The position numbers and the translations under genes were made by a program. Shown piece by piece: positions 1 to 64,000 of a stretch of DNA of 64,000 nt (within the stretch, counting starts at the first letter, position 1; the number at the start of each line of letters is the position of its first letter). The notes beneath the pieces are model-generated. The model made no database searches. It was not told the DNA's origin and saw only the letters and a program-made list of their open reading frames with translations. The stretch is from Halorientalis marina (GTDB lineage: Archaea > Halobacteriota > Halobacteria > Halobacteriales > Haloarculaceae), in the NCBI RefSeq assembly GCF_023028345.1, contig NZ_CP095487.1, positions 930,001 to 994,000 of the forward strand, given 5' to 3'.

Positions 1-1693
1 CGATGCGTTCGTCCTCGATGCCCTCGAACAGCTCCGTCGGCTCGTCGAAGTCGGCGGGCGGTGCCGCCAGCGCGTCGTCGAGACCGGCCTCGTGGACGGA
101 GCCGTCCTCGCCGAGTTGCTCCCACAGCTCCTCTGCCTTCCCGGGGAGGACGGGCTGCATACAGACGGCGATGGCCTTCGCCAGCTGGACGCAGTCGCGG
201 ATGACCTGTGCGGCCTCGTCGGGGTCCTCGTCGACGAGCTTCCAGGGCTCGTTGCGCTGGATGTACTCGTTGCCGAAGTCCGCGAGGTCGACCGCGACCG
301 CGCCCACGTCCCGGACGCGGTAATCGTCGAGCGCCGCGCCGAACTCGTCGACGGCGTCCTCGATGCGCTCTCGCACGTCGTCGCTGACCTCGGTGTCCGG
401 CGTCCCGTCGTAGTTGCGCTGGGCGAACAACAGCGACCGATAACAGAAGTTCCCGAGGTTCCCGACGAGTTCGCCGTTGACCCGCTCGGCGAAGCGGTCC
501 CACGAGAAGTCCACGTCGGTCTCCAGCCCGCTCCCGTTGACCATGTAGTAGCGAAAGAGGTCGGGGTGGAACCCCTCCTCGAGGTACTCGTCGGCCCACA
601 CCGCGCGGTTCCGACTCGTCGAGAGGGCCTTCCCGTCGATGCCGACGAAGCCCGTCGCCAGCACCGACCGCGGCTCGTTGTAGCCCGCCCCGCGGAGCAT
701 CGCAGGCCAGAACACGCAGTGGTGCTGGATGATGTCGCGGCCGATGACGTGGACGATCTCGCCGCCCGCGTCGGTCCAGTCGTCGTCCCACTCGGTGCCG
801 TGGCGCTTCTCGCCGTCGATCTTCCAGACGTCCTCCCAGTCGTAGTCGTCGACCCGCTCGCTGTACTGCTTGGTCGAGGAGACGTACTCGATGGGCGCGT
901 CGACCCAGACGTACAGCACGAGATCCTCCGGCGTCTCCCCATCGCCCTCGCCGGGGTAGTCGATGCCCCAGTCCATGTCACGGGTGATACAGAGGTCCTG
1001 CAGGTCGCCATCGACCCACTCGCGGGGCTGGTTTTTCGCGTTGTCGGTCCCCTCCATCCGGTCGAGAAAGCCCTGGAGGTACGCCTGGAAGTCCGACAGC
1101 CGGAGGAACTTGTGGTCGCGCTCGCGGTACTCGGCGGGGTTGCCCGTCAGCGTCGACTCCGGGTTCTCGATCTCGCCGGGTTCGAGGTGGCGCTGACAGC
1201 CCTCGTCACACTCGTCGCCGCGGGCGTGTTCGCCGCAGTAGGGGCAGGTCCCCTCGACCAGTCGGTCCGGGAGCCACTGGTCGGCGTCGGGGTCGTAGGC
1301 GACCTGGATCTCCTTCTCGAAGACGTGGTCGTTGTCGATCCAGGATTCGACGAACTCCCGCGTCGTCTCGGTGTTCGTCTCGTCGTGTGTGTGGCCGTAG
1401 TTGTCGAACTCGACGTTGAACCGTGGGAACGTCTCCTCGTACTGCTCGTGGTACTCCAGTGCGAACGTCTCGGGGTCGACGCCCTCCTCGGCGGCGTTGA
1501 CGGCGATGGGCGTCCCGTGCATGTCGGACCCACAGACGAAGGCGGTCTGCTGGCCGACACGCCGGAGCGCCCTGCTCAGGGCGTCGCCGAGGACGTACGT
1601 CCGCAGGTGGCCGACGTGCAGGTCGCCGTTCGCGTAGGGCAACCCACAGGTCACCACCGCGGGGTCGTCCGTCGGGAACTCCTCGTGGCTCAT
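1..1693 (-). CDS. metG: Methionyl-tRNA synthetase, 3' end cut by window edge
   Basis: Charges tRNA-Met with methionine in the cytoplasm. The start MSHEEFPTDDPAVVTCG leads into the Rossmann catalytic core with the HIGH-type signature HVGHL near residue 27. A zinc-knuckle insert follows (CPYC ... CDEGC, about residues 149-167), then the KMSKS-type signature as KALSTS near residue 380 and the start of the anticodon-binding helical domain (FCYRSLLFAQRNY). About 564 residues are visible and the frame runs off the left edge, so the C-terminus is missing. An in-frame ATG six codons upstream (1711) is an alternative start. The gene is alone on the reverse strand; the 280 bases upstream hold no credible gene. 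Confidence 0.97.
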   Translation of the reverse strand, partial: MSHEEFPTDDPAVVTCGLPYANGDLHVGHLRTYVLGDALSRALRRVGQQTAFVCGSDMHGTPIAVNAAEEGVDPETFALEYHEQYEETFPRFNVEFDNYGHTHDETNTETTREFVESWIDNDHVFEKEIQVAYDPDADQWLPDRLVEGTCPYCGEHARGDECDEGCQRHLEPGEIENPESTLTGNPAEYRERDHKFLRLSDFQAYLQGFLDRMEGTDNAKNQPREWVDGDLQDLCITRDMDWGIDYPGEGDGETPEDLVLYVWVDAPIEYVSSTKQYSERVDDYDWEDVWKIDGEKRHGTEWDDDWTDAGGEIVHVIGRDIIQHHCVFWPAMLRGAGYNEPRSVLATGFVGIDGKALSTSRNRAVWADEYLEEGFHPDLFRYYMVNGSGLETDVDFSWDRFAERVNGELVGNLGNFCYRSLLFAQRNYDGTPDTEVSDDVRERIEDAVDEFGAALDDYRVRDVGAVAVDLADFGNEYIQRNEPWKLVDEDPDEAAQVIRDCVQLAKAIAVCMQPVLPGKAEELWEQLGEDGSVHEAGLDDALAAPPADFDEPTELFEGIEDERI

Positions 1694-1989
1694 GACTCTC
1701 CCTACTGCCATGCCGACCTAAAACCCGCTGGTTTCCGGTCCGGTCCCCTGTGCGAGGGCGTCACGGCTGCCGCGTCGCCGGTCATCCCCGCTCTCGCGGT
1801 AGGCTTCGGTCACTGGCCGGCGTGTGATCGAGCATCGACCGCCACGCGGACGCACGATGTCGGGTGGCTGAGCCGTGTCCGCGGCGTCCCCCGAAGGCCT
1901 CGTCCTCGGCGGCATCGCGACCGGGTGAGGCTCTCGGACACCCGGTCGTTCCGCGCCGGTACGGGCCGGCGCGGCCCTGACAGCCGGAT

Positions 1990-2556
1990 TCAGGGCCGCT
2001 CGACGCGCCAGGTCCCGTCGTCGTGCCGGACGACGGTATCGAACAGCGTCGCGAGCGTGGCGACGGTCCGCTCGTCCTGCGTCGACGGGTCGAGGTGGAC
2101 GTGTGCTGCCGCGCCGGCGGCGACGAACCGCCCGGTCAGCGTGTGCATGAACCGGAACAGTCGGTCCTGGTCGACGTGGGCCAGCAGCGTCGTGAGCGAG
2201 TCGACACAGACCACCGGCGTCCCGTCCCAGCGGTCGAGATACCGGCCGACGGCGATGCCGACCCCCGTGAGGTCGTCGGGCGCGACGGTCGTGACGTGGA
2301 CGTCCGTCGGGAGCGTCGCCGCTCCGTCGCCGGGGCCGACGACGGCCAGCGACGCCGGCAGGTCGTCGTGGTGTGTCAGCCAGTCCTCGACGATGGCGTC
2401 CGGTGGCCGTTCGTACGAGACCTGCAGGACGTGCCGGTCCGACGGCCGGGCGATCCCCGGGACGCAGGCCCCGCCACCCCCGGCGACACCCGTCGGTGCG
2501 AGCACGAGCGCGCGCGACTCGTCGCGCAGCTCCCGTGACGTGAGTGCGGTTTCCAT
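1990..2556 (-). CDS. DUF7504-type RecA/KaiC-like protein without a usable P-loop
   Basis: A 188-residue acidic cytoplasmic protein. The core looks like the RecA/RAD55/KaiC fold: an N-terminal strand (ALVLAPTG, residues 16-23) where a Walker A would sit but without the GKT/S, and a Walker B-like strand TPVVCVDSLTTLL near residues 112-124. The tail has the FRFMHTLTGR and AHVHLDP features of the haloarchaeal DUF7504 family. With no P-loop lysine it probably does not hydrolyse ATP and may be a signalling or partner protein. Family assignment is by pattern recognition and the function is unknown. It stands alone between metG and the VTT protein. Confidence 0.75.
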   Translation of the reverse strand: METALTSRELRDESRALVLAPTGVAGGGGACVPGIARPSDRHVLQVSYERPPDAIVEDWLTHHDDLPASLAVVGPGDGAATLPTDVHVTTVAPDDLTGVGIAVGRYLDRWDGTPVVCVDSLTTLLAHVDQDRLFRFMHTLTGRFVAAGAAAHVHLDPSTQDERTVATLATLFDTVVRHDDGTWRVERP

Positions 2557-2626
2557 TCCCCCGATCTACGTGCGGTATGTGTCACCACACGTCGTGTATC
2601 TTTCGGTCAGGCAGTCGGCCGTGTCG

Positions 2627-3184
2627 TCAGGCCAGTGCGGCGACGCTGGCGGCGCCGGCCAGCGTCAGGAGGAGGCGCCCGACGCTGCCGGCGAACGTCG
2701 CCAGCGCGAACCGGACGTAGTCCTCTTCGAGGACGCTAAATGCGTAGATCGAGAGCGTGTCGGGGAAACCAGGAACGCAGAGCGCCAGCGCCAGGCCGAT
2801 GTAGCCGTACCGCTGTGCGAGTTCGACCGTCTTGTTCTCGGACCACTCGACCACGTCGAACCGCGACCGGCGGAGAAAACGGATGACCGGGCCCGACTGC
2901 TTGGCTTCCTGGCCGATGTGGAAGGCGAAGACGCTCCCGGCCGCCTTCCCGAGGCCGCTGACGAGGACGATCAGTCCGAGCTCCACCCAGCCCGGCAGGC
3001 CGAGCCGGAGCGGCGCGACGAGGACGACTTCGCTCGGCAGCGGCAGGACGAACGCGATCAGAAACGAGTAGACGCCGATGATACCGAGTCCTGCAGGTCC
3101 CGTCGACGTCCGGACCAGGGTTTCGAGTCCGTGGTAGAGACCGTCGAAGAACCCTCCCGACGCGAGGACCGATACAGTCGCCAC
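2627..3184 (-). CDS. VTT/DedA-like (YqaA-type) integral membrane protein
   Basis: A 185-residue polytopic inner membrane protein. It has hydrophobic segments at about 33-50, 66-90, 128-147 and 158-180. The first segment is followed by the re-entrant-type motif LPLPSEVVLVAPLRLG (about 47-62), and GLGKAAGSVFAFHIG (about 77-92) follows. This layout matches the SNARE-associated/VTT superfamily (DedA, YqaA), whose characterised members act in lipid scrambling or transport of lipid-linked carriers. The specific substrate here is unknown. It starts at ATG 3184, about 90 bases downstream of mfnA, and could be read in the same direction. Confidence 0.8.
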   Translation of the reverse strand: MATVSVLASGGFFDGLYHGLETLVRTSTGPAGLGIIGVYSFLIAFVLPLPSEVVLVAPLRLGLPGWVELGLIVLVSGLGKAAGSVFAFHIGQEAKQSGPVIRFLRRSRFDVVEWSENKTVELAQRYGYIGLALALCVPGFPDTLSIYAFSVLEEDYVRFALATFAGSVGRLLLTLAGAASVAALA

Positions 3185-3274
3185 GAGCGGGAGTTAGCTG
3201 CCCCCGTGTGTAAGCCTTGATGTTTTCACTCCGTTGCACTCCTGTGTGAAACCGTGTCATCGGGGGGCGCCGAG

Positions 3275-4327
3275 TCAGTACCAGTCGAGGTCGGCGACGA
3301 ACGAGCGCAGCATCGACTTCGTGACGTGGGGCATACAGACGATGCGCATCTCGCCGGCGCCGGTCTTGGAGATGCGCCAGCCCCGCTGGCGGAGGTCCTC
3401 TGTCACCGGTGAGGTCATGTCCGCGGCGACGATGGGCAGGTCCGGCGCAACCACGTCGTGACCCCGCGCGGCCAGCTCCTCGGCCAGCCACTCGGCGTTT
3501 TCCATCGACTCGTGGTACTGCTCGCGATAGCCAACCGGCCACAGCTCCTCCATCGCCGCGACCGCGCTCGCGACGCCCGCGCCGCTCCGGGTCCCCGTCA
3601 GCGTCGCCTGTGACTTCGACTCCAGGTAGGGCGTGTCGACGGCGAGCTCGTCGAGCAACTCCGTGGAGTGGGTGACAAGTCCGCCGGCGGGGACGGCGGC
3701 CTGTCCCATCTTGTGCGGGTCGATGGTGAGCGTGTCCACGTCGGCGTGGCCGAAGTGCCACCGATGGTCGGTGAAGGGGAGGACGAACCCGCCCCACGCG
3801 GCGTCGACGTGACAGATCGCGTCGTGGTCGGCGGCGAGGTCGGCCATCGCGGGAATCGGGTCGACCCGGCCGTACTCCGTCGAGCCCGCGACGCCCACGA
3901 CCGCGACAGTGTCGTCGTCGACCAGTTCTTTCACCGCCGCCATGTCGGCCCGGTGGTCCGCGTCGGTCGGCGCCGTCCGGAGTTCCACGTTCAGCAGGTC
4001 CGCGGCCTTGTTGAAACTGAAGTGGGCGCTCTCCGGCGCGACGACGTTCGGCTGGTCCGTCGCTGCACGGTTGCGCGCGATCCGGACCGCCTGGATGTTC
4101 GCCTCGGTCCCACCGCTCGTGACGTAGCCCTCGGCGCTCGGCAGGCCGGTTATAGTTCCCAGCATCTCGACCGCTTTCCGCTCCAGTTCGGCGATGGTCT
4201 CGTACGTACCGGGGTCGCCGGGGTTCGTCGCGAGAAAGCGTTCGGCGGCGTCGCGGGCCGCTGGATGCGGTTTGGTACACATCGACGAGAGGACCCGCTC
4301 GAAATCCTGCGGTTGGACCCGCTGCAT
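3275..4327 (-). CDS. mfnA: PLP-dependent aspartate/tyrosine decarboxylase MfnA
   Basis: A group II PLP decarboxylase of 350 residues, the normal length for archaeal MfnA. Visible PLP-site elements are [12 protein letters not shown] (71-82), the stacking/substrate histidine in SAHFSFNKA (about 100-108), the pyridine-nitrogen aspartate in HVDAAWGG (D175) and the Schiff-base lysine in DPHKMG (K206). Methanogen MfnA makes tyramine for methanofuran. Haloarchaea do not make methanofuran, and the homologue is taken to decarboxylate aspartate to beta-alanine for CoA. The pantoate kinase and phosphopantoate-beta-alanine ligase encoded later in the window fit that role (inference). The upstream region holds a palindromic TATA site. 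Confidence 0.93.
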
Positions 4328-4346
4328 GTGCCTACGCTATCACGCG

Positions 4347-4365
4347 GCAACGGTTTATCCGTTGC
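4347..4365 (-). promoter_or_regulatory. Palindromic promoter of mfnA (TATA inside inverted repeat)
   Basis: A perfect 7-base inverted repeat, GCAACGG and CCGTTGC, flanks a 5-base centre TTTAT (ATAAA on the mfnA strand). It starts 20 bases upstream of the mfnA ATG (4327). The A/T centre is at the right distance to be the TATA box of a leaderless transcript, so the arms could be an operator for a dimeric repressor that blocks TBP/TFB binding. The sequence is seen directly; the regulatory role is inferred. Confidence 0.5.
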
Positions 4366-4426
4366 GCTCCGTTCACCGCGCGAACGGTCCCGGCACGGCC
4401 GGGTGCGTGTGTGGGACGACTCGGGG

Positions 4427-5596
4427 TTACGGCTGCCCCGCCCCGCCCAGCGCGGTGCCGGCGACGGGGTAGGTGCGACCCGACGGCGAGACTTCGACCA
4501 CCGTCACGCCCCGCGCGCCGGAGATGGATTCGCCCGTCTCCGAGGGGGCGCTCTCGGTCACCTGCAGTTCCTGGCCGTCGGCCGGGTAGGAGACGTAGAC
4601 CGTCTCGCCGCGCTCGACTGCCGACGGGAGCGACACCGAAATCGGCCGGAGCCCGGTCCGGAGCTGGACCTGCCAGCCGCTCTCCAGCGCGTCGGGGCCC
4701 TCGTTCGTGAGCGCGACGTAGCTCTCGTTGACGAGTTCGGCCGACACCGTCACGTCCGGGGCCTCGCTCGCGCCCGTCTCGAACCAGTCCGGGCGGTCGA
4801 CGGTGACGTCCGCAGTTTCCCGGAGTTCGTAGTCTATCGAGATCGTCGCGGCCCGCTGGCCGCCGGTCTCGACCGTCGTGTCGGCGGCACGGACGCGGCC
4901 CGTCGGGTCGACGACGAGTTCGCTCTCGTAGCTCGTGACGTCGACACGGAGCTGTGACGCCCGGCTCTCGTTCGCCGCGTCGGCGGTGAGCGTGATCCGC
5001 GTGTCAGCGCCCGTCCCGTCGACTGAGGCGACGTCGTAGTTCCCGAGTGCGATGATCCCCGCCGTCGGCCCGCTGTAGAACGGGTTCGCCCCGATCCGCC
5101 CGATATCGGACTGCTGGCGGTAGAGCGTTGCCGTTCCGGACTCGAAGCCGCGCTCGTTGATGCGGTTGAGGCCGACCGTTTCGTTGCGCCAGATGGTGGT
5201 CTCGACCGTTCCGTTCGCCGTCCGCTCCTCGTTCCGCAACAGCGCGTCCTGTCCGCCGGCGGTGATACGGCCCTCGCGGACGAGCGTGAGGGTCGCGTCC
5301 CCCGCGGACCGGTTCAGCGTCGCCGTCGCGGCGAAGCCGCTCTCGTTGAGGGCGGTCCAGTCGGCCTCGAACAGCGCCGTCGCGTTCGCCAGTCCCGCCT
5401 CGGTCACGCCGGGCGGGTAGTCGACGTCACCGTTCCCGCCGCCGCCGTCGGGTGTCGCCGTCGCGGGCGACCCGTCCGTCGCCGTCGTGTTCGTCGTCGC
5501 GTTCGGCCCGTCGGTCGTCGTGCCGCCCAGCCCGCCACAGCCGGCGAGGGCGACCGCGGCCGCGAAAACCAGCAGCACGAGGGTGCGAGTGCGCAT
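4427..5596 (-). CDS. DUF7537-type surface lipoprotein
   Basis: A secreted lipoprotein of about 389 residues starting MRTRTLVLLVFAAAV. A hydrophobic signal peptide is followed by the lipobox LAGC, and the mature N-terminus would be this cysteine. A Thr/Asn/Gly linker leads to a domain starting YPPGVTEAGLANATALF, the hallmark of the haloarchaeal DUF7537 family. The rest is beta-rich (ETADVTVDRPDWFETG, then a C-terminal Ig-like stretch with PADGQELQVTE). The internal ATG at 5596 is preferred over the one at 5608 because it places the Arg pair right before the hydrophobic core. A paralogue lies at 6443-7738. The function is unknown. Confidence 0.8.
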   Translation of the reverse strand: MRTRTLVLLVFAAAVALAGCGGLGGTTTDGPNATTNTTATDGSPATATPDGGGGNGDVDYPPGVTEAGLANATALFEADWTALNESGFAATATLNRSAGDATLTLVREGRITAGGQDALLRNEERTANGTVETTIWRNETVGLNRINERGFESGTATLYRQQSDIGRIGANPFYSGPTAGIIALGNYDVASVDGTGADTRITLTADAANESRASQLRVDVTSYESELVVDPTGRVRAADTTVETGGQRAATISIDYELRETADVTVDRPDWFETGASEAPDVTVSAELVNESYVALTNEGPDALESGWQVQLRTGLRPISVSLPSAVERGETVYVSYPADGQELQVTESAPSETGESISGARGVTVVEVSPSGRTYPVAGTALGGAGQP

Positions 5597-5686
5597 TCGT
5601 CCCAACAACCACCGTCAGCACCGAAAGGGCCTTCGAAGGGCCGACCCGGCCAAAGATTCACGCTCCGACCGCCCGAACCCCAGTGC

Positions 5687-6433
5687 ATGCCACGATCCAT
5701 CGACGGACAGACGGCCATCGTCACCGGAGCGAGCGCGGGGATCGGTCGCGCGACCGTTCACGCGCTCGCCCGCGAGGGTGCCCGCGTCGTCCTCGCCGCC
5801 CGCCGCGAGGAACGACTCGACGAGATCGCCGAGACCGTCGCCGCGGAGTACGACGCCGAGACACACGTCGTCCCCACGAACGTCCGCGACGAGGACGCCG
5901 TCGCCACGCTCGTCGAGGCCACCGTCTCCGAGTTCGATGGCCTCGACCTCGTCGTCAACAACGCGGGCCTGGCTCGGGGCGCCGACGTGGAACACATGAC
6001 GACCGAGGAGTACCGCACGATGATGGAGGTCAACGTCGACGGGATGTTCTTCGTCACGCGAGAGGCCATCCCCCACCTCCGGGAGTCCGAGGGGAACCTG
6101 GTCTTCATCGGCAGTTTCGCGGGGAAGTTCCCCCGCCCGTTCAACCCCGTCTACGCCGCCTCGAAGTGGTGGACGCGGGGCTTCGCCAAGAGCGTCTCCG
6201 CGCAGGTCGGCACCGAAGACGTGGGCGTCACCGTCGTCAATCCCTCCGAGGTCCGCACGGAGTTCGGCGGCGTCTACGGCGAGACCTTCGCCGAGCGGTT
6301 CGACGAGGGCGAGGTCACCGAGCCGGAGGAGATCGCCGAGGCGGTCGTCTTCGCCGCCGAGCAGGGCCCCTCGATGGCAAGCGAGATCGACATGTTCCGC
6401 CGCGACAAGTTCGAGCTGTTCGGGACGATGTGA
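5687..6433 (+). CDS. Short-chain dehydrogenase/reductase
   Basis: A classical SDR of 248 residues, full length for the family. It has the nucleotide-binding motif TGASAGIG (13-20), NNAG (91-94) and the catalytic triad Ser143 (in IGSFAGKF), Tyr156 and Lys160 (YAASK). The basic residues AARREE at the end of strand 2 (37-42) suggest a preference for NADP(H). The substrate cannot be read from sequence. It is a single forward-strand gene between two reverse-strand lipoprotein paralogues, so it is probably not co-regulated with them. Confidence 0.92.
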   Translation: MPRSIDGQTAIVTGASAGIGRATVHALAREGARVVLAARREERLDEIAETVAAEYDAETHVVPTNVRDEDAVATLVEATVSEFDGLDLVVNNAGLARGADVEHMTTEEYRTMMEVNVDGMFFVTREAIPHLRESEGNLVFIGSFAGKFPRPFNPVYAASKWWTRGFAKSVSAQVGTEDVGVTVVNPSEVRTEFGGVYGETFAERFDEGEVTEPEEIAEAVVFAAEQGPSMASEIDMFRRDKFELFGTM

Positions 6434-6442
6434 GGCGGCGCG

Positions 6443-7738
6443 TCAGCACCCCACCGCCGAGCCGAGACGAGTCGCACCGCCCGCCACTGACAGGGCGGCA
6501 CTCCCCGACGCGGACGCGTTCGTGGCGTCGACCTCGGCCACGTCCGCCCGCGCGACCGGGTCCGGCCGCTCGTCGTCGCCGGCGGGCGGGTACACGATGA
6601 GGTCGCTCGGGTGCGAGATGGACTGAGCCGGCCCGCTGGGGCTCGTGTGATTGAAGCCGAGGTCGCTGTACGTGCCGTTCTCGACGTAGACGTACACCGC
6701 CTCGCCCGGCGCGAGCGGGCGTTCGAGGTCGGCCGCCGCGCGGCCACACCCGCCGTACCAGAGCAGGAACTCGCTCCCGGGTCCGATGGCCGTCCGACCG
6801 GTGTTCTCGACGCGGACGAACCGGTCGTCGACCGCCGCCGCCCGGACGCTGACGTTCAGTACGTCACGGATTCGCTCGTCGACCCACGCCGGGCGGTCGA
6901 CGGTCGCACCGCCGGTCGCAGTGAGTCCGTAGGCGAAGCGGACGGTGTGGTTCGCGCCCCGCATCTCGATGTCGACCGTGACGTTCGCGCGGTGGATCGT
7001 TCCGTTCTCACCCACCACCAGCCGTCCGTCGTAGCCGGTCAGGGTCGCCTCCGGCGGGCGCTCGCCGGTCGGGTCGGGCGTCGTCGCACGGAGCGTGAGT
7101 CGTCGGGCATCGGGTGTGCCTTCGACCGCTACCGTCTCCCAGTCACCGCCTTCGAGGGCCGTGAACAGTCCGAGTTCCGTGGCGGCCGCGGTCGGCGCGT
7201 CCGGGCCGTACCGGTTGCGGTACTCGACGGGGTCGTCGCCCCGGTAGCGAGTGAGTCCGACCGTCTCGTTGGCCCACGTCGCCGTCTCACGGCCGAGAGT
7301 GCCGTTCATTATCTGACGGGTGACGGTGTGGTGCGGGAACCCGCTGGCCCCGACCACCGCTCGGACCGACGTGTTCCGCGTCCCGACCTCGGTGGTCAGG
7401 TTCCGGGTCCCGGCCGCCGCGTAGCCGGTTTCCAGGAGCGCGTCCCGGTTCGCCAGTTCGAGCGCGGTGCTGTTCGTCAGTCCGTCGGGACCGACGCCGG
7501 GCGGGTACGCGTCGGCCGCCGGCGACGAGTCGTTCGACGGCGTCGCCGTCCCAGTCGTCGCGTCCGGCCCGTCGGTCGTCGTCTCCGGCGTCGGGGTCGC
7601 GTCCGTCGGGGGCACTGTCGTCTCCGTTACGGTCGGCGTGTCGGCCGGTGCGTCGGTCGTCGTCACGCCCCCGCCGAAGGACGTACAGCCGGCGAGGAGG
7701 AGGAGGGCGATACACGGGAGGGCAGGGCGGCATCGCAT
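6443..7738 (-). CDS. DUF7537-type surface lipoprotein, paralogue
   Basis: A lipoprotein of 431 residues. The signal peptide MRCRPALPCIALLLLAGC ends in a lipobox with Cys18. A long Thr/Pro/Asp-rich linker (about 25-80), typical of glycosylated haloarchaeal stalks, follows. The domain that starts YPPGVGPDGLTNSTALEL aligns by eye with the paralogue at 4427-5596, including the shared W-NETVGL-R element. It should be exported and anchored by lipid on the outer face of the membrane. The function is unknown. Its 3' end is 9 bases from the convergent SDR gene. Confidence 0.8.
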   Translation of the reverse strand: MRCRPALPCIALLLLAGCTSFGGGVTTTDAPADTPTVTETTVPPTDATPTPETTTDGPDATTGTATPSNDSSPAADAYPPGVGPDGLTNSTALELANRDALLETGYAAAGTRNLTTEVGTRNTSVRAVVGASGFPHHTVTRQIMNGTLGRETATWANETVGLTRYRGDDPVEYRNRYGPDAPTAAATELGLFTALEGGDWETVAVEGTPDARRLTLRATTPDPTGERPPEATLTGYDGRLVVGENGTIHRANVTVDIEMRGANHTVRFAYGLTATGGATVDRPAWVDERIRDVLNVSVRAAAVDDRFVRVENTGRTAIGPGSEFLLWYGGCGRAAADLERPLAPGEAVYVYVENGTYSDLGFNHTSPSGPAQSISHPSDLIVYPPAGDDERPDPVARADVAEVDATNASASGSAALSVAGGATRLGSAVGC

Positions 7739-7792
7739 ACGACACCCTCTCCATCGACGGACAATAAAAGTGAGCCCGCCGGCGCCGTCGTC

Positions 7793-8266
7793 TCAGGCCG
7801 ACTCGACGGCGTCCAGTACCGCGTCGTAATCGGGTTCGTTCGTCGGGTCGTCGGCCTCCCAGGCGTAGACGACCGTGCCGTCGTCGTCGAGGACGAACAC
7901 CGCGCGGTTGGCGATGCCGTACAGACCGAGCTCCTCGATGTCGATCTCCAGGCCGTACGCCCGGATCGCCTCGCCGCTCATGTCGCTCACGAGGTCGAAC
8001 TCGATGCCGTGTTCCTCGCGGAAGGCGCCCTGTGAGAACGGCGAGTCGGCGCTGACCCCGAGGATCGTCGCGCCCGCGGCCTCGAAGTCGGCGAGGTGGT
8101 CCTGGAGGGCGACCATCTCGTTGGTGCAGGGCGGCGTGAACGCGCCGGGGAAGAAAGCCAGCACGACGGGGCCGTCCCCGAGGTGGTCGTCGAGGTCGAA
8201 CGGCTCGTGGTCGCTCGTGCCGATTGTCGCCGTGAACGTCGGTGCGGTGTCGCCGTCGGATACCAT
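7793..8266 (-). CDS. 1-Cys peroxiredoxin (AhpC/TSA family)
   Basis: A thiol peroxidase reducing hydrogen peroxide and organic peroxides. The thioredoxin-fold motif PGAFTPPC (P40, T44, C47) gives the peroxidatic cysteine in a PxxxTxxC context. There is no second cysteine, so this is a 1-Cys type that needs an external thiol for resolution. At 157 residues it matches the short AhpE/BCP-like subgroup. The start at 8266 (MVSDGDTAPTF) is chosen over 8290 because it places the domain at the usual distance from the N-terminus. It is the next gene downstream of ppsA on the same strand but separated by about 85 bases. Confidence 0.9.
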   Translation of the reverse strand: MVSDGDTAPTFTATIGTSDHEPFDLDDHLGDGPVVLAFFPGAFTPPCTNEMVALQDHLADFEAAGATILGVSADSPFSQGAFREEHGIEFDLVSDMSGEAIRAYGLEIDIEELGLYGIANRAVFVLDDDGTVVYAWEADDPTNEPDYDAVLDAVESA

Positions 8267-8350
8267 GTTCTCTCGTTCGGTCCACACCATGAAAAAAGCG
8301 CGTCCAAACCGGTTCGGGTCGTGGCCGGTGGCTGTCTCCGGGCGGACCGC

Positions 8351-10618
8351 TCAGCGCACCGAGTCGAGTATGAGCTTCTGCTCGATGCGTTTGACCTCGT
8401 GTTGTACGTCGCGGACGGCGTCGATGTTGGCCGAGATGGAGGTGGCGCCCTCGTTGACGAGGTGTCTGACCATCCGTGGCTTGGAGCCGGCCTGCCCACA
8501 GATCGAGGTGTCGACGCCGTATTCACGGCAGGTCTCGATGGTCTGGCTGATGAGTTCGAGGACGCTGGGGTGAAGTTCGTCGAAGCGGTCGGCGACGTTC
8601 TCGTTGTTGCGGTCGACGGCCAGCGTGTACTGTGTGAGGTCGTTCGTCCCGAAGGAGGCGAAGTCGATGCCCTGCTGGGCCATCTCCTCGACGCCCAGCG
8701 CGGCGGCGGGCGTCTCGATCATGACGCCCCAGCGGCGCTTCTGGGGGTCGATGCCGACCTCCTCCATGAGCGCCTTGGCGCGCATCACGTCCTCGGCGTC
8801 GTTGACCAGCGGGAACATGATCTCGACGTTGTCGTAGCCCATCTCGAACAGCTGGCGGAAGGCCTCGAGCTCGTGTTTGAACACGCCGGGCGTGTCGAGG
8901 CTCCGGCGGATGCCGCGGTAGCCGAGCATCGGGTTGTGTTCGACGGGTTCGTCGTCGCCGCCCTCGAGCTGGCGGAACTCGTCGGTGGGGGAATCGAGCG
9001 TCCGGGTCCGGACCGGCCGGGGGTAGAACTCGTCGGCGACGGTCCGGACGCCGTCGATGATCTCCTCGATGTAGGCCCGCTCGCCGTGGTCCTCGATGTA
9101 GCGGGTGGGCGTCTTGTTCGTCGAGAGGATCATGTGCTCGATGCGGAGCAGGCCAACGCCGTCGGCGCCGGTCGCGGCCGCGCGTTCGGCGGCCTCCGGG
9201 ATGGAGACGTTGACCTTCACCTCGGTCGCGGTCATCGGCTTGACCGGCGTCTTCGGTTTGGCCTCCTCGACGGGTTCGGTCTCTTCCTCGGCCTGACGCC
9301 CCTCGCGGATGGTCCCCTTGTCGCCGTCGATGGTGACGACCTGGTCGTCTTCGAGCACCTCGGAGCCGGTCCCGGTGCCGACGACGGCGGGCGCGCCGAG
9401 TTCGCGGGCGACGATGGCGGCGTGGGACGTCATCCCGCCTTCGTCGGTGATGATTCCGGCGGCGCGTTTCATCGCGGGCACCATGTCCGGCGTCGTCATC
9501 TCGGTGACGATGATGTCGCCCTCGCCGACCTTGTCGAGCTGGTCGAGCTTGTCGACGGTGCGGACGGCGCCGGAGGCGATACCGGGGCTGGCGCCGAGCC
9601 CGGAGAGTAGCGCCTCGCCGCCCTCCTCGACGGCCGTGCCGCTCCCGTCGGCGGTGGCGGCGCTGCCCTCGCCCTCGGAGATCGTCGTGATGGGGCGGGA
9701 CTGGAGCATATACACTTCGCCCTCGAAGATCGCCCACTCCACGTCCTGTGGGGTGTCGTAGTGGTCCTCGACCTCCTCGCCGAGTTCACAGAGCCGGTCG
9801 ATCTCGGCCTCGGAGAGGACCTGTTCGGTCCGTTTCTCCTCGGGGACGGGCCGTTCCCCGGTCTCGCCCGTCTCCGCGTCCTTGTCGTACATCGTCTTCT
9901 TGTCGGCGACCTCCACGTCGGTCACCTCGCCAGTGGTGCGGTCGATGACGTAGTTGTCCGGCGTCACGGAGCCGGAGACGACGCCCTCGCCGAGACCCCA
10001 GGCGGCCTCGATGATGATCTTCGGTTCGCCGGTCGACGGGTGCGACGTGAACATCACGCCCGACTTCTCGGCGGCGACCATCTGCTGGACCACGACGGCG
10101 ATGTCGACCTTGTCGTGGGCGAAGCCCTGTTCCTGGCGGTAGTAGGTCGCCCGCTGGGTAAAGAGGGAGGCCCAGCAGCGCTTGATCCGGTCGACCAGGT
10201 CGTCGGCGGTGACGTTCAGGAACGTCTCCTGCTGGCCCGCGAAGGAGGCGTCCGGGAGGTCCTCGGCGGTCGCCGACGAGCGGACGGCGACGAACGCCTC
10301 GCCGTCGCCGATCTCCGCGTAGGTCCCGAGCATCTCCTCGCGGAGTCCCTCGGGGAGGTCGGTTTCGAGGATCAGTTCCTTGGCGCGCGATTCGGCTTCG
10401 GCCAGTGCCTTCGAGTCCTCGGCGTCGACGTCGACGGCCTCGAACAGCTCCTCGTCGATACCCGTCTCCTCGATGAACCGTCGGTATGTCCCCGCCGTGA
10501 CGACGAACCCGGGGGGGACCGGCAGACCGGCGGCCGTCAGTTCCCCCAGCGAGGCCGCCTTCCCGCCGACCGACTCGAGGTCGTCCGCCCCGATTTCGTC
10601 CAGCCAGAGTACAGCCAT
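8351..10618 (-). CDS. ppsA: Phosphoenolpyruvate synthase
   Basis: Converts pyruvate, ATP and water to PEP, AMP and phosphate for gluconeogenesis. It is 755 residues long, slightly shorter than the bacterial enzyme. The domain order is the N-terminal ATP-grasp domain (GGKAASLGEL at 18-27; AVRSSATAEDLP at 111-122), the swivelling phosphohistidine domain with the catalytic histidine in GGMTSHAAIVARE (H399), an acidic linker (about 434-450) and the C-terminal TIM barrel with FGTNDLTQYTLAVDR and the late cysteine in STSICGQAGSKP. A TATA-like CTTTATC (reverse strand) lies about 30 bases upstream of the start. Regulation by a sugar-sensing factor is common in haloarchaea, but I do not see a recognised operator. 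Confidence 0.96.
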   Translation of the reverse strand: MAVLWLDEIGADDLESVGGKAASLGELTAAGLPVPPGFVVTAGTYRRFIEETGIDEELFEAVDVDAEDSKALAEAESRAKELILETDLPEGLREEMLGTYAEIGDGEAFVAVRSSATAEDLPDASFAGQQETFLNVTADDLVDRIKRCWASLFTQRATYYRQEQGFAHDKVDIAVVVQQMVAAEKSGVMFTSHPSTGEPKIIIEAAWGLGEGVVSGSVTPDNYVIDRTTGEVTDVEVADKKTMYDKDAETGETGERPVPEEKRTEQVLSEAEIDRLCELGEEVEDHYDTPQDVEWAIFEGEVYMLQSRPITTISEGEGSAATADGSGTAVEEGGEALLSGLGASPGIASGAVRTVDKLDQLDKVGEGDIIVTEMTTPDMVPAMKRAAGIITDEGGMTSHAAIVARELGAPAVVGTGTGSEVLEDDQVVTIDGDKGTIREGRQAEEETEPVEEAKPKTPVKPMTATEVKVNVSIPEAAERAAATGADGVGLLRIEHMILSTNKTPTRYIEDHGERAYIEEIIDGVRTVADEFYPRPVRTRTLDSPTDEFRQLEGGDDEPVEHNPMLGYRGIRRSLDTPGVFKHELEAFRQLFEMGYDNVEIMFPLVNDAEDVMRAKALMEEVGIDPQKRRWGVMIETPAAALGVEEMAQQGIDFASFGTNDLTQYTLAVDRNNENVADRFDELHPSVLELISQTIETCREYGVDTSICGQAGSKPRMVRHLVNEGATSISANIDAVRDVQHEVKRIEQKLILDSVR

Positions 10619-10832
10619 GTCCTCACCTGTGACGTGACCAACACCGATAAAGAAGGTTCCGAACCGCGCCAGCGGTCGCGCCCGTTCTCCGCCGGTCGCC
10701 CGTTTCGCTCCCGTTCAGCCGCTGTCTCCCGGTCATTCACCGGGTTCGCTCCTCGTACACGCGGTCGCTGCCCTGCCTCGCTCCCGCCGACTCACGCCCG
10801 GTCCTGCCCTCGCCGCGACACCACGACGACCC

Positions 10833-11732
10833 CTACACCTCGATGATCTCGTCGTCCTCGGACTCGGGGACGACCAGGTCCCCGTCGAGCGTCGTCACGG
10901 CCCGGCCGCCGACCTCGATTTCGGCCCCCACCTTCACGTGGACGCGGCCCGGGCGGTCGACGAAGTGACCCTGCTCGAAGACCATCTCCTCGGGTATCGA
11001 GTCGAACGCGTCGTACTCCCGGAGGTAGGCCCCGCAGGCGCCGCTGGCCGTCCCGGTCACGGGGTCCTCGGGAACGCCCTCGCCGGGCGCGAACATCCGC
11101 GCGTGCAGCGTCGCGTCGCCGTCGAGCGTGTCGAACGTGAACGCGTAGATGCCGGCGGTCTCGGCCTCGTCGCTGATCTCCTCGATGGCGCGCATGTCCG
11201 GCTCCAGCGCCCGCAGGTGGTCGATGAAGTTGACCGGCACCAGCAGGAAGGGGAGGCCGGTCGTCGCGCGGGCAAGCGGCAGGTCCGCGCCAACGTCTTC
11301 GAGCGCGGCGATGTCCAGTCCGAGCGCCGCGGCCACCTCGTCGTAGTCCACGTCGACCCGGCGGATGTCGGGCTGGTCCTGCGTCATCCAGACTAACCCG
11401 GTGTCGTCGACGGTGATCGTCAGTTCGCCGACGTTCGTTTCGAGGGTGTGCTCGCCGGCGTCGATGTGGCCGCGCTCGAAGAGGTAGGCGTGGCTCGCGA
11501 CCGTCGCGTGCCCGCAGAGGTCGACCTCGTTGGCCGGCGTGAAATAGCGCACGCGCCGGTCGGCCGCGTCCGAGTCGGTGAGGAAGGCGGTCTCGCTCGC
11601 GCCGAGTTCGCTCGCGATGGCGCCCAGTTGCTCGTCGTCGAGGCCGTCGGCGTCGGGGACGACCCCGGCGGGGTTCCCCGTCATCGGCTCCTCCGTGAAC
11701 GCGTCGACCAGCAGGGCCTGCCGTGTGTCCAT
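10833..11732 (-). CDS. PhzF family isomerase/epimerase-like protein
   Basis: A 299-residue member of the PhzF/YddE family (two diaminopimelate-epimerase-like halves). The start is MDTRQALLVDAFTEEP, followed by the family motif TGNPAGVV (18-25) and the proposed catalytic acid in GASETAFL (E47). The second half carries PVTGTASGACGAYL and RPGRVHVKVG, the usual C-terminal signatures. Most members have no known substrate; phenazine synthesis should not be assumed here. I chose ATG 11732 rather than the ORF start at 11819, because the extra N-terminus is low-complexity and outside the fold. Confidence 0.9.
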   Translation of the reverse strand: MDTRQALLVDAFTEEPMTGNPAGVVPDADGLDDEQLGAIASELGASETAFLTDSDAADRRVRYFTPANEVDLCGHATVASHAYLFERGHIDAGEHTLETNVGELTITVDDTGLVWMTQDQPDIRRVDVDYDEVAAALGLDIAALEDVGADLPLARATTGLPFLLVPVNFIDHLRALEPDMRAIEEISDEAETAGIYAFTFDTLDGDATLHARMFAPGEGVPEDPVTGTASGACGAYLREYDAFDSIPEEMVFEQGHFVDRPGRVHVKVGAEIEVGGRAVTTLDGDLVVPESEDDEIIEV

Positions 11733-11839
11733 ACGCCCGCTTTCGGTGACCTGCCGGATGAATCCACCGCCAGCGTCTGACGCGCCAGGCGGTGACCGGC
11801 CGGAACAGTCGCCACCCACACGCGACCGTCATCGCCCGG

Positions 11840-13302
11840 TCACTGGCCCACGTCGACCGTATCGCGGACCCACGAGGCGAGGTCGGCGACGACCGACTCG
11901 GCGACGTGGCTCGGTTCGTAGTACTCCGCGGGCGTCGGCTGGCCCTCGCCGGGCATGAACAGGTGGTTCAGCGAGGGGTACTGCTCGATTCGCGCGTCGG
12001 CGTTGTCGGCGAACGCAACGCGCCACTCCGTGAGGTCGCCCTCGACGGTGACCTGGTAGTCCCGTTCGCCCTGCAGGACGAACGCCGGCCGGCCCAGGGC
12101 GTCGGCGGTCGCGGTCGGGTCGTATGCCAGGAGACTGTTCCAGTACGCGCCGCTGGCGCCGAGGACGGTCTCCTCCTGTCCCACGTCGCCGGATTCGATG
12201 CGGTCGACGGCCGTGCGTACCTCATCGAGGCGTTCCCCCTCCATCTCCGTGACCGTCCCGTCGAGGTTCGCGAGGTACTCGTACTGGTCGACGAGTACCT
12301 CCGTGAGCGGGCGTGCGGGCGCGGCGAGCATGGCGAGCCCCGCCAGTCCGCGGTCCTCGGTCGCGATGCGGGGCGCCAGGGCCCCGCCGAGGCTGTGGCC
12401 GGCCACTATCACGTCGCCGTCGGAGACGAGATCCTCGTCGCGCAGCAGTTCCGCGGCCGCCAGCGCGTCGTCCGTCACCTCCTCGTTGATGTTCAGCGTG
12501 CCTTCGATCCGGCAGGCCGCGGTTCGCTTCTCGTAGCGCAACGCGGCTATCCCGCGGCTCGCCAGCCCCCACGCGAGGTCCTTGTAGGGCTTTTCGGGCC
12601 GACGGTCCCGTCGCGGTCGCTCGGGCCCGAACCGTGGACGAGTACGACGCCTGGCACGAACTCCTCGCCCGTCGGCATCGTCAGCGTCGCCCCCGGCGTA
12701 CAGCCGTCGGTCGCGCGGATCGACCGCTCCGACTCGGTGAACGCCGACTCGTCGGCGTAGGCCGGCGGCGACCACGCGGTCTCGGCCGGTGCCGGGCGGA
12801 TGCCGTCGACCTGTCCCCGGTCGTCGAACAACAGCCCGAATCGCGTGCGTCCGTCCGTGTACCTGACCGTGACGAGGACCGTCCGGTACCCCGAGACCGT
12901 CGTGACCTCGGTGTCGACGATCCCGACGAACGGCCCCTTCTCGCCGCGGAACGCCGTCCAGATGTCCGCGAGGTCGGCGGCCGCGACCTGCTCGCGCATC
13001 GTCGTATCGAAGGACTCCCGAGCGGCCTCGAACTCGCCGTCGGCCATCCGCGAGACGACCGCCTCGGCCGTCTCCCGCAACGCCGCGTCGTCCGGCGTCT
13101 CCCCGTCGGTCGGTGTCCCCTCGTCCGGTGTCGCCCCCGTCGTGGTCGCCGCGCTCGTCGGTGCCGCGGTCGCGTCCGTCGGCGGCCGCGTCGTTACGTC
13201 GTCCGTCGTCGGGGCCGTCTCGTCCCCCTCACAGCCGGCGAGCAGGACGGCGCCGCCGCTCGCGAGCGCTCGCAGGAGGGTCCGTCGGTCGGCGGGTGCC
13301 AT
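11840..13302 (-). pseudogene. Alpha/beta-hydrolase lipoprotein, broken by a 1-base frameshift
   Basis: Two reverse-strand frames together make one protein. The first (13302 down to about 12594) has a lipobox LLAGC after MAPADRRTLLRALASG, a Thr-rich linker, a DUF3887-like domain (ETAEAVVSRMADGEFEAA) and then GVVLVHGSGPSDRDGTVGP, the oxyanion-strand region of an alpha/beta hydrolase. The second (about 12594 down to 11840) resumes with KPYKDLAWGLASRG and has the nucleophile elbow AGHSLGGA, a late acid (LQGERDYQV) and the catalytic histidine in LNHLFMPGEG. The break is at the AAAA run at 12591-12594, where one base seems to be missing (expected AACAAG for Asn-Lys). Either a disrupted gene or a sequencing error. 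Confidence 0.85.
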
Positions 13303-13391
13303 GCCCTGCCCTGCGAGTGTCACTCACAAAACAGCGTCGGCTATCGGTGCCGACCAGTCCCGAGAACCGACGACCGTCCGCGGCCAGTCCC

Positions 13392-13514
13392 TCAGTGCCG
13401 GCCGTCGTCCCTGACGTACGCCACCGCTTCCAGGTACGCCTCGACGTCGATCCGCCCCTCGCTCGCCTCAAGGCGCTCCTGGAGTGTCGTCGGAGTCATG
13501 TTCACTGTTACCAT
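13392..13514 (-). CDS. Small hypothetical protein downstream of scpA
   Basis: A 40-residue reading frame (MVTVNMTPTTLQERLEASE..., ending VAYVRDDGRH), or 35 residues if it starts at the second ATG (13499). It has protein-like composition: amphipathic helices rich in Glu, Leu and Ala, and one Tyr-containing helix (DVEAYLEAVAYV). It lies on the scpA strand, 59 bases after scpA ends and about 90 bases before the frameshifted hydrolase. There is no recognised domain. Support is the codon pattern and the position in a gap otherwise free of genes; the function is unknown. Confidence 0.5.
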   Translation of the reverse strand: MVTVNMTPTTLQERLEASEGRIDVEAYLEAVAYVRDDGRH

Positions 13515-13572
13515 ACGCCACGAGAGTGCTTAGCTCTTTCGGCGGTCGGCTCGCGGCGGGAAAACGGACGTA

Positions 13573-14574
13573 TCAGTCCGCGACGGCTTCTTCCGAGCCC
13601 TGGGCGGCGTTGGGGTCCTGCACCCAGAGGTCGCCGAAGAGGTCGTCCTGCTGGAGGCGGACCTGGCCGCGGTGCGCGAGAAAGAGCAGGCCGAGGAACG
13701 TCTCGACGCGGGTGCCGCCGGACTCGGCGATCTCGGCGTACAGGACCTCGTCGCGGCCGGCCTCCCACCGTTCGAGGCAGGCACCGTACACGTCGTCGAT
13801 GATGGTGTCGATGTCCTCGGCGTGGGCCGTCCCGGTCACGTCCGCGACGGTCGGCTCGTCGTCCATCCGGAAGTCGTCGCCGGCGCGGTAGTCGAGTTCC
13901 TGTGTCCCCCGCGAGAAGCCCTGTGGCGAGTCGCTGGTGTCGTACTCCCGGGATTCCTTCCACCAGGTGTCCCGTTCGGCCTCCCGGAGGTCGCGGACGA
14001 GTTCGTCGAGCGTCTGTGGCATCCCGCGGGCCCGTTTCCGTTCGAGCCGTCGCTCCATCTCGGCGTCGAGTTCGGCGAAGGGGTCCGCGTCCGGGTCGAT
14101 GGGCGTCTCCTCGCCCCGTGCAGCTGCTTCCCACGGTTCCGGGTCGGGCTCCACGGGCTCGTCGTCGTTCAGCATGACGTCGCTTTTCATCCGCAGGAGG
14201 ACGCTCGCGTAGAACAGCGCCCGGCCCGAGGTCCGCAGGTCCGCCTCGTCGAGCCGGTCGAGGAACTTGTCCGTCACCGTCACGATGTCGATGTCCCACG
14301 GCTCGATCTCGCCGTCCTTGGCGAGCGCGACCAGCACCTCGACGGGCTGGACCTCCGCCTCGTCTTCGCCGTCCGACGTGTCGGCCCGGTCGTCCGCCGA
14401 CTCCTCGTCGGCGTCTTCGCCCTCACTGCCGAGCATCGACTTCGCGTCGCCCGGCCGCTCGCTCGCTCCCGGGTCGCTTCGCTCCCCGCTCGCGCCGTCC
14501 GAGCCTGGCGGCTCGCGCTCCTCGTGGCCGGAGATGTTCAGCATCTCCTCGGGGTCCTCGCCACCGTCAGTCAT
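13573..14574 (-). CDS. scpA: Segregation and condensation protein A (kleisin)
   Basis: The kleisin subunit that bridges the SMC head domains in the condensin-like complex acting on the nucleoid. It is 333 residues long. An acidic, disordered N-terminal region (about 1-75) is followed by the conserved VQPVEVLVALAKDGEIEPWD (76-95), ITVTDKFLDRLDE-type helices and LFYASVLLRMKSDVML. The C-terminal winged helix (VETFLGLLFLAHRGQVRL) is intact and ends with a short acidic tail. The ATG overlaps the smc stop by eight bases (ATGACTGA), so translation is coupled to smc, as expected for obligate partners. No scpB is seen in the window. Confidence 0.93.
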   Translation of the reverse strand: MTDGGEDPEEMLNISGHEEREPPGSDGASGERSDPGASERPGDAKSMLGSEGEDADEESADDRADTSDGEDEAEVQPVEVLVALAKDGEIEPWDIDIVTVTDKFLDRLDEADLRTSGRALFYASVLLRMKSDVMLNDDEPVEPDPEPWEAAARGEETPIDPDADPFAELDAEMERRLERKRARGMPQTLDELVRDLREAERDTWWKESREYDTSDSPQGFSRGTQELDYRAGDDFRMDDEPTVADVTGTAHAEDIDTIIDDVYGACLERWEAGRDEVLYAEIAESGGTRVETFLGLLFLAHRGQVRLQQDDLFGDLWVQDPNAAQGSEEAVAD

Positions 14575-17500
14575 CGGCAGGCACCTCCTCCTCGGGGTCG
14601 CCGTCGCCCGAGAGGTCGATCCCCGTCACCGCCGACACGTTCTCGTCGGCCTGCATCATCACGCCGATGGCCCGCTCGGAGCGTTCGAGCATCGCCGAGC
14701 GGTGGGAGACGACGACGAACTGCGCGTCGCCCGCGAGGTCGTCGACCATCTCCCCGACCATCTCCGCGTTCGCGGCGTCGAGGAAGGCGTCGACCTCGTC
14801 CAGCGCGTAGAAGGGCGCGGGGTTGTGCCGCTGGATGGCGAAGATGAACGCGAGCGCGGTCAGGGACTTCTCGCCGCCGGACATCGCCGCCAGCCGCTGG
14901 ATCGGCTTGTCCCCTGGCTGGGCCTTCATCGTCAGCCCGCCCTCGAAGGGGTCGTCCTCGTCTTCGAGGTGCAGCGTCCCGGTGCCGTCAGAGAGCTGCT
15001 CGAAGATGTCCTCGAAGTGGCCGTTGATGCTCTCGTAGGCGTCCATGAACGTCGCCTTCTTCTTTGCCTCGTAGGATTCGATGCGCTCGCGGATCCCCTC
15101 CGCCTCCTCGACGAGCGTCCCCTTCTTGTCCGTCAGGTCGTCGAGGTCGGCCTGCACCTCGTCGTACTCCTCGATGGCGAGCATGTTCACCGGCTCCAGT
15201 TTCTCCATCTCGCTCTCGAGGCGGCCGATGCGCGATTTCACCTCGTGGTGGTCGGGGACCTCTTCGGGGTCGTAGTCGCCGACCTGGGAGTCGAGTTCGT
15301 CGATCTCCCACGCCAGCCGGTCGAGTTCCTCGCCGTACTCGTCGAGGTCGCTCTCGACCGCGTTCACCTGCCGCTCCTGCTCGTCGCGAGCCTCGCGAGC
15401 GGCTTTCAGGTCGTCTTTCAGGTCCTCCCGGTCGGCCTTGAGGTCCGCGAGTTCTTCTTCGAGTTCCGCGACCGCTGCCTCCTTCTCTTCGAGCAGGGCT
15501 TCCTGCTCGTCGATCTCGGCTTCGAGGTCGGCGATGCGCTCCTGCTTTTCGGCCTTGCGGTTCTGGGCGTCCTCGATGTCGTCGTGGAGCTCCTCGATGG
15601 CCTCCTCGGCGTACTGTTTCTCCAGTTGGAGCTCGTTCAGGTCGGCGTCGAGGTCGTCCAGTTCGTCCTCGAGGTCGTCGATCTCGGCCCGGACCTCGTC
15701 GGCCCGGCTGGTGAGGTCGGGCAGCTCCGAGTCCTCGATCTCGGCCTCCAGTGTCGCGATCTCGGCTTCGATCTCCTCGATCTCGTCGGTCCGCTCGCCG
15801 ATCTCGGCCTCCAGTTCGTCCATCCGGTCGGAGACCTCCTCGCGTTCGGCTTCGATCTCGTCGAGTTCGGACTCGAGCCGCTCGATGCGCTCCTCGACCT
15901 CCTCGCGTTCGGCCGCCAGGCTCTCGATCTCGCTCTCGATCTCGCGGACCTGGTCGGTCGCGTCGGATTTGCGGTCGCGGGCGTCGTCGAGCCGTTCCTC
16001 CACGTCACGCAGGTCCGTGCGGATGGACTGGCGCTCGTCTTCGAGGTCGTTGATCCGCTGGGCGACCCGTTCCAGTTGGCCCTGTCCGCCGGAGAACGAA
16101 TAGCGCGTCCCCTTCGAGGAGCCGCCGGTCATCGCACCGGACTTCTCCACGAGGTCGCCCTCCAGCGTGACCATCCGGTAGTCGCCCATCAGGTCGCGGG
16201 CGGTGTCCATGTCCTCGACGACGACCGTGTCGCCGAGCACGTACGCGAAGATGCCGGCGTACTGCTCGTCGAAATCGACGAGGTTGTACGCGAAATCGAC
16301 CACGCCCGCGCGGTCGGGGAGGGAAGGCAGGGACCGCTGGTGCATCTCCGTCAGCGGCAGGAAGGTCGCTCGCCCGGCGTTCCGGGACTTGAGGTACTCG
16401 ATACAGTGCTGACCGATACCGTCGTCGTCGACGACGACGTGGGCCAGGCGGCCGCCGGCGGCGGTCTCACAGGCGGTCGCGTACTCGGGGTTCACGCCGC
16501 CGAGCTGTCCGACCGTCCCGTGGACGCCCTCTTTGTCGGCGTTGAGGATGGTCGTCACCGCGCGGCCGTACGAGGAGTCGCCGTCCTTGCCCGCCTTGGC
16601 CTCCAGTTCCGCGTACTCCTGCTGTTTGGCCGAAATCTCGTCCTCGATCTCGTCGAGGTTCGACTGCAACTCGCGTTTCTCCCGCTTGAGGTCCTCGACG
16701 ACGCCGGAGATGGTCTCGCGGTTCTGTTCGGCCTTTTCGAGTTCGGTCTCCAGGTCGCCGATCTCGGCCTCGATCTCGGGGATGCGGGCCTCCGCGTCCT
16801 CGATCTCCGCTTCCGTCTCGCGTTGCTGGTTCGAGCGCCGGCGCGCCTCGTCGAGCAGCCGGTCCTGCTCGCGCTGGAGGTCGTTTTTTTCGGATTTGGC
16901 ATCCTCCAGCGCGGCCCGCTTCTCGTCGAGTTCCGCCTTGACTTCCTCGAACTCCTCGCCGAGGTCGTCGATCTTCGCTTCGAGGTCGGCGAGTTCGCCT
17001 TCCTCCTCCTGGATGTCGGCTTTGATACCGGATTTCGCGACCTTCGTCTCGCGGATGTCGTCCTCCAGTTCGTCGATGCGCTCCTGCTTGCGGTCGATGG
17101 CGACGAACGCCTCGCGGCGCTCGTTTTCCGCGTCCTCGATCCCCGCCTCGGCCGACTCGACGGCGTCCTCGAGCCGGGCGATCTCGCCTTTGATCTCCTC
17201 CATCTCGCGTTTGATCGCGAGCTGCTCGTCCTCGCCCTTGCGCTCGATCTCGGCGTTGAGGTCTTCGAGGTCCTCCTCCAGTCGAACGACCTTCCCCTCG
17301 CGCTCGTCGAGTTCGCGCTGGAGGGCTTCGAGTTCGGCCTCCAGTTCGTCGACCTCGGCTTCGATCTCGTCGCGTTCCTCGCGTTTGTCCTCCAGCTCTG
17401 CGGCCTTCCGGTAGGACTCGTACTCCTCTTTCTCCTCTCTGAGTTCCTGGTACTCCAGGGCCGTCTCGCGTTCGTCTTCGAGCTGGTCGAGGCGAGTCCG

Positions 17501-18157
17501 CTTCTCCTCGATCCGGAGTTCGGCCTCCTCGATGCGCTCCTGGACGGTTTCGAGTTCCTCGAAGGCGTCCTCCTTCTTGGCGTCGAACTCGGCGACGCCG
17601 GCGATCTCGTCGATGATCTCACGCCGGGAGGCGGCGGTCATGTTGATGATCTCGGTCACGTCGCCCTGCATGACGACGTTGTACCCCTCGGGCGCGACGC
17701 CGGCCTGGGCCAGCAGGTCCTTGATATCGCCGAGATTGACCGAGCGGCCGTTGATGTAGTAGTACGAGTAGTAGTTGTCCTCGGTCTCCTTGACCCGGCG
17801 CTTGATGGAGATCTCCTCGACGCCGCCGACGTCCTCGGTGCCGGCGGCGTTGACGACCTGCGAGCGGTCGAGCGTGCCGTCGGCGTTGTCGAGGATGACC
17901 TCGACCTGGGCCTCTCGTTCGCCGTCGCCGCCGCCCTCGCCGTCCTGGTGGCCGGGGTTGTAGATGAGGTCGGTCAGTTTCTCCGCGCGGATGCCCGACG
18001 TGCGGGCGAGTCCGAGCGCGAAGAGGATGGCGTCGATGATGTTGGATTTGCCCGAGCCGTTCGGGCCGCTGATCGTCGTGAAGTCCTCGTAGAAGGGGAT
18101 TCGTGTCTTCCGGCCGAAGCTCTTGAAATCGTCGAGGACGAGCTCTTTGATGTGCAT
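14567..18157 (-). CDS. smc: Chromosome segregation protein SMC
   Basis: A condensin-type ATPase of 1196 residues, a full-length SMC. The N-terminal head has Walker A GPNGSGKS (31-38) and the Q-loop region DVTEIINM. Two long Glu/Arg-rich coiled coils (about 170-500 and 680-1020) flank the hinge (YGRAVTTILNADKEGVHGTVG onward, about 530-650). The C-terminal head has the ABC signature MSGGEKSLTALAF and the Walker B/D-loop FYALDEVDAFLD. It probably forms an operon with the upstream DUF7518 coiled-coil gene and the downstream scpA (eight-base overlap). The coiled-coil codon bias produces a very long antisense frame that is not a gene. Confidence 0.97.
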   Translation of the reverse strand: MHIKELVLDDFKSFGRKTRIPFYEDFTTISGPNGSGKSNIIDAILFALGLARTSGIRAEKLTDLIYNPGHQDGEGGGDGEREAQVEVILDNADGTLDRSQVVNAAGTEDVGGVEEISIKRRVKETEDNYYSYYYINGRSVNLGDIKDLLAQAGVAPEGYNVVMQGDVTEIINMTAASRREIIDEIAGVAEFDAKKEDAFEELETVQERIEEAELRIEEKRTRLDQLEDERETALEYQELREEKEEYESYRKAAELEDKREERDEIEAEVDELEAELEALQRELDEREGKVVRLEEDLEDLNAEIERKGEDEQLAIKREMEEIKGEIARLEDAVESAEAGIEDAENERREAFVAIDRKQERIDELEDDIRETKVAKSGIKADIQEEEGELADLEAKIDDLGEEFEEVKAELDEKRAALEDAKSEKNDLQREQDRLLDEARRRSNQQRETEAEIEDAEARIPEIEAEIGDLETELEKAEQNRETISGVVEDLKREKRELQSNLDEIEDEISAKQQEYAELEAKAGKDGDSSYGRAVTTILNADKEGVHGTVGQLGGVNPEYATACETAAGGRLAHVVVDDDGIGQHCIEYLKSRNAGRATFLPLTEMHQRSLPSLPDRAGVVDFAYNLVDFDEQYAGIFAYVLGDTVVVEDMDTARDLMGDYRMVTLEGDLVEKSGAMTGGSSKGTRYSFSGGQGQLERVAQRINDLEDERQSIRTDLRDVEERLDDARDRKSDATDQVREIESEIESLAAEREEVEERIERLESELDEIEAEREEVSDRMDELEAEIGERTDEIEEIEAEIATLEAEIEDSELPDLTSRADEVRAEIDDLEDELDDLDADLNELQLEKQYAEEAIEELHDDIEDAQNRKAEKQERIADLEAEIDEQEALLEEKEAAVAELEEELADLKADREDLKDDLKAAREARDEQERQVNAVESDLDEYGEELDRLAWEIDELDSQVGDYDPEEVPDHHEVKSRIGRLESEMEKLEPVNMLAIEEYDEVQADLDDLTDKKGTLVEEAEGIRERIESYEAKKKATFMDAYESINGHFEDIFEQLSDGTGTLHLEDEDDPFEGGLTMKAQPGDKPIQRLAAMSGGEKSLTALAFIFAIQRHNPAPFYALDEVDAFLDAANAEMVGEMVDDLAGDAQFVVVSHRSAMLERSERAIGVMMQADENVSAVTGIDLSGDGDPEEEVPADD

Positions 18158-18184
18158 GGGGGTGCTCGTGGACGAGCCCGACCG

Positions 18185-18526
18185 TCAGGCGATGATGATG
18201 TCGCTTTCGCTCTCGTCGGACTCGTTTTCGTCAGCGTCGGGCCCCTCGGATTTAGACGTGTCGGCCGGCTCCGCCGTCGCGTCGGCGGCCGCGTCGGCGG
18301 TCTCCGCCTCGACCGCGTCCGGGTCGGCCGTTGCGTCCGGCTCCTGTGGCGGCGTCTCCGCGTTCGCCTTGTCCGCACGCGTGAGCGGGTCTTCGCTGTC
18401 GACCGCGTTCTCTAGCTCCCGAATGCGTACCTTGCACTCGACGAGCTCGTCGGTGAGCCCGTCGACGGTCGCTTCCAGTTCTTTGACCCGCGATTCGAGT
18501 TCTTCGACTCGATTACCACTCGCCAT
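18185..18526 (-). CDS. DUF7518-like coiled-coil acidic protein
   Basis: A 113-residue protein starting MASGNRVEELESRVKELE. The first 50 residues are a regular heptad coiled coil; the rest is a disordered tail rich in Ala, Asp, Glu and Pro ending ESDESESDIIIA. This bipartite layout is that of the haloarchaeal DUF7518 family, often found just before smc. It lies 28 bases upstream of the smc start on the same strand, so it is probably co-transcribed with smc and scpA and may assist the SMC complex (inference from position). The internal ATG at 18526 is chosen because the upstream nine codons are not coiled coil. Confidence 0.72.
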   Translation of the reverse strand: MASGNRVEELESRVKELEATVDGLTDELVECKVRIRELENAVDSEDPLTRADKANAETPPQEPDATADPDAVEAETADAAADATAEPADTSKSEGPDADENESDESESDIIIA

Positions 18527-18659
18527 ACCACTACACCCCGACTCCGTCCGCATAAAGTTACGTCAGACATTCACATCCTTTCTGATACGTCCGGCGCGGT
18601 CGAAAGCGGTGGTCCTGACCCTCGACCGATCAAGAACTGTGCTCGACCGCGAGTGTCGG

Positions 18660-18759
18660 GACAATCGATCAAAACACTACTTCGATAGCCAATTTATGAT
18701 AGTTTGATTAACAAGTGGCAATATTTAATCCGGTTGAAATTCATTGTAACGTATAACTA
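18660..18759 (+). promoter_or_regulatory. AT-rich promoter region of the PQQ-propeller cassette
   Basis: About 100 bases that are markedly richer in A and T than anything nearby, between the divergent DUF7518 and PQQ-propeller genes. Two TATA-like boxes are visible: AATTTATGAT around 18690-18699 and AATATTTAAT at 18720-18729. The second is 31 bases upstream of the propeller ATG (18760), the right distance for a short-leader archaeal transcript. No clear operator repeat is seen. The composition shift suggests either a strong, TBP-accessible promoter or the edge of acquired DNA. Confidence 0.5.
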
Positions 18760-21168
18760 ATGAATGAACAGTCGGGTGGAACGTGGGGAAGGGCTAGCGA
18801 GCGGTTCGACAGGCGGACGCTCCTGAAGACCGGGACCTTGGCAGGGGCCAGCCTGGCTGGCCTGACTGTGAGTCCGTCCGCCAGTGCGCAGCGACGAGGC
18901 GAGGACCGAATGCGGTGGTCGTTCTCGACGGGCGAGCGGGTGTACTCGTCGCCGACAGTGGTTGGCGGCACCGTGTACGTCGGAAGTTACGACGGCAACG
19001 TGTACGCGCTGGATGCGAGCGATGGCACCGAACGGTGGCGCTTCCAGACGGGCAGACCTGTCGCGTCGTCGCCGATGGTGACGGACGGCACCGTGTACAT
19101 CGGAGGTGGGGACGAGAACGTGTACGCGCTCTCAGCGCCCGATGGGACCGAACGGTGGCGCTTCGAGACGGACGGTCGTGTGGGGTCGTCGCCGACTGTA
19201 GCGGATGGCACCGTGTACGTCGGGGGTGAAGACGGGAACGTGTACGCGCTCTCAGCGCCCGATGGGACCGAACGGTGGCGCTTCGAGACGGACGGTCGTG
19301 TGGGGTCGTCGCCGACTGTAGCGGATGGCACCGTGTACGTCGGGAGTGAAGACGGGAACGTGTACGCGCTCTCAGCGCCCGATGGGACCGAACAGTGGCG
19401 CTTCGAGACGATCGACGAGGTGATTTCGTCGCCGACGGTAGCGGACGGGACTGTCTACGCCGGGAACGCGGACAGTCGGGTGTTCGCGCTTGCGGCGAGC
19501 GATGGAGCCGAACAGTGGCGCTTCGTGGCGTACGAGAGTGGTGGTGGGCCCCCCGGCGTCGGTTCGTCACCGACAGTGGCGGACGGCACTGTCTACGTCG
19601 GCAGTCTGGACGGCGCTGTGTACGCGGTCTCGGTGAGCGATGGCACTGAACGGTGGCGTTTCCAGACGGACGATGGCGTCCAATCGTCGCCGACAGTAGC
19701 GGACGGCGTCGTCTACGTCGGGAGTGGGGACACTCACCTCTACGCGATCGATGCGGGCGACGGGACCGAACAGTGGTTCTTCGAATCGGGATCGCCCGTG
19801 TTCTCGTCCCCGACGGTCGCGGACGGGACCGTCTACGTCGGGACCTACGGCGGGAACGTCTACGCGCTGGATGCGGAGATCTCGGGGTCGTCGGACGGAT
19901 CGCGGGTGACTCTGCGGACGCTTGGTCATCACGAACAGCCTCGCACGGAGGGGACACCCTCGTCAGGTGACGGCAGGCAAGAGTCCCTTCCCGAGTCGTT
20001 CGTCGAAGCGGCCGACAGTAAACGGTCGCTGGCGGCCGACATCGACGAACTCGCTGTGTACGTCTCCGAACGGGAGCGGGTCGAAGCGCTCCTCTCGACG
20101 TACACCGACGATCTCGAAGCCGGCGCGTTCGACGACGAGCAACTCCCGAGGGACGCTGTCAGACGGCTCATTTTCGGCGAACGCATCTCGAAACGCCTCC
20201 TCGAAACGACGACCGCGACGGACGGTGTGGGGAACCAACAGCAGGTGGCCGTCACCACCACCGAATTCATGATCAAACTCGGCGTCTCGGTCGCCCTGTT
20301 GCAGGTCTCGATCACCGAACTCCTGGCTGATCCTAGACTGTCCGGGTTAGTCCCCAACGGCGATCTCCTGCGAGCACTCCTCGACGGGGCGTTCGAGGAT
20401 CTCCTCAGCCTCGGCTTTTCGGAGGCACGCCAGACGGAAGCGGCGACTGCTATCACTGAGATAGTCGACGATCCCTACGCCGATTCGCTGGCCGACGAGT
20501 ACGGATCGGCCGAAGAGTTCGCCGCCGTCTTCGAGGACCGCGTCTCCGAGACGGCCGCTAACCTCACGCTCCAGCGAACGGTCGAAATCGGCGACGGGTT
20601 CGGACCGTTCGGTACACAACTTCCGGCGACGCTCGCCAGCCGACTCACCAATGCAGAGGCCGGGCTCTCCTCGCTCAACGAGAGGTTCTCGTCCGCGACC
20701 GTCCGCCGTAACGGGCTCGCCGGAACGGACGAGGGGATGCAAGAAGCGTCGGTCGCTGCGACGAACCAACTGGACCGGGTCGCCTCGACAGCAGAAACGT
20801 TTCTGAACGAGCTAGACGCCCGATTGGAGTTCGTAAACATTCTGGAAAACGTCTACAAACTGAGCACCGGGGTCCGGAACGACGAAGAGATCTGGCGGAT
20901 CGCAGGCCTGGTCGGGACCGTCTTTACACAGGCCGGACTGGCGGTCGCAACTGTGCGAGCCATCGGGTCTTTCGTCGGTAAATTCACGATTCAGGCGCTG
21001 ATGACGATCCATGCCCGCGGGATTGCGGGCGTACAGCGCGGTGAGCCGGTTACACTCGACGATGTCGTCGACGCCTTGCGACGACAGGACGACGTTTCGG
21101 CTGCGATTTCGGAGGTCGACGATCGCTGGGACATCGATCTCGATTCGGCTCCGGGGGTCTCCGGATGA
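18760..21168 (+). CDS. Tat-exported 8-blade PQQ-like beta-propeller protein with helical C-terminus
   Basis: An 802-residue exported protein. The Tat signal has the twin-arginine motif DRRTLLK at 22-28, then a hydrophobic stretch (AGASLAGLTV) and an AQR-type cleavage region near residue 47. Residues 55-375 form eight repeats of about 40 residues of the pattern SSPTVADGTVYVG-DGNVYAL-A-DGTE-WRF, the PQQ-like (YWTD/PQQ) blade. Repeats 3 and 4 are almost identical at DNA level. Residues 400-802 are a mainly helical region with no domain I recognise and one weakly hydrophobic stretch (AGLVGTVFTQAGLAVATV). It lacks the residues of PQQ dehydrogenases, so a scaffold or ligand-binding role is more likely than an enzyme. 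The next gene overlaps by four bases (ATGA). Confidence 0.85.
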   Translation: MNEQSGGTWGRASERFDRRTLLKTGTLAGASLAGLTVSPSASAQRRGEDRMRWSFSTGERVYSSPTVVGGTVYVGSYDGNVYALDASDGTERWRFQTGRPVASSPMVTDGTVYIGGGDENVYALSAPDGTERWRFETDGRVGSSPTVADGTVYVGGEDGNVYALSAPDGTERWRFETDGRVGSSPTVADGTVYVGSEDGNVYALSAPDGTEQWRFETIDEVISSPTVADGTVYAGNADSRVFALAASDGAEQWRFVAYESGGGPPGVGSSPTVADGTVYVGSLDGAVYAVSVSDGTERWRFQTDDGVQSSPTVADGVVYVGSGDTHLYAIDAGDGTEQWFFESGSPVFSSPTVADGTVYVGTYGGNVYALDAEISGSSDGSRVTLRTLGHHEQPRTEGTPSSGDGRQESLPESFVEAADSKRSLAADIDELAVYVSERERVEALLSTYTDDLEAGAFDDEQLPRDAVRRLIFGERISKRLLETTTATDGVGNQQQVAVTTTEFMIKLGVSVALLQVSITELLADPRLSGLVPNGDLLRALLDGAFEDLLSLGFSEARQTEAATAITEIVDDPYADSLADEYGSAEEFAAVFEDRVSETAANLTLQRTVEIGDGFGPFGTQLPATLASRLTNAEAGLSSLNERFSSATVRRNGLAGTDEGMQEASVAATNQLDRVASTAETFLNELDARLEFVNILENVYKLSTGVRNDEEIWRIAGLVGTVFTQAGLAVATVRAIGSFVGKFTIQALMTIHARGIAGVQRGEPVTLDDVVDALRRQDDVSAAISEVDDRWDIDLDSAPGVSG
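19141..19380 (+). repeat. Tandem 120-bp repeat encoding propeller blades
   Basis: Two consecutive 120-base units (19141-19260 and 19261-19380) differ by a single base (g at 19225, a at 19345). Each encodes one 40-residue blade. The identity extends partly into the flanking units: the 30 bases before 19141 are near identical to 19231-19260, and the start of the next unit matches to 19393. The other blades are more diverged. This is direct evidence for a recent blade duplication by recombination or slippage. Confidence 0.95.
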
Positions 21169-22070
21169 GCGACCACATCGAGTCGCTGGTCGCAGACCTC
21201 TCGTCAGCACTGGAAAACCGGGAGTTCGACCGGGCCGAGGGGCTGATAACCGACCTGGAGGAGGCGTACGACGAGCGCCGAGCGAACGAACGGAGGACCG
21301 TCGAAGAAACGAAACGACGGTATGCCGAGTCGAGAGGCTACGAAACCGGGCAGAAAGAGACGTTCACCGGTCTGATCAGTGAATCTGGGACGACACAGTT
21401 CACCCGCGTCGCCGCGCTGACGCTCGCTGCTTCGGTCACGGACGCACACGAGGAACTCGCTGAGCAGGGACTTCTCGCCGAGCACGTCGACGCAGCTCGG
21501 ACGAGCCTGGCTGAACTGGCGGCCGCCGAACCGTCGTTCGGGACGACGCTCCAAGCGGTCGACGAGATCGACACGCCGAGCGACGCGGATGGCGGCGATA
21601 CGGGCGAGGACAGTCCGTTCGAGCCGCCCGATTCGTCTGGTGATTCGGACGCGGAACCTTCCACGCCGACGCCGTCAGCGGGGCCGGTCGAAGACGGTCC
21701 GTTCGAACCGCCCGGACCGCCCAGTTCCGCTGGCGAACCGGACTCGGGGACCACCACGGCGACCTCGGGGCCGGCCAATGCCGACGGAAGCACAGGCGAG
21801 GACAACCCGATCGGTCCGCCTGGCCTCCCCGGTGATCCGGAGCCGGAGGCCTCCACGGCGACGCAGTCACCGACCCCAGTCGCCGGTGACGCGACCGCCA
21901 CGACCGGGTCGGAGTCTGCCACGAGCGAGGACGAGTCACCCGAATCCGATGCCGACACCACCACCGGTGACGGCCCTGGCTTCGGACTGTCCAGCACGCT
22001 CGCAAGCGTGGGCGGAGTCGGATACCTGTTCTATCGGCGGCTCACCAGCGAACGGGGAGACGACGAGTAG
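21165..22070 (+). CDS. Partner of PQQ-propeller protein, low-complexity with PGF-CTERM-like tail
   Basis: A 301-residue protein coupled to the propeller gene (ATGA overlap). Residues 1-135 are helical (coiled-coil-like, DLEEAYDERRANERR). Residues 136-268 are a disordered Pro/Thr/Ser/Glu region with three short repeats, PFEPP at 151 and 179 and PIGPP at 215. The C-terminus has PGFG (271-274), then a 16-residue hydrophobic stretch and RR (291-292), the layout of the PGF-CTERM signal cut by archaeosortase A in haloarchaea. Unusually, no N-terminal signal peptide is visible, and the tail continues nine residues past the arginines. Whether it is exported is therefore open. No known family is recognised. 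Confidence 0.7.
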   Translation: MSDHIESLVADLSSALENREFDRAEGLITDLEEAYDERRANERRTVEETKRRYAESRGYETGQKETFTGLISESGTTQFTRVAALTLAASVTDAHEELAEQGLLAEHVDAARTSLAELAAAEPSFGTTLQAVDEIDTPSDADGGDTGEDSPFEPPDSSGDSDAEPSTPTPSAGPVEDGPFEPPGPPSSAGEPDSGTTTATSGPANADGSTGEDNPIGPPGLPGDPEPEASTATQSPTPVAGDATATTGSESATSEDESPESDADTTTGDGPGFGLSSTLASVGGVGYLFYRRLTSERGDDE

Positions 22071-22149
22071 CCCTATTTGAGACCGTCGCCACCACACTCA
22101 CGGGTCGTGGACTGGAACGCGAGTGCACCCTCCGTGTGGGGGGTCCCAG

Positions 22150-22812
22150 TCAGTACTCCGTCCGGTCGGACGCCTGGAGGTACTCCTCGAGCAGGACGGG
22201 GAAGTCCCGCCCTTTCATGTATCGCAGGCCGAAGTCCTCGGCCCAGTTGATGATACCCTGGTCCTCGGTGACGACGCCGGCGTCGAGTTCCCTGGCGAGG
22301 ATCAGGAGGTCGAAATCCTCCCGCGAGTCGAGTACGCCCTGACGGAGCGTCGTGCGGTACTCGTCGCGCAGGTCCGAGATGACCTGGTCGACGTGGCTCA
22401 TGTACTCGTGTTCGGTGACCTCCTCGGCCCTGGACTCCTCGGCCTTCCGGACGGCCTTCTCCGACACCCGGAGGCCACGGTCGACGCGGTCGGACATCTC
22501 GTCGATGAACTCGTAGACGATCTCGGCTGGGATCATCACCTCGAATCGCGCGGGGTTTTTCTTGATGATCCAGGTGTTGAGCTTCGAGAACACCTCGTCG
22601 TCGACCTCGCGGTCCTCGAGCATCAGCCTGAGCTCCTCGTAGATCGACGGCGGCATATAACAGGAGATGTCGAGGCCGAGTTTCGCCTCCGCGATCAGAT
22701 CGAGCAGGCGGTGAGCGGCGTCGTTGAGGCTCTCGTCGTCCGCTCGTATCTCCTCGGTCAACACCGTCGACGTGTCGACGACGAACCGCTGTTTGAGCGG
22801 GTAGTCGGCCAT
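22150..22812 (-). CDS. HARP-type PIN protein (RNA ligase partner, RNase P homologue)
   Basis: A 220-residue PIN-like metallonuclease of the HARP family (homologue of Aquifex RNase P, also called RNA ligase partner protein). The family start FVVDTSTVL (about 9-17) gives the first metal-binding aspartate. The catalytic helix region [20 protein letters not shown] (about 181-200) gives two more acidic positions, and the helical insertion between them ([20 protein letters not shown]) is the HARP oligomerisation arm. Haloferax HARP processes pre-tRNA 5' ends in vitro but is not the main RNase P in vivo (established). It is divergent from an RNA ligase gene, its known genomic companion. ATG 22812 is preferred to the GTG just upstream. 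Confidence 0.92.
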
Positions 22813-22913
22813 CACCCGACAGTAGTCACTCGATAGTCAAATAGCCACCTGCCGGGTCGTAGTCGCCGGGAATTCCCGTTACGGTTTTTCCGTCGGGCGG
22901 CGTGGACGTACGC

Positions 22914-24029
22914 ATGGAGTACCACCGGCAACTGGGTGTGTCCCGTCCCCAGTTCGAGAGCCTGCTCGACGGCTTCGAGCACCGGGAGTTTCGGGACCTG
23001 GAGTACCGCCATCTCCCGGACTATCGGAGTTCGCTCGACCGCGGCACGGTGTTGATCGAAGGGGACGTGGTCGCCGGGTTTCCCAAGATTCCGCGGACGC
23101 TGATCCTCGCCGAGGGGGTGCCCCGCTACTTCGACGGCGAACTCGCCGTCGAGGAGAAACTCAACGGCTACAACGTCCGCGTCGCCAGCGTCGCCGACGA
23201 CCGCATCCTGGCGTTCACCCGGAGCGGGATCGTCTGCCCGTTCACCACCCACAAGGTGAAAGCGATGCTCGACGGCCTCGACGCGTTCTTCGACGACCAC
23301 CCCGAACTCCAGCTCTGTGGGGAGATCTACGGCCCGGAGAACCCCTACACCGACCACGAGTATCCCGACGTGGACTCGCTCGCCTTTGCCGCTTTCGACG
23401 TCCGGGACCGGGCGTCCGGCGACCCCCTGCCCATCGCGAAGCGGAAGGACCTCTGTCGCCAGTACGACTTCCCGGAGGTCCCGTTCCACGGCGTTTTCAC
23501 GCCCGAGGAGGCCGTCGATGCGCTGCCCGACCTGCTCGACGAACTCGACGCCGAGGGTCGGGAAGGCATCGTGATGAAGGCGCTCGACGACACTCAGTAC
23601 CTGAAGTACACCACCTCGGCGGCCAACCAGGACGACCTGGCTCACGCGTTCGACCTCCCGTTCGACTACGGTCAGGCGTTCCTCTTTCGCCGCATCATCC
23701 GCGAGGGGTTCCAGGCCATCGAGTGGGAGGAGGACGAAGCGACCCGTCGGGAGCGCGCTCACGACCTCGGGGAGTCGATCCTGTTGCCGATGCTCGACAC
23801 CATCGAGGACGTCCAGGGCGGCGAGACCGTCGGCGAGGAACACACCGTGCGCGCGCCGTCGGACGTGATCGACGACTTGCTCGCCCATCTGGAGGGGATG
23901 GGGCTGCACCTGCGGATCGACGAGGACCGCGAGGCCGACGGCGAGCGCGTCGTCACGTTCGTCAAGGAGACGCGCGCGACCAACGACAAGATCGACGCCT
24001 ACCTCGACGGGCAGATCGTCCGGGAGTGA
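22914..24029 (+). CDS. ATP-dependent RNA ligase, Pab1020/Rnl3 family
   Basis: A nucleotidyltransferase-fold RNA ligase that joins 3'-OH to 5'-phosphate RNA ends, circularising RNA in the Pyrococcus homologue. It is 371 residues long, the usual size. The adenylated lysine is in motif I, EEKLNGYNVRV (K82). Motif III/IIIa follows as LCGEIYGPENPY, motif IV as GREGIVMKAL and motif V as LKYTTS. A C-terminal helical dimerisation domain (about 270-371) is present. It is transcribed away from the HARP gene; the 100-base gap must hold both promoters. In vivo substrates in haloarchaea are not established. The ATG at 22914 is used; a GTG four codons earlier is possible. Confidence 0.94.
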   Translation: MEYHRQLGVSRPQFESLLDGFEHREFRDLEYRHLPDYRSSLDRGTVLIEGDVVAGFPKIPRTLILAEGVPRYFDGELAVEEKLNGYNVRVASVADDRILAFTRSGIVCPFTTHKVKAMLDGLDAFFDDHPELQLCGEIYGPENPYTDHEYPDVDSLAFAAFDVRDRASGDPLPIAKRKDLCRQYDFPEVPFHGVFTPEEAVDALPDLLDELDAEGREGIVMKALDDTQYLKYTTSAANQDDLAHAFDLPFDYGQAFLFRRIIREGFQAIEWEEDEATRRERAHDLGESILLPMLDTIEDVQGGETVGEEHTVRAPSDVIDDLLAHLEGMGLHLRIDEDREADGERVVTFVKETRATNDKIDAYLDGQIVRE

Positions 24030-24032
24030 CCG

Positions 24033-24338
24033 TCAGCCGTCGACGCTCACCGTCTCCGGTTCGTCATCGACCTCGACTTCTTCGTCGCTCTCCGCGGCGG
24101 TCGACTCGGCGCGGTCCTCCAGCAGGAGGCCGACGCCGCCGGCCGCGAGCATGCCGACGCCGGCGGCCCGGACGGTCCGGACGTACCAGTCGCTCGGTTC
24201 GAGCTCGCCCGCGTTCTCGAAGGGGAACCCCCAGAGCCGGACGTTGAGGTCGAGGTTCCGCTTCGGCGCGACCGCCGCGAACAGTCCCTGTACCAGTAGC
24301 CACGCGTAGCTCAGCTTGCGGAGTTTCGGGGTGAACAC
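24033..24338 (-). CDS. Small membrane protein of unknown function
   Basis: A 101-residue protein starting at GTG 24338 (VFTPKLRKLSYAWLLVQ). It has a first hydrophobic segment (about 12-24), a central soluble stretch with NLDLNVRLWGFPFENAGELEPSDWYVR, a second hydrophobic segment (about 62-80) and a very acidic tail. The layout, with charged conserved-looking residues between two helices, suggests a real protein in the membrane. It is convergent with the RNA ligase gene (three bases between the stops). No family is recognised. Confidence 0.65.
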   Translation of the reverse strand: MFTPKLRKLSYAWLLVQGLFAAVAPKRNLDLNVRLWGFPFENAGELEPSDWYVRTVRAAGVGMLAAGGVGLLLEDRAESTAAESDEEVEVDDEPETVSVDG

Positions 24339-24488
24339 GACGGCGATACGGCGCGGGTCGACAAGAACCCCTCGTCCGCTCCCGGGCGGCGGGAACGGTG
24401 GCGGGCGGCCGCCGGCCCGCTCCGGACCGCGATTGCCGCCATCGCGCGTAGCGTTAGCCTTTAGCCGGCGGCTCTCGAATCGCGGGTA

Positions 24489-26003
24489 ATGACTGCACAG
24501 GCTGTCGAAACGGGGGACCTCGTCGCCGTCATCGGGCTGGAGGTCCACGTCCAACTGGAGACGGCCACGAAGATCTTCTGTGGCTGTTCGACCGACGCCG
24601 CCGAGGAGCCAAACACCAACACCTGTCCGGTGTGTCTCGGGCTCCCCGGCGCGCTCCCGGTGCTCAACGAGGGGGCCGTCGAGGCGGCGGTCAAGGTCGG
24701 GAAGGCCATCGACGCGACGATTCCCGAGGACACCCGGTTCCACCGGAAGAACTACTACTACCCTGACCTGCCCAAGAACTTCCAGATCACCCAGTACGAC
24801 GCGCCCATCTGCCAGGACGGCGAACTCGAGTTCAGCGTCGGCGGCGACCGCCGTACCGTCGCCATCCGCCGGGCGCACCTCGAAGAGGACCCCGGGAGCA
24901 TCAAACACGTCCGCAAGGGCCGGGAGGACATCGAGACCCGGACCTGCTCCATCGACCGCGCCGACTACACCCTCGTCGACTACAACCGCGCGGGGACGCC
25001 GCTGATGGAGGTCGTCACCGAGCCGGACTTCCGCGACCCCGAGGAGGTCCGGGCCTTCCTCGAAAAACTGGAGGAGGTCCTCGAGTACCTCGGCGTGTTC
25101 GATCCCACCCGCGACGGGTCGCTCCGCATCGACGCCAACCTCTCGATGGTCCCCGCCGAGGAGGTCGGCGACGACGGCGACATCGACGAGGCCGTCCTCG
25201 AGGACGCGAACCGGACGGAGGTCAAGAACATCTCCAGTCACAAGGGCGCGGAGAAGGCCCTCTCCTTCGAGCGCTCGCGACAGAAGAAGCTCATCGAGTC
25301 GGGTCAGGCCGTCGAACAGGAGACGCGCCACTTCAACGAGACCCACGGGAACACCGTCTCGATGCGCTCGAAGGAGGAGGAGAAGGACTACCGCTACTTC
25401 CAGGAGGCGGACCTCCCGCCCCTGCAGGTGGCCGGCTGGAAAGACGAGATCGCCATCCCGGAACTGCCGGACGCACGCCGCGAGCGGTTCCAGCGCGAGT
25501 ACGACCTGAGCGAGGAGGCGGCCTCGAAGCTCACCTCCACGAAGCAGGTGGCGGACTTCTTCGAGGACGTGGCCGAGGCCTACGACCCGGCCCTCGCGGC
25601 GACGTGGGTGGCGGACAACCTCCTCGGCGAACTCAACTACCGCGACATCGAGATCACCGAGATCGAGGGCCGACTCGACGAGGTGACGCGGTTGATCGAA
25701 CTCGTCGCGGCCGACGAGATCACGGCGAAAAACGCCCACGAGACCGTCCTCCGGCGGATGCTCGACGAGGGCAACGACCCGGACGCCATCGTCGAGGCCG
25801 AGGGCCTCGGCAAGACCGGTGAGGACGAGATCGCCGCGGCTGTCACCGAAGCCATCGACGAGAACCCCGACGCGGTCGCGGACTACCACGACGGCGAGGG
25901 CGGCGCCATCAACTTCCTCGTCGGTCAGGTGATGCAGAAGACCGGCGGCTCTGCGGACCCCGGCGACGTGAACGAGCTGTTGCGGGCGGAGTTGGACGGT
26001 TGA
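24489..26003 (+). CDS. gatB: Asp/Glu-tRNA amidotransferase subunit B
   Basis: The tRNA-binding kinase subunit of GatCAB, which turns Asp-tRNA-Asn and Glu-tRNA-Gln into the cognate amides. It is 504 residues long. The cradle domain starts at VIGLEVHVQLETATKIFCGC and has a zinc site built by C32, C34 and the pair in NTCPVCLG. HRKNYYYPDLPKNFQITQYD and HLEEDPG follow, and the C-terminal helical and YqeY domains (KQVADFFEDV ... FLVGQVMQKTGG) close the protein. A TATA-like CCTTTAGCC lies about 30 bases upstream. The AspRS encoded at 30.5 kb would supply its misacylated substrate. No gatA or gatC is present here. Confidence 0.97.
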   Translation: MTAQAVETGDLVAVIGLEVHVQLETATKIFCGCSTDAAEEPNTNTCPVCLGLPGALPVLNEGAVEAAVKVGKAIDATIPEDTRFHRKNYYYPDLPKNFQITQYDAPICQDGELEFSVGGDRRTVAIRRAHLEEDPGSIKHVRKGREDIETRTCSIDRADYTLVDYNRAGTPLMEVVTEPDFRDPEEVRAFLEKLEEVLEYLGVFDPTRDGSLRIDANLSMVPAEEVGDDGDIDEAVLEDANRTEVKNISSHKGAEKALSFERSRQKKLIESGQAVEQETRHFNETHGNTVSMRSKEEEKDYRYFQEADLPPLQVAGWKDEIAIPELPDARRERFQREYDLSEEAASKLTSTKQVADFFEDVAEAYDPALAATWVADNLLGELNYRDIEITEIEGRLDEVTRLIELVAADEITAKNAHETVLRRMLDEGNDPDAIVEAEGLGKTGEDEIAAAVTEAIDENPDAVADYHDGEGGAINFLVGQVMQKTGGSADPGDVNELLRAELDG

Positions 26004-26023
26004 CGGTCCTGGTTTCGTAGCGT

Positions 26024-26044
26024 CTGTCTCGAAGACAGTCTTTT
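26024..26044 (+). terminator. Candidate terminator of gatB
   Basis: A perfect 6-base stem CTGTCT/AGACAG with a three-base loop (26024-26038), followed within two bases by TTTT (26041-26044). It starts 21 bases after the gatB stop. The same T-rich stretch (CTTTTCATT, 26040-26048) is also at TATA distance from the next start (26073), so terminator and promoter appear to share bases. Confidence 0.4.
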
Positions 26045-26072
26045 CATTCCCGTTGTCGAACCCCGAACGGAA

Positions 26073-27095
26073 ATGGGGTGGGAGTCGGAGAACGCGGAAA
26101 CGGGAGCGCGCGGTATCACGGCGTCCCGCGGCGGCGTCGTCCGCACAGTCCTGTGTCTGTTCGCGCTGGCGGGATACGGCGCGACGGGCTGGCTGGCGGT
26201 TCGCGCGACGGACCTGATCGAGGACGCGGGTGGGACGGTCCCGGACGGCCTGCTGGCGACGCTGAACGCGCCGCCGGAGGGCGTCGTCGGGCCGCTCTTT
26301 CTCGTCGCGGCGGTGCTCGCGGGCCACTTCGCGGCCGGCCTGCTGGCACTCGCGCTCGGAATCGGCGGGCCGGCGAGACGGCCGCTCCTCCCGCCGCCGG
26401 CGTTCGACGACCGGACGCGTCGCAATCTCAGGCGCGGGGGGGTTCTGCTGGTCGGCGTCGCCGGCATCGCCGCCGGCCTCGCCGCCCTCCCCTTCGTCTC
26501 CCGTAGCGGGTTCGAACTCCTCACCGCGGTCGGCGGGGCCAGCGCCATCGTGCTGTTCGTGCTGTATCTGACCGGGGCCTTGCTCGTGCTGTCCCCGCTC
26601 GTGCCGCCGGTTTCCTCGACTCGCGCGGGGATGGTCGGCCTCCTCGCCGGCCCGGCGCTGCTGGCGGTCGACGTGGCGGTCAGAAGCGGGGTCGGTGGCG
26701 ACCCGACGACGCGGTCGGCGGTGGCGCTCGGCGTGGCGCTCGCGGTCACGGTCGGCGTCGCGCGGCCCGTCGCGACCCTCGTGCCGGCGGCTGCGGCGGC
26801 GCGCCGCGAGTGGGTCGTCTACGGGCTGGCGCTGCTCGCAGCTCTCGCCGCGTGGTCGGTTGGCGGCATCGTCGCGCCGGCACTTCCGACGCTGTACGGC
26901 GCGCTGGCGCTCCTCGTCGCGCTCCCACTCGTCGTACTCCTGCGGGGTATACGTCGTTCGCACGCGCGCGAGCGACGCGTGACTCGCACGCGCCTGGAGC
27001 CGCCCCTTCCGGCGGTTTTCCGCTACGAAACCTTTAGAACGTGGCTCCGCTTAGGGGGGTACAATGAGCACCTGCGTACCGGGAGGTGGGTCGCC
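26073..27095 (+). CDS. Multi-pass membrane protein region running in frame into topA
   Basis: 341 codons starting MGWESENAETGARG with about seven hydrophobic segments (roughly 24-44, 67-92, 117-137, 149-175, 182-203, 213-238, 250-290). It looks like a separate integral membrane protein with its own leaderless promoter 25-33 bases upstream. The frame has no stop. After the last helix (VALPLVVLLRGIRR) it continues through an arginine-rich, unconserved-looking stretch straight into topoisomerase I. A one-base shift near the end of the last helix would reach a TGA at 26980-26982. So this is a gene with a lost stop, a frameshift, or a real membrane-tethered fusion; I favour two genes. No family is recognised. 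Confidence 0.6.
27026..27040 (+). promoter_or_regulatory. Candidate topA promoter (BRE plus TATA)
   Basis: CGAAA (27026-27030), a typical haloarchaeal B-recognition element, is followed directly by the TATA-like CCTTTAGAAC. It lies inside the open frame that joins the membrane region to topA. The expected start of transcription is near 27060, 35 bases before the GTG start of topA. This supports independent expression of topA. Confidence 0.55.
27082..27088 (+). promoter_or_regulatory. Strong Shine-Dalgarno site deciding the topA start
   Basis: GGAGGTG is a perfect match to the archaeal anti-Shine-Dalgarno sequence and ends seven bases before the GTG at 27096. Few genes in this window have such a site. 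It marks 27096 as a genuine initiation codon within the longer open frame. Confidence 0.7.
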
Positions 27096-29642
27096 GTGGA
27101 GCTAATCATCACGGAGAAGGACAACGCCGCGCGGCGCATCGCCGAGATTCTCAGCGAGGGCACCGCCGAGACCGAGCGCCGGAACGGCGTCAACGTCTAC
27201 CGCTGGGGGCAGAAACGGGTCGTCGGCCTCTCGGGGCACGTCGTCGGCGTCGACTTCCCGCCGGAGTACAACGACTGGCGGGACGTGGAGCCGGTCGAAC
27301 TCATCGACGCCGAGATCACGAAGTCGCCGACGAAAGAGAACATCGTCGCAACCCTCCGCGAGTTGTCGCAGCGGGCCGACGAGGCCGTCATCGCGACGGA
27401 CTACGACCGCGAGGGCGAGCTCATCGGGAAGGAAGCCTACGAGATCATCCGCGAGGAGACCGACGCGCCGATCAAACGGGTCCGGTTCTCCTCGATCACC
27501 GAACGTGAGGTCCGGGACGCCTTCGCCGACCCCGACGACATCGACTTCGACCTCGCGGCGGCCGGCGAGGCGCGTCAGATCATCGACCTCATCTGGGGCG
27601 CGGCGCTGACCCGCTTTCTCTCCCTCTCGGCCCGGCAACTGGGCGACGACTTCATCTCCGTCGGCCGGGTCCAGTCGCCGACGCTGAAGCTCATCGTCGA
27701 CCGCGAGCGCGAGATCGAGGCCTTCGACCCCGAGGACTACTGGGAGCTGTTCGCCGACCTGCACAAAGGGGAGGAGGCCTTCGAGGCGCAGTACTTCTAC
27801 GACGACGACGGCAGCGAGGCCGAGCGCGTCTGGGACGAGGACAGCGCCGACGCGGCTCACGAGGCCCTGCTCGACGCGGAGGCGGCGACGGTCACGGAGG
27901 TCCGCCGGCGCACCCGGACCGACGAGCCGCCCGCGCCGTTCAACACCACACAGTTCATCTCTGCCGCCGGGTCGCTGGGCCACTCCGCACAGCGCGCGAT
28001 GAGCCTCGCCGAGGAGCTGTACACCGCCGGCTACATCACGTACCCGCGGACGGACAACACGGTCTATCCCGACGACCTCGACCCGGACGACCTCCTCGAC
28101 GCGTTCACCGACCACCGGACGTTCGGCGAGGACGCCGAGTCGCTGCTCGCGCTGGACGACATCGAGCCGACCGAGGGCGACGAGGAGACGACCGACCACC
28201 CGCCGATTCACCCCACGGGTGAACTGCCGAACCGCTCGGAGCTCGACGACGACGAGTGGGAAATCTACGAACTCGTCGTCCGCCGCTTTTTCGCAACCGT
28301 CGCGGAGCCGGCGACGTGGGCACACCTCCGGGTCGTCGCCGAGGCAAACGGCCGTCAACTGAAGGCGAACGGCAAGCGCCTCGTGGAACCGGGCTATCAC
28401 GCGGTCTACCCCTACTCCAGCGCGAGCGAGAACTTCGTGCCCGAGGTCGAGGAGGGCGAGGAACTGGCGGTCTCGGACGTCGAACTGGCGGCCAAACAGA
28501 CCCAGCCGCCCCGCCGGTACGGCCAGTCGCGGCTGATCGAGACCATGGAGGATATGGGGGTCGGCACGAAGGCGACTCGCCACAACGTGATCGAAAAACT
28601 GTACGACCGCGGCTACATCGAGGGGGACCCGCCACAGCCGACGGCGCTGGCGAAGGCGGTCGTCTCGGCTGCCGAGGAGTTCGCGGACCACATCGTCAGC
28701 GAGGAGATGACGGCGGAACTGGAGGCCGACATGGCGGCCATCGCCAACGGCGAGGCGACCCTGGAGGAGGTGACCGACGAGTCCCGGGAGATGCTGGAGC
28801 GGGTCTTCGACGAACTCCGGGAGTCCCACGAGGAGATCGGCGACTACCTCCAGGAGTCGCTGAAGGCCGACCGGACGCTCGGTCCCTGTCCGGAGAGCGA
28901 CCACGACCTGCTGATCCGGCAGAGCCGCCACGGCTCTTTCTTCGTCGGCTGTGACGGCTACCCGGACTGTACCTACACGCTCCCGCTGCCGAGTTCGGGC
29001 GAACCGCTCGTCCTCGACGAGACCTGCGAGGAGCACGATCTCTCGCACGTGAAGATGCTCGACGGCCGCGACACGTTCGTCCACGGCTGTCCGCAGTGCC
29101 GGGCCGACGAGGCCGACGAGAGCGACGACGAGATCATCGGCGCGTGTCCCGAGTGCGGGGAGGGCGCGACGCCGGAGGCGACGCGAGGCGAAGGCGGTGA
29201 AACCGCCGGAGCGGGCGGCGAACTCGCCATCAAGCACCTCCGGAGCGGGTCGCGGCTCGTGGGCTGTACGCGCTATCCCGACTGCGAGTACTCGCTGCCG
29301 CTCCCCCGGCGGGGCGATATCGAGGTGGTCGAGGAGTACTGCGAGGACCACGACCTGCCCGAACTGGTGGTTCACGACGGCGACGAGCCGTGGGAACTGG
29401 GCTGTCCGATCTGCAACTACGCGGAGTACAAGGCCGAGCAGTCCCTTTCGGCCCTCGTCGACCTCGACGGACTGGGCGAGAAGACGGCGGAGAAACTCGC
29501 CGACGCCGCCGTCGAGTCGCTCGACGACCTCCGGACGGTCGACGCCGACGAGGTGGCGACGGAGATCCAGGGGGTCAGCGCGGCACAGATTCGCGAGTGG
29601 CAGGCCGAGGTCGGGGCGGCCGAGGAAGCCGCCGGCGACTGA
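27096..29642 (+). CDS. topA: DNA topoisomerase I (type IA)
   Basis: Relaxes negatively supercoiled DNA by a single-strand break. From GTG 27096 it is 848 residues, the normal haloarchaeal length. The N-terminal TOPRIM domain has E7 ([12 protein letters not shown]) and the DYDREGE motif (102-108). The catalytic tyrosine is Y316 in [31 protein letters not shown] is the conserved domain I/III element. Three C-terminal zinc-ribbon units follow (CPES...CDGYPDC; CPECGEG...CTRYPDC; a partial CPIC), and a helix-hairpin-helix tail ([17 protein letters not shown]) closes the protein. A BRE/TATA site and a strong Shine-Dalgarno precede this start, although the frame is open upstream to 26073. Confidence 0.93.
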
Positions 29643-29746
29643 GCGGGCGCCACCGCCGGTGCCGTTGCCGCGTGCGGATCCGCCGAACGCCCTTCCCCCG
29701 ACCGGGTTTCCAAAGCGTTTTGCCCCCCGATGGGAATGGCACGGGT

Positions 29747-30454
29747 ATGAGTGGCCCCTGGACCGAGTGGGACCACGTCCTGAAGATCGACCCGGACAAG
29801 ACGCTGGTCGACGGGGAGACCTTCGAGGACGTCTGCGAGACCGGGACGGACGCCATCGCGGTCGGTGGCACGACCGGCATGACGGAGGAGAAGATGGAGC
29901 GGGTGATCGACGCCACCGGGAAGTACGACGTGCCGGTGTACATCGAGCCGAGCCACTCGGAGGCGGTCGTCCACAGCGACGCGCTGGCGGGCTATCTCGT
30001 CCCCATCGTGTTCAACGCCGGCGACGTCGCCTGGATCACGGGCGCACACAAGGAGTGGGCGCGGCTGGACGACGATATCGACTGGGCCCGGACCTGGACG
30101 GAGGCGTACATCGTCATGAACCCCGACGCCACCGTCGCGGAGTACACGTCTGCCGACTGTGACCTCGACGCCGACGAGGTCGCCGCCTACGCGGAGGTCG
30201 CCGAACAGATGTTCGGCCAGGAGATCGTCTACGTCGAGTACTCCGGACGCCTGGGCGACCCCGAGAAGGTGGCGGCCGCCCACGACGAACTCGACGACGC
30301 GACGCTCTTCTACGGCGGCGGCATCCACGACTACGACTCCGCACACCGGATGGCGAGCAACGCGGACGTGATCGTCGTCGGCGACCTCGTCCACGACGAG
30401 GGCGTCGACGCGGTCCGGGAGACCGTCGAGGGCGCCCACGACGCCCACGAGTGA
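29747..30454 (+). CDS. Prenylglyceryl phosphate synthase (PcrB/GGGPS family)
   Basis: Makes the first ether bond of archaeal lipids by adding a C20 prenyl group to sn-glycerol-1-phosphate. It is 235 residues long, starting [21 protein letters not shown]-barrel signatures are the N-terminal KIDPDKTL with the phosphate/Mg aspartate, [41 protein letters not shown] and the C-terminal phosphate grip [16 protein letters not shown] and [11 protein letters not shown]. These match the archaeal group I synthase. The next start inside the longer open frame was chosen because the homology begins there. It stands in a forward-strand run topA, this gene, aspS, each with its own spacing of about 100 bases. 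Confidence 0.93.
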
Positions 30455-30518
30455 TCGGGGACGCCACCCTGCCTCCTGCTCACGAGCGAGACGACTCGGC
30501 CGTTCCGGCGAGGTGAAT

Positions 30519-30540
30519 GGACGGGGCTTAAGTCCCGTCC
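30519..30540 (+). promoter_or_regulatory. 22-bp palindrome around the TATA box of aspS
   Basis: The arms GGACGGG and CCCGTCC flank G-CTTAAG-T. The centre CTTAAG is itself symmetric and TATA-like, and it lies 19 bases before the aspS ATG (30551). Only the G/T pair next to the centre breaks the symmetry. The arrangement resembles the mfnA promoter palindrome. A role as an operator is inferred; the structure itself is plain. Confidence 0.5.
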
Positions 30541-30550
30541 ACCCGGACCG

Positions 30551-31861
30551 ATGAGCATGGACGACCGAACCTACACTGCAGAGGCCGAGCCGGGCGACAC
30601 CGTCACTGTCGCCGGCTGGGTCCACGAGATTCGCGATCTGGGCGGGATTGCGTTCCTGATCCTCCGGGACACCACCGGCAAGATACAGATCAAGTTCGAG
30701 AAAGACGAGATGGACGACGAGCTGGTCGAGACCGGACTCGACGTCCAGCGCGAGAGCGTCGTCGCCGTCACCGGCGACGTCGAGGAAGAGGAGCGCGCGC
30801 CGACCGGCGTCGAGATCACGCCGGACAGCCTCGACGTGGTCGCCGAGGCCGACCCCGAACTCCCGCTCGACCCCTCCGGGAAGGTCGACGCCGAACTCCC
30901 GACGCGGCTGGACAACCGCACGCTCGACCTGCGGAAGGACGAGGTCAAGGCCATCTTCGAGATTCGCGCCGAGGTCCTCCGTGCCGTGCGCGAGCAGTTC
31001 CGCGACCTCGGCTGTACGGAGATCAACACGCCGAAGATCGTCGCCACCGGGACCGAGGGCGGGACCGAGCTGTTCCCGATCACGTACTTCGGGCGCGAGG
31101 CGTTCATGAACCAGAGCCCGCAGCTGTTCAAGCAGCTGATGGTCGGCTCCGGCCTCGAACGTGTGTTCGAGATCGGTCCGATCTTCCGCGCCGAGGAGCA
31201 CAACACGCCCCGGCACCTCAACGAGGCGACCTCCATCGACTTCGAGTCGGCCTTCTACGACCACTCCGAGGCGATGGACGCCTGCGAAGCCGTCGTGAAA
31301 GCCGCGTACGAGGGCGTCGCGGAGAACTGTCAGGCACAGCTCGAGGCCCTGGACCTGCAGGACGACTTCGAGACCCCCGACGGCGACTTCCCGCGCCTGA
31401 CCTACGAGGAGGCGCTGGACCGCATCAACGCGACGGGCGAACTCGACGAGCCGCTGGTGTGGGGCGACGACCTCCCGACCGAAGCGGAGCACGCCCTCGG
31501 ACAGGACGTGGGCGAGCACTACTTCATCACGGACTGGCCCAGCGAGATCAAGCCGTTCTACATCAAGGACCACGACGACGACGAGGAGACCTCGACGGGC
31601 TTCGACATGATGCATCCGTCGATGGAACTGGTCTCCGGCGGCCAGCGTGAACACCGCTACGACCGCCTCGTCGAGGGCTTCGAGCAGCAGGGGCTCGACC
31701 CCGAGGCCTTCGAGTACTACACCAAGATGTTCAAGTACGGGATGCCGCCCCACGCCGGTTGGGGGCTCGGCGGCGAACGCCTCATCATGACGATGCTCGG
31801 GCTTGGGAACATCCGTGAGGCTGTGATCTTCCCGCGAGATCGTCAGAGACTGAGCCCGTAG
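30551..31861 (+). CDS. aspS: Aspartyl-tRNA synthetase, archaeal type
   Basis: A class IIb synthetase of 436 residues, the short archaeal form without the bacterial GAD insertion. The N-terminal OB-fold anticodon domain ([19 protein letters not shown]) is followed by motif 1 ([10 protein letters not shown]), motif 2 ([22 protein letters not shown], as FRAE plus the histidine loop) and motif 3 ([15 protein letters not shown]). The presence of gatB nearby suggests that it is non-discriminating and also charges tRNA-Asn for amidation (inference). The protein ends [10 protein letters not shown], the usual archaeal C-terminus. Confidence 0.96.
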
Positions 31862-31978
31862 GGCGAAGTCTCTGGGAGCCAACGAGTCGCGAGCAACGCG
31901 AGCGTCTCGCAGGACCGGCAGCGGCTGCCGCCATAGGCGACGCCGCTGTCCGTCGAGCGGGAATCTGAAAGCCAGTGA

Positions 31979-32506
31979 TTACTCAGTGGCTCCCACGGCC
32001 TGTTCGCGCATTTCTCCGGTGAGGTGGGTCCCGTGGCTGTCGATGCGACGGACGACGCGTTTGGCCTGGCTGGCCGAGAAGTAGCGGTCGACGGCGGCGG
32101 CGCGAACGACGACGCCGAACGTCCCGGTGACGGTCGCGCCGAGCCCTTCCGCGACGGTCCGCAGGCGGCGGTCATCGGAAATCAGGCCGACGGGGGAGTC
32201 GCGGTCGGTGTCGTCGCGCTCCTCGACGGTCGCGAGAACGCCCTCGATGAGATCCGTATCGCTGTTTCGCTCGGACTCGCCGAGGACCTGGAGCGCCTCG
32301 TCGTGCCACCCGGTGTCGACGGGGCCCTCGTCTACCCCGTTCTCCGAGCGGAAGCGGTCGAGATTCGTCCGGGCGGGTTCGGCAGTGACCTCGGCACGTA
32401 CCGACTCGGGGATGGCGAGCCGGCCGGCGAAGGAATCGAGCAGTTGCAGTTCGCCCACCTGCCCGAGCGCGACGAGCGTGGTGGCGCCGACGAAGACGCG
32501 GCTCAT
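31979..32506 (-). CDS. PIN-like toxin component (DUF3368-type)
   Basis: A 175-residue protein starting MSRVFVGATTLVALGQVGELQLLD, which resembles the N-terminus of DUF3368 PIN-domain proteins; the usual first aspartate (VxDxSxL) appears to be replaced here (VGATTL). Acidic residues in SERNSDTDLIEG and ISDDRRLRTVAEGLG correspond to later PIN active-site positions. It is encoded directly after a UPF0175-type antitoxin with a four-base overlap, so the pair is laid out as a type II toxin-antitoxin module. With the first acid missing the nuclease may be weakened or inactive. It could alternatively be a regulatory pair. Confidence 0.75.
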   Translation of the reverse strand: MSRVFVGATTLVALGQVGELQLLDSFAGRLAIPESVRAEVTAEPARTNLDRFRSENGVDEGPVDTGWHDEALQVLGESERNSDTDLIEGVLATVEERDDTDRDSPVGLISDDRRLRTVAEGLGATVTGTFGVVVRAAAVDRYFSASQAKRVVRRIDSHGTHLTGEMREQAVGATE

Positions 32507-32805
32507 AGCTCCTGGGCGGCCTCGGCGTCGCGCCGGAGGTCCTCGGCGGTCAGTTGCGTCGTGAGATTGCGCTCGCGGGCGATCTCGAGCCACTCGGCGA
32601 CCGAGACGCCGGCGATGCGTGCGGCCTCGTTGCTGGAGACGTCGCCCTGCTGGTAGCGGCCGACGGCCTCCCGGACCCGGAGTTCCGTCAGTCCCTCTTC
32701 GAGGGCCTTCCGGATGGTCGTACTGCGGTCCCCGTCCAGTAGCTCCGCGACTCGCTCCAGTTCCGCGAACGCCTCGTCGTCGATGCGCGCGCTGATTGTC
32801 GGCAT
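32503..32805 (-). CDS. UPF0175-type antitoxin
   Basis: A 100-residue DNA-binding-type protein. The N-terminal ribbon-helix-helix-like part MPTISARIDDEAFAELERVAEL with DRSTTIRKALEEGL is followed by a UPF0175 helix-turn-helix (VGRYQQGDVSSNEAARIAGVSVAEWLEIARERN) and a basic/acidic tail. This is the usual antitoxin partner of DUF3368 PIN proteins in archaea. It would neutralise the toxin and autoregulate the operon. A TATA-like stretch about 25 bases upstream on the reverse strand would serve both genes. Start chosen at ATG 32805, where the RHH fold begins. Confidence 0.85.
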   Translation of the reverse strand: MPTISARIDDEAFAELERVAELLDGDRSTTIRKALEEGLTELRVREAVGRYQQGDVSSNEAARIAGVSVAEWLEIARERNLTTQLTAEDLRRDAEAAQEL

Positions 32806-32956
32806 GTATGCGTCGTCTTCGAGCGCAAACAAGAAGGTCGGGGGCGATTCGGGCCGCGAAAGCGGACACGGTCGGTCACCGCCGCGGTCTCGCTGGGCTC
32901 GCGGGTCGTTCCTCCTCGCTCGCTCGACCGGGGCGTCTCGGTCCGTTCGCCGTTCC

Positions 32957-34270
32957 TCACTCCTCGACGAGGCCGTGCCGGAGGGTATCGAGGGTCCGGT
33001 CCCAGGCGAGGCGGTCGGCGCGGGCGTAGCCGGCGGGGGTGCCCCCCATCGCGAGCAGGAGAGGGAAGCCGGGCAGGGCCATCCCGCGGGTCGCGCGCTC
33101 GGTGGTGGGGTGGGAGGGAACCTTGATGTCGTGGCCGGCACCCGGGACCCGCAGGTGGCCGTAGCGGTGGGGGTACTCGGTGGCGTCGAGACGGGCCATC
33201 GCCCGCGTGGCGAGGTCGGGGGCGGGCCAGACCCGGTCGTCGCCGCCGGTGACGAACTGGACGGGCCCGCCGATCTCCTCGACGGGGATGGTAGCCGCGT
33301 CGAGGGTCGCGTCGGGCGTCTCGCGGAGGCCGCGCTCGAACAGGGGGCGGAGCGCGAGCGGGGTTCGCCGGAGCCAGTGGTAGCCGGCCCGCAGTCGGAA
33401 CGCCGGCGGCGGCGAGAGCGGGACGTACGGGTAGGGGTCGCCGTCGACCGCCCAGGCCGAGCCGGGGTCCTCGGTCACGGCGTTGCCCTGGAAGACGACC
33501 GACGAGGGGACGTAGGCGACGACGGCTCGGACGCGGTCACACCGTGCGCCGGTCAGCAGGGCGAGTTCGCCGCCGCGCGACCAGCCCACGACGCCCAGCG
33601 GCGGGTCCGCGACCGCGCCGGCGTCGGCCAGCCACCCGACGGCCCCGTCGATGTATTCGAGGGGGACCTCGACCAGCCGGGAGGGGCGCCCGTCGACGCC
33701 GAAGTACGCGAGCGCGAGGACGGCGAACCCGCGGGAGGCCAGTAGCGAGGCCGCCCGGCGCGACGGGAAGCCGCCGCTAGACCCGCCGAGCAGGAGGACG
33801 CCCGGATGCGGTCCCGTTCCCGGTGGCTCGAACAGTTCGGCGACGAGGTCGCTGTCGGCCACGCGCCGGCGCGTGACGCCGGAGCTGGCGAAGCGGCGCT
33901 CGACGGTTGCGGTGGCGAGGGTCCGGCCGTCCAGCGAGGCGGTCAGCGAGACGTTCCCGTCCGACTCGACCCGGTCGCTGGCGGCGGGGCGGTCGCCGAC
34001 GCGGCGGGCGGACCAGACGAGTCCCATCGCGTCGGCCCGTCCGTAGGTGCCCGCGAGCGGTGCCTGCTCGCCGAGGTCCGCGCGGCCGTCGGTGTCGGTC
34101 CGGACGACGGCGTGGGACGCCCACATCGCGCCGTCGAGCGGGAACCGTGCGCGGACGGTCACCGTCCGCCGCGGCGGGAAGTCGCGGAGTCGAACCGCGA
34201 ACCGTTCGTCGAGCAGACAGTGGTCGGGGGCGAGGAGCGTCGGGTCGGTGCCGTCTGCATCGGTCGGCAT
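32957..34270 (-). CDS. BAAT/acyl-CoA thioester hydrolase-like protein
   Basis: A 437-residue protein with the two-domain layout of bile acid-CoA:amino acid N-acyltransferase and acyl-CoA thioesterases. An N-terminal Ig-like domain (DFPPRRTVTVRARFPLDGAMWAS) is followed by an alpha/beta hydrolase domain with the oxyanion strand PGVLLLGGSSGGFPSRRA, the nucleophile elbow GVVGWSRGGELAL, the acid region FVTGGDDRVWPA and the histidine in PGAGHDIKVP. The nucleophile here is Ser instead of the Cys seen in BAAT, as in the thioesterases. Substrate unknown. The start at 34270 leaves a 70-base divergent promoter region with the pantoate kinase gene. Confidence 0.85.
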   Translation of the reverse strand: MPTDADGTDPTLLAPDHCLLDERFAVRLRDFPPRRTVTVRARFPLDGAMWASHAVVRTDTDGRADLGEQAPLAGTYGRADAMGLVWSARRVGDRPAASDRVESDGNVSLTASLDGRTLATATVERRFASSGVTRRRVADSDLVAELFEPPGTGPHPGVLLLGGSSGGFPSRRAASLLASRGFAVLALAYFGVDGRPSRLVEVPLEYIDGAVGWLADAGAVADPPLGVVGWSRGGELALLTGARCDRVRAVVAYVPSSVVFQGNAVTEDPGSAWAVDGDPYPYVPLSPPPAFRLRAGYHWLRRTPLALRPLFERGLRETPDATLDAATIPVEEIGGPVQFVTGGDDRVWPAPDLATRAMARLDATEYPHRYGHLRVPGAGHDIKVPSHPTTERATRGMALPGFPLLLAMGGTPAGYARADRLAWDRTLDTLRHGLVEE

Positions 34271-34340
34271 TCGCTCGGCAATCCCGCCGCCGGCCACATA
34301 ACGACCACCATTTACGTGCCCGGGGACCCGACGGGGAGGC

Positions 34341-35198
34341 ATGACTGACGCGGAGGCGTTCGTGCCGGGGCACGTGACCGGTTTCTTCTCCATTCACCGC
34401 AACGAGGCCGACCCGACGAAGACCGGGTCCCGCGGTGCGGGGCTGGCACTGACCGACGGCGTGACGGTCACGGTCGAACGGGCCGCGGAGCCGTCGGTGG
34501 CACTCAACGGCGTCGCGGTCGAGATGGACGCCGTCGAGACGGTTCTCGATACGCTGCAGGCGTCCGCCCGCGTAGAGGCCGAGACGCCGCTGCCGGTCGG
34601 CTCCGGGTTCGGCGTCTCGGGCGCGACGACGCTCGGGACGGCCTTGGCGGTCAACGCCGCCTTCGATCGTGGGCTCTCGGAGAACGAACTCGTGACCATC
34701 GCCCACGGCGCGGAGGTGCAGGCGGGGACGGGGCTCGGTGACGTGGTCGCGCAGGCCCGGGGCGGCGCCCCCATTCGACTGGAACCCGGCGGGCCACACG
34801 ACAACCAGCTCGACGGCGTGCCCGAGCGCGCCCGCGTCGAGTACCACACGATGGGCGAACTCCCGACCGAGGAGGTCATCTCCGGGGACTCGGAGCTGTT
34901 GAACCACGCGGGCAAGCGGGCGCTCTCGCGGCTCGTCGAGGAGCCGACGCTGGCCTCGTTCATGCGCGCCTCCCGGCAGTTCGCCCGCGAGGCGGAGTTG
35001 CTGACGCCCGAAATCCGGGACGTGATCCTCGACGTGAACGAGGCCGACGGCCAGTCGTCGATGGCGATGCTGGGGAAGACGGTGTTCGCGCTGGGCCACG
35101 GCCTCTCCGACGCGGGGTACGACCCGGCGACCTGCTGGATCGACCCGACGGGCGCACGCATGGCGACGCCGGACGACGAGAGCCCCGACCCGGTCTGA
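34341..35198 (+). CDS. Pantoate kinase (GHMP family)
   Basis: Phosphorylates pantoate to 4-phosphopantoate in the archaeal CoA pathway, which replaces bacterial pantothenate synthetase and kinase. It is 285 residues long. The start FVPGHVTGFFSIH and the GHMP phosphate loop PLPVGSGFGVSGATTLGTALA (with the helix start) are clear. A C-terminal GHMP motif is AMLGKTVFALG. The enzyme that uses its product, 4-phosphopantoate-beta-alanine ligase, is encoded at 38417 with one gene in between. Promoter ATTTAC is visible about 30 bases upstream, divergent from the hydrolase. Confidence 0.9.
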   Translation: MTDAEAFVPGHVTGFFSIHRNEADPTKTGSRGAGLALTDGVTVTVERAAEPSVALNGVAVEMDAVETVLDTLQASARVEAETPLPVGSGFGVSGATTLGTALAVNAAFDRGLSENELVTIAHGAEVQAGTGLGDVVAQARGGAPIRLEPGGPHDNQLDGVPERARVEYHTMGELPTEEVISGDSELLNHAGKRALSRLVEEPTLASFMRASRQFAREAELLTPEIRDVILDVNEADGQSSMAMLGKTVFALGHGLSDAGYDPATCWIDPTGARMATPDDESPDPV

Positions 35199-35260
35199 CC
35201 CCGCGAACGGACCCCACATTTAACGTCACCACCTCGCTTACCGACGGGGTAGGTGACAGA

Positions 35261-38200
35261 ATGGCAACCGGATCCCGCCCCGACAGCGTGTTCTACGGGG
35301 TGTACGACAAGTACGTGGGGGAAGCGCGCACGAAGCCCCAGGTGTACGGGTACTGGGTGTTCGTGCTGGGGCTGCTCTCGGCCATCGCCGCTGGCGGCGT
35401 CCTCGCGGTCGGAACCGCCGTCGACCTCGGGCTCGCGCCGCTCGCCCTCGAGGAGATCGTCGTCGTTCTCGGGGGCTGTGCCGGCATCGGTCTGTTGCTC
35501 GGTGCCGTCCTGCAACTCCCCCTGCGACGGCGGGCGATCTACGTCGCCGTGCTCGGTTCGGTCGCGTCGCTCGCGGCCGTCGGCTTCTTCTTCCGGCTCT
35601 ATCCCCGTAGCTGGAACCTCGCGACCACGCCGAGTCGGGCCGTCGCGGCGGCCTACGTCGGCGGGCTGGGCGTCGTCGCGGTCGTCGCGGCGCTCATCCC
35701 CGTGGTGACCGGCCGCCGGAGCCTCCTGCTCGACGAGGAGCCGGCCGAGACGCTGTCCTGGATGGTCGACGAGGAGGCGACGGCGTCGGGATCGGCGTCG
35801 GCGGTCATGCTCGGCGAGGCCACCCGTGACGGCGTGTTCGCCGTCTTCCCGAGCGATGGGGGCTGGCGCTGGTGGTTCGTCGAACAGGCGGCGGTCGCCG
35901 ACAGCGTCCGCGACTACGAGACACAGACGAAGGCGGAACTCGCCCTCGACGGCATCAAGGAGAAGGTCGAGGCGGCGAGCCTGCTCGAGATCACTCACGC
36001 CGCGTTCCGGCTGTACAGGGCCGACGGCTCGGCGGACGGAACCGACGGCGCGTACCGCTGGCGGCTGGTCGACGAGGACGGGATCGCGCTCGCCGACAGC
36101 GACGGCCCCTACGACACCCGCGGCCGCGCCGAAAACGCCGTGAACCTCCTGAAGGAACACGGTCCCAACGCGGCCCGGCTGGACGTGAACGACGGCGCGT
36201 TCGAGCTGTACGGGAGCAACGCCGGCGACGCGAGCGGCGCTTCTGCGGACGACGGCGAGCGTGTGTGGCGCTGGCGCCTCGTCGACGAGGACCGCGGGAC
36301 GCTCGCCGCCGGCCCGGGCGGGTACGACGAGCGCGCAGCCGCCGAGGAGGCGCTGGCGGCCGCCCGCCAACGGATCCCGTCGGCGCCGCTGATGGACGTC
36401 GAGTACGTCGGATTCGAGTTGATCAAGGTCGACGGTGGGAGCGCCAGCTCGCCGGCTGACGCCGACGGGGAGTGGCGCTGGCGGCTGGTCGATGCGGCCG
36501 ACGACCCGATCCTGGAGAGCGCGGCGACATTCCCCGACCGCGAGGCCGCCGAGGCGTCGGTCGCCCGGCTCGCGGAGGGGGCCATCGACGCGCCCTTCCT
36601 CGAAACGGGGTCGCCGGCCTACGAGGTGGTCGCCCACGAGGACGGCGGCTGGGGTTGGCGACTGGTCGACGACGACGCGTCGGTCGTCGCGACCTGCGAG
36701 GAGCCGGTCCCGTCCGCGGAGAGCGGGCGCACGGTCGTCGGCCGCATCAAAGACGTCGTTGCGGACGCGTCGGTGATCGACCTCGACGACGCGGCGTTCG
36801 AGGTCTACCCCGAGGGGGACCGCTGGGCCTGGCGGCTGGTGACCGAGGACCGTGAAACGGTCGCGGAGTGCCCACAGACGGGCTACGAGGCGGAGGCCGC
36901 GGCACAGGCGGCCGTCGAGCGCGTCCGCGAGGAGATCGAGCGGGCCGACCGTATCGAGTTCGACTCGTCGGCGTTTCATCTCTACGAGGCCCCCGACGGC
37001 GGGTGGAACTGGCGGCTGGTCGACGGCGACGGGAGCGTCGTCTCCGACAGCGGTCAGGAACACGCCTCGAAGGAGGACGCCGCGGCGGCGATGAACACGA
37101 TGAAAGAACACGCGCCGGACGCCGACCTCGTCGAGATCGAGACGGCGACGCTCGAACTGTACGAGGCCGACGGGAACGGCGGAGGATCGTCGGACGGGGC
37201 CCACGGTGCGTGGCACTGGCGGCTGGTCGGTGCCGACGGGGAGACGCTGGCGACCAGCCCCGGCCGGTACGGGTCGGCCGACGCGGCCCGGGAGGGGATG
37301 GAGACCCTCGAACTGCTCGCGCCCAACGCCGACGGGCGGACGATGGACGCCGCGGCGTTCCAGGTGTACACCGGCGCGGGCGAGGACCGCCGGTGGCGCT
37401 GGCGACTCATCCACCCCGACGGAACCATCGTCGCCCGGAGCGAGGACGGGTTCGCGTCCAGGGAGGACGCCGAGGCGGCCGCCGAGTCCGTCGCGGCCTT
37501 CGCTGCCGACGCGACGGTCCACACCATCGAGGACATCGCGGTCCGGTTCGGGACCAGAGAGCGGACGGTCGACGACGAGGGGACGACCGTCACCGAGTGG
37601 AACTGGGAGGTCGTCGACGGCGACCGGAGTCGACTCGCGACCGGAACCGAGGTCTTCGACTCCCGCGACGGGGTCGCCGAGCGGGGCCGGCTGTTCCGCG
37701 ACCACGCCGGGGCGGCCAGCGTCTTCCGGGCCGACCCCGTCGCTTTCCGGCTGGAGGAGGGCTCGGGGGGTGTCGCGAGCGGAGCGAGTGACGCCTCGTC
37801 GGACTCGTCCGACGGTGGGTGGCACTGGCGGCTGGTGGACTTCGACCGGAACACGCTGGCCGTCGGGACCCGGACGCACGACGAGCGCGCGGACGTCCGG
37901 GCGGACCTCGAGCGGGTGCAGGAGCTGGCGACCGACGCGGACCTGCTCGATTTCGACGTGGCGGCCTTCGAGATCGTCGAGGACGGCCACGGCTGGCGCT
38001 GGCGGTTCATCGACACCGCCGGGACCGTCATCGGCAGGAGTGGGTCGACCTTCGGCAGCCGGCGCGAGGCCCAGCGCGCGCTCGGCCACCTCCGGGCCAG
38101 CCTCTCGGATGCGAGCCTGCTCGACATCGACTCGCCGGCCTTCGAGCTCCACGAGGACGACGGCGGAGACGGCGAGGACACGACTGCCGACGCGCCGCTT

Positions 38201-38359
38201 GAGCCCTCTGGCGGCGGCTGGCGGTGGCGGCTGGTCGACACCGACGGCTCGACGCTCGCGGAGAGCATGCGGACCTACCCGACGCGGCGTGAGGCACGCG
38301 AGGCGCTGGACTCGCTTCGGTCGTTCGGCGGCGACGCCGCGACCGCGGTCGAGGCCTGA
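35261..38359 (+). CDS. Membrane protein with 13 tandem YegP/DUF1508 repeats
   Basis: A very large (1032 residues) haloarchaeal protein. Four transmembrane segments lie in residues 28-150 (YWVFVLGLLSAIAAGGVLAV and three more). Then, from about 185 to 1030, come 13 units of 58-75 residues, each with the pattern FELY...W-WRLVD-DG-.LA-S---Y-SR--A--A----K. This is the DUF1508 (YegP, HVO_2922-like) fold, normally present in one or two copies in small proteins. Unit spacers vary and are acidic. Isolated YegP-type proteins form compact dimers of unknown function. The repeat array probably faces the cytoplasm, but orientation is not certain. It lies between two consecutive CoA enzymes. Confidence 0.85.
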   Translation: MATGSRPDSVFYGVYDKYVGEARTKPQVYGYWVFVLGLLSAIAAGGVLAVGTAVDLGLAPLALEEIVVVLGGCAGIGLLLGAVLQLPLRRRAIYVAVLGSVASLAAVGFFFRLYPRSWNLATTPSRAVAAAYVGGLGVVAVVAALIPVVTGRRSLLLDEEPAETLSWMVDEEATASGSASAVMLGEATRDGVFAVFPSDGGWRWWFVEQAAVADSVRDYETQTKAELALDGIKEKVEAASLLEITHAAFRLYRADGSADGTDGAYRWRLVDEDGIALADSDGPYDTRGRAENAVNLLKEHGPNAARLDVNDGAFELYGSNAGDASGASADDGERVWRWRLVDEDRGTLAAGPGGYDERAAAEEALAAARQRIPSAPLMDVEYVGFELIKVDGGSASSPADADGEWRWRLVDAADDPILESAATFPDREAAEASVARLAEGAIDAPFLETGSPAYEVVAHEDGGWGWRLVDDDASVVATCEEPVPSAESGRTVVGRIKDVVADASVIDLDDAAFEVYPEGDRWAWRLVTEDRETVAECPQTGYEAEAAAQAAVERVREEIERADRIEFDSSAFHLYEAPDGGWNWRLVDGDGSVVSDSGQEHASKEDAAAAMNTMKEHAPDADLVEIETATLELYEADGNGGGSSDGAHGAWHWRLVGADGETLATSPGRYGSADAAREGMETLELLAPNADGRTMDAAAFQVYTGAGEDRRWRWRLIHPDGTIVARSEDGFASREDAEAAAESVAAFAADATVHTIEDIAVRFGTRERTVDDEGTTVTEWNWEVVDGDRSRLATGTEVFDSRDGVAERGRLFRDHAGAASVFRADPVAFRLEEGSGGVASGASDASSDSSDGGWHWRLVDFDRNTLAVGTRTHDERADVRADLERVQELATDADLLDFDVAAFEIVEDGHGWRWRFIDTAGTVIGRSGSTFGSRREAQRALGHLRASLSDASLLDIDSPAFELHEDDGGDGEDTTADAPLEPSGGGWRWRLVDTDGSTLAESMRTYPTRREAREALDSLRSFGGDAATAVEA

Positions 38360-38416
38360 CTCTCACGCTCGCTGAGGGAACGCGTGATTTTTGGTCCGGG
38401 CCCGCCCGCTCCCTCT

Positions 38417-39163
38417 ATGGACGACATCGAGATACCGGAGAGCCACCCGCGGTACGAGTCGCTGTTGACTCGCCACCGCATCGAGGCGGGGGTCGAGGCG
38501 GGGATCACCTCCCGGCAGGGACTCATCGCACAGGGGCGCGGTGAGGCCTACGACTACCTGCTCGGGGAGGAGACCATTCCGAGCGCCGACGACGCCGCCC
38601 GCGCCGCCGCCGCCCACCTCCTCGCGGCCGACCACGCGGTCCTCTCGGTCAACGGCAACGTCGCCGCCCTCGTCCCCGGCGAGATCGTCGACCTCGCGGC
38701 CGCGACTGGTGCGGACATCGAGGTGAACCTCTTCAACCGCACCGACGAGCGGATGCGGGCCATCGTCGAGCACCTCCAGGACCACGGCGCAGAGGACGTG
38801 AAGGGCCTGACCGCCGACGGGCGCATCCCCGGGCTGGACCACGAGCGGGCGAAGGTCGACGCCGACGGCATCGGCGCCGCGGACGTGGTGCTCGTCCCGC
38901 TGGAGGACGGCGACCGCGCAGAGGCCCTGGCGGAGATGGGCAAAACGGAGCTCGTCATCGACCTGAACCCCCTCTCGCGGTCGGCCCAGGCCGCGACGGT
39001 CCCCATCGTCGACAACATCATCCGCGCGGTCCCGAACGTGACCGCCCACGCCCGCGAACTGGCCGACGCGAGCGACGCCGAACTGGCGCAGATACGCGAC
39101 GACTTCGACGCCGAGGCGGCCCTCGAAGCCGCCGAGGACCGCATCCGGTCGGGGGGTGACTGA
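38417..39163 (+). CDS. 4-phosphopantoate-beta-alanine ligase
   Basis: Condenses 4-phosphopantoate with beta-alanine, using ATP, to give 4'-phosphopantothenate for CoA. It is 248 residues long. Family features are the start IPESHPRYESLLTRHRIEAGVEAGITS, the nucleotide region HAVLSVNGNVAALVPGEIV, the EVNLFNRTDER motif, and DLNPLSRSAQAATVPIVDNIIRAVPN near the C-terminus. The MfnA encoded at the left end would supply beta-alanine, and the pantoate kinase supplies the other substrate. The stop overlaps the following AAA ATPase gene by eight bases. The ATG at 38417 is chosen as the start of homology. Confidence 0.92.
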   Translation: MDDIEIPESHPRYESLLTRHRIEAGVEAGITSRQGLIAQGRGEAYDYLLGEETIPSADDAARAAAAHLLAADHAVLSVNGNVAALVPGEIVDLAAATGADIEVNLFNRTDERMRAIVEHLQDHGAEDVKGLTADGRIPGLDHERAKVDADGIGAADVVLVPLEDGDRAEALAEMGKTELVIDLNPLSRSAQAATVPIVDNIIRAVPNVTAHARELADASDAELAQIRDDFDAEAALEAAEDRIRSGGD

Positions 39164-41663
39164 GGTGTCGCTGCCGCCATACGTGTACGTCGACCGGCAG
39201 TTGCCGACGGCCGAGATCGTGCGGACACACCTCGAGTCCCGGACGCTGACGCCGTTCGGGGACGAGGAGCGGCTCGAACGCCTGCACCGCGTCTTCTACC
39301 CGGTTTTCCGGGTCGACTTCGAGTACGAGACGAGCAAGGGGACGCTGATCGGCAGCGAGGAGAAATCGGAGACGGCGTTTCTGGACGGGCTGTGGGCCGA
39401 CAACGACGAACACGTCGGCCAGTACGCCGCCGAGACCGAGTCGCTGACGAACCTCCCCACGAGCGATTACGACTTCGGCCGCGACCGCTCGGGACTGGGC
39501 CGGAGCATCCTGCTCGAGTTCCAGGTGGCGAACGAGCGCGCGGCGTCGCTGCTGCCCGAGCGGGTCGCCGACTACGAGGACCAGCGCAGCCACGGACAGT
39601 CGGACACCGCCGACCTCTTCTTGCGGAAGCTCCGTGACCACTACGGCCTGCCCGGGGACTTCGACCCCGAGGGATTTCGCCAGGTGACGGACGTGACCCG
39701 GCTCTATCTCCCCTTCTGGCTCGCGGAGTACCGCAGCGAGGACCCCGACGAGGACAACGCCATCCTGCTCACGTTCCGGGACGCCGACGTGAGCAAAGCC
39801 GAGATCGTGGACCACGGCTGGCTGTCGGATTTCGTCTCCGAGGACCCGACCCGGCTCGCGGAGTACGGCCACGAGGTCACCCTCGACCGCGTGCAAGAAC
39901 AGCTCTCGAAGGACGACGGGGGGGAAAACGGCGACCGGACTGGTCGCCGCTCCGACGGGACGGACCGCCCGGTCGAGCGCGGCGTCAGCCCCGGCGGTGA
40001 CCCCACCGACGACGAAATCGTCCAGCCCGACGACGTGGAGATGGACGCCGACACGCTCGTCGAGGCACGCGTCGAGCGCGGCTTCGGTGACGTGGGCGGC
40101 ATGGGCGACCTGAAGGAGACGCTGCGCCACAAGGTCGTCCGCCCGCTGGAGGACCCCGAGACGTTCGCGGAGTACGGCGTCGGCGTCGTCAACGGCGTCC
40201 TCCTCCACGGGCCGCCGGGCTGTGGGAAGACCTACATCGCGGAGGCGCTGGCCGGCGAGGTCGGCCACGACTTCGTCGAGGTGTCCCCGGCGGACCTGAC
40301 GAGCAAGTACATGGGCGAACCCGCCCAGAAGGTGCAGGAACTGTTCGAGATCGCCCGCGCGAACCAGCCCTGCCTGCTCTTTCTCGACGAGATCGACGCG
40401 GTCGCGGGCGCCCGCGACGGCGAGAGTAACATGAACTCAAGCGAACAGCAGATGGTCAACCAACTGCTGACGGAACTGGAGGAGTCGACGGACGACGACG
40501 TGGTCGTGATGGGGGCGACGAACCTCGTCGCGGACGTGGACCCGGCGATCAGGCGGTCGGGCCGGTTCGACGAGCGCGTGGAGGTGCCGCCGCCGGACGC
40601 CGACGCACGCCGCGAAATCGTCGACATCCATCTCGCCGGCCGGCCGGTCGCCGACGACATCGACCTCGAACCCGTCGTCGAGGAGACGGTGGGCTACGCG
40701 GCCAGCGATCTCGAACTGATCGCTGAGAACGCCGCCCGCAAGGCCCTGCGGGAGGGCGTCGACATCGGGACCGACCACCTCGTGGCGGCCGCCGAGGAGG
40801 CCGACTCCTCGATCCCGGGGTGGGACGGTCCGGCCGACGAGGACGACCACGTCGAACAGCCGGCCGGCGTCGACCTCGAAGCGCGGTCGCTGGTCGAACC
40901 GGACCCGAGCCGCGACTTCGACGACGTGGGCGGGATGGCCGACCTGAAAGCCCGCCTTCGCGAGACGGTCATCGATCCGCTGGAGAACCCCGAGGACTAC
41001 GACGAGTACGGGCTGGACGTGCTCAATGGCCTCCTGCTCTACGGCCCGCCGGGGTGTGGGAAGACGTACCTCGCGGGGGCGCTGGCGGGCGAACTCGGCC
41101 ACGGTTTTCTCGAAGCGACCCCCGCCGATCTGACGAGCAAGTGGATGGGCCAGCCGGCACAGAACGTCGCGGACCTGTTCGCCGTCGCGGAGGCGAACGC
41201 TCCCTGTGTGCTGTTCATCGACGAGATCGACGCCATCGCCGGTTCGCGGACCGGCGGCATGAACACCAGCGAACAGCAGATGGTCAACCAACTGCTCGCC
41301 GAACTGGAGGACGTGGGCGAGGAGGTGGTCGTCGCGGCCGCGACGAACCTCGTCGAGGACATCGACGGTGCCATCCGGCGGTCGGGCCGGTTCGACGAGC
41401 GCGTGGAGGTGCCGCCGCCGGACGCCGACGCGCGGCGGGCCATCCTCGAAATCCACCTCCGGGGACGGCCGGTCGCCGACGACATCGACTGGGGGCCGGT
41501 CGTCGATGCAACCGAGGGCTACGCGGCGAGCGACCTCGAACTGCTGGCGGAGAACGCCGCCCGACAGGCGATGCGCGAGGACACGGACATCGAGCAGACG
41601 CACCTGAAACGGGCCGTCTCGGGGACCGAATCGAGCATCGCCGACTGGGTCGGCGCGCGCTGA
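39156..41663 (+). CDS. Double-AAA ATPase (CDC48-like) with novel N-terminal domain
   Basis: An 835-residue ATPase starting at GTG 39156 (eight-base overlap with the ligase gene). Residues 1-250 are a domain that I do not recognise, with two related tryptophan/proline motifs, YPVFRVDFEY (about 48-57) and YLPFWLAEY (about 184-192), suggesting an internal duplication. AAA module 1 (about 310-545) has GPPGCGKT, LLFLDEID and RRSGRFDE; module 2 (about 585-830) has GPPGCGKT, VLFIDEID and RRSGRFDE. Both have complete Walker and arginine-finger sites. It lacks the CDC48 N-domain, so its substrates are probably different. An unfoldase/remodelling role is inferred from family. Confidence 0.88.
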   Translation: MTEVSLPPYVYVDRQLPTAEIVRTHLESRTLTPFGDEERLERLHRVFYPVFRVDFEYETSKGTLIGSEEKSETAFLDGLWADNDEHVGQYAAETESLTNLPTSDYDFGRDRSGLGRSILLEFQVANERAASLLPERVADYEDQRSHGQSDTADLFLRKLRDHYGLPGDFDPEGFRQVTDVTRLYLPFWLAEYRSEDPDEDNAILLTFRDADVSKAEIVDHGWLSDFVSEDPTRLAEYGHEVTLDRVQEQLSKDDGGENGDRTGRRSDGTDRPVERGVSPGGDPTDDEIVQPDDVEMDADTLVEARVERGFGDVGGMGDLKETLRHKVVRPLEDPETFAEYGVGVVNGVLLHGPPGCGKTYIAEALAGEVGHDFVEVSPADLTSKYMGEPAQKVQELFEIARANQPCLLFLDEIDAVAGARDGESNMNSSEQQMVNQLLTELEESTDDDVVVMGATNLVADVDPAIRRSGRFDERVEVPPPDADARREIVDIHLAGRPVADDIDLEPVVEETVGYAASDLELIAENAARKALREGVDIGTDHLVAAAEEADSSIPGWDGPADEDDHVEQPAGVDLEARSLVEPDPSRDFDDVGGMADLKARLRETVIDPLENPEDYDEYGLDVLNGLLLYGPPGCGKTYLAGALAGELGHGFLEATPADLTSKWMGQPAQNVADLFAVAEANAPCVLFIDEIDAIAGSRTGGMNTSEQQMVNQLLAELEDVGEEVVVAAATNLVEDIDGAIRRSGRFDERVEVPPPDADARRAILEIHLRGRPVADDIDWGPVVDATEGYAASDLELLAENAARQAMREDTDIEQTHLKRAVSGTESSIADWVGAR

Positions 41664-41670
41664 GAGCGGC

Positions 41671-43389
41671 TCACTCGAACTCGAAGGGGCTCTCGGCGGC
41701 TTCGAGCGAGACCTGCCGAGCGGTGTCGATGCCGGTGATCTCGAAGCGAGCGCCACCCCGTTCGCCGTCGGTGACGCCGATGTCCCAGTCGTGGGCGTCG
41801 ACGATCTCGGAGACGATGGAGAGGCCGAACCCCGTGCCGTCGTCGGCGGTGGTGTGGCCGTACTCGAATACCTCGTCGCGCTCCTCGGGAGGGATGCCGG
41901 GGCCGTCGTCCTCGACGGCGAAGCCGTCCGCCATCGTCTCGACGCGGATGGCGACGTCCTCGCCGACGTGGTCGATGGCGTTCCGAAAGAGGTTCTCGAA
42001 GGCCTGCTGGAGGCGGTCGCGGTCGGCCTCGACGGCCTCGTCGCCGACGATCTCGAAGTCGGCCGCGGGTGCCTCGACGGTGGCCCAGGCGTCTTCGGCG
42101 ACTTCGCGGACGAGCACCTCCTCGGTCTCGCCGACGGTCTGGCCCTGCCGGGCGAGCTGGAGGAGGTCGTCGATGAGCCGGTCCATGCGGTCGGCGGCGT
42201 CCTCGAGCGCGTCGAAGTGTTCGGCATCGCCGGTCTCGCGGGCCAGTTGGGTCCGGGCGCTGATGACGTTCAGCGGATTGCGCAGATCGTGGGAGACGAC
42301 GCTGGCGAACTCCTCTAACTGTTCGTTCTGCTGGCGGAGCCGCTCCTCCCGGCGGGTTCGCTCGGTGATGTCCCGGAGGACGATGAGTTCGCCGAGCAGG
42401 ATGTCGTCGTCGTCGGTCAGGGGCGTGCCGACGCGCTGGTAGTGGCGCCCGGTCTCCTCGTCGGTGACGGCCTCGCGGTGGCTCATGGAGGCGTCGACGG
42501 GCGCGGGCGGGACGGCGAAGGGACGGAGCACGTCGCCGACCGACTGGCCCGTGGCCTCGTCGAGGGGGACGGTGAGAAACGGCTCGGCCTGCGGATTGAC
42601 GTTGACGACGAGGCCGCGCACGTCGATCACGACGACGGCCTCGTCCATCTGCTGGACGGCGGTCTGGGAGGCGACGGGGACGAGCGTGAACAGGCCGTGG
42701 CGGGCGATGCCCCAGGAGATGGTGAACGCGGCGACGCCGGCGCCTACCAGCGAGACGTTCACCGCGGGGACGGGGTTGAGCGCGGCCGCCTCGACGCCCA
42801 GGCCCGCCAGCGCGGTCGTGGCGCCCATCACGAGTATCGTCGCCTGTCTGCGGTAGATGCCCTCCGAGTCGAGGACGTGTCGCCCAAGCAGGGCGACGCT
42901 GACCAGCAGGACGACGCCGCTGTAGAGCGCGAACACGGCCGTGAACGGACCGTATTCGACGATGAGCGTCTCGTAGCCGCTGGTCGCGGCCGCCACGTCG
43001 GTCCAGGCGAGCCGGTGGAACCCGTTCGTCGCCGAGAGGCCGGCGAACGCCACCGGGACGGCCATCGTCGCGGCGGCGGTCGGGAGCGTGAGATAGTCGT
43101 CGGTCCCGGTGTACCGGAGCGCGAACAGGAACAGCAGGCCGGGTATCGGCGCGGCGACGGCGTAGGTCGCTTTCAGCCACAGCGTCGCGGCGTCGGTCCC
43201 GACGACCCCGACCCTGACCGCGGTGACGAGCAGTGCGGTCGCGGCGGCAATCGAGAGACAGACCGAGAGATAGCCCCCGGGAACCGGCTCGTAGGCGCGC
43301 TGCTGGCGGACGACGTACAGCGCCGCGAGCAGCACCGCCGCTGCGGCGACGAGCAGCGGCGCAGTAAACGGGGTGTTCTGCCAGACCAT
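41671..43389 (-). CDS. 7TM sensor histidine kinase with PAS domain
   Basis: A membrane sensor kinase (about 572 residues). Seven N-terminal hydrophobic segments (residues 10-245 of the longer frame) form the histidine-kinase 7TM receptor region. Then come a PAS domain (about 250-350), a HisKA domain with the phospho-accepting histidine in ASVVSHDLRNPLNVI (H372) and a HATPase domain with the N-box ENLFRNAIDHV, G1 VEDDGPGIPPEER and G2 GTGFGLSIV. It has no receiver domain, and no response regulator gene is adjacent. The signal is unknown. It ends seven bases from the convergent AAA gene. The ATG at 43389 is preferred to 43404. Confidence 0.93.
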   Translation of the reverse strand: MVWQNTPFTAPLLVAAAAVLLAALYVVRQQRAYEPVPGGYLSVCLSIAAATALLVTAVRVGVVGTDAATLWLKATYAVAAPIPGLLFLFALRYTGTDDYLTLPTAAATMAVPVAFAGLSATNGFHRLAWTDVAAATSGYETLIVEYGPFTAVFALYSGVVLLVSVALLGRHVLDSEGIYRRQATILVMGATTALAGLGVEAAALNPVPAVNVSLVGAGVAAFTISWGIARHGLFTLVPVASQTAVQQMDEAVVVIDVRGLVVNVNPQAEPFLTVPLDEATGQSVGDVLRPFAVPPAPVDASMSHREAVTDEETGRHYQRVGTPLTDDDDILLGELIVLRDITERTRREERLRQQNEQLEEFASVVSHDLRNPLNVISARTQLARETGDAEHFDALEDAADRMDRLIDDLLQLARQGQTVGETEEVLVREVAEDAWATVEAPAADFEIVGDEAVEADRDRLQQAFENLFRNAIDHVGEDVAIRVETMADGFAVEDDGPGIPPEERDEVFEYGHTTADDGTGFGLSIVSEIVDAHDWDIGVTDGERGGARFEITGIDTARQVSLEAAESPFEFE

Positions 43390-43572
43390 ACGGGCGTTTC
43401 CCAACGGTTCTCAATAGCGCGACTTATCAGTTTTCGCTTTTCTTCGCAGTCGAAACGGGCAACCGCTGGCGGTTCCGTCGTTTCCCTCGGCCGAACCCGG
43501 GACGGTCCCCGCGACGGTCCCGGACGGGGCGGGGGAATTAAACGCCGGACCGCCGAACCCCCCGCAGGGCCA

Positions 43573-44505
43573 ATGGCACTCCAGTTACCGAGCGAGATCG
43601 TCGTCGAGCGGTTCCTGCCGACGGCGCGGGCGATGCTCGCGGCGGAACTCGACGCCCGCGGGTTCACACAGCAGGCCGTCGCGGACCGTCTCGGCGTCAC
43701 GCAGGCCGCGGTGAGCAAGTACCTCAACGAGGACGTTCCGACCGAGGACCGCTTCGTGGAGGACGCCCGGATGCAGGCCACGGTCGAGCGCATCGCCGCG
43801 GGCTTCGCCGACGGCTCGATGGACGACTACGAGGCGCTGGGCGAACTCCTCGCGCTGGTCCGGGAGTTCGAGGACCGCGGTCCCATCTGTGCGGTCCACG
43901 AGGAGGAGATGCCCGCCCTCCAGGGGACGGGCTGTGACCTCTGTATCCGCGGGCTCGACGCCGACGTGAGCGAGGAGCGCGCGGTGCTCGCCTCCGTCCG
44001 GAAGGCCGCCCGCCGGATCGCCGACACGCCGGCCGTCGTCGATCACATCCCGAACGTCGGGATGAACGTCGGCATGGCGCTCGCGAACGCCGAAGACCAG
44101 CTCGACGTGGCGGCGATCCCCGGCCGCATCCACTCGCTCCGGGGCCGCGTCAACGTCCCCTCGAACCCCGAGTTCGGGGCCTCCGAACACGTCGCGACGA
44201 CGATCCTCACCGCGATGCGGGTCGACGACTCGATCCGTGGCGGCATCAACCTCGCTACCTCCAACGCCATTCTCGACGCCGCCCGCGACGCCGGCTACGA
44301 CCCCGTCGCCTTCGATGCCGACTACGATGGCCGTGCCGTGCACCTCGAAGCCCGCTTCCGCGAGGCCGGTCGCGTCCCGACGGTCGTCTATCACGAGGGC
44401 GCCATGGGCATCGAACCGATCACCTACGTCCTCGCCGAGACCGCCGAGGACGCCGCAATCGCCCTCGCCGATCTCGTCGACGCCGTCAGCGGCGCCGACG
44501 ACTGA
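43573..44505 (+). CDS. thiR: HTH-ThiN transcriptional regulator (ThiR type)
   Basis: A 310-residue regulator. The N-terminal part is a cro/XRE helix-turn-helix (RGFTQQAVADRLGVTQAAVSKYL, about 29-51), followed by a linker with CxxC-like cysteines (ICAVHEEEMPALQGTGCDLC). The C-terminal ThiN domain (about 125-305) has VPSNPEFGASEHVATT and GAMGIEPITYVLAETA. In archaeal ThiR the ThiN domain is a sensor of thiamine phosphates and no longer an enzyme (known from comparative genomics). The next gene is thi4, whose promoter carries a strong palindrome, so thi4 is a probable target. TATA-like AATTAAAC lies about 30 bases upstream of the ATG. Confidence 0.85.
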   Translation: MALQLPSEIVVERFLPTARAMLAAELDARGFTQQAVADRLGVTQAAVSKYLNEDVPTEDRFVEDARMQATVERIAAGFADGSMDDYEALGELLALVREFEDRGPICAVHEEEMPALQGTGCDLCIRGLDADVSEERAVLASVRKAARRIADTPAVVDHIPNVGMNVGMALANAEDQLDVAAIPGRIHSLRGRVNVPSNPEFGASEHVATTILTAMRVDDSIRGGINLATSNAILDAARDAGYDPVAFDADYDGRAVHLEARFREAGRVPTVVYHEGAMGIEPITYVLAETAEDAAIALADLVDAVSGADD

Positions 44506-44574
44506 CCGCCCGGTTCGGCACTTCTCACTGCGCCACCTGCTCCGCGACGCCAGTCATAAGCCGCTTGTATCGGT

Positions 44575-44584
44575 AATTTATAAC
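44575..44584 (+). promoter_or_regulatory. TATA box of thi4
   Basis: AATTTATAAC lies 39-48 bases upstream of the thi4 ATG (44623). Transcription would start near 44605-44610, inside the adjacent palindrome, leaving a leader of about 15 bases. It is one of the cleanest TATA boxes in the window. Confidence 0.7.
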
Positions 44585-44592
44585 ACAACGCA

Positions 44593-45558
<966 letters not shown>

Positions 45559-45562
45559 CCAC

Positions 45563-45646
45563 CTTTTTCTCCTCGGGTGGCCTCCGGCCACCACTCGTCG
45601 AAAAACGTGGGCGAAAAAGCCGGACGCTCACTTCGTTCGCGTCCGG
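45563..45646 (+). terminator. Candidate terminator region after thi4
   Basis: The stop is followed by TTTTT (45564-45568). Next comes a perfect hairpin GGTGGCC-TCC-GGCCACC (45576-45592), and further on a second stem CCGGACGC (45620-45627) / GCGTCCGG (45639-45646). A T-run is the main archaeal terminator signal. The stems could stabilise the 3' end or be remnants of short repeats; nothing else is seen in this 160-base gap. Confidence 0.45.
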
Positions 45647-45721
45647 TGCAACACGCTTGCCGGCACAGCGACAGCACCGCCGACCGCAAGACGTTTTCAC
45701 GCGGGGATACCACCGACGAAT

Positions 45722-46486
45722 ATGGTCGACCGGGTCACGCTCTATCGCGCGCCGACGACGGAAGCCAACGCCGACGCCATCGCCGACTGGCTCGCCGAGC
45801 GCGTGGCCGCCGAGGTTCGGGTCCGGGACTGGTTTCTCGATATCTACGCTGACGGGGAACTCGCGGAGGCGTTCGCCGCGGCGCGAGTCCTCTCGCCGTA
45901 CGACCGCGAGACGGGCAACACGATGCTCGGCATCGTCCGCTACGAGGAGCGCGCTCTCGAGCACCCCGAGCGCGCCGGCGGCGTCATCTACGACGGCCTC
46001 GCGGTTCAGGAGGCGCTCCGCCGGCGGCTCCCGGCCGACGAGCGCGGCCTCGACCACCTCCACGTCCCCCTGCTCGACCGCGTGCTGGGGACCTGGGGCG
46101 ACCACGACGGCCGCTGGCACAAGCGCGTGAACGTCCTCGGTCAGCCGGGTCTCGTCTCCGTGCCCGGCCTCTACGAGGCGCCCGCGAAGCCGGAGGCCTA
46201 CTACAAGGCGAAACAGCAGTCGGCGATGGTCTCCGGGAGTTCGCCGCCCCGGGAGGTGCTGGAGGAGCAGGTCGAGGGCGACTTCCTCGTCGAGTCGGAC
46301 CCGCGGACGACGGAGGCGCTCCGGGGGTACGTCCTCCAGGCCTACCACTACCTCGACACGGGCGAGGCCTTCTGTGACGACGGGGACTGCCGGCTCGCGA
46401 ACCCCCACCGCCAGCCCGGCGTCGTCGCGGCGCAACTCCGCGACCCCGAGTTCTGCCCCGACCACGCCGAACGGTACCGACCGTGA
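45722..46486 (+). CDS. Archaemetzincin-like protein (DUF6775-type putative metallopeptidase)
   Basis: A 254-residue acidic protein starting MVDRVTLYRAPTTEANADA. The C-terminal arrangement Y-H-...-FCDDGDCRLANPHRQP-...-FCPDHAERY recalls the cysteine-rich tail of archaemetzincins (HC..D..C.M ... FC..C). The full HExxHxxGxxH zinc motif is not present, so any peptidase activity is doubtful. I place it in the archaeal DUF6775 group (putative metallopeptidases) by memory of the pattern, with moderate certainty. It stands alone between thi4 and the convergent Hvo_1808-type lipoprotein. Confidence 0.65.
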   Translation: MVDRVTLYRAPTTEANADAIADWLAERVAAEVRVRDWFLDIYADGELAEAFAAARVLSPYDRETGNTMLGIVRYEERALEHPERAGGVIYDGLAVQEALRRRLPADERGLDHLHVPLLDRVLGTWGDHDGRWHKRVNVLGQPGLVSVPGLYEAPAKPEAYYKAKQQSAMVSGSSPPREVLEEQVEGDFLVESDPRTTEALRGYVLQAYHYLDTGEAFCDDGDCRLANPHRQPGVVAAQLRDPEFCPDHAERYRP

Positions 46487-46498
46487 GGGGCCGCGCCG

Positions 46499-47812
46499 TC
46501 ACTCGCCGACGGCGACCGTCACGTTCCCGTTGGCGCGCACGGTGGCGTTGGTGACGAAGGCAGGGTCGCCGAACACGAGCGCGACCGTCCGGTCGTCGAG
46601 GGAGACGACGCGGAAGTCGGCGGGCGAGGCGCGGTCGCGGGCGGTCGCGTAGTCGTCGAGCGCGGTTTCGAGTTCACCCGCCTCGGCGGCGGTGTCCCAG
46701 CGCAGGACCCACGCCCAGCCGAAGCGGCTGTCGTTGGTTGAGTGCTGGAAGACGGCGAGGTGGTCGGTGCCCCACCCGGTCGCGGCGACGGCCGCTCGCT
46801 CGGGAGTGAGTTCCGTCCCCAGCGCGGTCCGGGTCGTCATCTCACCGAGCGTGTTGTTCCCCAGCGACGCCCACTCGTCGGTCGTGTTCCCCACGACCAC
46901 CGAGAGGTTCGCCGGTGGCTCCTCGCTTCGGCTGTAGTTGTGGATCACCTGTTCGGTCGTGCGAGGGTGGTCGTCGTAGGCCCGCGAGAGGTTCGCGGGG
47001 TCGTCGATGCGGTGGGCGACGTACTGGGCGCCGAAGCGGTACTGGGCGAGCGCGGAGCGGTACGTCGCCGACCCCGACTCGTAGAGGTTCCGGACGTACG
47101 CGGAGTTGTTCTGCACGTCGAGATACCGGTGGGCGTAGACGTCGGCGACGTAGACCGCCCCGCCCTCGACGAGCGAGCGGCGGGTCTTGAGCCGGTCGGT
47201 CGTCAGCCGCTGCTGTGTCAGCCGTCCGGCCCAGGGGAGCAGCGTCGTCCGGTACTGGACGAGGTGGACGAACTCGTGGGCGAGGACGCGCTCGGTCTTC
47301 CCGGCCGAGCCGTCGCCGGGGTGGACGTAGACGGCGCCGAACCGGGTGACGCCGGTCGGCTCGCTCCAGTCGACGGAGACGTTCTCGAAGCCGAGCGCGC
47401 GGTTCAGCGGTGACGCGCCGACGCGTCCGACGCTCCGGCGCCACTCGCTGAGGTTTCGCACCCGCACCGGCCAGGGTTCGGCGTCGCTGTCGAGCAACGA
47501 CTGGACGCGGGCATAGGTCCGGGTCGCGTTGATTGGGAGCGTCCCGTTCTCGACGGTCACGGTGTAGCTCGGTGCGCCAGTGTCCGTACTCGCCGGCGTC
47601 GGCGTCCCATCCCCGGGCGTCGGTGACTCGGCCGTCTCGGACTCGTCGGCGGTCGTCGTTCCGGTTCCGTCGGCGGCCGTCGGTTCCGGGCTCACTCCGT
47701 CCGTTGTCGCGGGCGCTTCGGTCGCCGTTCCCCCACCAGGGCCGCTCCCACACCCCGCCAGCAGCAGGAGGAGGGCGACGGCGAGGGGAGCCACTCGGTC
47801 GGCTGCGCGCAT
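46499..47812 (-). CDS. Hvo_1808-type surface lipoprotein with HExxH motif
   Basis: A 437-residue lipoprotein. The signal peptide MRAADRVAPLAVALLLLLAGC has a lipobox with Cys21, and a Thr/Pro/Asp-rich linker (22-80) follows. The C-terminal domain (about 85-437) has the gluzincin-type zinc motif HEFVH (179-183) in ERVLAHEFVHLVQYRT and a likely third ligand in the following helix region (LVEGGAVYVADVYA, with Glu). This matches the haloarchaeal Hvo_1808 surface protein family. It is probably an extracellular membrane-anchored metalloprotease, though activity has not been shown to my knowledge. A paralogue lies immediately upstream on the same strand. Confidence 0.82.
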   Translation of the reverse strand: MRAADRVAPLAVALLLLLAGCGSGPGGGTATEAPATTDGVSPEPTAADGTGTTTADESETAESPTPGDGTPTPASTDTGAPSYTVTVENGTLPINATRTYARVQSLLDSDAEPWPVRVRNLSEWRRSVGRVGASPLNRALGFENVSVDWSEPTGVTRFGAVYVHPGDGSAGKTERVLAHEFVHLVQYRTTLLPWAGRLTQQRLTTDRLKTRRSLVEGGAVYVADVYAHRYLDVQNNSAYVRNLYESGSATYRSALAQYRFGAQYVAHRIDDPANLSRAYDDHPRTTEQVIHNYSRSEEPPANLSVVVGNTTDEWASLGNNTLGEMTTRTALGTELTPERAAVAATGWGTDHLAVFQHSTNDSRFGWAWVLRWDTAAEAGELETALDDYATARDRASPADFRVVSLDDRTVALVFGDPAFVTNATVRANGNVTVAVGE

Positions 47813-47884
47813 GTCAGATACGTCTGACAGGTCTCACTAATTCCTTGCCGCTCGGCGTCTCCGCTTCGCGGGCCAGGCTGCCGC

Positions 47885-49156
47885 TCACTCGGGCGGTGCC
47901 GTGACGGTGACCGCGGCGTCGTCGGCGCTGGCGGTCGCGTTCGCGACGAACGAGGGGTCACCGCCGAAGACGACCGTCGTGTCCGCGTCGACGCGGACGA
48001 GTCGGAAATCGTAGGCGGTCGAGCGCCGCTCCCGGTACGTCTCGAAGGCGTCGGCGAACGCCGTCGCATTCGCGGGGTCGTCCCACCGGAGCGTCCACGC
48101 GACGGCGGCCACCTGCCCGTTCCGGAAGACGGCGATCTCGTCGTTCCCCCAGCCGGCGGCCGCCGGGGCGGCCACCGAGCGGGGGAGCTGGTCGCGAAGC
48201 GCCACCCGGACGAACAGCTCGCCCATCCGGTCGGTCCGCGGGACCCGCCAGCCGCGTCGCTCGTAGCTCACCGTCAGGTTCCGTGGCGGCTCCGCCGCCG
48301 GCGACAGGTCGTGGAGGACCTGCTCGCTCGTCGTCGGTCGGTTCTCGTACAGCGCCGAGAGGTTGTCGGGCGAGTCTATCTCCCGTGCGGCGTACCGGGC
48401 GCCGAAGTAATAGAGGCTGTAGATGTATCGGGTCCCGGTCGGGCCGGCCTCGTACCGCTGGCGTGCCCGCTCCCGGTGGCCGGTCGAGTTCAGCCCGTAC
48501 CGCTCCGCGTAGCGGTCGGCGACGTAGACGGCACCGCCCTCCGCGAGCATGGCGTTGGCCTGGAACCGGTCGCGGTGCGGCGGCGACGTGTCGATCCACG
48601 GTACCATCCCGGTCCGGAACTGGACGACGTGGACGAACTCGTGGGCGAGCGTGTGCTCGACTTCGTCCGGCGTCCCGTCGCCGGGGTGGACGTACACTTT
48701 GCCGGCCCGCCGTGTCATCCCCCGCGTGCTGTCGACGTACGGCCGCGTCGCCGTGAAGTGGAATATCCGTTTGACGGGGTCGTCGTAGCCAAGCCCCCCA
48801 CCGAACACTGCGTGTCGAACGACGACCCTGCTCGGTTCGACCTCCTCACCGGTCGACCGCTCGATGCGCTCGAAGACACGCGTCGCGTTGGCGTCCAGGT
48901 CGCCGTCGACTTCGACCCGCTCGCCGCCCGGTGTCGCTGTCGCGGTCGCGACGGCCGCCGAGGCGACCGTGCCGTCCGCCGCCGTCGCGGTCGTCGCCGG
49001 CGAGTCGGCGGTCGGCGGTCCCGCTGTCGTCGCGGTTCCCGGGCCGGCAGTCGCCGTGTCCGCGGGAGCGGTCGTCGTCGGCCCGGTGCCACCGGGCGAC
49101 GCGCCACACCCCGCCAGGAGGACGAGTGTGATAACTCCTGCCACACGGAGTCTCAT
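47885..49156 (-). CDS. Hvo_1808-type surface lipoprotein with HExxH motif, paralogue
   Basis: A 423-residue paralogue of the next gene. It starts MRLRVAGVITLVLLAGC (lipobox Cys17) and has a Thr/Ala/Pro-rich stalk (about 20-78). The catalytic-type motif is HEFVH (172-176) within HTLAHEFVHVVQF. The downstream LAEGGAVYVADRYAERYG is shared almost exactly with the neighbour. The true start is the ATG at 49156; the frame is open further upstream through the methyltransferase gene, which is a shadow. It lies 38 bases after the methyltransferase gene and 72 before its paralogue, so a single transcript is possible. Confidence 0.82.
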   Translation of the reverse strand: MRLRVAGVITLVLLAGCGASPGGTGPTTTAPADTATAGPGTATTAGPPTADSPATTATAADGTVASAAVATATATPGGERVEVDGDLDANATRVFERIERSTGEEVEPSRVVVRHAVFGGGLGYDDPVKRIFHFTATRPYVDSTRGMTRRAGKVYVHPGDGTPDEVEHTLAHEFVHVVQFRTGMVPWIDTSPPHRDRFQANAMLAEGGAVYVADRYAERYGLNSTGHRERARQRYEAGPTGTRYIYSLYYFGARYAAREIDSPDNLSALYENRPTTSEQVLHDLSPAAEPPRNLTVSYERRGWRVPRTDRMGELFVRVALRDQLPRSVAAPAAAGWGNDEIAVFRNGQVAAVAWTLRWDDPANATAFADAFETYRERRSTAYDFRLVRVDADTTVVFGGDPSFVANATASADDAAVTVTAPPE

Positions 49157-49194
49157 GCCCCCGGCTGAGGACTGTGGCGACAAAAGCGTCGGGG

Positions 49195-49857
49195 TCAGCG
49201 GTCCGCGACCCGGCCGCTGAGCAGTCCCAGGTAGCCCCCGGCGAAGATCTCGAAGCGTCGGTCGGCGGTTCGCGCGGTCAGGGTCTCGCGGGCGGCCGCG
49301 ACCCGCCGCTCCAGCGCGGCCGCCGGCGACTCGGCGGGGATGCCCCGTCCCGGGGAGGCGGCCCAGACGAACGCCTGGAACGCGAGGTTCAGCGGCGCCG
49401 CGAGCGGGGCGTCGCTGCGCTGGAAGTTCAGCAGCGCGACCCGACCGGTACAGCGGTCGAGCCAGTCGGCGACGGCGGCCGCCGGGGCCGCGAACATCCC
49501 GACGACGAAGGTTCCGAGGACGGCGTCGACGGGGCCGTCGACGGGCGGGCGGGTCGCGTCGGCGAGAGCGACGTGGACGTTCCGCCAGCCGCGGTCGACG
49601 ATCCGACCGCGAGCGCGTGCGAGGACACCGGGCGCGAGGTCGAGGCCGACGACGGTTCCCTCCGGACCGACGGCTTCGCGGAGGTACGGGAGGTTCGCGC
49701 CGGTGCCACAGCCCATCTCGACGACGGTGTCGCCCGGCTTCAGGTCCAGAGCGTCGACGGCGCGGCGGCGCCACGCGGTCACGCCGGGGGCGGTCGCTAG
49801 CAGATCGTAGAGCCGCGCCCACCGACCGTAGAACGACTGGACGGCGGCGACGCTCAT
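49195..49857 (-). CDS. Class I SAM-dependent methyltransferase
   Basis: A Rossmann-type methyltransferase of 220 residues. Motif I is VVEMGCGTGANLPYL (about 45-59), the acidic loop of motif II is VVGLDLAPGVLARAR and motif III/post I is VHVALADATRPP. The N-terminus VQSFYGRWARLYD resembles the UbiE/phospholipid methyltransferase-like group. The C-terminal half carries a few hydrophobic helices (LNLAFQAFVWAASP), so a lipid or quinone-like substrate is possible but not proven. Its start overlaps the end of the HTH-ThiN gene by four bases. Confidence 0.88.
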   Translation of the reverse strand: MSVAAVQSFYGRWARLYDLLATAPGVTAWRRRAVDALDLKPGDTVVEMGCGTGANLPYLREAVGPEGTVVGLDLAPGVLARARGRIVDRGWRNVHVALADATRPPVDGPVDAVLGTFVVGMFAAPAAAVADWLDRCTGRVALLNFQRSDAPLAAPLNLAFQAFVWAASPGRGIPAESPAAALERRVAAARETLTARTADRRFEIFAGGYLGLLSGRVADR

Positions 49858-50750
49858 AGAACGTCCCGGAGCAACTCCGCGGTGGCGTGGGCGTCCGTGC
49901 CGAGGACGTACGCCACCGGCTCGATACCGAACCCGCCGGTCTGGTAGAGGACGGTCGCCTCGGGCCGCGCCGAGAGCGCGTCGGCGATACCGTCCGCGAT
50001 GTCGGCCTCGGCGTCGAACTCGACGGCGACCTGCCCGGCCGATTCGAGCCCCTCGACCAGCACCGGGTCGTAGCTGACGTTGATCGCGCCGCGGGCGTCG
50101 CTGCCGGCAGCCCGCGCCGCCAGCAGGACGTTCGCGACGTGCTCGCTCGCGCCGAACTCCGGCTCCGCGGGCACCTCGACCCGACCTTTCAGGTCGATGA
50201 GCCGCCCCGGGACCGCCGCCACGTCGTCGATGCCGTCCGCGCCGGGCAGCGCCTCGACGAGGTTCGACCCGACCGCGGGGATGTGCCGCGCGAACCCGCC
50301 CGTGTTCTCCAGGACCGTCAGCCCGCGCCGGACGGACGCCAGCGCCCGCTCGGCCGTCCGGACCGAACTGTCCGGGTCGTGGACGTCGAACGCGCCGCCG
50401 TGGTCGGCCAGTTCCGGCACCGCCTCCTGGTGGAGCTGTGCGAGCACGTCCCCCCCTTCGAGCTGGCGGACGAGGACCTCCGTCTCGACCAGCGCCTGCA
50501 CCGGCGTCATCGAGCCGTCGACCAGCCCGTCGGCGAGGCGCTCGACGAGGTCGAGCACCCGCTCGTCGGTCTCCAGGCGCGCGTTCGTAGCCACGTCGCC
50601 GTGGACGTACTTCGAGACCGCGCTCTGACTGAGGCCGAGCAGGTCCGCCACTTCGCTCTGTGTCAGCCCCCGCTCGCGCAGCGCCTCGGCCAACAGCGAG
50701 CGGTACGTGGGCAGGAACTCCTCGACGATGACCTCCTCGATGAATCGCAT
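49854..50750 (-). CDS. Second HTH-ThiN regulator
   Basis: A 298-residue paralogue of the ThiR-type protein at 43573. The helix-turn-helix is RGLTQSEVADLLGLSQSAVSKYV (about 27-49), and the ThiN domain carries VPAEPEFGASEHVANV and TGGFGIEPVAYVLGTDA. It lacks the four-cysteine linker segment of the first copy. Start at ATG 50750 (MRFIEEVIVEEFLPTYR), which aligns with the first copy. It sits 13 bases downstream of dcd and overlaps the methyltransferase gene, so its local operon is unrelated to thiamine. The ligand may be a thiamine phosphate or something else that the ThiN fold binds. Confidence 0.85.
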   Translation of the reverse strand: MRFIEEVIVEEFLPTYRSLLAEALRERGLTQSEVADLLGLSQSAVSKYVHGDVATNARLETDERVLDLVERLADGLVDGSMTPVQALVETEVLVRQLEGGDVLAQLHQEAVPELADHGGAFDVHDPDSSVRTAERALASVRRGLTVLENTGGFARHIPAVGSNLVEALPGADGIDDVAAVPGRLIDLKGRVEVPAEPEFGASEHVANVLLAARAAGSDARGAINVSYDPVLVEGLESAGQVAVEFDAEADIADGIADALSARPEATVLYQTGGFGIEPVAYVLGTDAHATAELLRDVL

Positions 50751-50763
50751 CAGGCCACCCCGC

Positions 50764-51354
50764 TCACTTCTGGTCCCCGCCGAACTCGTGGTCGCCCTGT
50801 ATCTTCGAGGCCTGCGGCCCGGACTGGTCCTGGTACTTCGAGCCACGCTCCTCGCCGTATGGCCGGTCTGCCGGCGTCTTCAGCTCCGTGAACGTCAACT
50901 GTGAGATGCGCATCCCCGGCGTGAGCGCGACGGGCGCAGTGCCGAGGTTGGACAGCTCCAAAGTTATTTTGCCTGAAAAACCGGGATCGCACAAACCGGC
51001 TGTAGCATGCACCACGATTGCCAACCGACCGAGCGACGACCGCCCCTCGACGTGGGCGATGAGGTCCGGCGGAATCTCGACGCGCTCGACGGTCGTCCCG
51101 AGGACGAAGTCGCCGGGGTGGAGGATGAACTCGCCGCCTTCGTCGACGTGGGTCTCGGCGACGTACTCGTCGACTTCCTGTTCGCTGTTGGGGTGGATAC
51201 AGGGGATGTTGGCGTGCTGGAACTCCAGGAACTCCCGGCCGAGCCGGAGGTCGACGCTGGCCGGCTGGACCTGGAGATCGACGTCCTCCAGCGGCTCGAT
51301 GACGAGGTCACCGTCCCCGAGCCGCCGCAGGATGTCCGCGTCCGAGAGGATCAT
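50764..51354 (-). CDS. dcd: dCTP deaminase
   Basis: Deaminates dCTP to dUTP as a step to dTMP. It is 196 residues long. The dUTPase-like fold has the start [33 protein letters not shown] (27-41 region), the active-site loop [20 protein letters not shown] and the catalytic glutamate in [13 protein letters not shown]. The position after HATAG is LCDPGFSG, in line with the archaeal enzymes. The protein ends in an acidic, charged tail ([13 protein letters not shown]) that closes over the nucleotide in homologues. TATA-like ACTTTAGA is visible about 25 bases upstream. First gene of the reverse-strand run with the HTH-ThiN and methyltransferase genes. Confidence 0.95.
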
Positions 51355-51477
51355 ATCCCAACGAGCGGGGCCGCGCGTCTAAAGTTCCCCGGGTCCCGTT
51401 CGACCAGTTTCGAGATGGGCCGACGAAGCGCGGTGCGGTCCGGTATCCCTTTTGTCGCGGCCCCGCTCGACTCGGGC

Positions 51478-51816
51478 ATGAAACAGGCCATCGTCGCCCG
51501 CACCGACATCGGGATGGGGCAGGGCAAACTCGCCGCACAGGTCGCACACGCCTCGCTGTCCGCCTACGAGGACGCGTCCGCGAAGACCAGACGCGCCTGG
51601 AAGGGCGAGGGACAGAAGAAGGTCGTCCTGAAAGGCGAGAGCGAACAGCAACTGTTCGAGCTCGCGGACGCAGCCGAGCGCGAGGGGCTGCCCAACGCCG
51701 TCGTCCGCGACGCGGGCCACACCCAGCTGGAGCCGGGGACGGTCACGGCGCTGGCCATCGGCCCCGGTGACGAGGATGCCGTGGACCGCGTGACGGGCGA
51801 GCTCTCGCTGTTCTGA
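51478..51816 (+). CDS. pth2: Peptidyl-tRNA hydrolase, Pth2 family
   Basis: Frees tRNA from peptidyl-tRNA that has fallen off the ribosome. It is 112 residues long, the standard archaeal/eukaryotic Pth2 size. The family start [26 protein letters not shown] contains the catalytic lysine and the histidine. The later signature is [26 protein letters not shown]. The ATG at 51478 is preceded by a TATA-like CTTTTGTC about 25 bases upstream, so the transcript is leaderless. TruD follows after 76 bases on the same strand, a common archaeal neighbour. Confidence 0.96.
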
Positions 51817-51892
51817 GCGGACGGCGGACGCCCGGCGACTTCGCGGCGGCGACTGCCGGGGCTTATCACTCGCCGGCGCGAACCGGTCGGCA

Positions 51893-53308
51893 ATGACCGA
51901 CGCAGACGCCGACCGCGACTGCCGGGCGGCCCACCCCGTCGAGCGGGCCGTGGGCATGGCCTACTACGTCAGCGACGTCGACGGAATCGGCGGTCGCCTG
52001 CGTGCCGACCCCGAGGACTTCCGCGTCACCGAGATCGAGGCCTTCGAGTCGGAGCCGGTCGACGCCGACCCCGGCGCGTACAACCACGTCCTCCTGCGGG
52101 CCACGCTCCGGGACTGGGACACGAACGACTTCGCAGCCGCGCTGTCGGACGCCCTGGGGGCCAGCCGCGAGCGCGTCTCCTGGGCCGGCACCAAGGACAA
52201 GCGAGCGGTCACCACCCAGTTGTTCACCGTCCGCGACGCCGACCCCGAGGCCGTCGCGGCCGTGGACCTCGGCGGCGCGGATATCGAGGTCCTCGGTCGG
52301 ACCGGCCGCGACATCTTCTTCGGCGACCTCGCGGGCAACGCCTTCGAAATCGTCGTCCGCGACCCGGACGCGCCCGAGCACGTCGACGCCGTCACCGCCG
52401 ACCTCCGGGCGTTCGCGGGCGTGGCGGGCGAGGGCGAGCGCGGTGCCGATGGGGCCGACGACCCCGCGGACGCCGCGACCGTCGGCGTCCCCAACTACTT
52501 CGGCCAGCAGCGGTTCGGCAGTCGCCGCCCGGTCACCCACGAGATCGGGCTGGCAGTCCTCCGCGACGACTGGGAGGGCGCGGTTCTCGCCTACGTTGGC
52601 AACCCCTCGGACCGCGAACCCGCGGAGACCCGCGAAGCCCGCGAGTACGTCGAAGAGACCCGCGACTGGCAGGGTGGTCTCGACCGGATGCCGGAGTGGC
52701 TGGGCTACGAGCGGGCGATGCTCCACGAACTCGCCGAGAGGGGGTCGAGCGACGCCGACGACTTCCGGGCGGCCCTGGAGACGGCGCCGACGAACCTCCA
52801 GCGGCTGTTCGTCAACGCCGCCCAGTCCGCGCTGTTCAACCGGATGCTCTCGGCGCGACTGGAGCGGGGCCTGCCCTTCGACCGCCCGGTGGCGGGCGAC
52901 GCCGTCTGTTTCGCCGACCGGGACGCCCCTGACGACCTCCCACTGCCGGACACCGACCGGACACAGCGCGTGGACGAGGACCGGGTCGACACCGTCACGC
53001 GCCACTGCGAGCGCGGGCGGGCGTTCGTGACCGCACCGCTCGTGGGGACGGAGACGACGCTCGCGCCCGCGGATACGGAGCCGGGCGAGATCGAACGGAC
53101 CGTCTTGAACGAGGCCGGAATCGAACCGGCCGACTTCGACCTCCCCGGGGAGTTCCACTCGACCGGGACGCGGCGGGCGGTGCTCGTGCGGACGGACCTC
53201 GCCGTCACGCGTGACCCGCTCACCTTCGAGTTTCGCCTGCCGAAGGGGAGCTACGCGACCGTCCTCCTGCGGGAGTACCTGAAGGGCGACCCGGACGGGC
53301 TGGACTGA
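51893..53308 (+). CDS. truD: tRNA pseudouridine(13) synthase TruD
   Basis: Isomerises U13 of tRNA to pseudouridine. It is 471 residues long, slightly over the usual archaeal length. The catalytic aspartate is D102 in [14 protein letters not shown]. The TRUD insertion domain lies around residues 200-330 ([22 protein letters not shown] and the helical part [19 protein letters not shown]). The C-terminal strand [20 protein letters not shown] is the TruD hallmark. TATA-like GCTTATCAC is about 27 bases upstream. It probably follows pth2 in a small tRNA-processing group. Confidence 0.95.
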
Positions 53309-53370
53309 CTACTCCCCGGAGACCGCACCGAACCGCCCCGCTTATCCGGCGCAGTCGCCGACTGTGGGGT

Positions 53371-54096
53371 ATGGAGTGTCGGCAGTGTGCGTCCGCGCTG
53401 GAGCGGCCCGGGGACTACTGTCTGGTCTGCCGGACACGAAACGCCGACACCGCGGTGCTCGACCTCGACCGCGACCGCGCGACCGTGACGACGCTGCTCG
53501 ACGACGACGTGATCGGCGAGCGGACGGTCACGACGACGCCCGAGGACCCCGACGGCGAATCGGACGTGATCGAACTCCGGAACTTCGCGAGTCTGATCGC
53601 CGACGAGGTCCACCGCAAGCGCCCGGAGGAGGTGTACGCGACCGGCGACCGCGATGTGCTCAGGGAGGTGCGGGGCCAACTCCACTACGAGTTCTACCGG
53701 GTCGCGGCCGACGACCCCGTGCCGGCGGTCGTCGAGCGCCGCGGCCGGCCGGCCCTGGAGGTCGTCGAGGAGTCGACGGCCGACATCCTCGGTGGGTCTC
53801 ACACGACGCTGATCGGCGAGCGGGCGGGCAAACGCGCCATCGAGACCGTCGCAGGCCACCCGCACGTCAAGAAGATCATCCCCGGCCCCATCGACGCGGG
53901 CGGTTCGGGCTCACGGACGGGCGTCCGCGCGAAGGCGACGCGGGCGGACGCGAAGGGGAACGTCCGCCTGCTCATCCGGGACGGCTCCAGCGTCCAGGAG
54001 AACCGCGTCGTCACGACCGCCGGCGACCGCGAACTCGGCGAGCGGGTCCGGGCCGACCTCAACGAAGCGCTGACCGAGGCGGACCTGCAGGACTGA
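53371..54096 (+). CDS. DUF2103 protein with N-terminal zinc ribbon
   Basis: A 241-residue protein. Two CxxC pairs at the N-terminus (CRQC at 3-6 and CLVC at 17-20) form a zinc ribbon. The middle has SLIADEVHRKRPEEVYATGD and the C-terminal half has the DUF2103 motifs THTTLIGERAGKRAI-type (written here SHTTLIGERAGKRAIETV), HVKKIIPGPIDAGGSG and NVRLLIRDGSSVQENRVVT. DUF2103 is archaeal and uncharacterised; the glycine-rich loop with GPIDAGGSG and basic residues suggests nucleic-acid or phosphate binding (inference). TATA-like GCTTATCC is about 25 bases upstream. Confidence 0.85.
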   Translation: MECRQCASALERPGDYCLVCRTRNADTAVLDLDRDRATVTTLLDDDVIGERTVTTTPEDPDGESDVIELRNFASLIADEVHRKRPEEVYATGDRDVLREVRGQLHYEFYRVAADDPVPAVVERRGRPALEVVEESTADILGGSHTTLIGERAGKRAIETVAGHPHVKKIIPGPIDAGGSGSRTGVRAKATRADAKGNVRLLIRDGSSVQENRVVTTAGDRELGERVRADLNEALTEADLQD

Positions 54097-54136
54097 CACC
54101 AAAAACTTTCGTGCGTGGTAGCGCTGACGGTCGCGT

Positions 54137-54346
54137 ATGGACGAGTCAGCCCTCCAGGCTCGCCTCGACAGGATCGAGCGCCGCCAGTACCTCATCCTCG
54201 CCCTGCTCGTCGTGCCGTACCTCTACTGGTTCGGGACGGTGGTCGGCTTCTGGGTCGCCGGCGCCGTCTACACCGCGGTCGCGCTCGTCGCAGTCGTCGC
54301 TGTCTTCGTCTCCCGCAGGCGGCGCCGGAACGCGGCCGGACAGTAA
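54137..54346 (+). CDS. Small two-helix membrane protein
   Basis: A 69-residue protein starting MDESALQARLDRIERRQYLI. A short amphipathic N-terminal helix is followed by two transmembrane segments (about 19-36 and 40-59) and a strongly basic tail (SRRRRRNAAGQ), which should stay in the cytoplasm. The Trp/Tyr-rich loop (PYLYWFGTVVGFW) is typical of haloarchaeal small membrane proteins. It is 40 bases after the DUF2103 gene. Function and family unknown. Confidence 0.65.
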   Translation: MDESALQARLDRIERRQYLILALLVVPYLYWFGTVVGFWVAGAVYTAVALVAVVAVFVSRRRRRNAAGQ

Positions 54347-54373
54347 CGGCACGCGCCGCCGGCACCGGGACGG

Positions 54374-55105
54374 TCACAGCAGCGCCCCGACCCCGACCAG
54401 CGCGAAGACGACGAGATAGAGGACGGCCGTCCGGCGGAGACCGCCGAGGTCGGCGCGTGCGTCGAGCGCGAGCGGGAGCGCGTGGAGTGCGGCGAGCGTG
54501 GGGTAGCGGACCGTCCTGATCGCGTCGACCCCGGCAGCGTGGTAGACGACGAGGCCGAACCCGAGGAAGGCGGCGTAGCTGTAGCCGGCGGCGCGGCCGG
54601 GCTGCCCGTCACGACGGAGGGCGTCGGCGGTCCAGGCGTAGCCGATGGCGAGGTCGACCGTCCACAGCGACCACACCGCGTCGGCCACGGGGCCGAGCGG
54701 GACGGTTACGAAGGGGTCGCCGCCGACGGTCGCCGGGAGGCCGACGATGACGGCCCAGAGCGTCGCCGTCGTGGCGAGCCCGTTCAGGAGCCCGAAGCCG
54801 AGCAGGGGCAGCGAGAACCGCATCGCGTCGGGGACGTGCCACAGGCCCGCACCGACCATCACGCCCACGAGCGGCGTCCAGACGGCGAGTGCGACGAGGC
54901 CGGCCGTCGGCGCCGCGAGGTCTGCCACGGGTGCCAGTAGTTCGAGAACGGCGGTCGCAGTCCACCCCACGAGGCCAACGACGGCACCGAGCCGGAGGAA
55001 GTCACTGCTGCCGAGGCGGCCGCTCGTGGACGGTGCGAGGGCGGCGAGCCGCGACCGGACGGGACCGTGGTCGGACACGACGACCGATAGGGGCGAGGTC
55101 GGCAT
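54374..55105 (-). CDS. Polytopic membrane protein of unknown function
   Basis: A 243-residue protein with about seven hydrophobic segments (roughly 38-58, 66-88, 92-118, 125-140, 150-162, 175-195, 222-243) after a 35-residue cytoplasmic N-terminus. Glycines, prolines and few charges lie in the helices. No enzymatic motif is seen. It is on the reverse strand, divergent from the eL43 gene with 65 bases between the starts. I do not recognise the family. Confidence 0.72.
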   Translation of the reverse strand: MPTSPLSVVVSDHGPVRSRLAALAPSTSGRLGSSDFLRLGAVVGLVGWTATAVLELLAPVADLAAPTAGLVALAVWTPLVGVMVGAGLWHVPDAMRFSLPLLGFGLLNGLATTATLWAVIVGLPATVGGDPFVTVPLGPVADAVWSLWTVDLAIGYAWTADALRRDGQPGRAAGYSYAAFLGFGLVVYHAAGVDAIRTVRYPTLAALHALPLALDARADLGGLRRTAVLYLVVFALVGVGALL

Positions 55106-55130
55106 CAGTCCCGGGGAACTCGTCCCGACT

Positions 55131-55172
55131 CGCAGGGTTTATCTGCGCGCTGTGTCGATAGTACGGTACTAT
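55131..55172 (+). promoter_or_regulatory. eL43 promoter with two inverted repeats
   Basis: The TATA-like TTTATC (55138-55143) sits inside the inverted repeat CGCAG-GGTTTAT-CTGCG (55131-55147). A second repeat, ATAGTAC-G-GTACTAT (55158-55172), runs into the ATG of eL43 (55171). The spacing of 28 bases from TATA to ATG predicts a leaderless transcript, so the second repeat would cover the start of transcription. Regulation by these repeats is inferred. Confidence 0.45.
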
Positions 55173-55449
55173 GGCCAGTGACAAAGCGAGTACGGGTAGC
55201 GCGGGCCGATTCGGCGCCCGCTACGGCCGTGTCGCCCGTCGTCGCGTCGCCGATATCGAGGCGGACATGAACGAGGACCACGAGTGCCCGGAGTGTGGCG
55301 AGAAGCGTGTCGCTCGCCAGGGGACCGGCATCTGGGAGTGTGACGACTGCGGCTACAAGTTCACCGGCGGCACGTACAAGCCGGAGACCCCGGGCGGGAA
55401 GACCGTCCGGCGCTCGATCCGGGCCGCGCTCGGAGAGGACGAGAGCTAA
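55171..55449 (+). CDS. rpl37ae: Ribosomal protein eL43 (L37Ae)
   Basis: A zinc-binding protein of the large ribosomal subunit. It is 92 residues long, the usual archaeal size. The basic N-terminus [19 protein letters not shown] is followed by a C2-C2 zinc ribbon, CPEC (C39, C42) and CDDC (C57, C60), and the conserved tail [23 protein letters not shown]. It begins a cluster with rpoP (25-base gap) and pcc1 (1-base gap), which is the standard archaeal order. Confidence 0.97.
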
Positions 55450-55474
55450 ATCACTCGCCGTCTTTCGTACACAC

Positions 55475-55609
55475 ATGAGCTACAAGTGTTCCCGATGCAA
55501 GCGTGACGTCGAACTCGACGAGTACGGTGGCGTCCGCTGTCCCTACTGTGGACACCGCGTCCTGCTGAAAGAGCGGAGCCGCGACGTCAAGGAAGTCGGC
55601 GTCCGGTAG
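55475..55609 (+). CDS. rpoP: RNA polymerase subunit P (Rpo12)
   Basis: The smallest RNA polymerase subunit (44 residues), homologous to eukaryotic Rpb12. The zinc ribbon is CSRC (5-8) and CPYC (22-25), followed by [19 protein letters not shown]. It is part of the assembly platform with Rpo3, Rpo10 and Rpo11. It starts at ATG 55475, between eL43 and pcc1, and is likely read from the eL43 promoter. Confidence 0.97.
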
Positions 55610-55610
55610 C

Positions 55611-55850
55611 GTGCCGGCCGCCCACGACGCGGAACTCTCCTTCGCGTTCGACAGCGAACGCCGCGCACGGATCGTCACCGAGAGCGTTCGCCAGGAGGTC
55701 GACGAGATCGACGGCGACCGGACCCGTGCCAGCGTCGACCGAACGGCCCGGACGGTCACGGTCGCAGTCGCCGCGAGCGACCTCGTGGCGCTCCGCGCGG
55801 GATGTAACACGTGGTCGACGCTCGTCTCCGTCGCCGAACGGGTCGCCTGA
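55611..55850 (+). CDS. pcc1: KEOPS complex subunit Pcc1
   Basis: The dimerisation subunit of KEOPS, the complex that makes threonylcarbamoyladenosine at tRNA position 37. It is 79 residues long, starting at GTG 55611 one base after the rpoP stop. It has the Pcc1 pattern: an N-terminal strand HDAELSFAFDSERRARIVTESVRQEV and the C-terminal helix ASDLVALRAGCNTWSTLVSVAERV, which binds Kae1 in homologues. Other KEOPS subunits are not in this window. The downstream partner genes pfdB and DUF3194 have been separated by the next two regulatory genes. Confidence 0.92.
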   Translation: MPAAHDAELSFAFDSERRARIVTESVRQEVDEIDGDRTRASVDRTARTVTVAVAASDLVALRAGCNTWSTLVSVAERVA

Positions 55851-55916
55851 CCGCGGCAACACGCTTATCTCCTCGTGTCTCCACTATCGGTGGTACACTG
55901 AGGAGTCACACGAAAC

Positions 55917-58409
55917 ATGCAGACATCGAGCGACGGGTGGTTCCTAGACGCGGAGAGCCGCGACCACTGGCCCACGGACTTCGCAGCCGACACCGTCCTC
56001 GATGCCGTTTCCGATCTCTTCTACATCGTCGACCGGCGCGGGCAGTTCGTCGAGTGGAACGAGCGGTTCCGCGAGGCGACGGGCTACACGGACGACGAGA
56101 TCGCCGACTTGCACCAGTTCGATATCATCCCCGACGAGGCCGAATCCGAGGCGCGCCGGCTGCTGGCGGCGGTCGCCGACGGCGGGGAGATCACGGTCGA
56201 AGCGCCGCTGGTGACGACAGACGGCGACCGGGTTCCCCACGAGTTCACGGCGTCGCCGCTGACGGACGACGACGGCCGGGTCTGGGGGATGACCGGCACG
56301 GCCCGCGCGGTGTCGGCCCGGCGTGGCCGGGAGGGGCTGCTTCGTGACCTCCACAGGGTGTCGCGGGTCCTGCTCGGGGCCGAGAGCGAACAGGCGGTCG
56401 CCGACGCGGCGGTCGAAATCGCACAGGACCACTTCGAGTGTGCGACCGCGGGCGTTCGCCTGCTCGTCGACGGCCGACTGGAGATGGTTGCGGTCGAGAC
56501 GGACGACGAGCGCCTCGACGAACGGCTCCCGCCCTACGAGGTGGGCGAAGGGTTCGTCGGCGCGGCCTACGAGCGGGGGGAGCCGATCCGCTACGAGGAC
56601 CTCCGCGATCTCGACCCCGAAATCGACTACGGGCCCGCCCGGAGCGCGATGCTGCTCCCGATTCCGGGCCACGGGATGATCAACCTCGCCGCGACCGAAC
56701 CCGGCGCGTTCGACGAGGCGGACCTGGAACTGGGCCGGGTGTTCGCGGCGGACGTGGAGGCGGCCTTCGAGCGGCTCGACCGCGAGCGGCGGTTGCGCGA
56801 GCGCAAACACGAACTCGAACGGTACGAGACGCTGGTCGAGACGATGGGCGACGGCATCTACACCACGGACACGGACGGGGTAATCACGATGGCGAACGAC
56901 ACGCTCGCCGAGATGCTCGGCTACGACCGTGACGATCTCGTCGGCGAGACGCCCGACCTGGTCGTCGATTCCGACGCGTTCGAGCGGGCGAACGGCCTCG
57001 TCGAACAGCTTCTCTCTGGGGACATATCGGTCGCGACTCACGAGGCGGAGCTGGCGACCGCGGACGGGCGCTCCCTCCCCATCGAGAACCGGCTCTCCCT
57101 GCTCCCGGGCGAGGGGACCGTCGGCGTGGTTCGTGACGTGACCGAACGGCGTCGGCGCGAACAACAGCTCAAGCGCAGCCACGAGGAACTCACGCGGCTG
57201 AATCGCATCAACGAGCTGATTCAGGAGACGATTCACGCGCTCGCATCGGCGGCGACGCGCGAGGAGATCGAGACGACGGTCTGTGAGCGGCTGGCGGACT
57301 CGGAGTTCTACCGGCTGGCGATGACGGGCGACCTCCACCGCACCGACGGCGTGGTCGAGCCGAGTTCCTGGGCCGGCGACGGCACCGACTACCTGGACTC
57401 GCTGACGGTGACGTCGGCCGACGACGCGACGGGTCAGGGCCCGGGCGGCCGCGCGATCAGGACCGGTGACGTGCAGGTCTGTCAGAACGTCGCGGCGGAC
57501 CCGGGGTTCGAGCCCTGGCGCGAGGCGGCGCTGGCCCACGACCTCTGGTCGGTCACGGTCGTCCCGCTCCGGCACGGCGAGACGGTCCACGGCATCCTCG
57601 CGGTCTACGCCGACGAGACCAACGCCTTCAGCGGGCGCGAACTCCGGGCGTTCGACGTCCTCGGCGACATGATCGGCTTCGCGATCAGCGCCATCCAGAA
57701 CCGGCGACTCATCCAGGCCGACCAGGTCCAGGAGTTCGAGTTCCGGCTCGACGAATCGGATACGGTCGCGGCCGGCGTGACCGAGCACCTCGACTGTCGC
57801 TACCGCGTGCTCGGACTCGCATCGACCGCCGAGCCGGGGCTGCTCCACTACGTTGCGGTCGAGGGGGCGACGGCCGCCGAGATCGAGGCGGCCCTGAACG
57901 AGTCCGAATCGGACCGAATCGGGGACGTTCGGCTCATCAGCGACGACGGGGACACCTGTCTGGTCGAGGCGCGGGTTGTCGGCAGCGTCCCCGAGATACT
58001 TCAGGAGTCCGGCGTCCAGACCACCGAGGCAGTCGCCGAGGACGGCACCGTCGAGTTCGTCGCTCGCGGGCCACGGGACCTCGACTTTCGGACGGTGCTC
58101 GGGACGCTCGAATCCACACACGGTGGGGTCGAACTCCTGGCGAAACACGAGATCGACGCCGACGTGCGGGCCGGGCGCGGGACGCCGGTCGCGGTCGCCG
58201 ACCGTCTCACCGACCGGCAGTCGGCGGCGCTCAACGCCGCGTACTTCAGCGGTTACTTCGACTGGCCCCGGGACAGCACTGCCGAGGAGGTCGCCGACGC
58301 GCTCGGTATCTCCTCCGCGACGCTCCACCAGCATCTCCGGCACGCACAGCGAAAACTCCTCGAAGCGAGCTTCATTGACGGGGGCCGTAGCCCGAACCTA
58401 GACACGTAG
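55917..58409 (+). CDS. Bat-type sensor/transcriptional regulator (PAS-GAF-PAS-GAF-HTH10)
   Basis: An 830-residue soluble regulator of the bacterio-opsin activator class. Domain order: PAS 1 (about 25-140, DLFYIVDRRGQFVEWNERF), GAF 1 (about 145-295), PAS 2 (about 300-420, DGIYTTDTDGVITMANDTL), GAF 2 (about 440-605, VTVVPLRHGETVHGILAVY), a bacterio-opsin activator domain (about 610-765) and the HTH_10 DNA-binding domain (LTDRQSAALNAAYFSGYFDWPRDSTAEEVADALGIS region, about 770-825). It probably senses light, oxygen or redox and controls transcription; targets are unknown. TATA-like CTTATC about 50 bases upstream lies between the arms ACACG and CGTGT. Confidence 0.9.
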   Translation: MQTSSDGWFLDAESRDHWPTDFAADTVLDAVSDLFYIVDRRGQFVEWNERFREATGYTDDEIADLHQFDIIPDEAESEARRLLAAVADGGEITVEAPLVTTDGDRVPHEFTASPLTDDDGRVWGMTGTARAVSARRGREGLLRDLHRVSRVLLGAESEQAVADAAVEIAQDHFECATAGVRLLVDGRLEMVAVETDDERLDERLPPYEVGEGFVGAAYERGEPIRYEDLRDLDPEIDYGPARSAMLLPIPGHGMINLAATEPGAFDEADLELGRVFAADVEAAFERLDRERRLRERKHELERYETLVETMGDGIYTTDTDGVITMANDTLAEMLGYDRDDLVGETPDLVVDSDAFERANGLVEQLLSGDISVATHEAELATADGRSLPIENRLSLLPGEGTVGVVRDVTERRRREQQLKRSHEELTRLNRINELIQETIHALASAATREEIETTVCERLADSEFYRLAMTGDLHRTDGVVEPSSWAGDGTDYLDSLTVTSADDATGQGPGGRAIRTGDVQVCQNVAADPGFEPWREAALAHDLWSVTVVPLRHGETVHGILAVYADETNAFSGRELRAFDVLGDMIGFAISAIQNRRLIQADQVQEFEFRLDESDTVAAGVTEHLDCRYRVLGLASTAEPGLLHYVAVEGATAAEIEAALNESESDRIGDVRLISDDGDTCLVEARVVGSVPEILQESGVQTTEAVAEDGTVEFVARGPRDLDFRTVLGTLESTHGGVELLAKHEIDADVRAGRGTPVAVADRLTDRQSAALNAAYFSGYFDWPRDSTAEEVADALGISSATLHQHLRHAQRKLLEASFIDGGRSPNLDT

Positions 58410-58451
58410 GTAGACATCTCTTGAACGGGGAACGGGTACCAATGGGTACGC

Positions 58452-58841
58452 ATGGATGATCACTCCCAAGACGGAGCGACGGACTCACTGAGCCGAGGGA
58501 GTCCCCTGGGTGACGGTGGGGTCGCACTCACGCCGTCCCTGGAGACGGTGTTCGAGGTGCTGGCAGACGAGGAGCGACGGGACATCTGTCGCTTCCTCGT
58601 GTCGGAGGCGCCCGGTGTCGTGACGGTCGACGAAATCGCGAACGCACTGACCGACCACGAAACCGAACGGGAGCGGCTGGCGATCCACTGCCACCACCGC
58701 CACCTGCCGAAACTGGACGAGGCCGGCCTGATCGAGTACGACCCGCGGAGCAACGCGGTGCGGTACTGGGGCCAGCCGACCGTCGAGAAGTGGCTGGATC
58801 ACACGCGACACGTGGACGACCGGCCCGAACCCGAACCATAG
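58452..58841 (+). CDS. DUF7344-type winged-helix regulator
   Basis: A 129-residue ArsR-like winged-helix protein. After a low-complexity N-terminus (1-30), the domain [21 protein letters not shown] starts a typical haloarchaeal DUF7344 fold, with the recognition region [25 protein letters not shown] and a short wing (NAVRYWGQ). It lies 42 bases downstream of the Bat-type gene on the same strand, and the two may be co-transcribed and act in one circuit. Ligand and targets are unknown. Confidence 0.85.
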
Positions 58842-58999
58842 GTTCGCGGGCCGACGAGTCCTCGTCGTCGGTCCCGGATCGGGGTTCGACTACCGGCGTC
58901 GCGAACAACACCCGCTCCATGCGCTGGATCGCGGGTGGGGGAGCCCGGTGTGCCCACGAGATGCGTGGGTTTTTCACTCCGGATGCCGACGGTCAGGGT

Positions 59000-59386
59000 A
59001 TGCAGGGTAATCTACCGCCGGAAGCACAGGAGAAAATCGAGGAACTGCAGGACCTTCAGGAGACGGCCCAGCAGGTCGCAGCCCAGAAACAGCAGGCAGA
59101 GACACAGCTGACCGAGTCCGAGACGGCGCTCGACGAGCTCGACGACGTCGACGAGGACACCACGATGTACCGCGAGGTCGGCGAACTGCTCGTCAAGACC
59201 GGCTACGGCGAGGCACGCGAGGACCTCGAGGAGAAAGTCGAGAGCCTGGAAGTGCGCGTCGACACGCTCGAAAAGCAGGAAGAGCGCGTCCAGGAGCAGT
59301 TCGAGGACCTCCAGCAGGAGCTCCAGCAGATGCTCGGCGGCGGTGGCGGCGGTGGCGGCCCGATGGGTCCCGGCGCCGGCGACTAA
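59000..59386 (+). CDS. pfdB: Prefoldin subunit beta
   Basis: A subunit of the hexameric prefoldin chaperone that hands unfolded proteins to the thermosome. It is 128 residues long, starting [20 protein letters not shown]. Two long coiled coils (about 5-50 and 75-115) flank the beta-hairpin region [20 protein letters not shown] (about 51-70), and the protein ends in a Gly-rich tail. The stop is followed at once by the ATG of the DUF3194 gene. It is probably expressed from its own promoter now that it is separated from pcc1. The 160-base gap upstream has a T-rich stretch (GGGTTTTTCAC) about 25-35 bases before the ATG. Confidence 0.96.
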
Positions 59387-59632
59387 ATGTCCGAGCCGAC
59401 TGACGAGGAGGTCGTACAGGCCGCGGCCGAGGCCGCCGAAGGCCTGGTCTTCTCGCGATACAAACAGTCCGCGGTCACCGACCTCGACGTGACCGTCTCG
59501 TTCGAGGACGGCGTTCTCGAAGTCGACGTGTACCTCAACGCACCCGACGACCGCCACGACCCCGAGCAGGTGGCCGACGATGCCGCGCTGGCGGCACGGG
59601 CGGCCGTCGACGACCTCTTTGCGGACTCCTGA
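59387..59632 (+). CDS. DUF3194 protein
   Basis: An 81-residue archaeal protein of unknown function, always close to pfdB in this cluster. It starts MSEPTDEEVVQAAAEAAEGLVFSRY, has two short strands (LDVTVSFEDGVLEVDVYLNAP) and ends in a helix (DDAALAARAAVDDLFADS). The arrangement alpha-beta-beta-alpha resembles small nucleic-acid-binding proteins and is also reminiscent of Pcc1-like dimers, but that is a guess. It is translated directly after pfdB (adjacent stop and start). Confidence 0.9.
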   Translation: MSEPTDEEVVQAAAEAAEGLVFSRYKQSAVTDLDVTVSFEDGVLEVDVYLNAPDDRHDPEQVADDAALAARAAVDDLFADS

Positions 59633-59695
59633 CGCGACGCGGTTTCGGACTCGCTTCAGGGACGGCCCTCTTCCCGGTAGCCGGCCGCTTTTCCC

Positions 59696-61993
59696 TCACT
59701 TCCAGTAGCCGCCGACGTAAGCGGCGCCGACGATGACCGCCCCGGCGAGGACTTCCCGGACCGCGACGAATCCGAGACCGAGGAACGGCTGGCCGAGGAA
59801 GCCGGCGTCGTCGCCGGCCCCGGTCGGTGCGGGCGTCCCGGTCGCGGTTCCCGTCGCCGTCCCGGCCGGTGCCCGCGTCGTGGGCGGTGCGGTCGTGGTC
59901 GGTGAGGTCGGCGCCGACGTGGGGGCCGTCGTCGTCGGTGGGGCTGTCGTGGTCGGCGGCGTCGTGGGCGTCGGCGTGGCGGTCGTCGTCGGTGTGGGCG
60001 TCGGCGTCGCCTGGACGACGAGGGAGCCGCTGGCCTCGTCGTCGTCGGTCGCGAGGACGTACTCGTACTCCCCGACCGGCACGTTCGCGAGGGTCGACTC
60101 GTAGTCGATGGTCCGGTTTTCCTCGGCCGGGACGAACACCGAGCGGTTCCCGAGCAGGCGCTCCCCGGCGCGGAGCGTGACGAACTGCGCGCCGTCGTCG
60201 ACGCCGGTGTTTTCGATGGTCGCGGTCAGGGCCGACAGCGGGCGGCCCTGGGTGACAGTTACGTTCGCCGGGGCGTCGTCGACCTCGAACCGCACCGGGT
60301 TCTCGGGGTTCCGGGCGAGAACGACGGGCCGGCGGTCGTGGAGCCGCTCGCGCAGGAACGTCTCGATTTCGACGGGGTACTCCCGGGAGAGCGGCGAGAG
60401 GTCGACGCTGGGCCGGAAGACTCCGTCGGACTCGATGACGACGTCCTCTATCTCGATGGTCGTCGGCGGCTCGCCGTCCTCGGAGATGAGTTGGATGCCG
60501 ATATCGGTCCCGGGCGCGTAGTTGGTGTACCCCGGGATGCGCTCGCCGGCCTCGTTCGAGACGATCACCTCGCCGTCGCGGCTCAGGCGCGTGTACCTGA
60601 TGCGCGGTTCGACGAGGGTGAACTCCGTCGAGACCGTCCGCCGCTCCTCGTCGACGCCGAAGTAGGGGTACTGCCCCGCCTCGTTGGGCGTCGGGGCCGC
60701 GGCGAAGGGACCAGGGGCGCTCCCGTCGTCGGGCAGGTCGAACTCGTAGCGCTCCCCCGCGGTCGACTCGACGGTGTAGGTCACCTCGAACGTCGCGTTG
60801 GGCGAGAACTCCCGGTCGAACGTCGACCCCTTCCGCGTGTCGATCACGAGGTAGAACTCGTCGCGATCCCCGGAGAACACGACCGAGAGGCCGTCCTCGG
60901 TGGCGTCGTCGAGCGACAGCGTCGCGGGCTCGGTGTTCGGTCCGGGGTCGGTCTCCTCGATGGTGAGGCTGACGCCCTCCTCGATGCCGTTCAGTTCCTG
61001 GAGGAACTCCGGGCCGGTCCTTGCGGGGGCGATGGTCCCGACATCGGTCTCGGTGAGGGAGCCGATGGTCCCGTGGAGGCCGTCGGTGCTGAACCCCCCG
61101 ACGATGATGCGGTCACCCTTCGCGACGCGGTCCCGCTCGGTCCAGACCGCCCGGAGCTGGCCGAGTTCGTCGGTCGCCGCGGCACCGTCCCGTGGCGCGA
61201 TGTACGTCGACGGTTCCTCGAAGTCGATCTCGGGCTGGACGAACCGGAGGTTCGAGCGGTCGACCGGGTCCGCGGCGTAGGCGATGCCGTCGTCACCGAG
61301 GACGACGGTCCCGTTGGTCATGAGCAGCCGGTACCGTTTCGGCTGGAGCGGACGGGGCGGCCGCGAGACATCCATCTCGGCCCGGAGATCGGCGAGCGTG
61401 TCGATCTCGGTGCCGTTGGCCGCCTCGAACCGGAGGCCGTCGAACGGGCCCGTCGGCGGGTTGGCCGCACCCAGTTCGTGGTCGTAGCTCGTGACGCCGC
61501 TCGAAAAGACCGCTCCCGAGGACGCGTCGGTCCCGAGCAGCCGCGTGTTGATTGTGAACGTCGTCCCGCCTCCGGGGATGGAGAGCACGTCGACGAAGTT
61601 CGTCACCGAGGTCTCCCCCTCCTGTCTGTCCCCGCCGACCAGCAGGTAGCCGCCACAGTTGACCGTCACCTCGACGTGCCCGCCGGCCTCGTCCTCGTAG
61701 GCGTCGTTCGGGAAACAGTCGTTCGCCTGGAGCGTGCGGAGGCGCACCGTCGTCGTCCCGTTGGTCGCCGTCACCCCGCCGCCCTCGACGACCGCCGTCC
61801 AGTTCCCGCCCGTGGCGTTCGCTCCGGTGCTCTCGCTCGGGGCAGGCGCCGCACTCGCCGGCGCCGCGGCCGCGACGCCGAACACCACGACGGTACAGCA
61901 CGCGACGAGCGCGACCCACACGGCCCGACGGCACAGACTCCAGCCTGTCGGGCGGGTCGAACCGGTCCGTGATAGGGTGGCAGTGTCGGTCAT
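59696..61993 (-). CDS. Cell-surface protein with Thr-rich stalk and C-terminal anchor
   Basis: A 765-residue secreted protein. The start MTDTATLSRTGSTRPTGW leads into a signal peptide (CRRAVWVALVACCTVVVFGVAAAAPASA, split here at the hydrophobic core) with cleavage near residue 55. Beta-rich ectodomains occupy about 60-640 and include a BGTF-like surface region (PRIRYTRLSRDGEVIVSNEAG) and a CARDB-like domain near the end (VTVTQGRPLSALTATIENTG). A Thr/Pro-rich glycosylation stalk (about 650-730) follows, then a hydrophobic C-terminal segment (VREVLAGAVIVGAAYVGGY). It is probably a S-layer-associated or adhesin-type protein. The promoter-like TTTTATT lies about 80 bases upstream. Confidence 0.8.
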   Translation of the reverse strand: MTDTATLSRTGSTRPTGWSLCRRAVWVALVACCTVVVFGVAAAAPASAAPAPSESTGANATGGNWTAVVEGGGVTATNGTTTVRLRTLQANDCFPNDAYEDEAGGHVEVTVNCGGYLLVGGDRQEGETSVTNFVDVLSIPGGGTTFTINTRLLGTDASSGAVFSSGVTSYDHELGAANPPTGPFDGLRFEAANGTEIDTLADLRAEMDVSRPPRPLQPKRYRLLMTNGTVVLGDDGIAYAADPVDRSNLRFVQPEIDFEEPSTYIAPRDGAAATDELGQLRAVWTERDRVAKGDRIIVGGFSTDGLHGTIGSLTETDVGTIAPARTGPEFLQELNGIEEGVSLTIEETDPGPNTEPATLSLDDATEDGLSVVFSGDRDEFYLVIDTRKGSTFDREFSPNATFEVTYTVESTAGERYEFDLPDDGSAPGPFAAAPTPNEAGQYPYFGVDEERRTVSTEFTLVEPRIRYTRLSRDGEVIVSNEAGERIPGYTNYAPGTDIGIQLISEDGEPPTTIEIEDVVIESDGVFRPSVDLSPLSREYPVEIETFLRERLHDRRPVVLARNPENPVRFEVDDAPANVTVTQGRPLSALTATIENTGVDDGAQFVTLRAGERLLGNRSVFVPAEENRTIDYESTLANVPVGEYEYVLATDDDEASGSLVVQATPTPTPTTTATPTPTTPPTTTAPPTTTAPTSAPTSPTTTAPPTTRAPAGTATGTATGTPAPTGAGDDAGFLGQPFLGLGFVAVREVLAGAVIVGAAYVGGYWK

Positions 61994-62167
61994 CGTCGCG
62001 GTGGTGCCGTCGCGGCGCCGATGTCGGCGGGCCCGCTGGCGGTCTCCGTTGCCGGCCCTACCCCCGACGCCCAATAAAACGCATCGCCCGAGTTATCAAA
62101 CCCGATACCGGTGCTGGCGGTCGATCCGAGGCCAAGTTTTTATCCGGCCCCCTGCGTCACCACGGGT

Positions 62168-62590
62168 ATGAAGGACTGTCGGCGGTGCGGGTCGGCCATC
62201 GACGACGCCGCACAGTTCTGTCCGGACTGTGGCACGCCCCAGACCGACGAGGCGCGGGCGCAGTTCGCGGACCTCGCCCAGGAGGAACTCGACGAGAGCG
62301 GCCTGCCGGGCGGCGGCGACCGCGGGAAACTGCTCGCACAGCTGACCGGCGACACCGACCGGCTGTGGGACCGTGCGGGCTACGCCGTCGGGTTCGTGAC
62401 CATCGTCCTGGCGCTGTCCGTGCTCACCGACCCCGCGGGCGTGCCGCTGTTGCTGGCTGGCCTCGTCATCCTCCCGCCGACGCGACACCTGCTCGGGCGA
62501 CCGTTCGGCCGGCCGTTCATCCGGGAGTTCATGGTCGCGCTGTACGCGGTTTTCGCCGTCCTCGGCGGGGCCCTGTTCGTCCTCCTGTGA
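62168..62590 (+). CDS. Zinc-ribbon membrane protein
   Basis: A 140-residue protein. The N-terminal double zinc knuckle CRRC (4-7) and CPDC (18-21) is followed by a helical linker (ARAQFADLAQEELDESG) and three hydrophobic segments (about 72-88, 94-108, 120-140). The zinc_ribbon_2-plus-TM layout is common in haloarchaea and has no known function. ATG 62168 is about 27 bases after the TATA-like TTTTTATCC, so the transcript is leaderless. It converges with the DUF2070 gene. Confidence 0.85.
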   Translation: MKDCRRCGSAIDDAAQFCPDCGTPQTDEARAQFADLAQEELDESGLPGGGDRGKLLAQLTGDTDRLWDRAGYAVGFVTIVLALSVLTDPAGVPLLLAGLVILPPTRHLLGRPFGRPFIREFMVALYAVFAVLGGALFVLL

Positions 62591-62610
62591 CGCCGGCCGC
62601 GGCCCCGTCC

Positions 62611-64000
62611 TCACGCGAGGAAGAAGATGAGCATCGAGACGGCGAAGACTGCGAGGATGAACACGGCCGCGAGCGCCGATCCCATCGAGATCATGGCGTT
62701 GGCGTGGGAGGCCAGCGTCTCGGTGCGGTCGTTGCCGAAGACGGTCACCTCGGCGCGCTCGCTCGCCATGCCCGCCTCGACGGGTTCGAGGTCCTCGATG
62801 GCCCTGTCGGCGAGGTCCGTGACGATGGCGACCAGGTCCGCGTCGGGGATGGCCGCGCCGACCTGATTGTCGGCTTCGATGGTGTTGACGATGTGGGTGT
62901 CGGTGGTCATCACTTCGGCCTCGTCGACGCCCTGGATGGCGGCGACGATCTTCTCGCGCAGGCCCGGCTCCATGTTGTTCCCGTCGACGAGGACGTAGGC
63001 GGTCCGCTGGTCCGCGACCTCGAACACGGCAACGCGGACGCCCAGCGGGCCGATGCCGTCCTGTGGCTCCCAGTCCGTCTCCTCCCAGGCGACGCCCATT
63101 CGCAACTGACCCCGCTCGGCCGCGTCGAGTTCGTCGGCGAGCTTCCGGGCCCCCTGGATCATGTCGAAGGATCGTTTGCTCCCGGGACTGACGTGGCCGA
63201 GGTCGTCGCCCTCCAGCCCGTTGTTGCAGTTGTGCGCGTCGACGAGCATCACGTCGTCGATGCCCGCGGAGCGGGCCTCGGCGGCCGCCGAGAGGCCGAC
63301 CGCGTACTCCACGTCGTCGGCGAAGCCCGGGGAGTAGGTGGTGACGACGAAGGCGTCGTCGCCGAGTAACTGTCCGAGGAGCTTGGCGTCACCCTCGGTT
63401 GTGCGGATGCTGACGCTCGCCTCCGTGCCGAAGTCGATGTTCTCGTGTGCGGTCTCGGCGGCGTCGATGATGGTGTCGACCTCGCGTTCGGTCACGAGGT
63501 TGAAGTCGTGGCCGGCGGTGGCGTGGGGCGGGAAGGCCAGCCCCTCGGCCTGTCCGGCGACGCGCTCGGGGAGGTTCCCGCCGCCGATCTCGCCCATCGG
63601 CCCCGGGTGGATCATCGGCAGCACGAACCGCGCCTTCTCGGAGCCGTCGGACCGGCGAAAGGAGGTAACGGTGACCGGCACCATCGCGTCCTCGCCGATT
63701 TCCTCGAAGAAGTCCTCCAGTTCGCGGGTCCCCTCGGCGATGTGGCCGATGAAGCCCTGGATGAAATCGAGGACCGACACGTCGAGGCTGCGTTGCCAGG
63801 GGTAGTCGATGACGGTCAGGAACAGCCAGACTGCGCCGGCGTACAGCAGCGAGGTGGCCGCGAGGATGACGAAGTCGTCGGGCGTGATGATCAGCAGCTC
63901 CGGCGGGGCCTCCTGTGGCCGCGAGAGGTACGACCGCAGGAGCGGCCCCCGAATCTCGAAAAAGCGCATCGTCCCGCTGTAGATGAAAAGCAGGACGGCG
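62611..64000 (-). CDS. DUF2070 membrane protein, 5' end cut by window edge
   Basis: The C-terminal part of a polytopic archaeal DUF2070 protein. More than 460 codons are visible and the frame is open to the right edge; full-length members are about 600 residues with several N-terminal helices. Two hydrophobic segments are seen near the edge (AVLLFIYSG and FVILAATSLLYAGAVWLFLTVI), followed by a large soluble domain with VLPMIHPGPMGEIGGGNLPERV, a VDAHNCNNG motif and VDGNNMEPGLREKI, and a C-terminal membrane helix. The His/Asp/Asn-rich motifs look like a metal-dependent active site (inference). The ATG at 63969 is internal, not the start. Confidence 0.88.
   Translation of the reverse strand, partial: AVLLFIYSGTMRFFEIRGPLLRSYLSRPQEAPPELLIITPDDFVILAATSLLYAGAVWLFLTVIDYPWQRSLDVSVLDFIQGFIGHIAEGTRELEDFFEEIGEDAMVPVTVTSFRRSDGSEKARFVLPMIHPGPMGEIGGGNLPERVAGQAEGLAFPPHATAGHDFNLVTEREVDTIIDAAETAHENIDFGTEASVSIRTTEGDAKLLGQLLGDDAFVVTTYSPGFADDVEYAVGLSAAAEARSAGIDDVMLVDAHNCNNGLEGDDLGHVSPGSKRSFDMIQGARKLADELDAAERGQLRMGVAWEETDWEPQDGIGPLGVRVAVFEVADQRTAYVLVDGNNMEPGLREKIVAAIQGVDEAEVMTTDTHIVNTIEADNQVGAAIPDADLVAIVTDLADRAIEDLEPVEAGMASERAEVTVFGNDRTETLASHANAMISMGSALAAVFILAVFAVSMLIFFLA

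Follow-up and report, generated by a model that had tools for sequence, protein, structure and literature searches.

The window (the whole stretch of 64,000 nucleotides of Halorientalis marina DNA that was analysed) contains a pair of genes, here called A and B, that belong to a new two-gene family of haloarchaea. The family is characterized by a strict neighbourhood of the two genes, by a Tat-type motif followed by an uncharged stretch on all 25 A proteins (in G400 only from a later start) versus no Tat-type or other signal of its own on any of the 25 B proteins, and by outer modules that vary around a core formed by the C-terminal domain of A and the head of B. Since B has no export signal, it probably exits in folded form together with A and afterwards fastens both proteins to the cell surface. 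We consider it fairly probable that both proteins fold inside and leave via Tat with B as a hitchhiker, after which B would tether A to the envelope. These observations support the preliminary description of the locus, which took it to lie on accessory DNA and to encode an exported surface complex of two proteins, of a type not yet described.

The family was delineated by a profile search with the C-terminal part of A and with B, a check that had been proposed beforehand. Among 391 genomes, 24 strong A-domain loci and 25 strong B-head loci were found (strong meaning E < 1e-10), 24 of which form the same A-B pairs, where 21 of these pairs had served as training rows of the profiles and three lie outside them. 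The order A-then-B is found at 24/24 strong A loci and at 24/25 strong B loci; the lone B without a partner is a broken remnant. The genes thus co-occur side by side, the opposite of the homologues that never neighbour each other by which the preliminary description was to be judged; nor did the Pfam and NCBIfam scans yield a known family covering both proteins, its other such case. The distribution is patchy, with a strong A domain in 22 of the 391 genomes. In a set of 294 genomes of the phylum, five have a match and all belong to the window's own taxonomic order, from which the profile was built. The set of 25 pairs used throughout consists of the 24 strong pairs and one more. It excludes the broken remnants of B found in G168 and G230 and two divergent pairs of G063 (one with an unclear A start), which were recovered via B alone and whose immediate upstream neighbour appears A-like by eye and is missed by the A profile.

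The junctions between A and B are overlaps or gaps of at most 6 bases, in two pairs only when another start of B is chosen; in the four plasmid-borne pairs the RefSeq starts of B are identical to ours. The junction distances (-8, -4, -1, 1, 3 and 6) do not keep a constant frame between A and B, which led us to reject a fusion by read-through or frameshift. Over 21 pairs, the distances of the A domain correlate at 0.88 with those of the B head versus 0.59 with those of the rest of B, where correlated distances are to be expected even without contact because linked genes inherit together. Among plasmids, the A domains of relatives match three Halobaculum records and one Haloplanus record, all typed as non-mobilizable; neither the A domain of the window nor two further queries found a plasmid match, and a single scan of viral contigs with the four closest A domains gave none either. 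Several weak profile matches were judged false on inspection: those in G315 and G237, which we take to be M28-type peptidases, those in G199 and G354, presumably eIF2B-like proteins, those in G327, G190 and contig 14 of G061, which are short or unrelated frames, and that in G191, a frame of 1405 aa with no B behind it. A weak A-domain match was also seen in contig 9 of G168 (E 9.2e-4).

Both genes lie on the forward strand, A at exactly 18760-21168 (802 aa) and B at exactly 21165-22070 (301 aa), and share an ATGA stop/start overlap at 21165-21168. An AT-rich TATA-like element at 18720-18729 on the same strand, some 31-40 bases 5' of the start of A, is a putative promoter as read from the sequence. 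The pair resides in a segment (18554-22149) flanked by a conserved PIN-like gene and by a small gene beside SMC. In two congeners the order ligase, PIN-like gene, small gene, SMC is kept with just 0.1-0.2 kb at the site of the pair, and the segment is therefore regarded as accessory DNA. The preliminary description had reached the same view from an AT-rich promoter and a different composition. The stretch 5' of A is indeed AT-rich (GC 0.56-0.58 against about 0.65), whereas the GC content of A and B themselves is ordinary (0.61-0.71); the difference in composition therefore holds for the intergenic part only, and it is the gene order of the congeners, not the composition of the genes, that bears out the accessory nature of the segment between its conserved neighbours.

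The features ascribed earlier to A, a clear Tat signal, eight blades and some 400 residues of unrecognised helical sequence, were all recovered. A twin-arginine motif (RRTLLK, residues 18-23; 18811-18828, + strand) precedes an uncharged stretch of 21 residues, and a PQQ-type beta-propeller of eight repeats follows at about residues 50-375 (18907-19884, +), in which SSP(T/M)V recurs eight times between residues 63 and 349 and which matches PQQ_2 and Beta-prop_ACSF4 above their cut-offs in the Pfam scan. Assignment of A to BamB or to the PQQ-dependent dehydrogenases was rejected, both NCBIfam scores lying under the cut-offs (TIGR03300, 224.5 against 285.2 bits for the BamB equivalog; TIGR03075, 124 against 480.05 bits for the dehydrogenases). 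The C-terminal helical domain (residues 408-802; 19981-21165, +) is the constant neighbour of the B head and belongs to no known family: in the protein of the window no Pfam or NCBIfam model scores in the roughly 395 residues past residue 407, and no Pfam model matches the domain of ten relatives scanned singly. A profile search of solved structures with this domain gave at best a partial and unrelated-looking match (E 0.006), and the structure model, built from five aligned rows, is poor (mean pLDDT 42). The domain includes a hydrophobic stretch near residues 715-732, and its residues D429, R469, G655 and G740 are conserved in the family, as are R81 and L85 in B.

The layout of B likewise agrees with what was noted earlier: the ATGA overlap, a helical head (noted as a coiled coil), a Pro/Thr/Glu-rich linker with three PxxPP repeats and a PGFG-hydrophobic-RR tail. 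According to the structure model and the profiles, the head (residues 1-136; 21165-21572, +) is a helical bundle whose first helix starts at residue 2; the ten-residue mean pLDDT is 78-96 up to residue 130, except for 69 at residues 51-60. The linker (21573-21974, +) has PFEPP, PFEPP and PIGPP at residues 151, 179 and 215, at a place where most relatives have a CARDB-type domain. The tail (residues 271-292; 21975-22040, +) is PGF-CTERM-like and a putative archaeosortase signal, with PGFG, a weakly hydrophobic stretch and RR, followed by acidic residues; it scores below the cut-off of the PGF-CTERM model (24.5 bits) in both the NCBIfam scan (18.2 bits) and the genome search (22.8 bits). No Pfam or NCBIfam model reaches its cut-off in this B. 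A possible link to CATRA was rejected, with the Pfam model CATASP (CATRA-associated small protein) at 13 bits against a gathering cut-off of 29. The head gave at best a partial and unrelated-looking match among solved structures by profile (E 0.0055), Foldseek with the B model gave no match of E < 0.001, and by profile no likeness was seen between the A domain and the B head.

A signal peptide is absent from the B of the window, where the longest uncharged run within the first 60 residues is 5. The preliminary description had called this odd for an archaeosortase substrate, and the absence proves constant in the family. All 18 other PGF-CTERM proteins of the genome have an N-terminal signal or hydrophobic anchor on visual inspection, in several cases provided that a later start is assumed, and B differs from them in having no such export signal. 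A second control was provided by G052, where six proteins share a dockerin-like tail: four are second in a pair and have no signal; the remaining two, which do not directly follow a Tat gene, have signals of their own. The signals on all A proteins should be given less weight, considering that Tat is widely used by haloarchaea, as stated in the cited part of PMC12186497.

The front module of A and the tail of B vary in the family, and the C-terminal domain of A and the head of B remain together. The front modules of A differ among relatives; B contains CARDB in 19 of 22 members (E <= 0.1), a type I dockerin in one and PGF-CTERM in two, parts that are typical of exported proteins. A hydrophobic C-terminal tail is present on 3/25 B proteins, and a membrane segment is missing from the majority of them. 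In 9 of the 25 operons there is a third gene, C, whose membrane-anchored product has a hydrophobic signal at the N-terminus and a hydrophobic segment at the C-terminus; C is absent from the three operons whose B has a hydrophobic tail. In ten of the 25 pairs B lacks such a tail and no C or small membrane protein is encoded next to it on the same strand, where in two of these cases the contig ends within 0.5 kb. For C of Halobaculum magnesiiphilum, the RefSeq start is at residue 25 of the reading used here, within the hydrophobic stretch. Two C proteins appear by eye to have a zinc-ribbon-like end past the membrane segment.

We propose that the cassette encodes a two-part surface display complex. 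A would contribute an exchangeable recognition module (here the beta-propeller), a C-terminal helical docking domain and the sole export signal, and B would be the adaptor. The helical head of B may bind the docking domain in the cytoplasm, upon which the folded complex would cross the Tat translocon with B as hitchhiker and be anchored to the envelope by the tail of B. In the window, the PGF-CTERM-like tail would be processed by archaeosortase A; two proteins of the genome match the model for this enzyme, TIGR04125, with 314.5 and 188.4 bits, over its cut-off of 75. In relatives, B may instead be tethered by a hydrophobic C-terminus of another sort or by a dockerin-like tail, or the separate membrane-anchored C protein may take over this role. 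The complex may serve in recognition or adhesion. A more general reading, to which we assign about an even chance, is that of a modular plug-and-socket display built on obligate Tat hitchhiking, in which the constant cytoplasmic coupling of A domain and B head would, ahead of export, link any folded recognition module with any tether to the envelope; such a tether could be an archaeosortase substrate without a signal peptide of its own.

The signal-less state of all 25 B proteins could also mean that B never leaves the cytoplasm and attends to the hydrophobic C-terminal domain of A, either as its dedicated chaperone or as a factor for Tat proofreading. The predicted helical bundle of the B head, the hydrophobic stretches in the A domain and weak matches of 2/22 B members to FliS (best E 3.7e-4), a flagellar export chaperone, are in line with such a role. 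Nevertheless, we find it unlikely, considering that exported proteins are characterized by features such as the CARDB domains of 19/22 members and the dockerin-like, PGF-CTERM-like or hydrophobic tails, for none of which a chaperone has any need. Export of B by a leaderless route of its own, with A being met outside, would also account for the missing signal; it is quite unlikely given that all 25 intact B genes directly follow a Tat-type gene and that C, in the operons that include it, bears a signal.

Two further readings concern the topology and the purpose of the pair. B might sit in the membrane through its C-terminal tail and keep its head on the cytoplasmic side, acting as a sensor that couples A to the cytoplasm, as the hydrophobic end of 3/25 B proteins and the zinc-ribbon-like end seen by eye behind the membrane segment of two third proteins would allow. 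The majority of B proteins lack a membrane segment, however, the RR after the hydrophobic stretch in the B of the window favours a head on the outside, and the CARDB domain would come to lie inside, which makes such a sensor very unlikely. Finally, the combination of a large, modular, secreted protein with a smaller gene behind it, together with the patchy occurrence, is reminiscent of a secreted polymorphic toxin and its immunity protein. In polymorphic toxins it is the C-terminal part that varies and the N-terminal part that is constant. The arrangement in A is the reverse, and surface modules and tails are found on B, so that we regard this explanation as extremely improbable. In preference to these alternatives we retain joint export of A and B, with B as the tether.

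Such joint export would constitute a new variant of Tat hitchhiking. In the cited part of their work, Gallego-Parrilla et al. 2024 (PMC10924467) indicate that their search did not cover signal-less tail-anchored proteins that leave with a Tat partner, and that to detect these one would have to look for tail-anchored genes next to Tat genes. The A-B pair of the window is a candidate of that kind, archaeal and without a recognised redox cofactor; a hydrophobic tail is found on 3/25 B proteins only, the others ending differently. If the proposal is correct, one reason for the many haloarchaeal Tat proteins would be that folded complexes can be joined to their anchors inside, a signal of its own would not be required of an archaeosortase substrate, and such partners would be missed by secretome predictions.

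The closest known systems are the Tat hitchhikers, which according to the cited parts of the sources include the heterodimeric Ni-Fe hydrogenases and formate dehydrogenases (PMC10924467) and PaoABC (PMC4273604). As in these, a twin-arginine signal is found on one partner and none on the other, in a constant genetic partnership, and one partner may have a C-terminal membrane tail. In contrast to the cited cases, which are cofactor-bearing bacterial redox enzymes, A-B is archaeal, has no recognised cofactor domain and is exchangeable at both ends, and its joint export is predicted from sequence. The tail of B resembles that of the surface proteins processed by archaeosortase A, as described in the cited part of PMC7157517, in its PGF motif, hydrophobic stretch and basic C-terminal residues; B differs in having no N-terminal signal of its own and in a tail below the curated cut-off. 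The VARTIG modules, in the cited part of PMC8416519, likewise consist of a large archaeal protein of several domains, which in many cases has a signal, and of smaller genes behind it, and have CARDB-type domains. Their C-terminal Ig part is hypervariable and specific to Thermococcales, whereas A-B has a constant C-terminal helical domain and haloarchaeal hosts; membership of the VARTIG or polymorphic toxin type was rejected, since it is the front of A that varies instead of its C-terminal end. The N-terminal module of A resembles the BamB and PQQ beta-propellers in being of the PQQ type, but it stays under the NCBIfam equivalog cut-offs and the propeller is one of several front modules that A proteins carry.

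Genes A (18760-21168) and B (21165-22070), both on the + strand, share an ATGA overlap. In A, a twin-arginine signal is followed by a PQQ-type propeller of eight repeats and by a C-terminal helical region of 395 residues (the A domain) that receives no score from any Pfam or NCBIfam model. B begins with a helical head, continues with a linker in which PFEPP occurs twice and PIGPP once, and ends in a PGF-CTERM-like tail that scores under the curated cut-off. The propeller repeats (18940-19857; 300-base copies at 120-base spacing) look recent, as their identity to the reference copy, 86-87% in the first part and 67-73% in the later part, suggests that blades were lately duplicated.

With the A domain of the window as query, four of 97 related genomes matched: G009, G052, that of the window itself and, with a weak score, G019. 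A B-like gene is located directly behind A in G009, in G019 and at three places in G052. The six A domains were combined into a profile, which matched 20 of the 391 genomes of the class (E up to 0.001), where the match in G191 was judged false; of the 17 new loci fetched, 16 are true, and each of these has a B-like gene next to A. Separate profiles of the A domain and the B head, each built from 22 pairs, were then run against the same 391 genomes. At E below 1e-10 the former yielded 24 loci in 22 genomes and the latter 25 loci in 23 genomes (28 and 25 genomes, respectively, at E up to 0.001). B adjoins A at all 24 strong A loci and A adjoins B at 24 of the 25 strong B loci, in line with the proposed two-gene cassette, although the independent part of this evidence is smaller because 21 of the 24 pairs had served to build the profiles. 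The sole strong B locus without A, on contig 5 of G168, holds a remnant of B broken by an internal stop, and there was no A match within the 10 kb fetched. Pairs newly recovered by both profiles are those of G188, G377 and G038. Two more divergent loci in G063 were recovered by the B profile only; at both, the protein directly upstream has a helical-looking hydrophobic C-terminal end below detection by the A profile. At one of them the Tat signal is clear and the genes overlap by 4 bases; at the other the A start is unclear. The seven new B-head loci judged real thus comprise five pairs and two broken remnants (G168 and G230). Addition of G019, which lies outside the 391 genomes, to the 24 pairs gave a total of 25. 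Distances among A domains correlate with those among B heads at 0.955 over these 25 pairs and at 0.876 over 21 (four near-identical pairs dropped), versus 0.884 and 0.585 for the A domain and the rest of B; much of such correlation would be expected from linkage alone.

The preliminary description had remarked on the missing signal peptide of B, and this property proved constant across the family. A simple test for Tat signals (RR or RK followed within three residues by a hydrophobic one and then by an uncharged stretch of 13 or more) was passed by 25 of 25 A proteins, that of G400 only with its start moved inward, and by none of the 25 B proteins. The longest uncharged run within the first 60 residues measures 13-31 in A (9 in G377, whose motif sits at residue 46) and 4-11 in B (14 in G297, where the start was probably called too early). 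RefSeq places the B starts of the four plasmid pairs at the same positions. AlphaFold modelled B from five aligned rows with a mean pLDDT of 58.8, the head being mostly above 78, and in this model a helix belonging to the head covers residues 2-17. As a control, the genome of the window has 19 PGF-CTERM matches, and all 18 besides B show, by eye, an N-terminal signal or hydrophobic anchor, several only from a later start. In a second control, six proteins of G052 have one dockerin-like tail in common: the two that are not immediately preceded by a Tat gene carry a signal, Tat-like or hydrophobic, and the four in second place of a pair have none. The same tail occurs in a second type of pair in this genome (L177; contig 4, 4881-9208). 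There the gene for a Tat protein with GLUG-like repeats overlaps by 4 bases the next gene, which encodes a signal-less protein with the tail, and no A domain or B head is recognisable.

The A domain and the B head are the constant part of the cassette, and what A displays and how B holds on are the variable parts. The front of A differs between members: among 22 A proteins, Pfam recognises PQQ repeats in 6 and PKD domains in 11 (E up to 0.01); ten scanned singly also contained FG-GAP, DUF285 and laminin-G (one each) and VWA and CarboxypepD_reg (two each), with no Pfam match inside the A domain. CARDB is present in 19 of 22 B proteins (E up to 0.1), and in the window the P/T/E linker stands in its place. 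The C-terminal end of B differs too: it is PGF-CTERM-like in the window and in G009, a hydrophobic tail of another kind in G400 and a type I dockerin in G171, and dockerin-like pairs or a helical-looking end also occur.

In nine of the 25 operons the pair is followed by a third gene, C, whose product has a hydrophobic signal at the N-terminus and a hydrophobic segment or PGF-like tail at the C-terminus (measured in seven operons, by eye in G331 and G201). Some of these signals contain RR, and therefore a Sec type is not claimed for all. RefSeq annotates C as a NEW3 domain protein in three Halobaculum records, and places its start in Hbl. magnesiiphilum later, inside the hydrophobic stretch. 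Three operons with a helical-tailed B continue with a small protein that has two or three hydrophobic segments. No anchor is evident next door for the ten remaining B proteins, the contig ending within 0.5 kb for two of them. At two loci (L081, 7587-9086; L140, 6897-8216) the third protein ends, past its membrane segment, in a part that by eye resembles a CxxC zinc ribbon; this end would be cytoplasmic and may have a signalling role.

The cassette was also suggested to be accessory DNA between conserved loci, and the congeners support this. None of the seven searched has a B-head match; two have the flanking RNA ligase gene, and in both this gene is succeeded by the PIN-like gene, the small gene and SMC as in the window, 0.1-0.2 kb standing at the site of the 3.6-kb pair. 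Gain in the genome of the window is a simpler reading than loss in the congeners. The distinct base composition ascribed to the two genes was not found: their GC content is ordinary and the AT-richness is confined to the intergenic stretch. Four relatives of the pair reside on replicons recorded as plasmids (Halobaculum roseum, Hbl. magnesiiphilum, Hbl. halobium and Haloplanus sp. GDY1), all typed non-mobilizable; a tyrosine-type integrase gene (L178, 2993-3619) lies directly upstream of the Haloplanus pair. The broken B remnants of G168 and G230 (L143 and L149), with no A detectable in the stretches fetched, suggest that the cassette also undergoes loss. Elsewhere in the genome of the window (contig 1, 1661512-1661634) a short frame matches the B head over 41 residues (54%) and is probably a decayed fragment.

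Considering that A is a Tat substrate and that B is signal-less yet made of surface modules, the simplest mechanism would be that the two join in the cytoplasm, the folding site of Tat substrates according to a published account (PMC12186497), and cross together via Tat. After crossing, B would hold the complex to the envelope, in the window perhaps by way of archaeosortase A; two homologues of this enzyme are encoded in the genome. Binding, co-export and the processing of B are what we infer, as is any adhesive or sensing role; the predicted structure of the A domain is unreliable. The second archaeosortase homologue (188 bits; contig 1, 2117220-2118130) and a PGF-CTERM protein with a pilin-like N-terminus have their genes arranged tail to tail, and the two are perhaps a dedicated pair.

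Among the titles and abstracts listed by searches of an open-licence library, none describes the A-B pair or a signal-less archaeosortase substrate. In one study, archaeosortase A substrates are described by their tripartite tail and include both Tat and Sec substrates (PMC7157517). Tat hitchhiking has been described for bacterial redox enzymes in a study that names signal-less tail-anchored Tat partners as outside its search (PMC10924467). VARTIG (PMC8416519) is an archaeal module distinct from the A-B pair.
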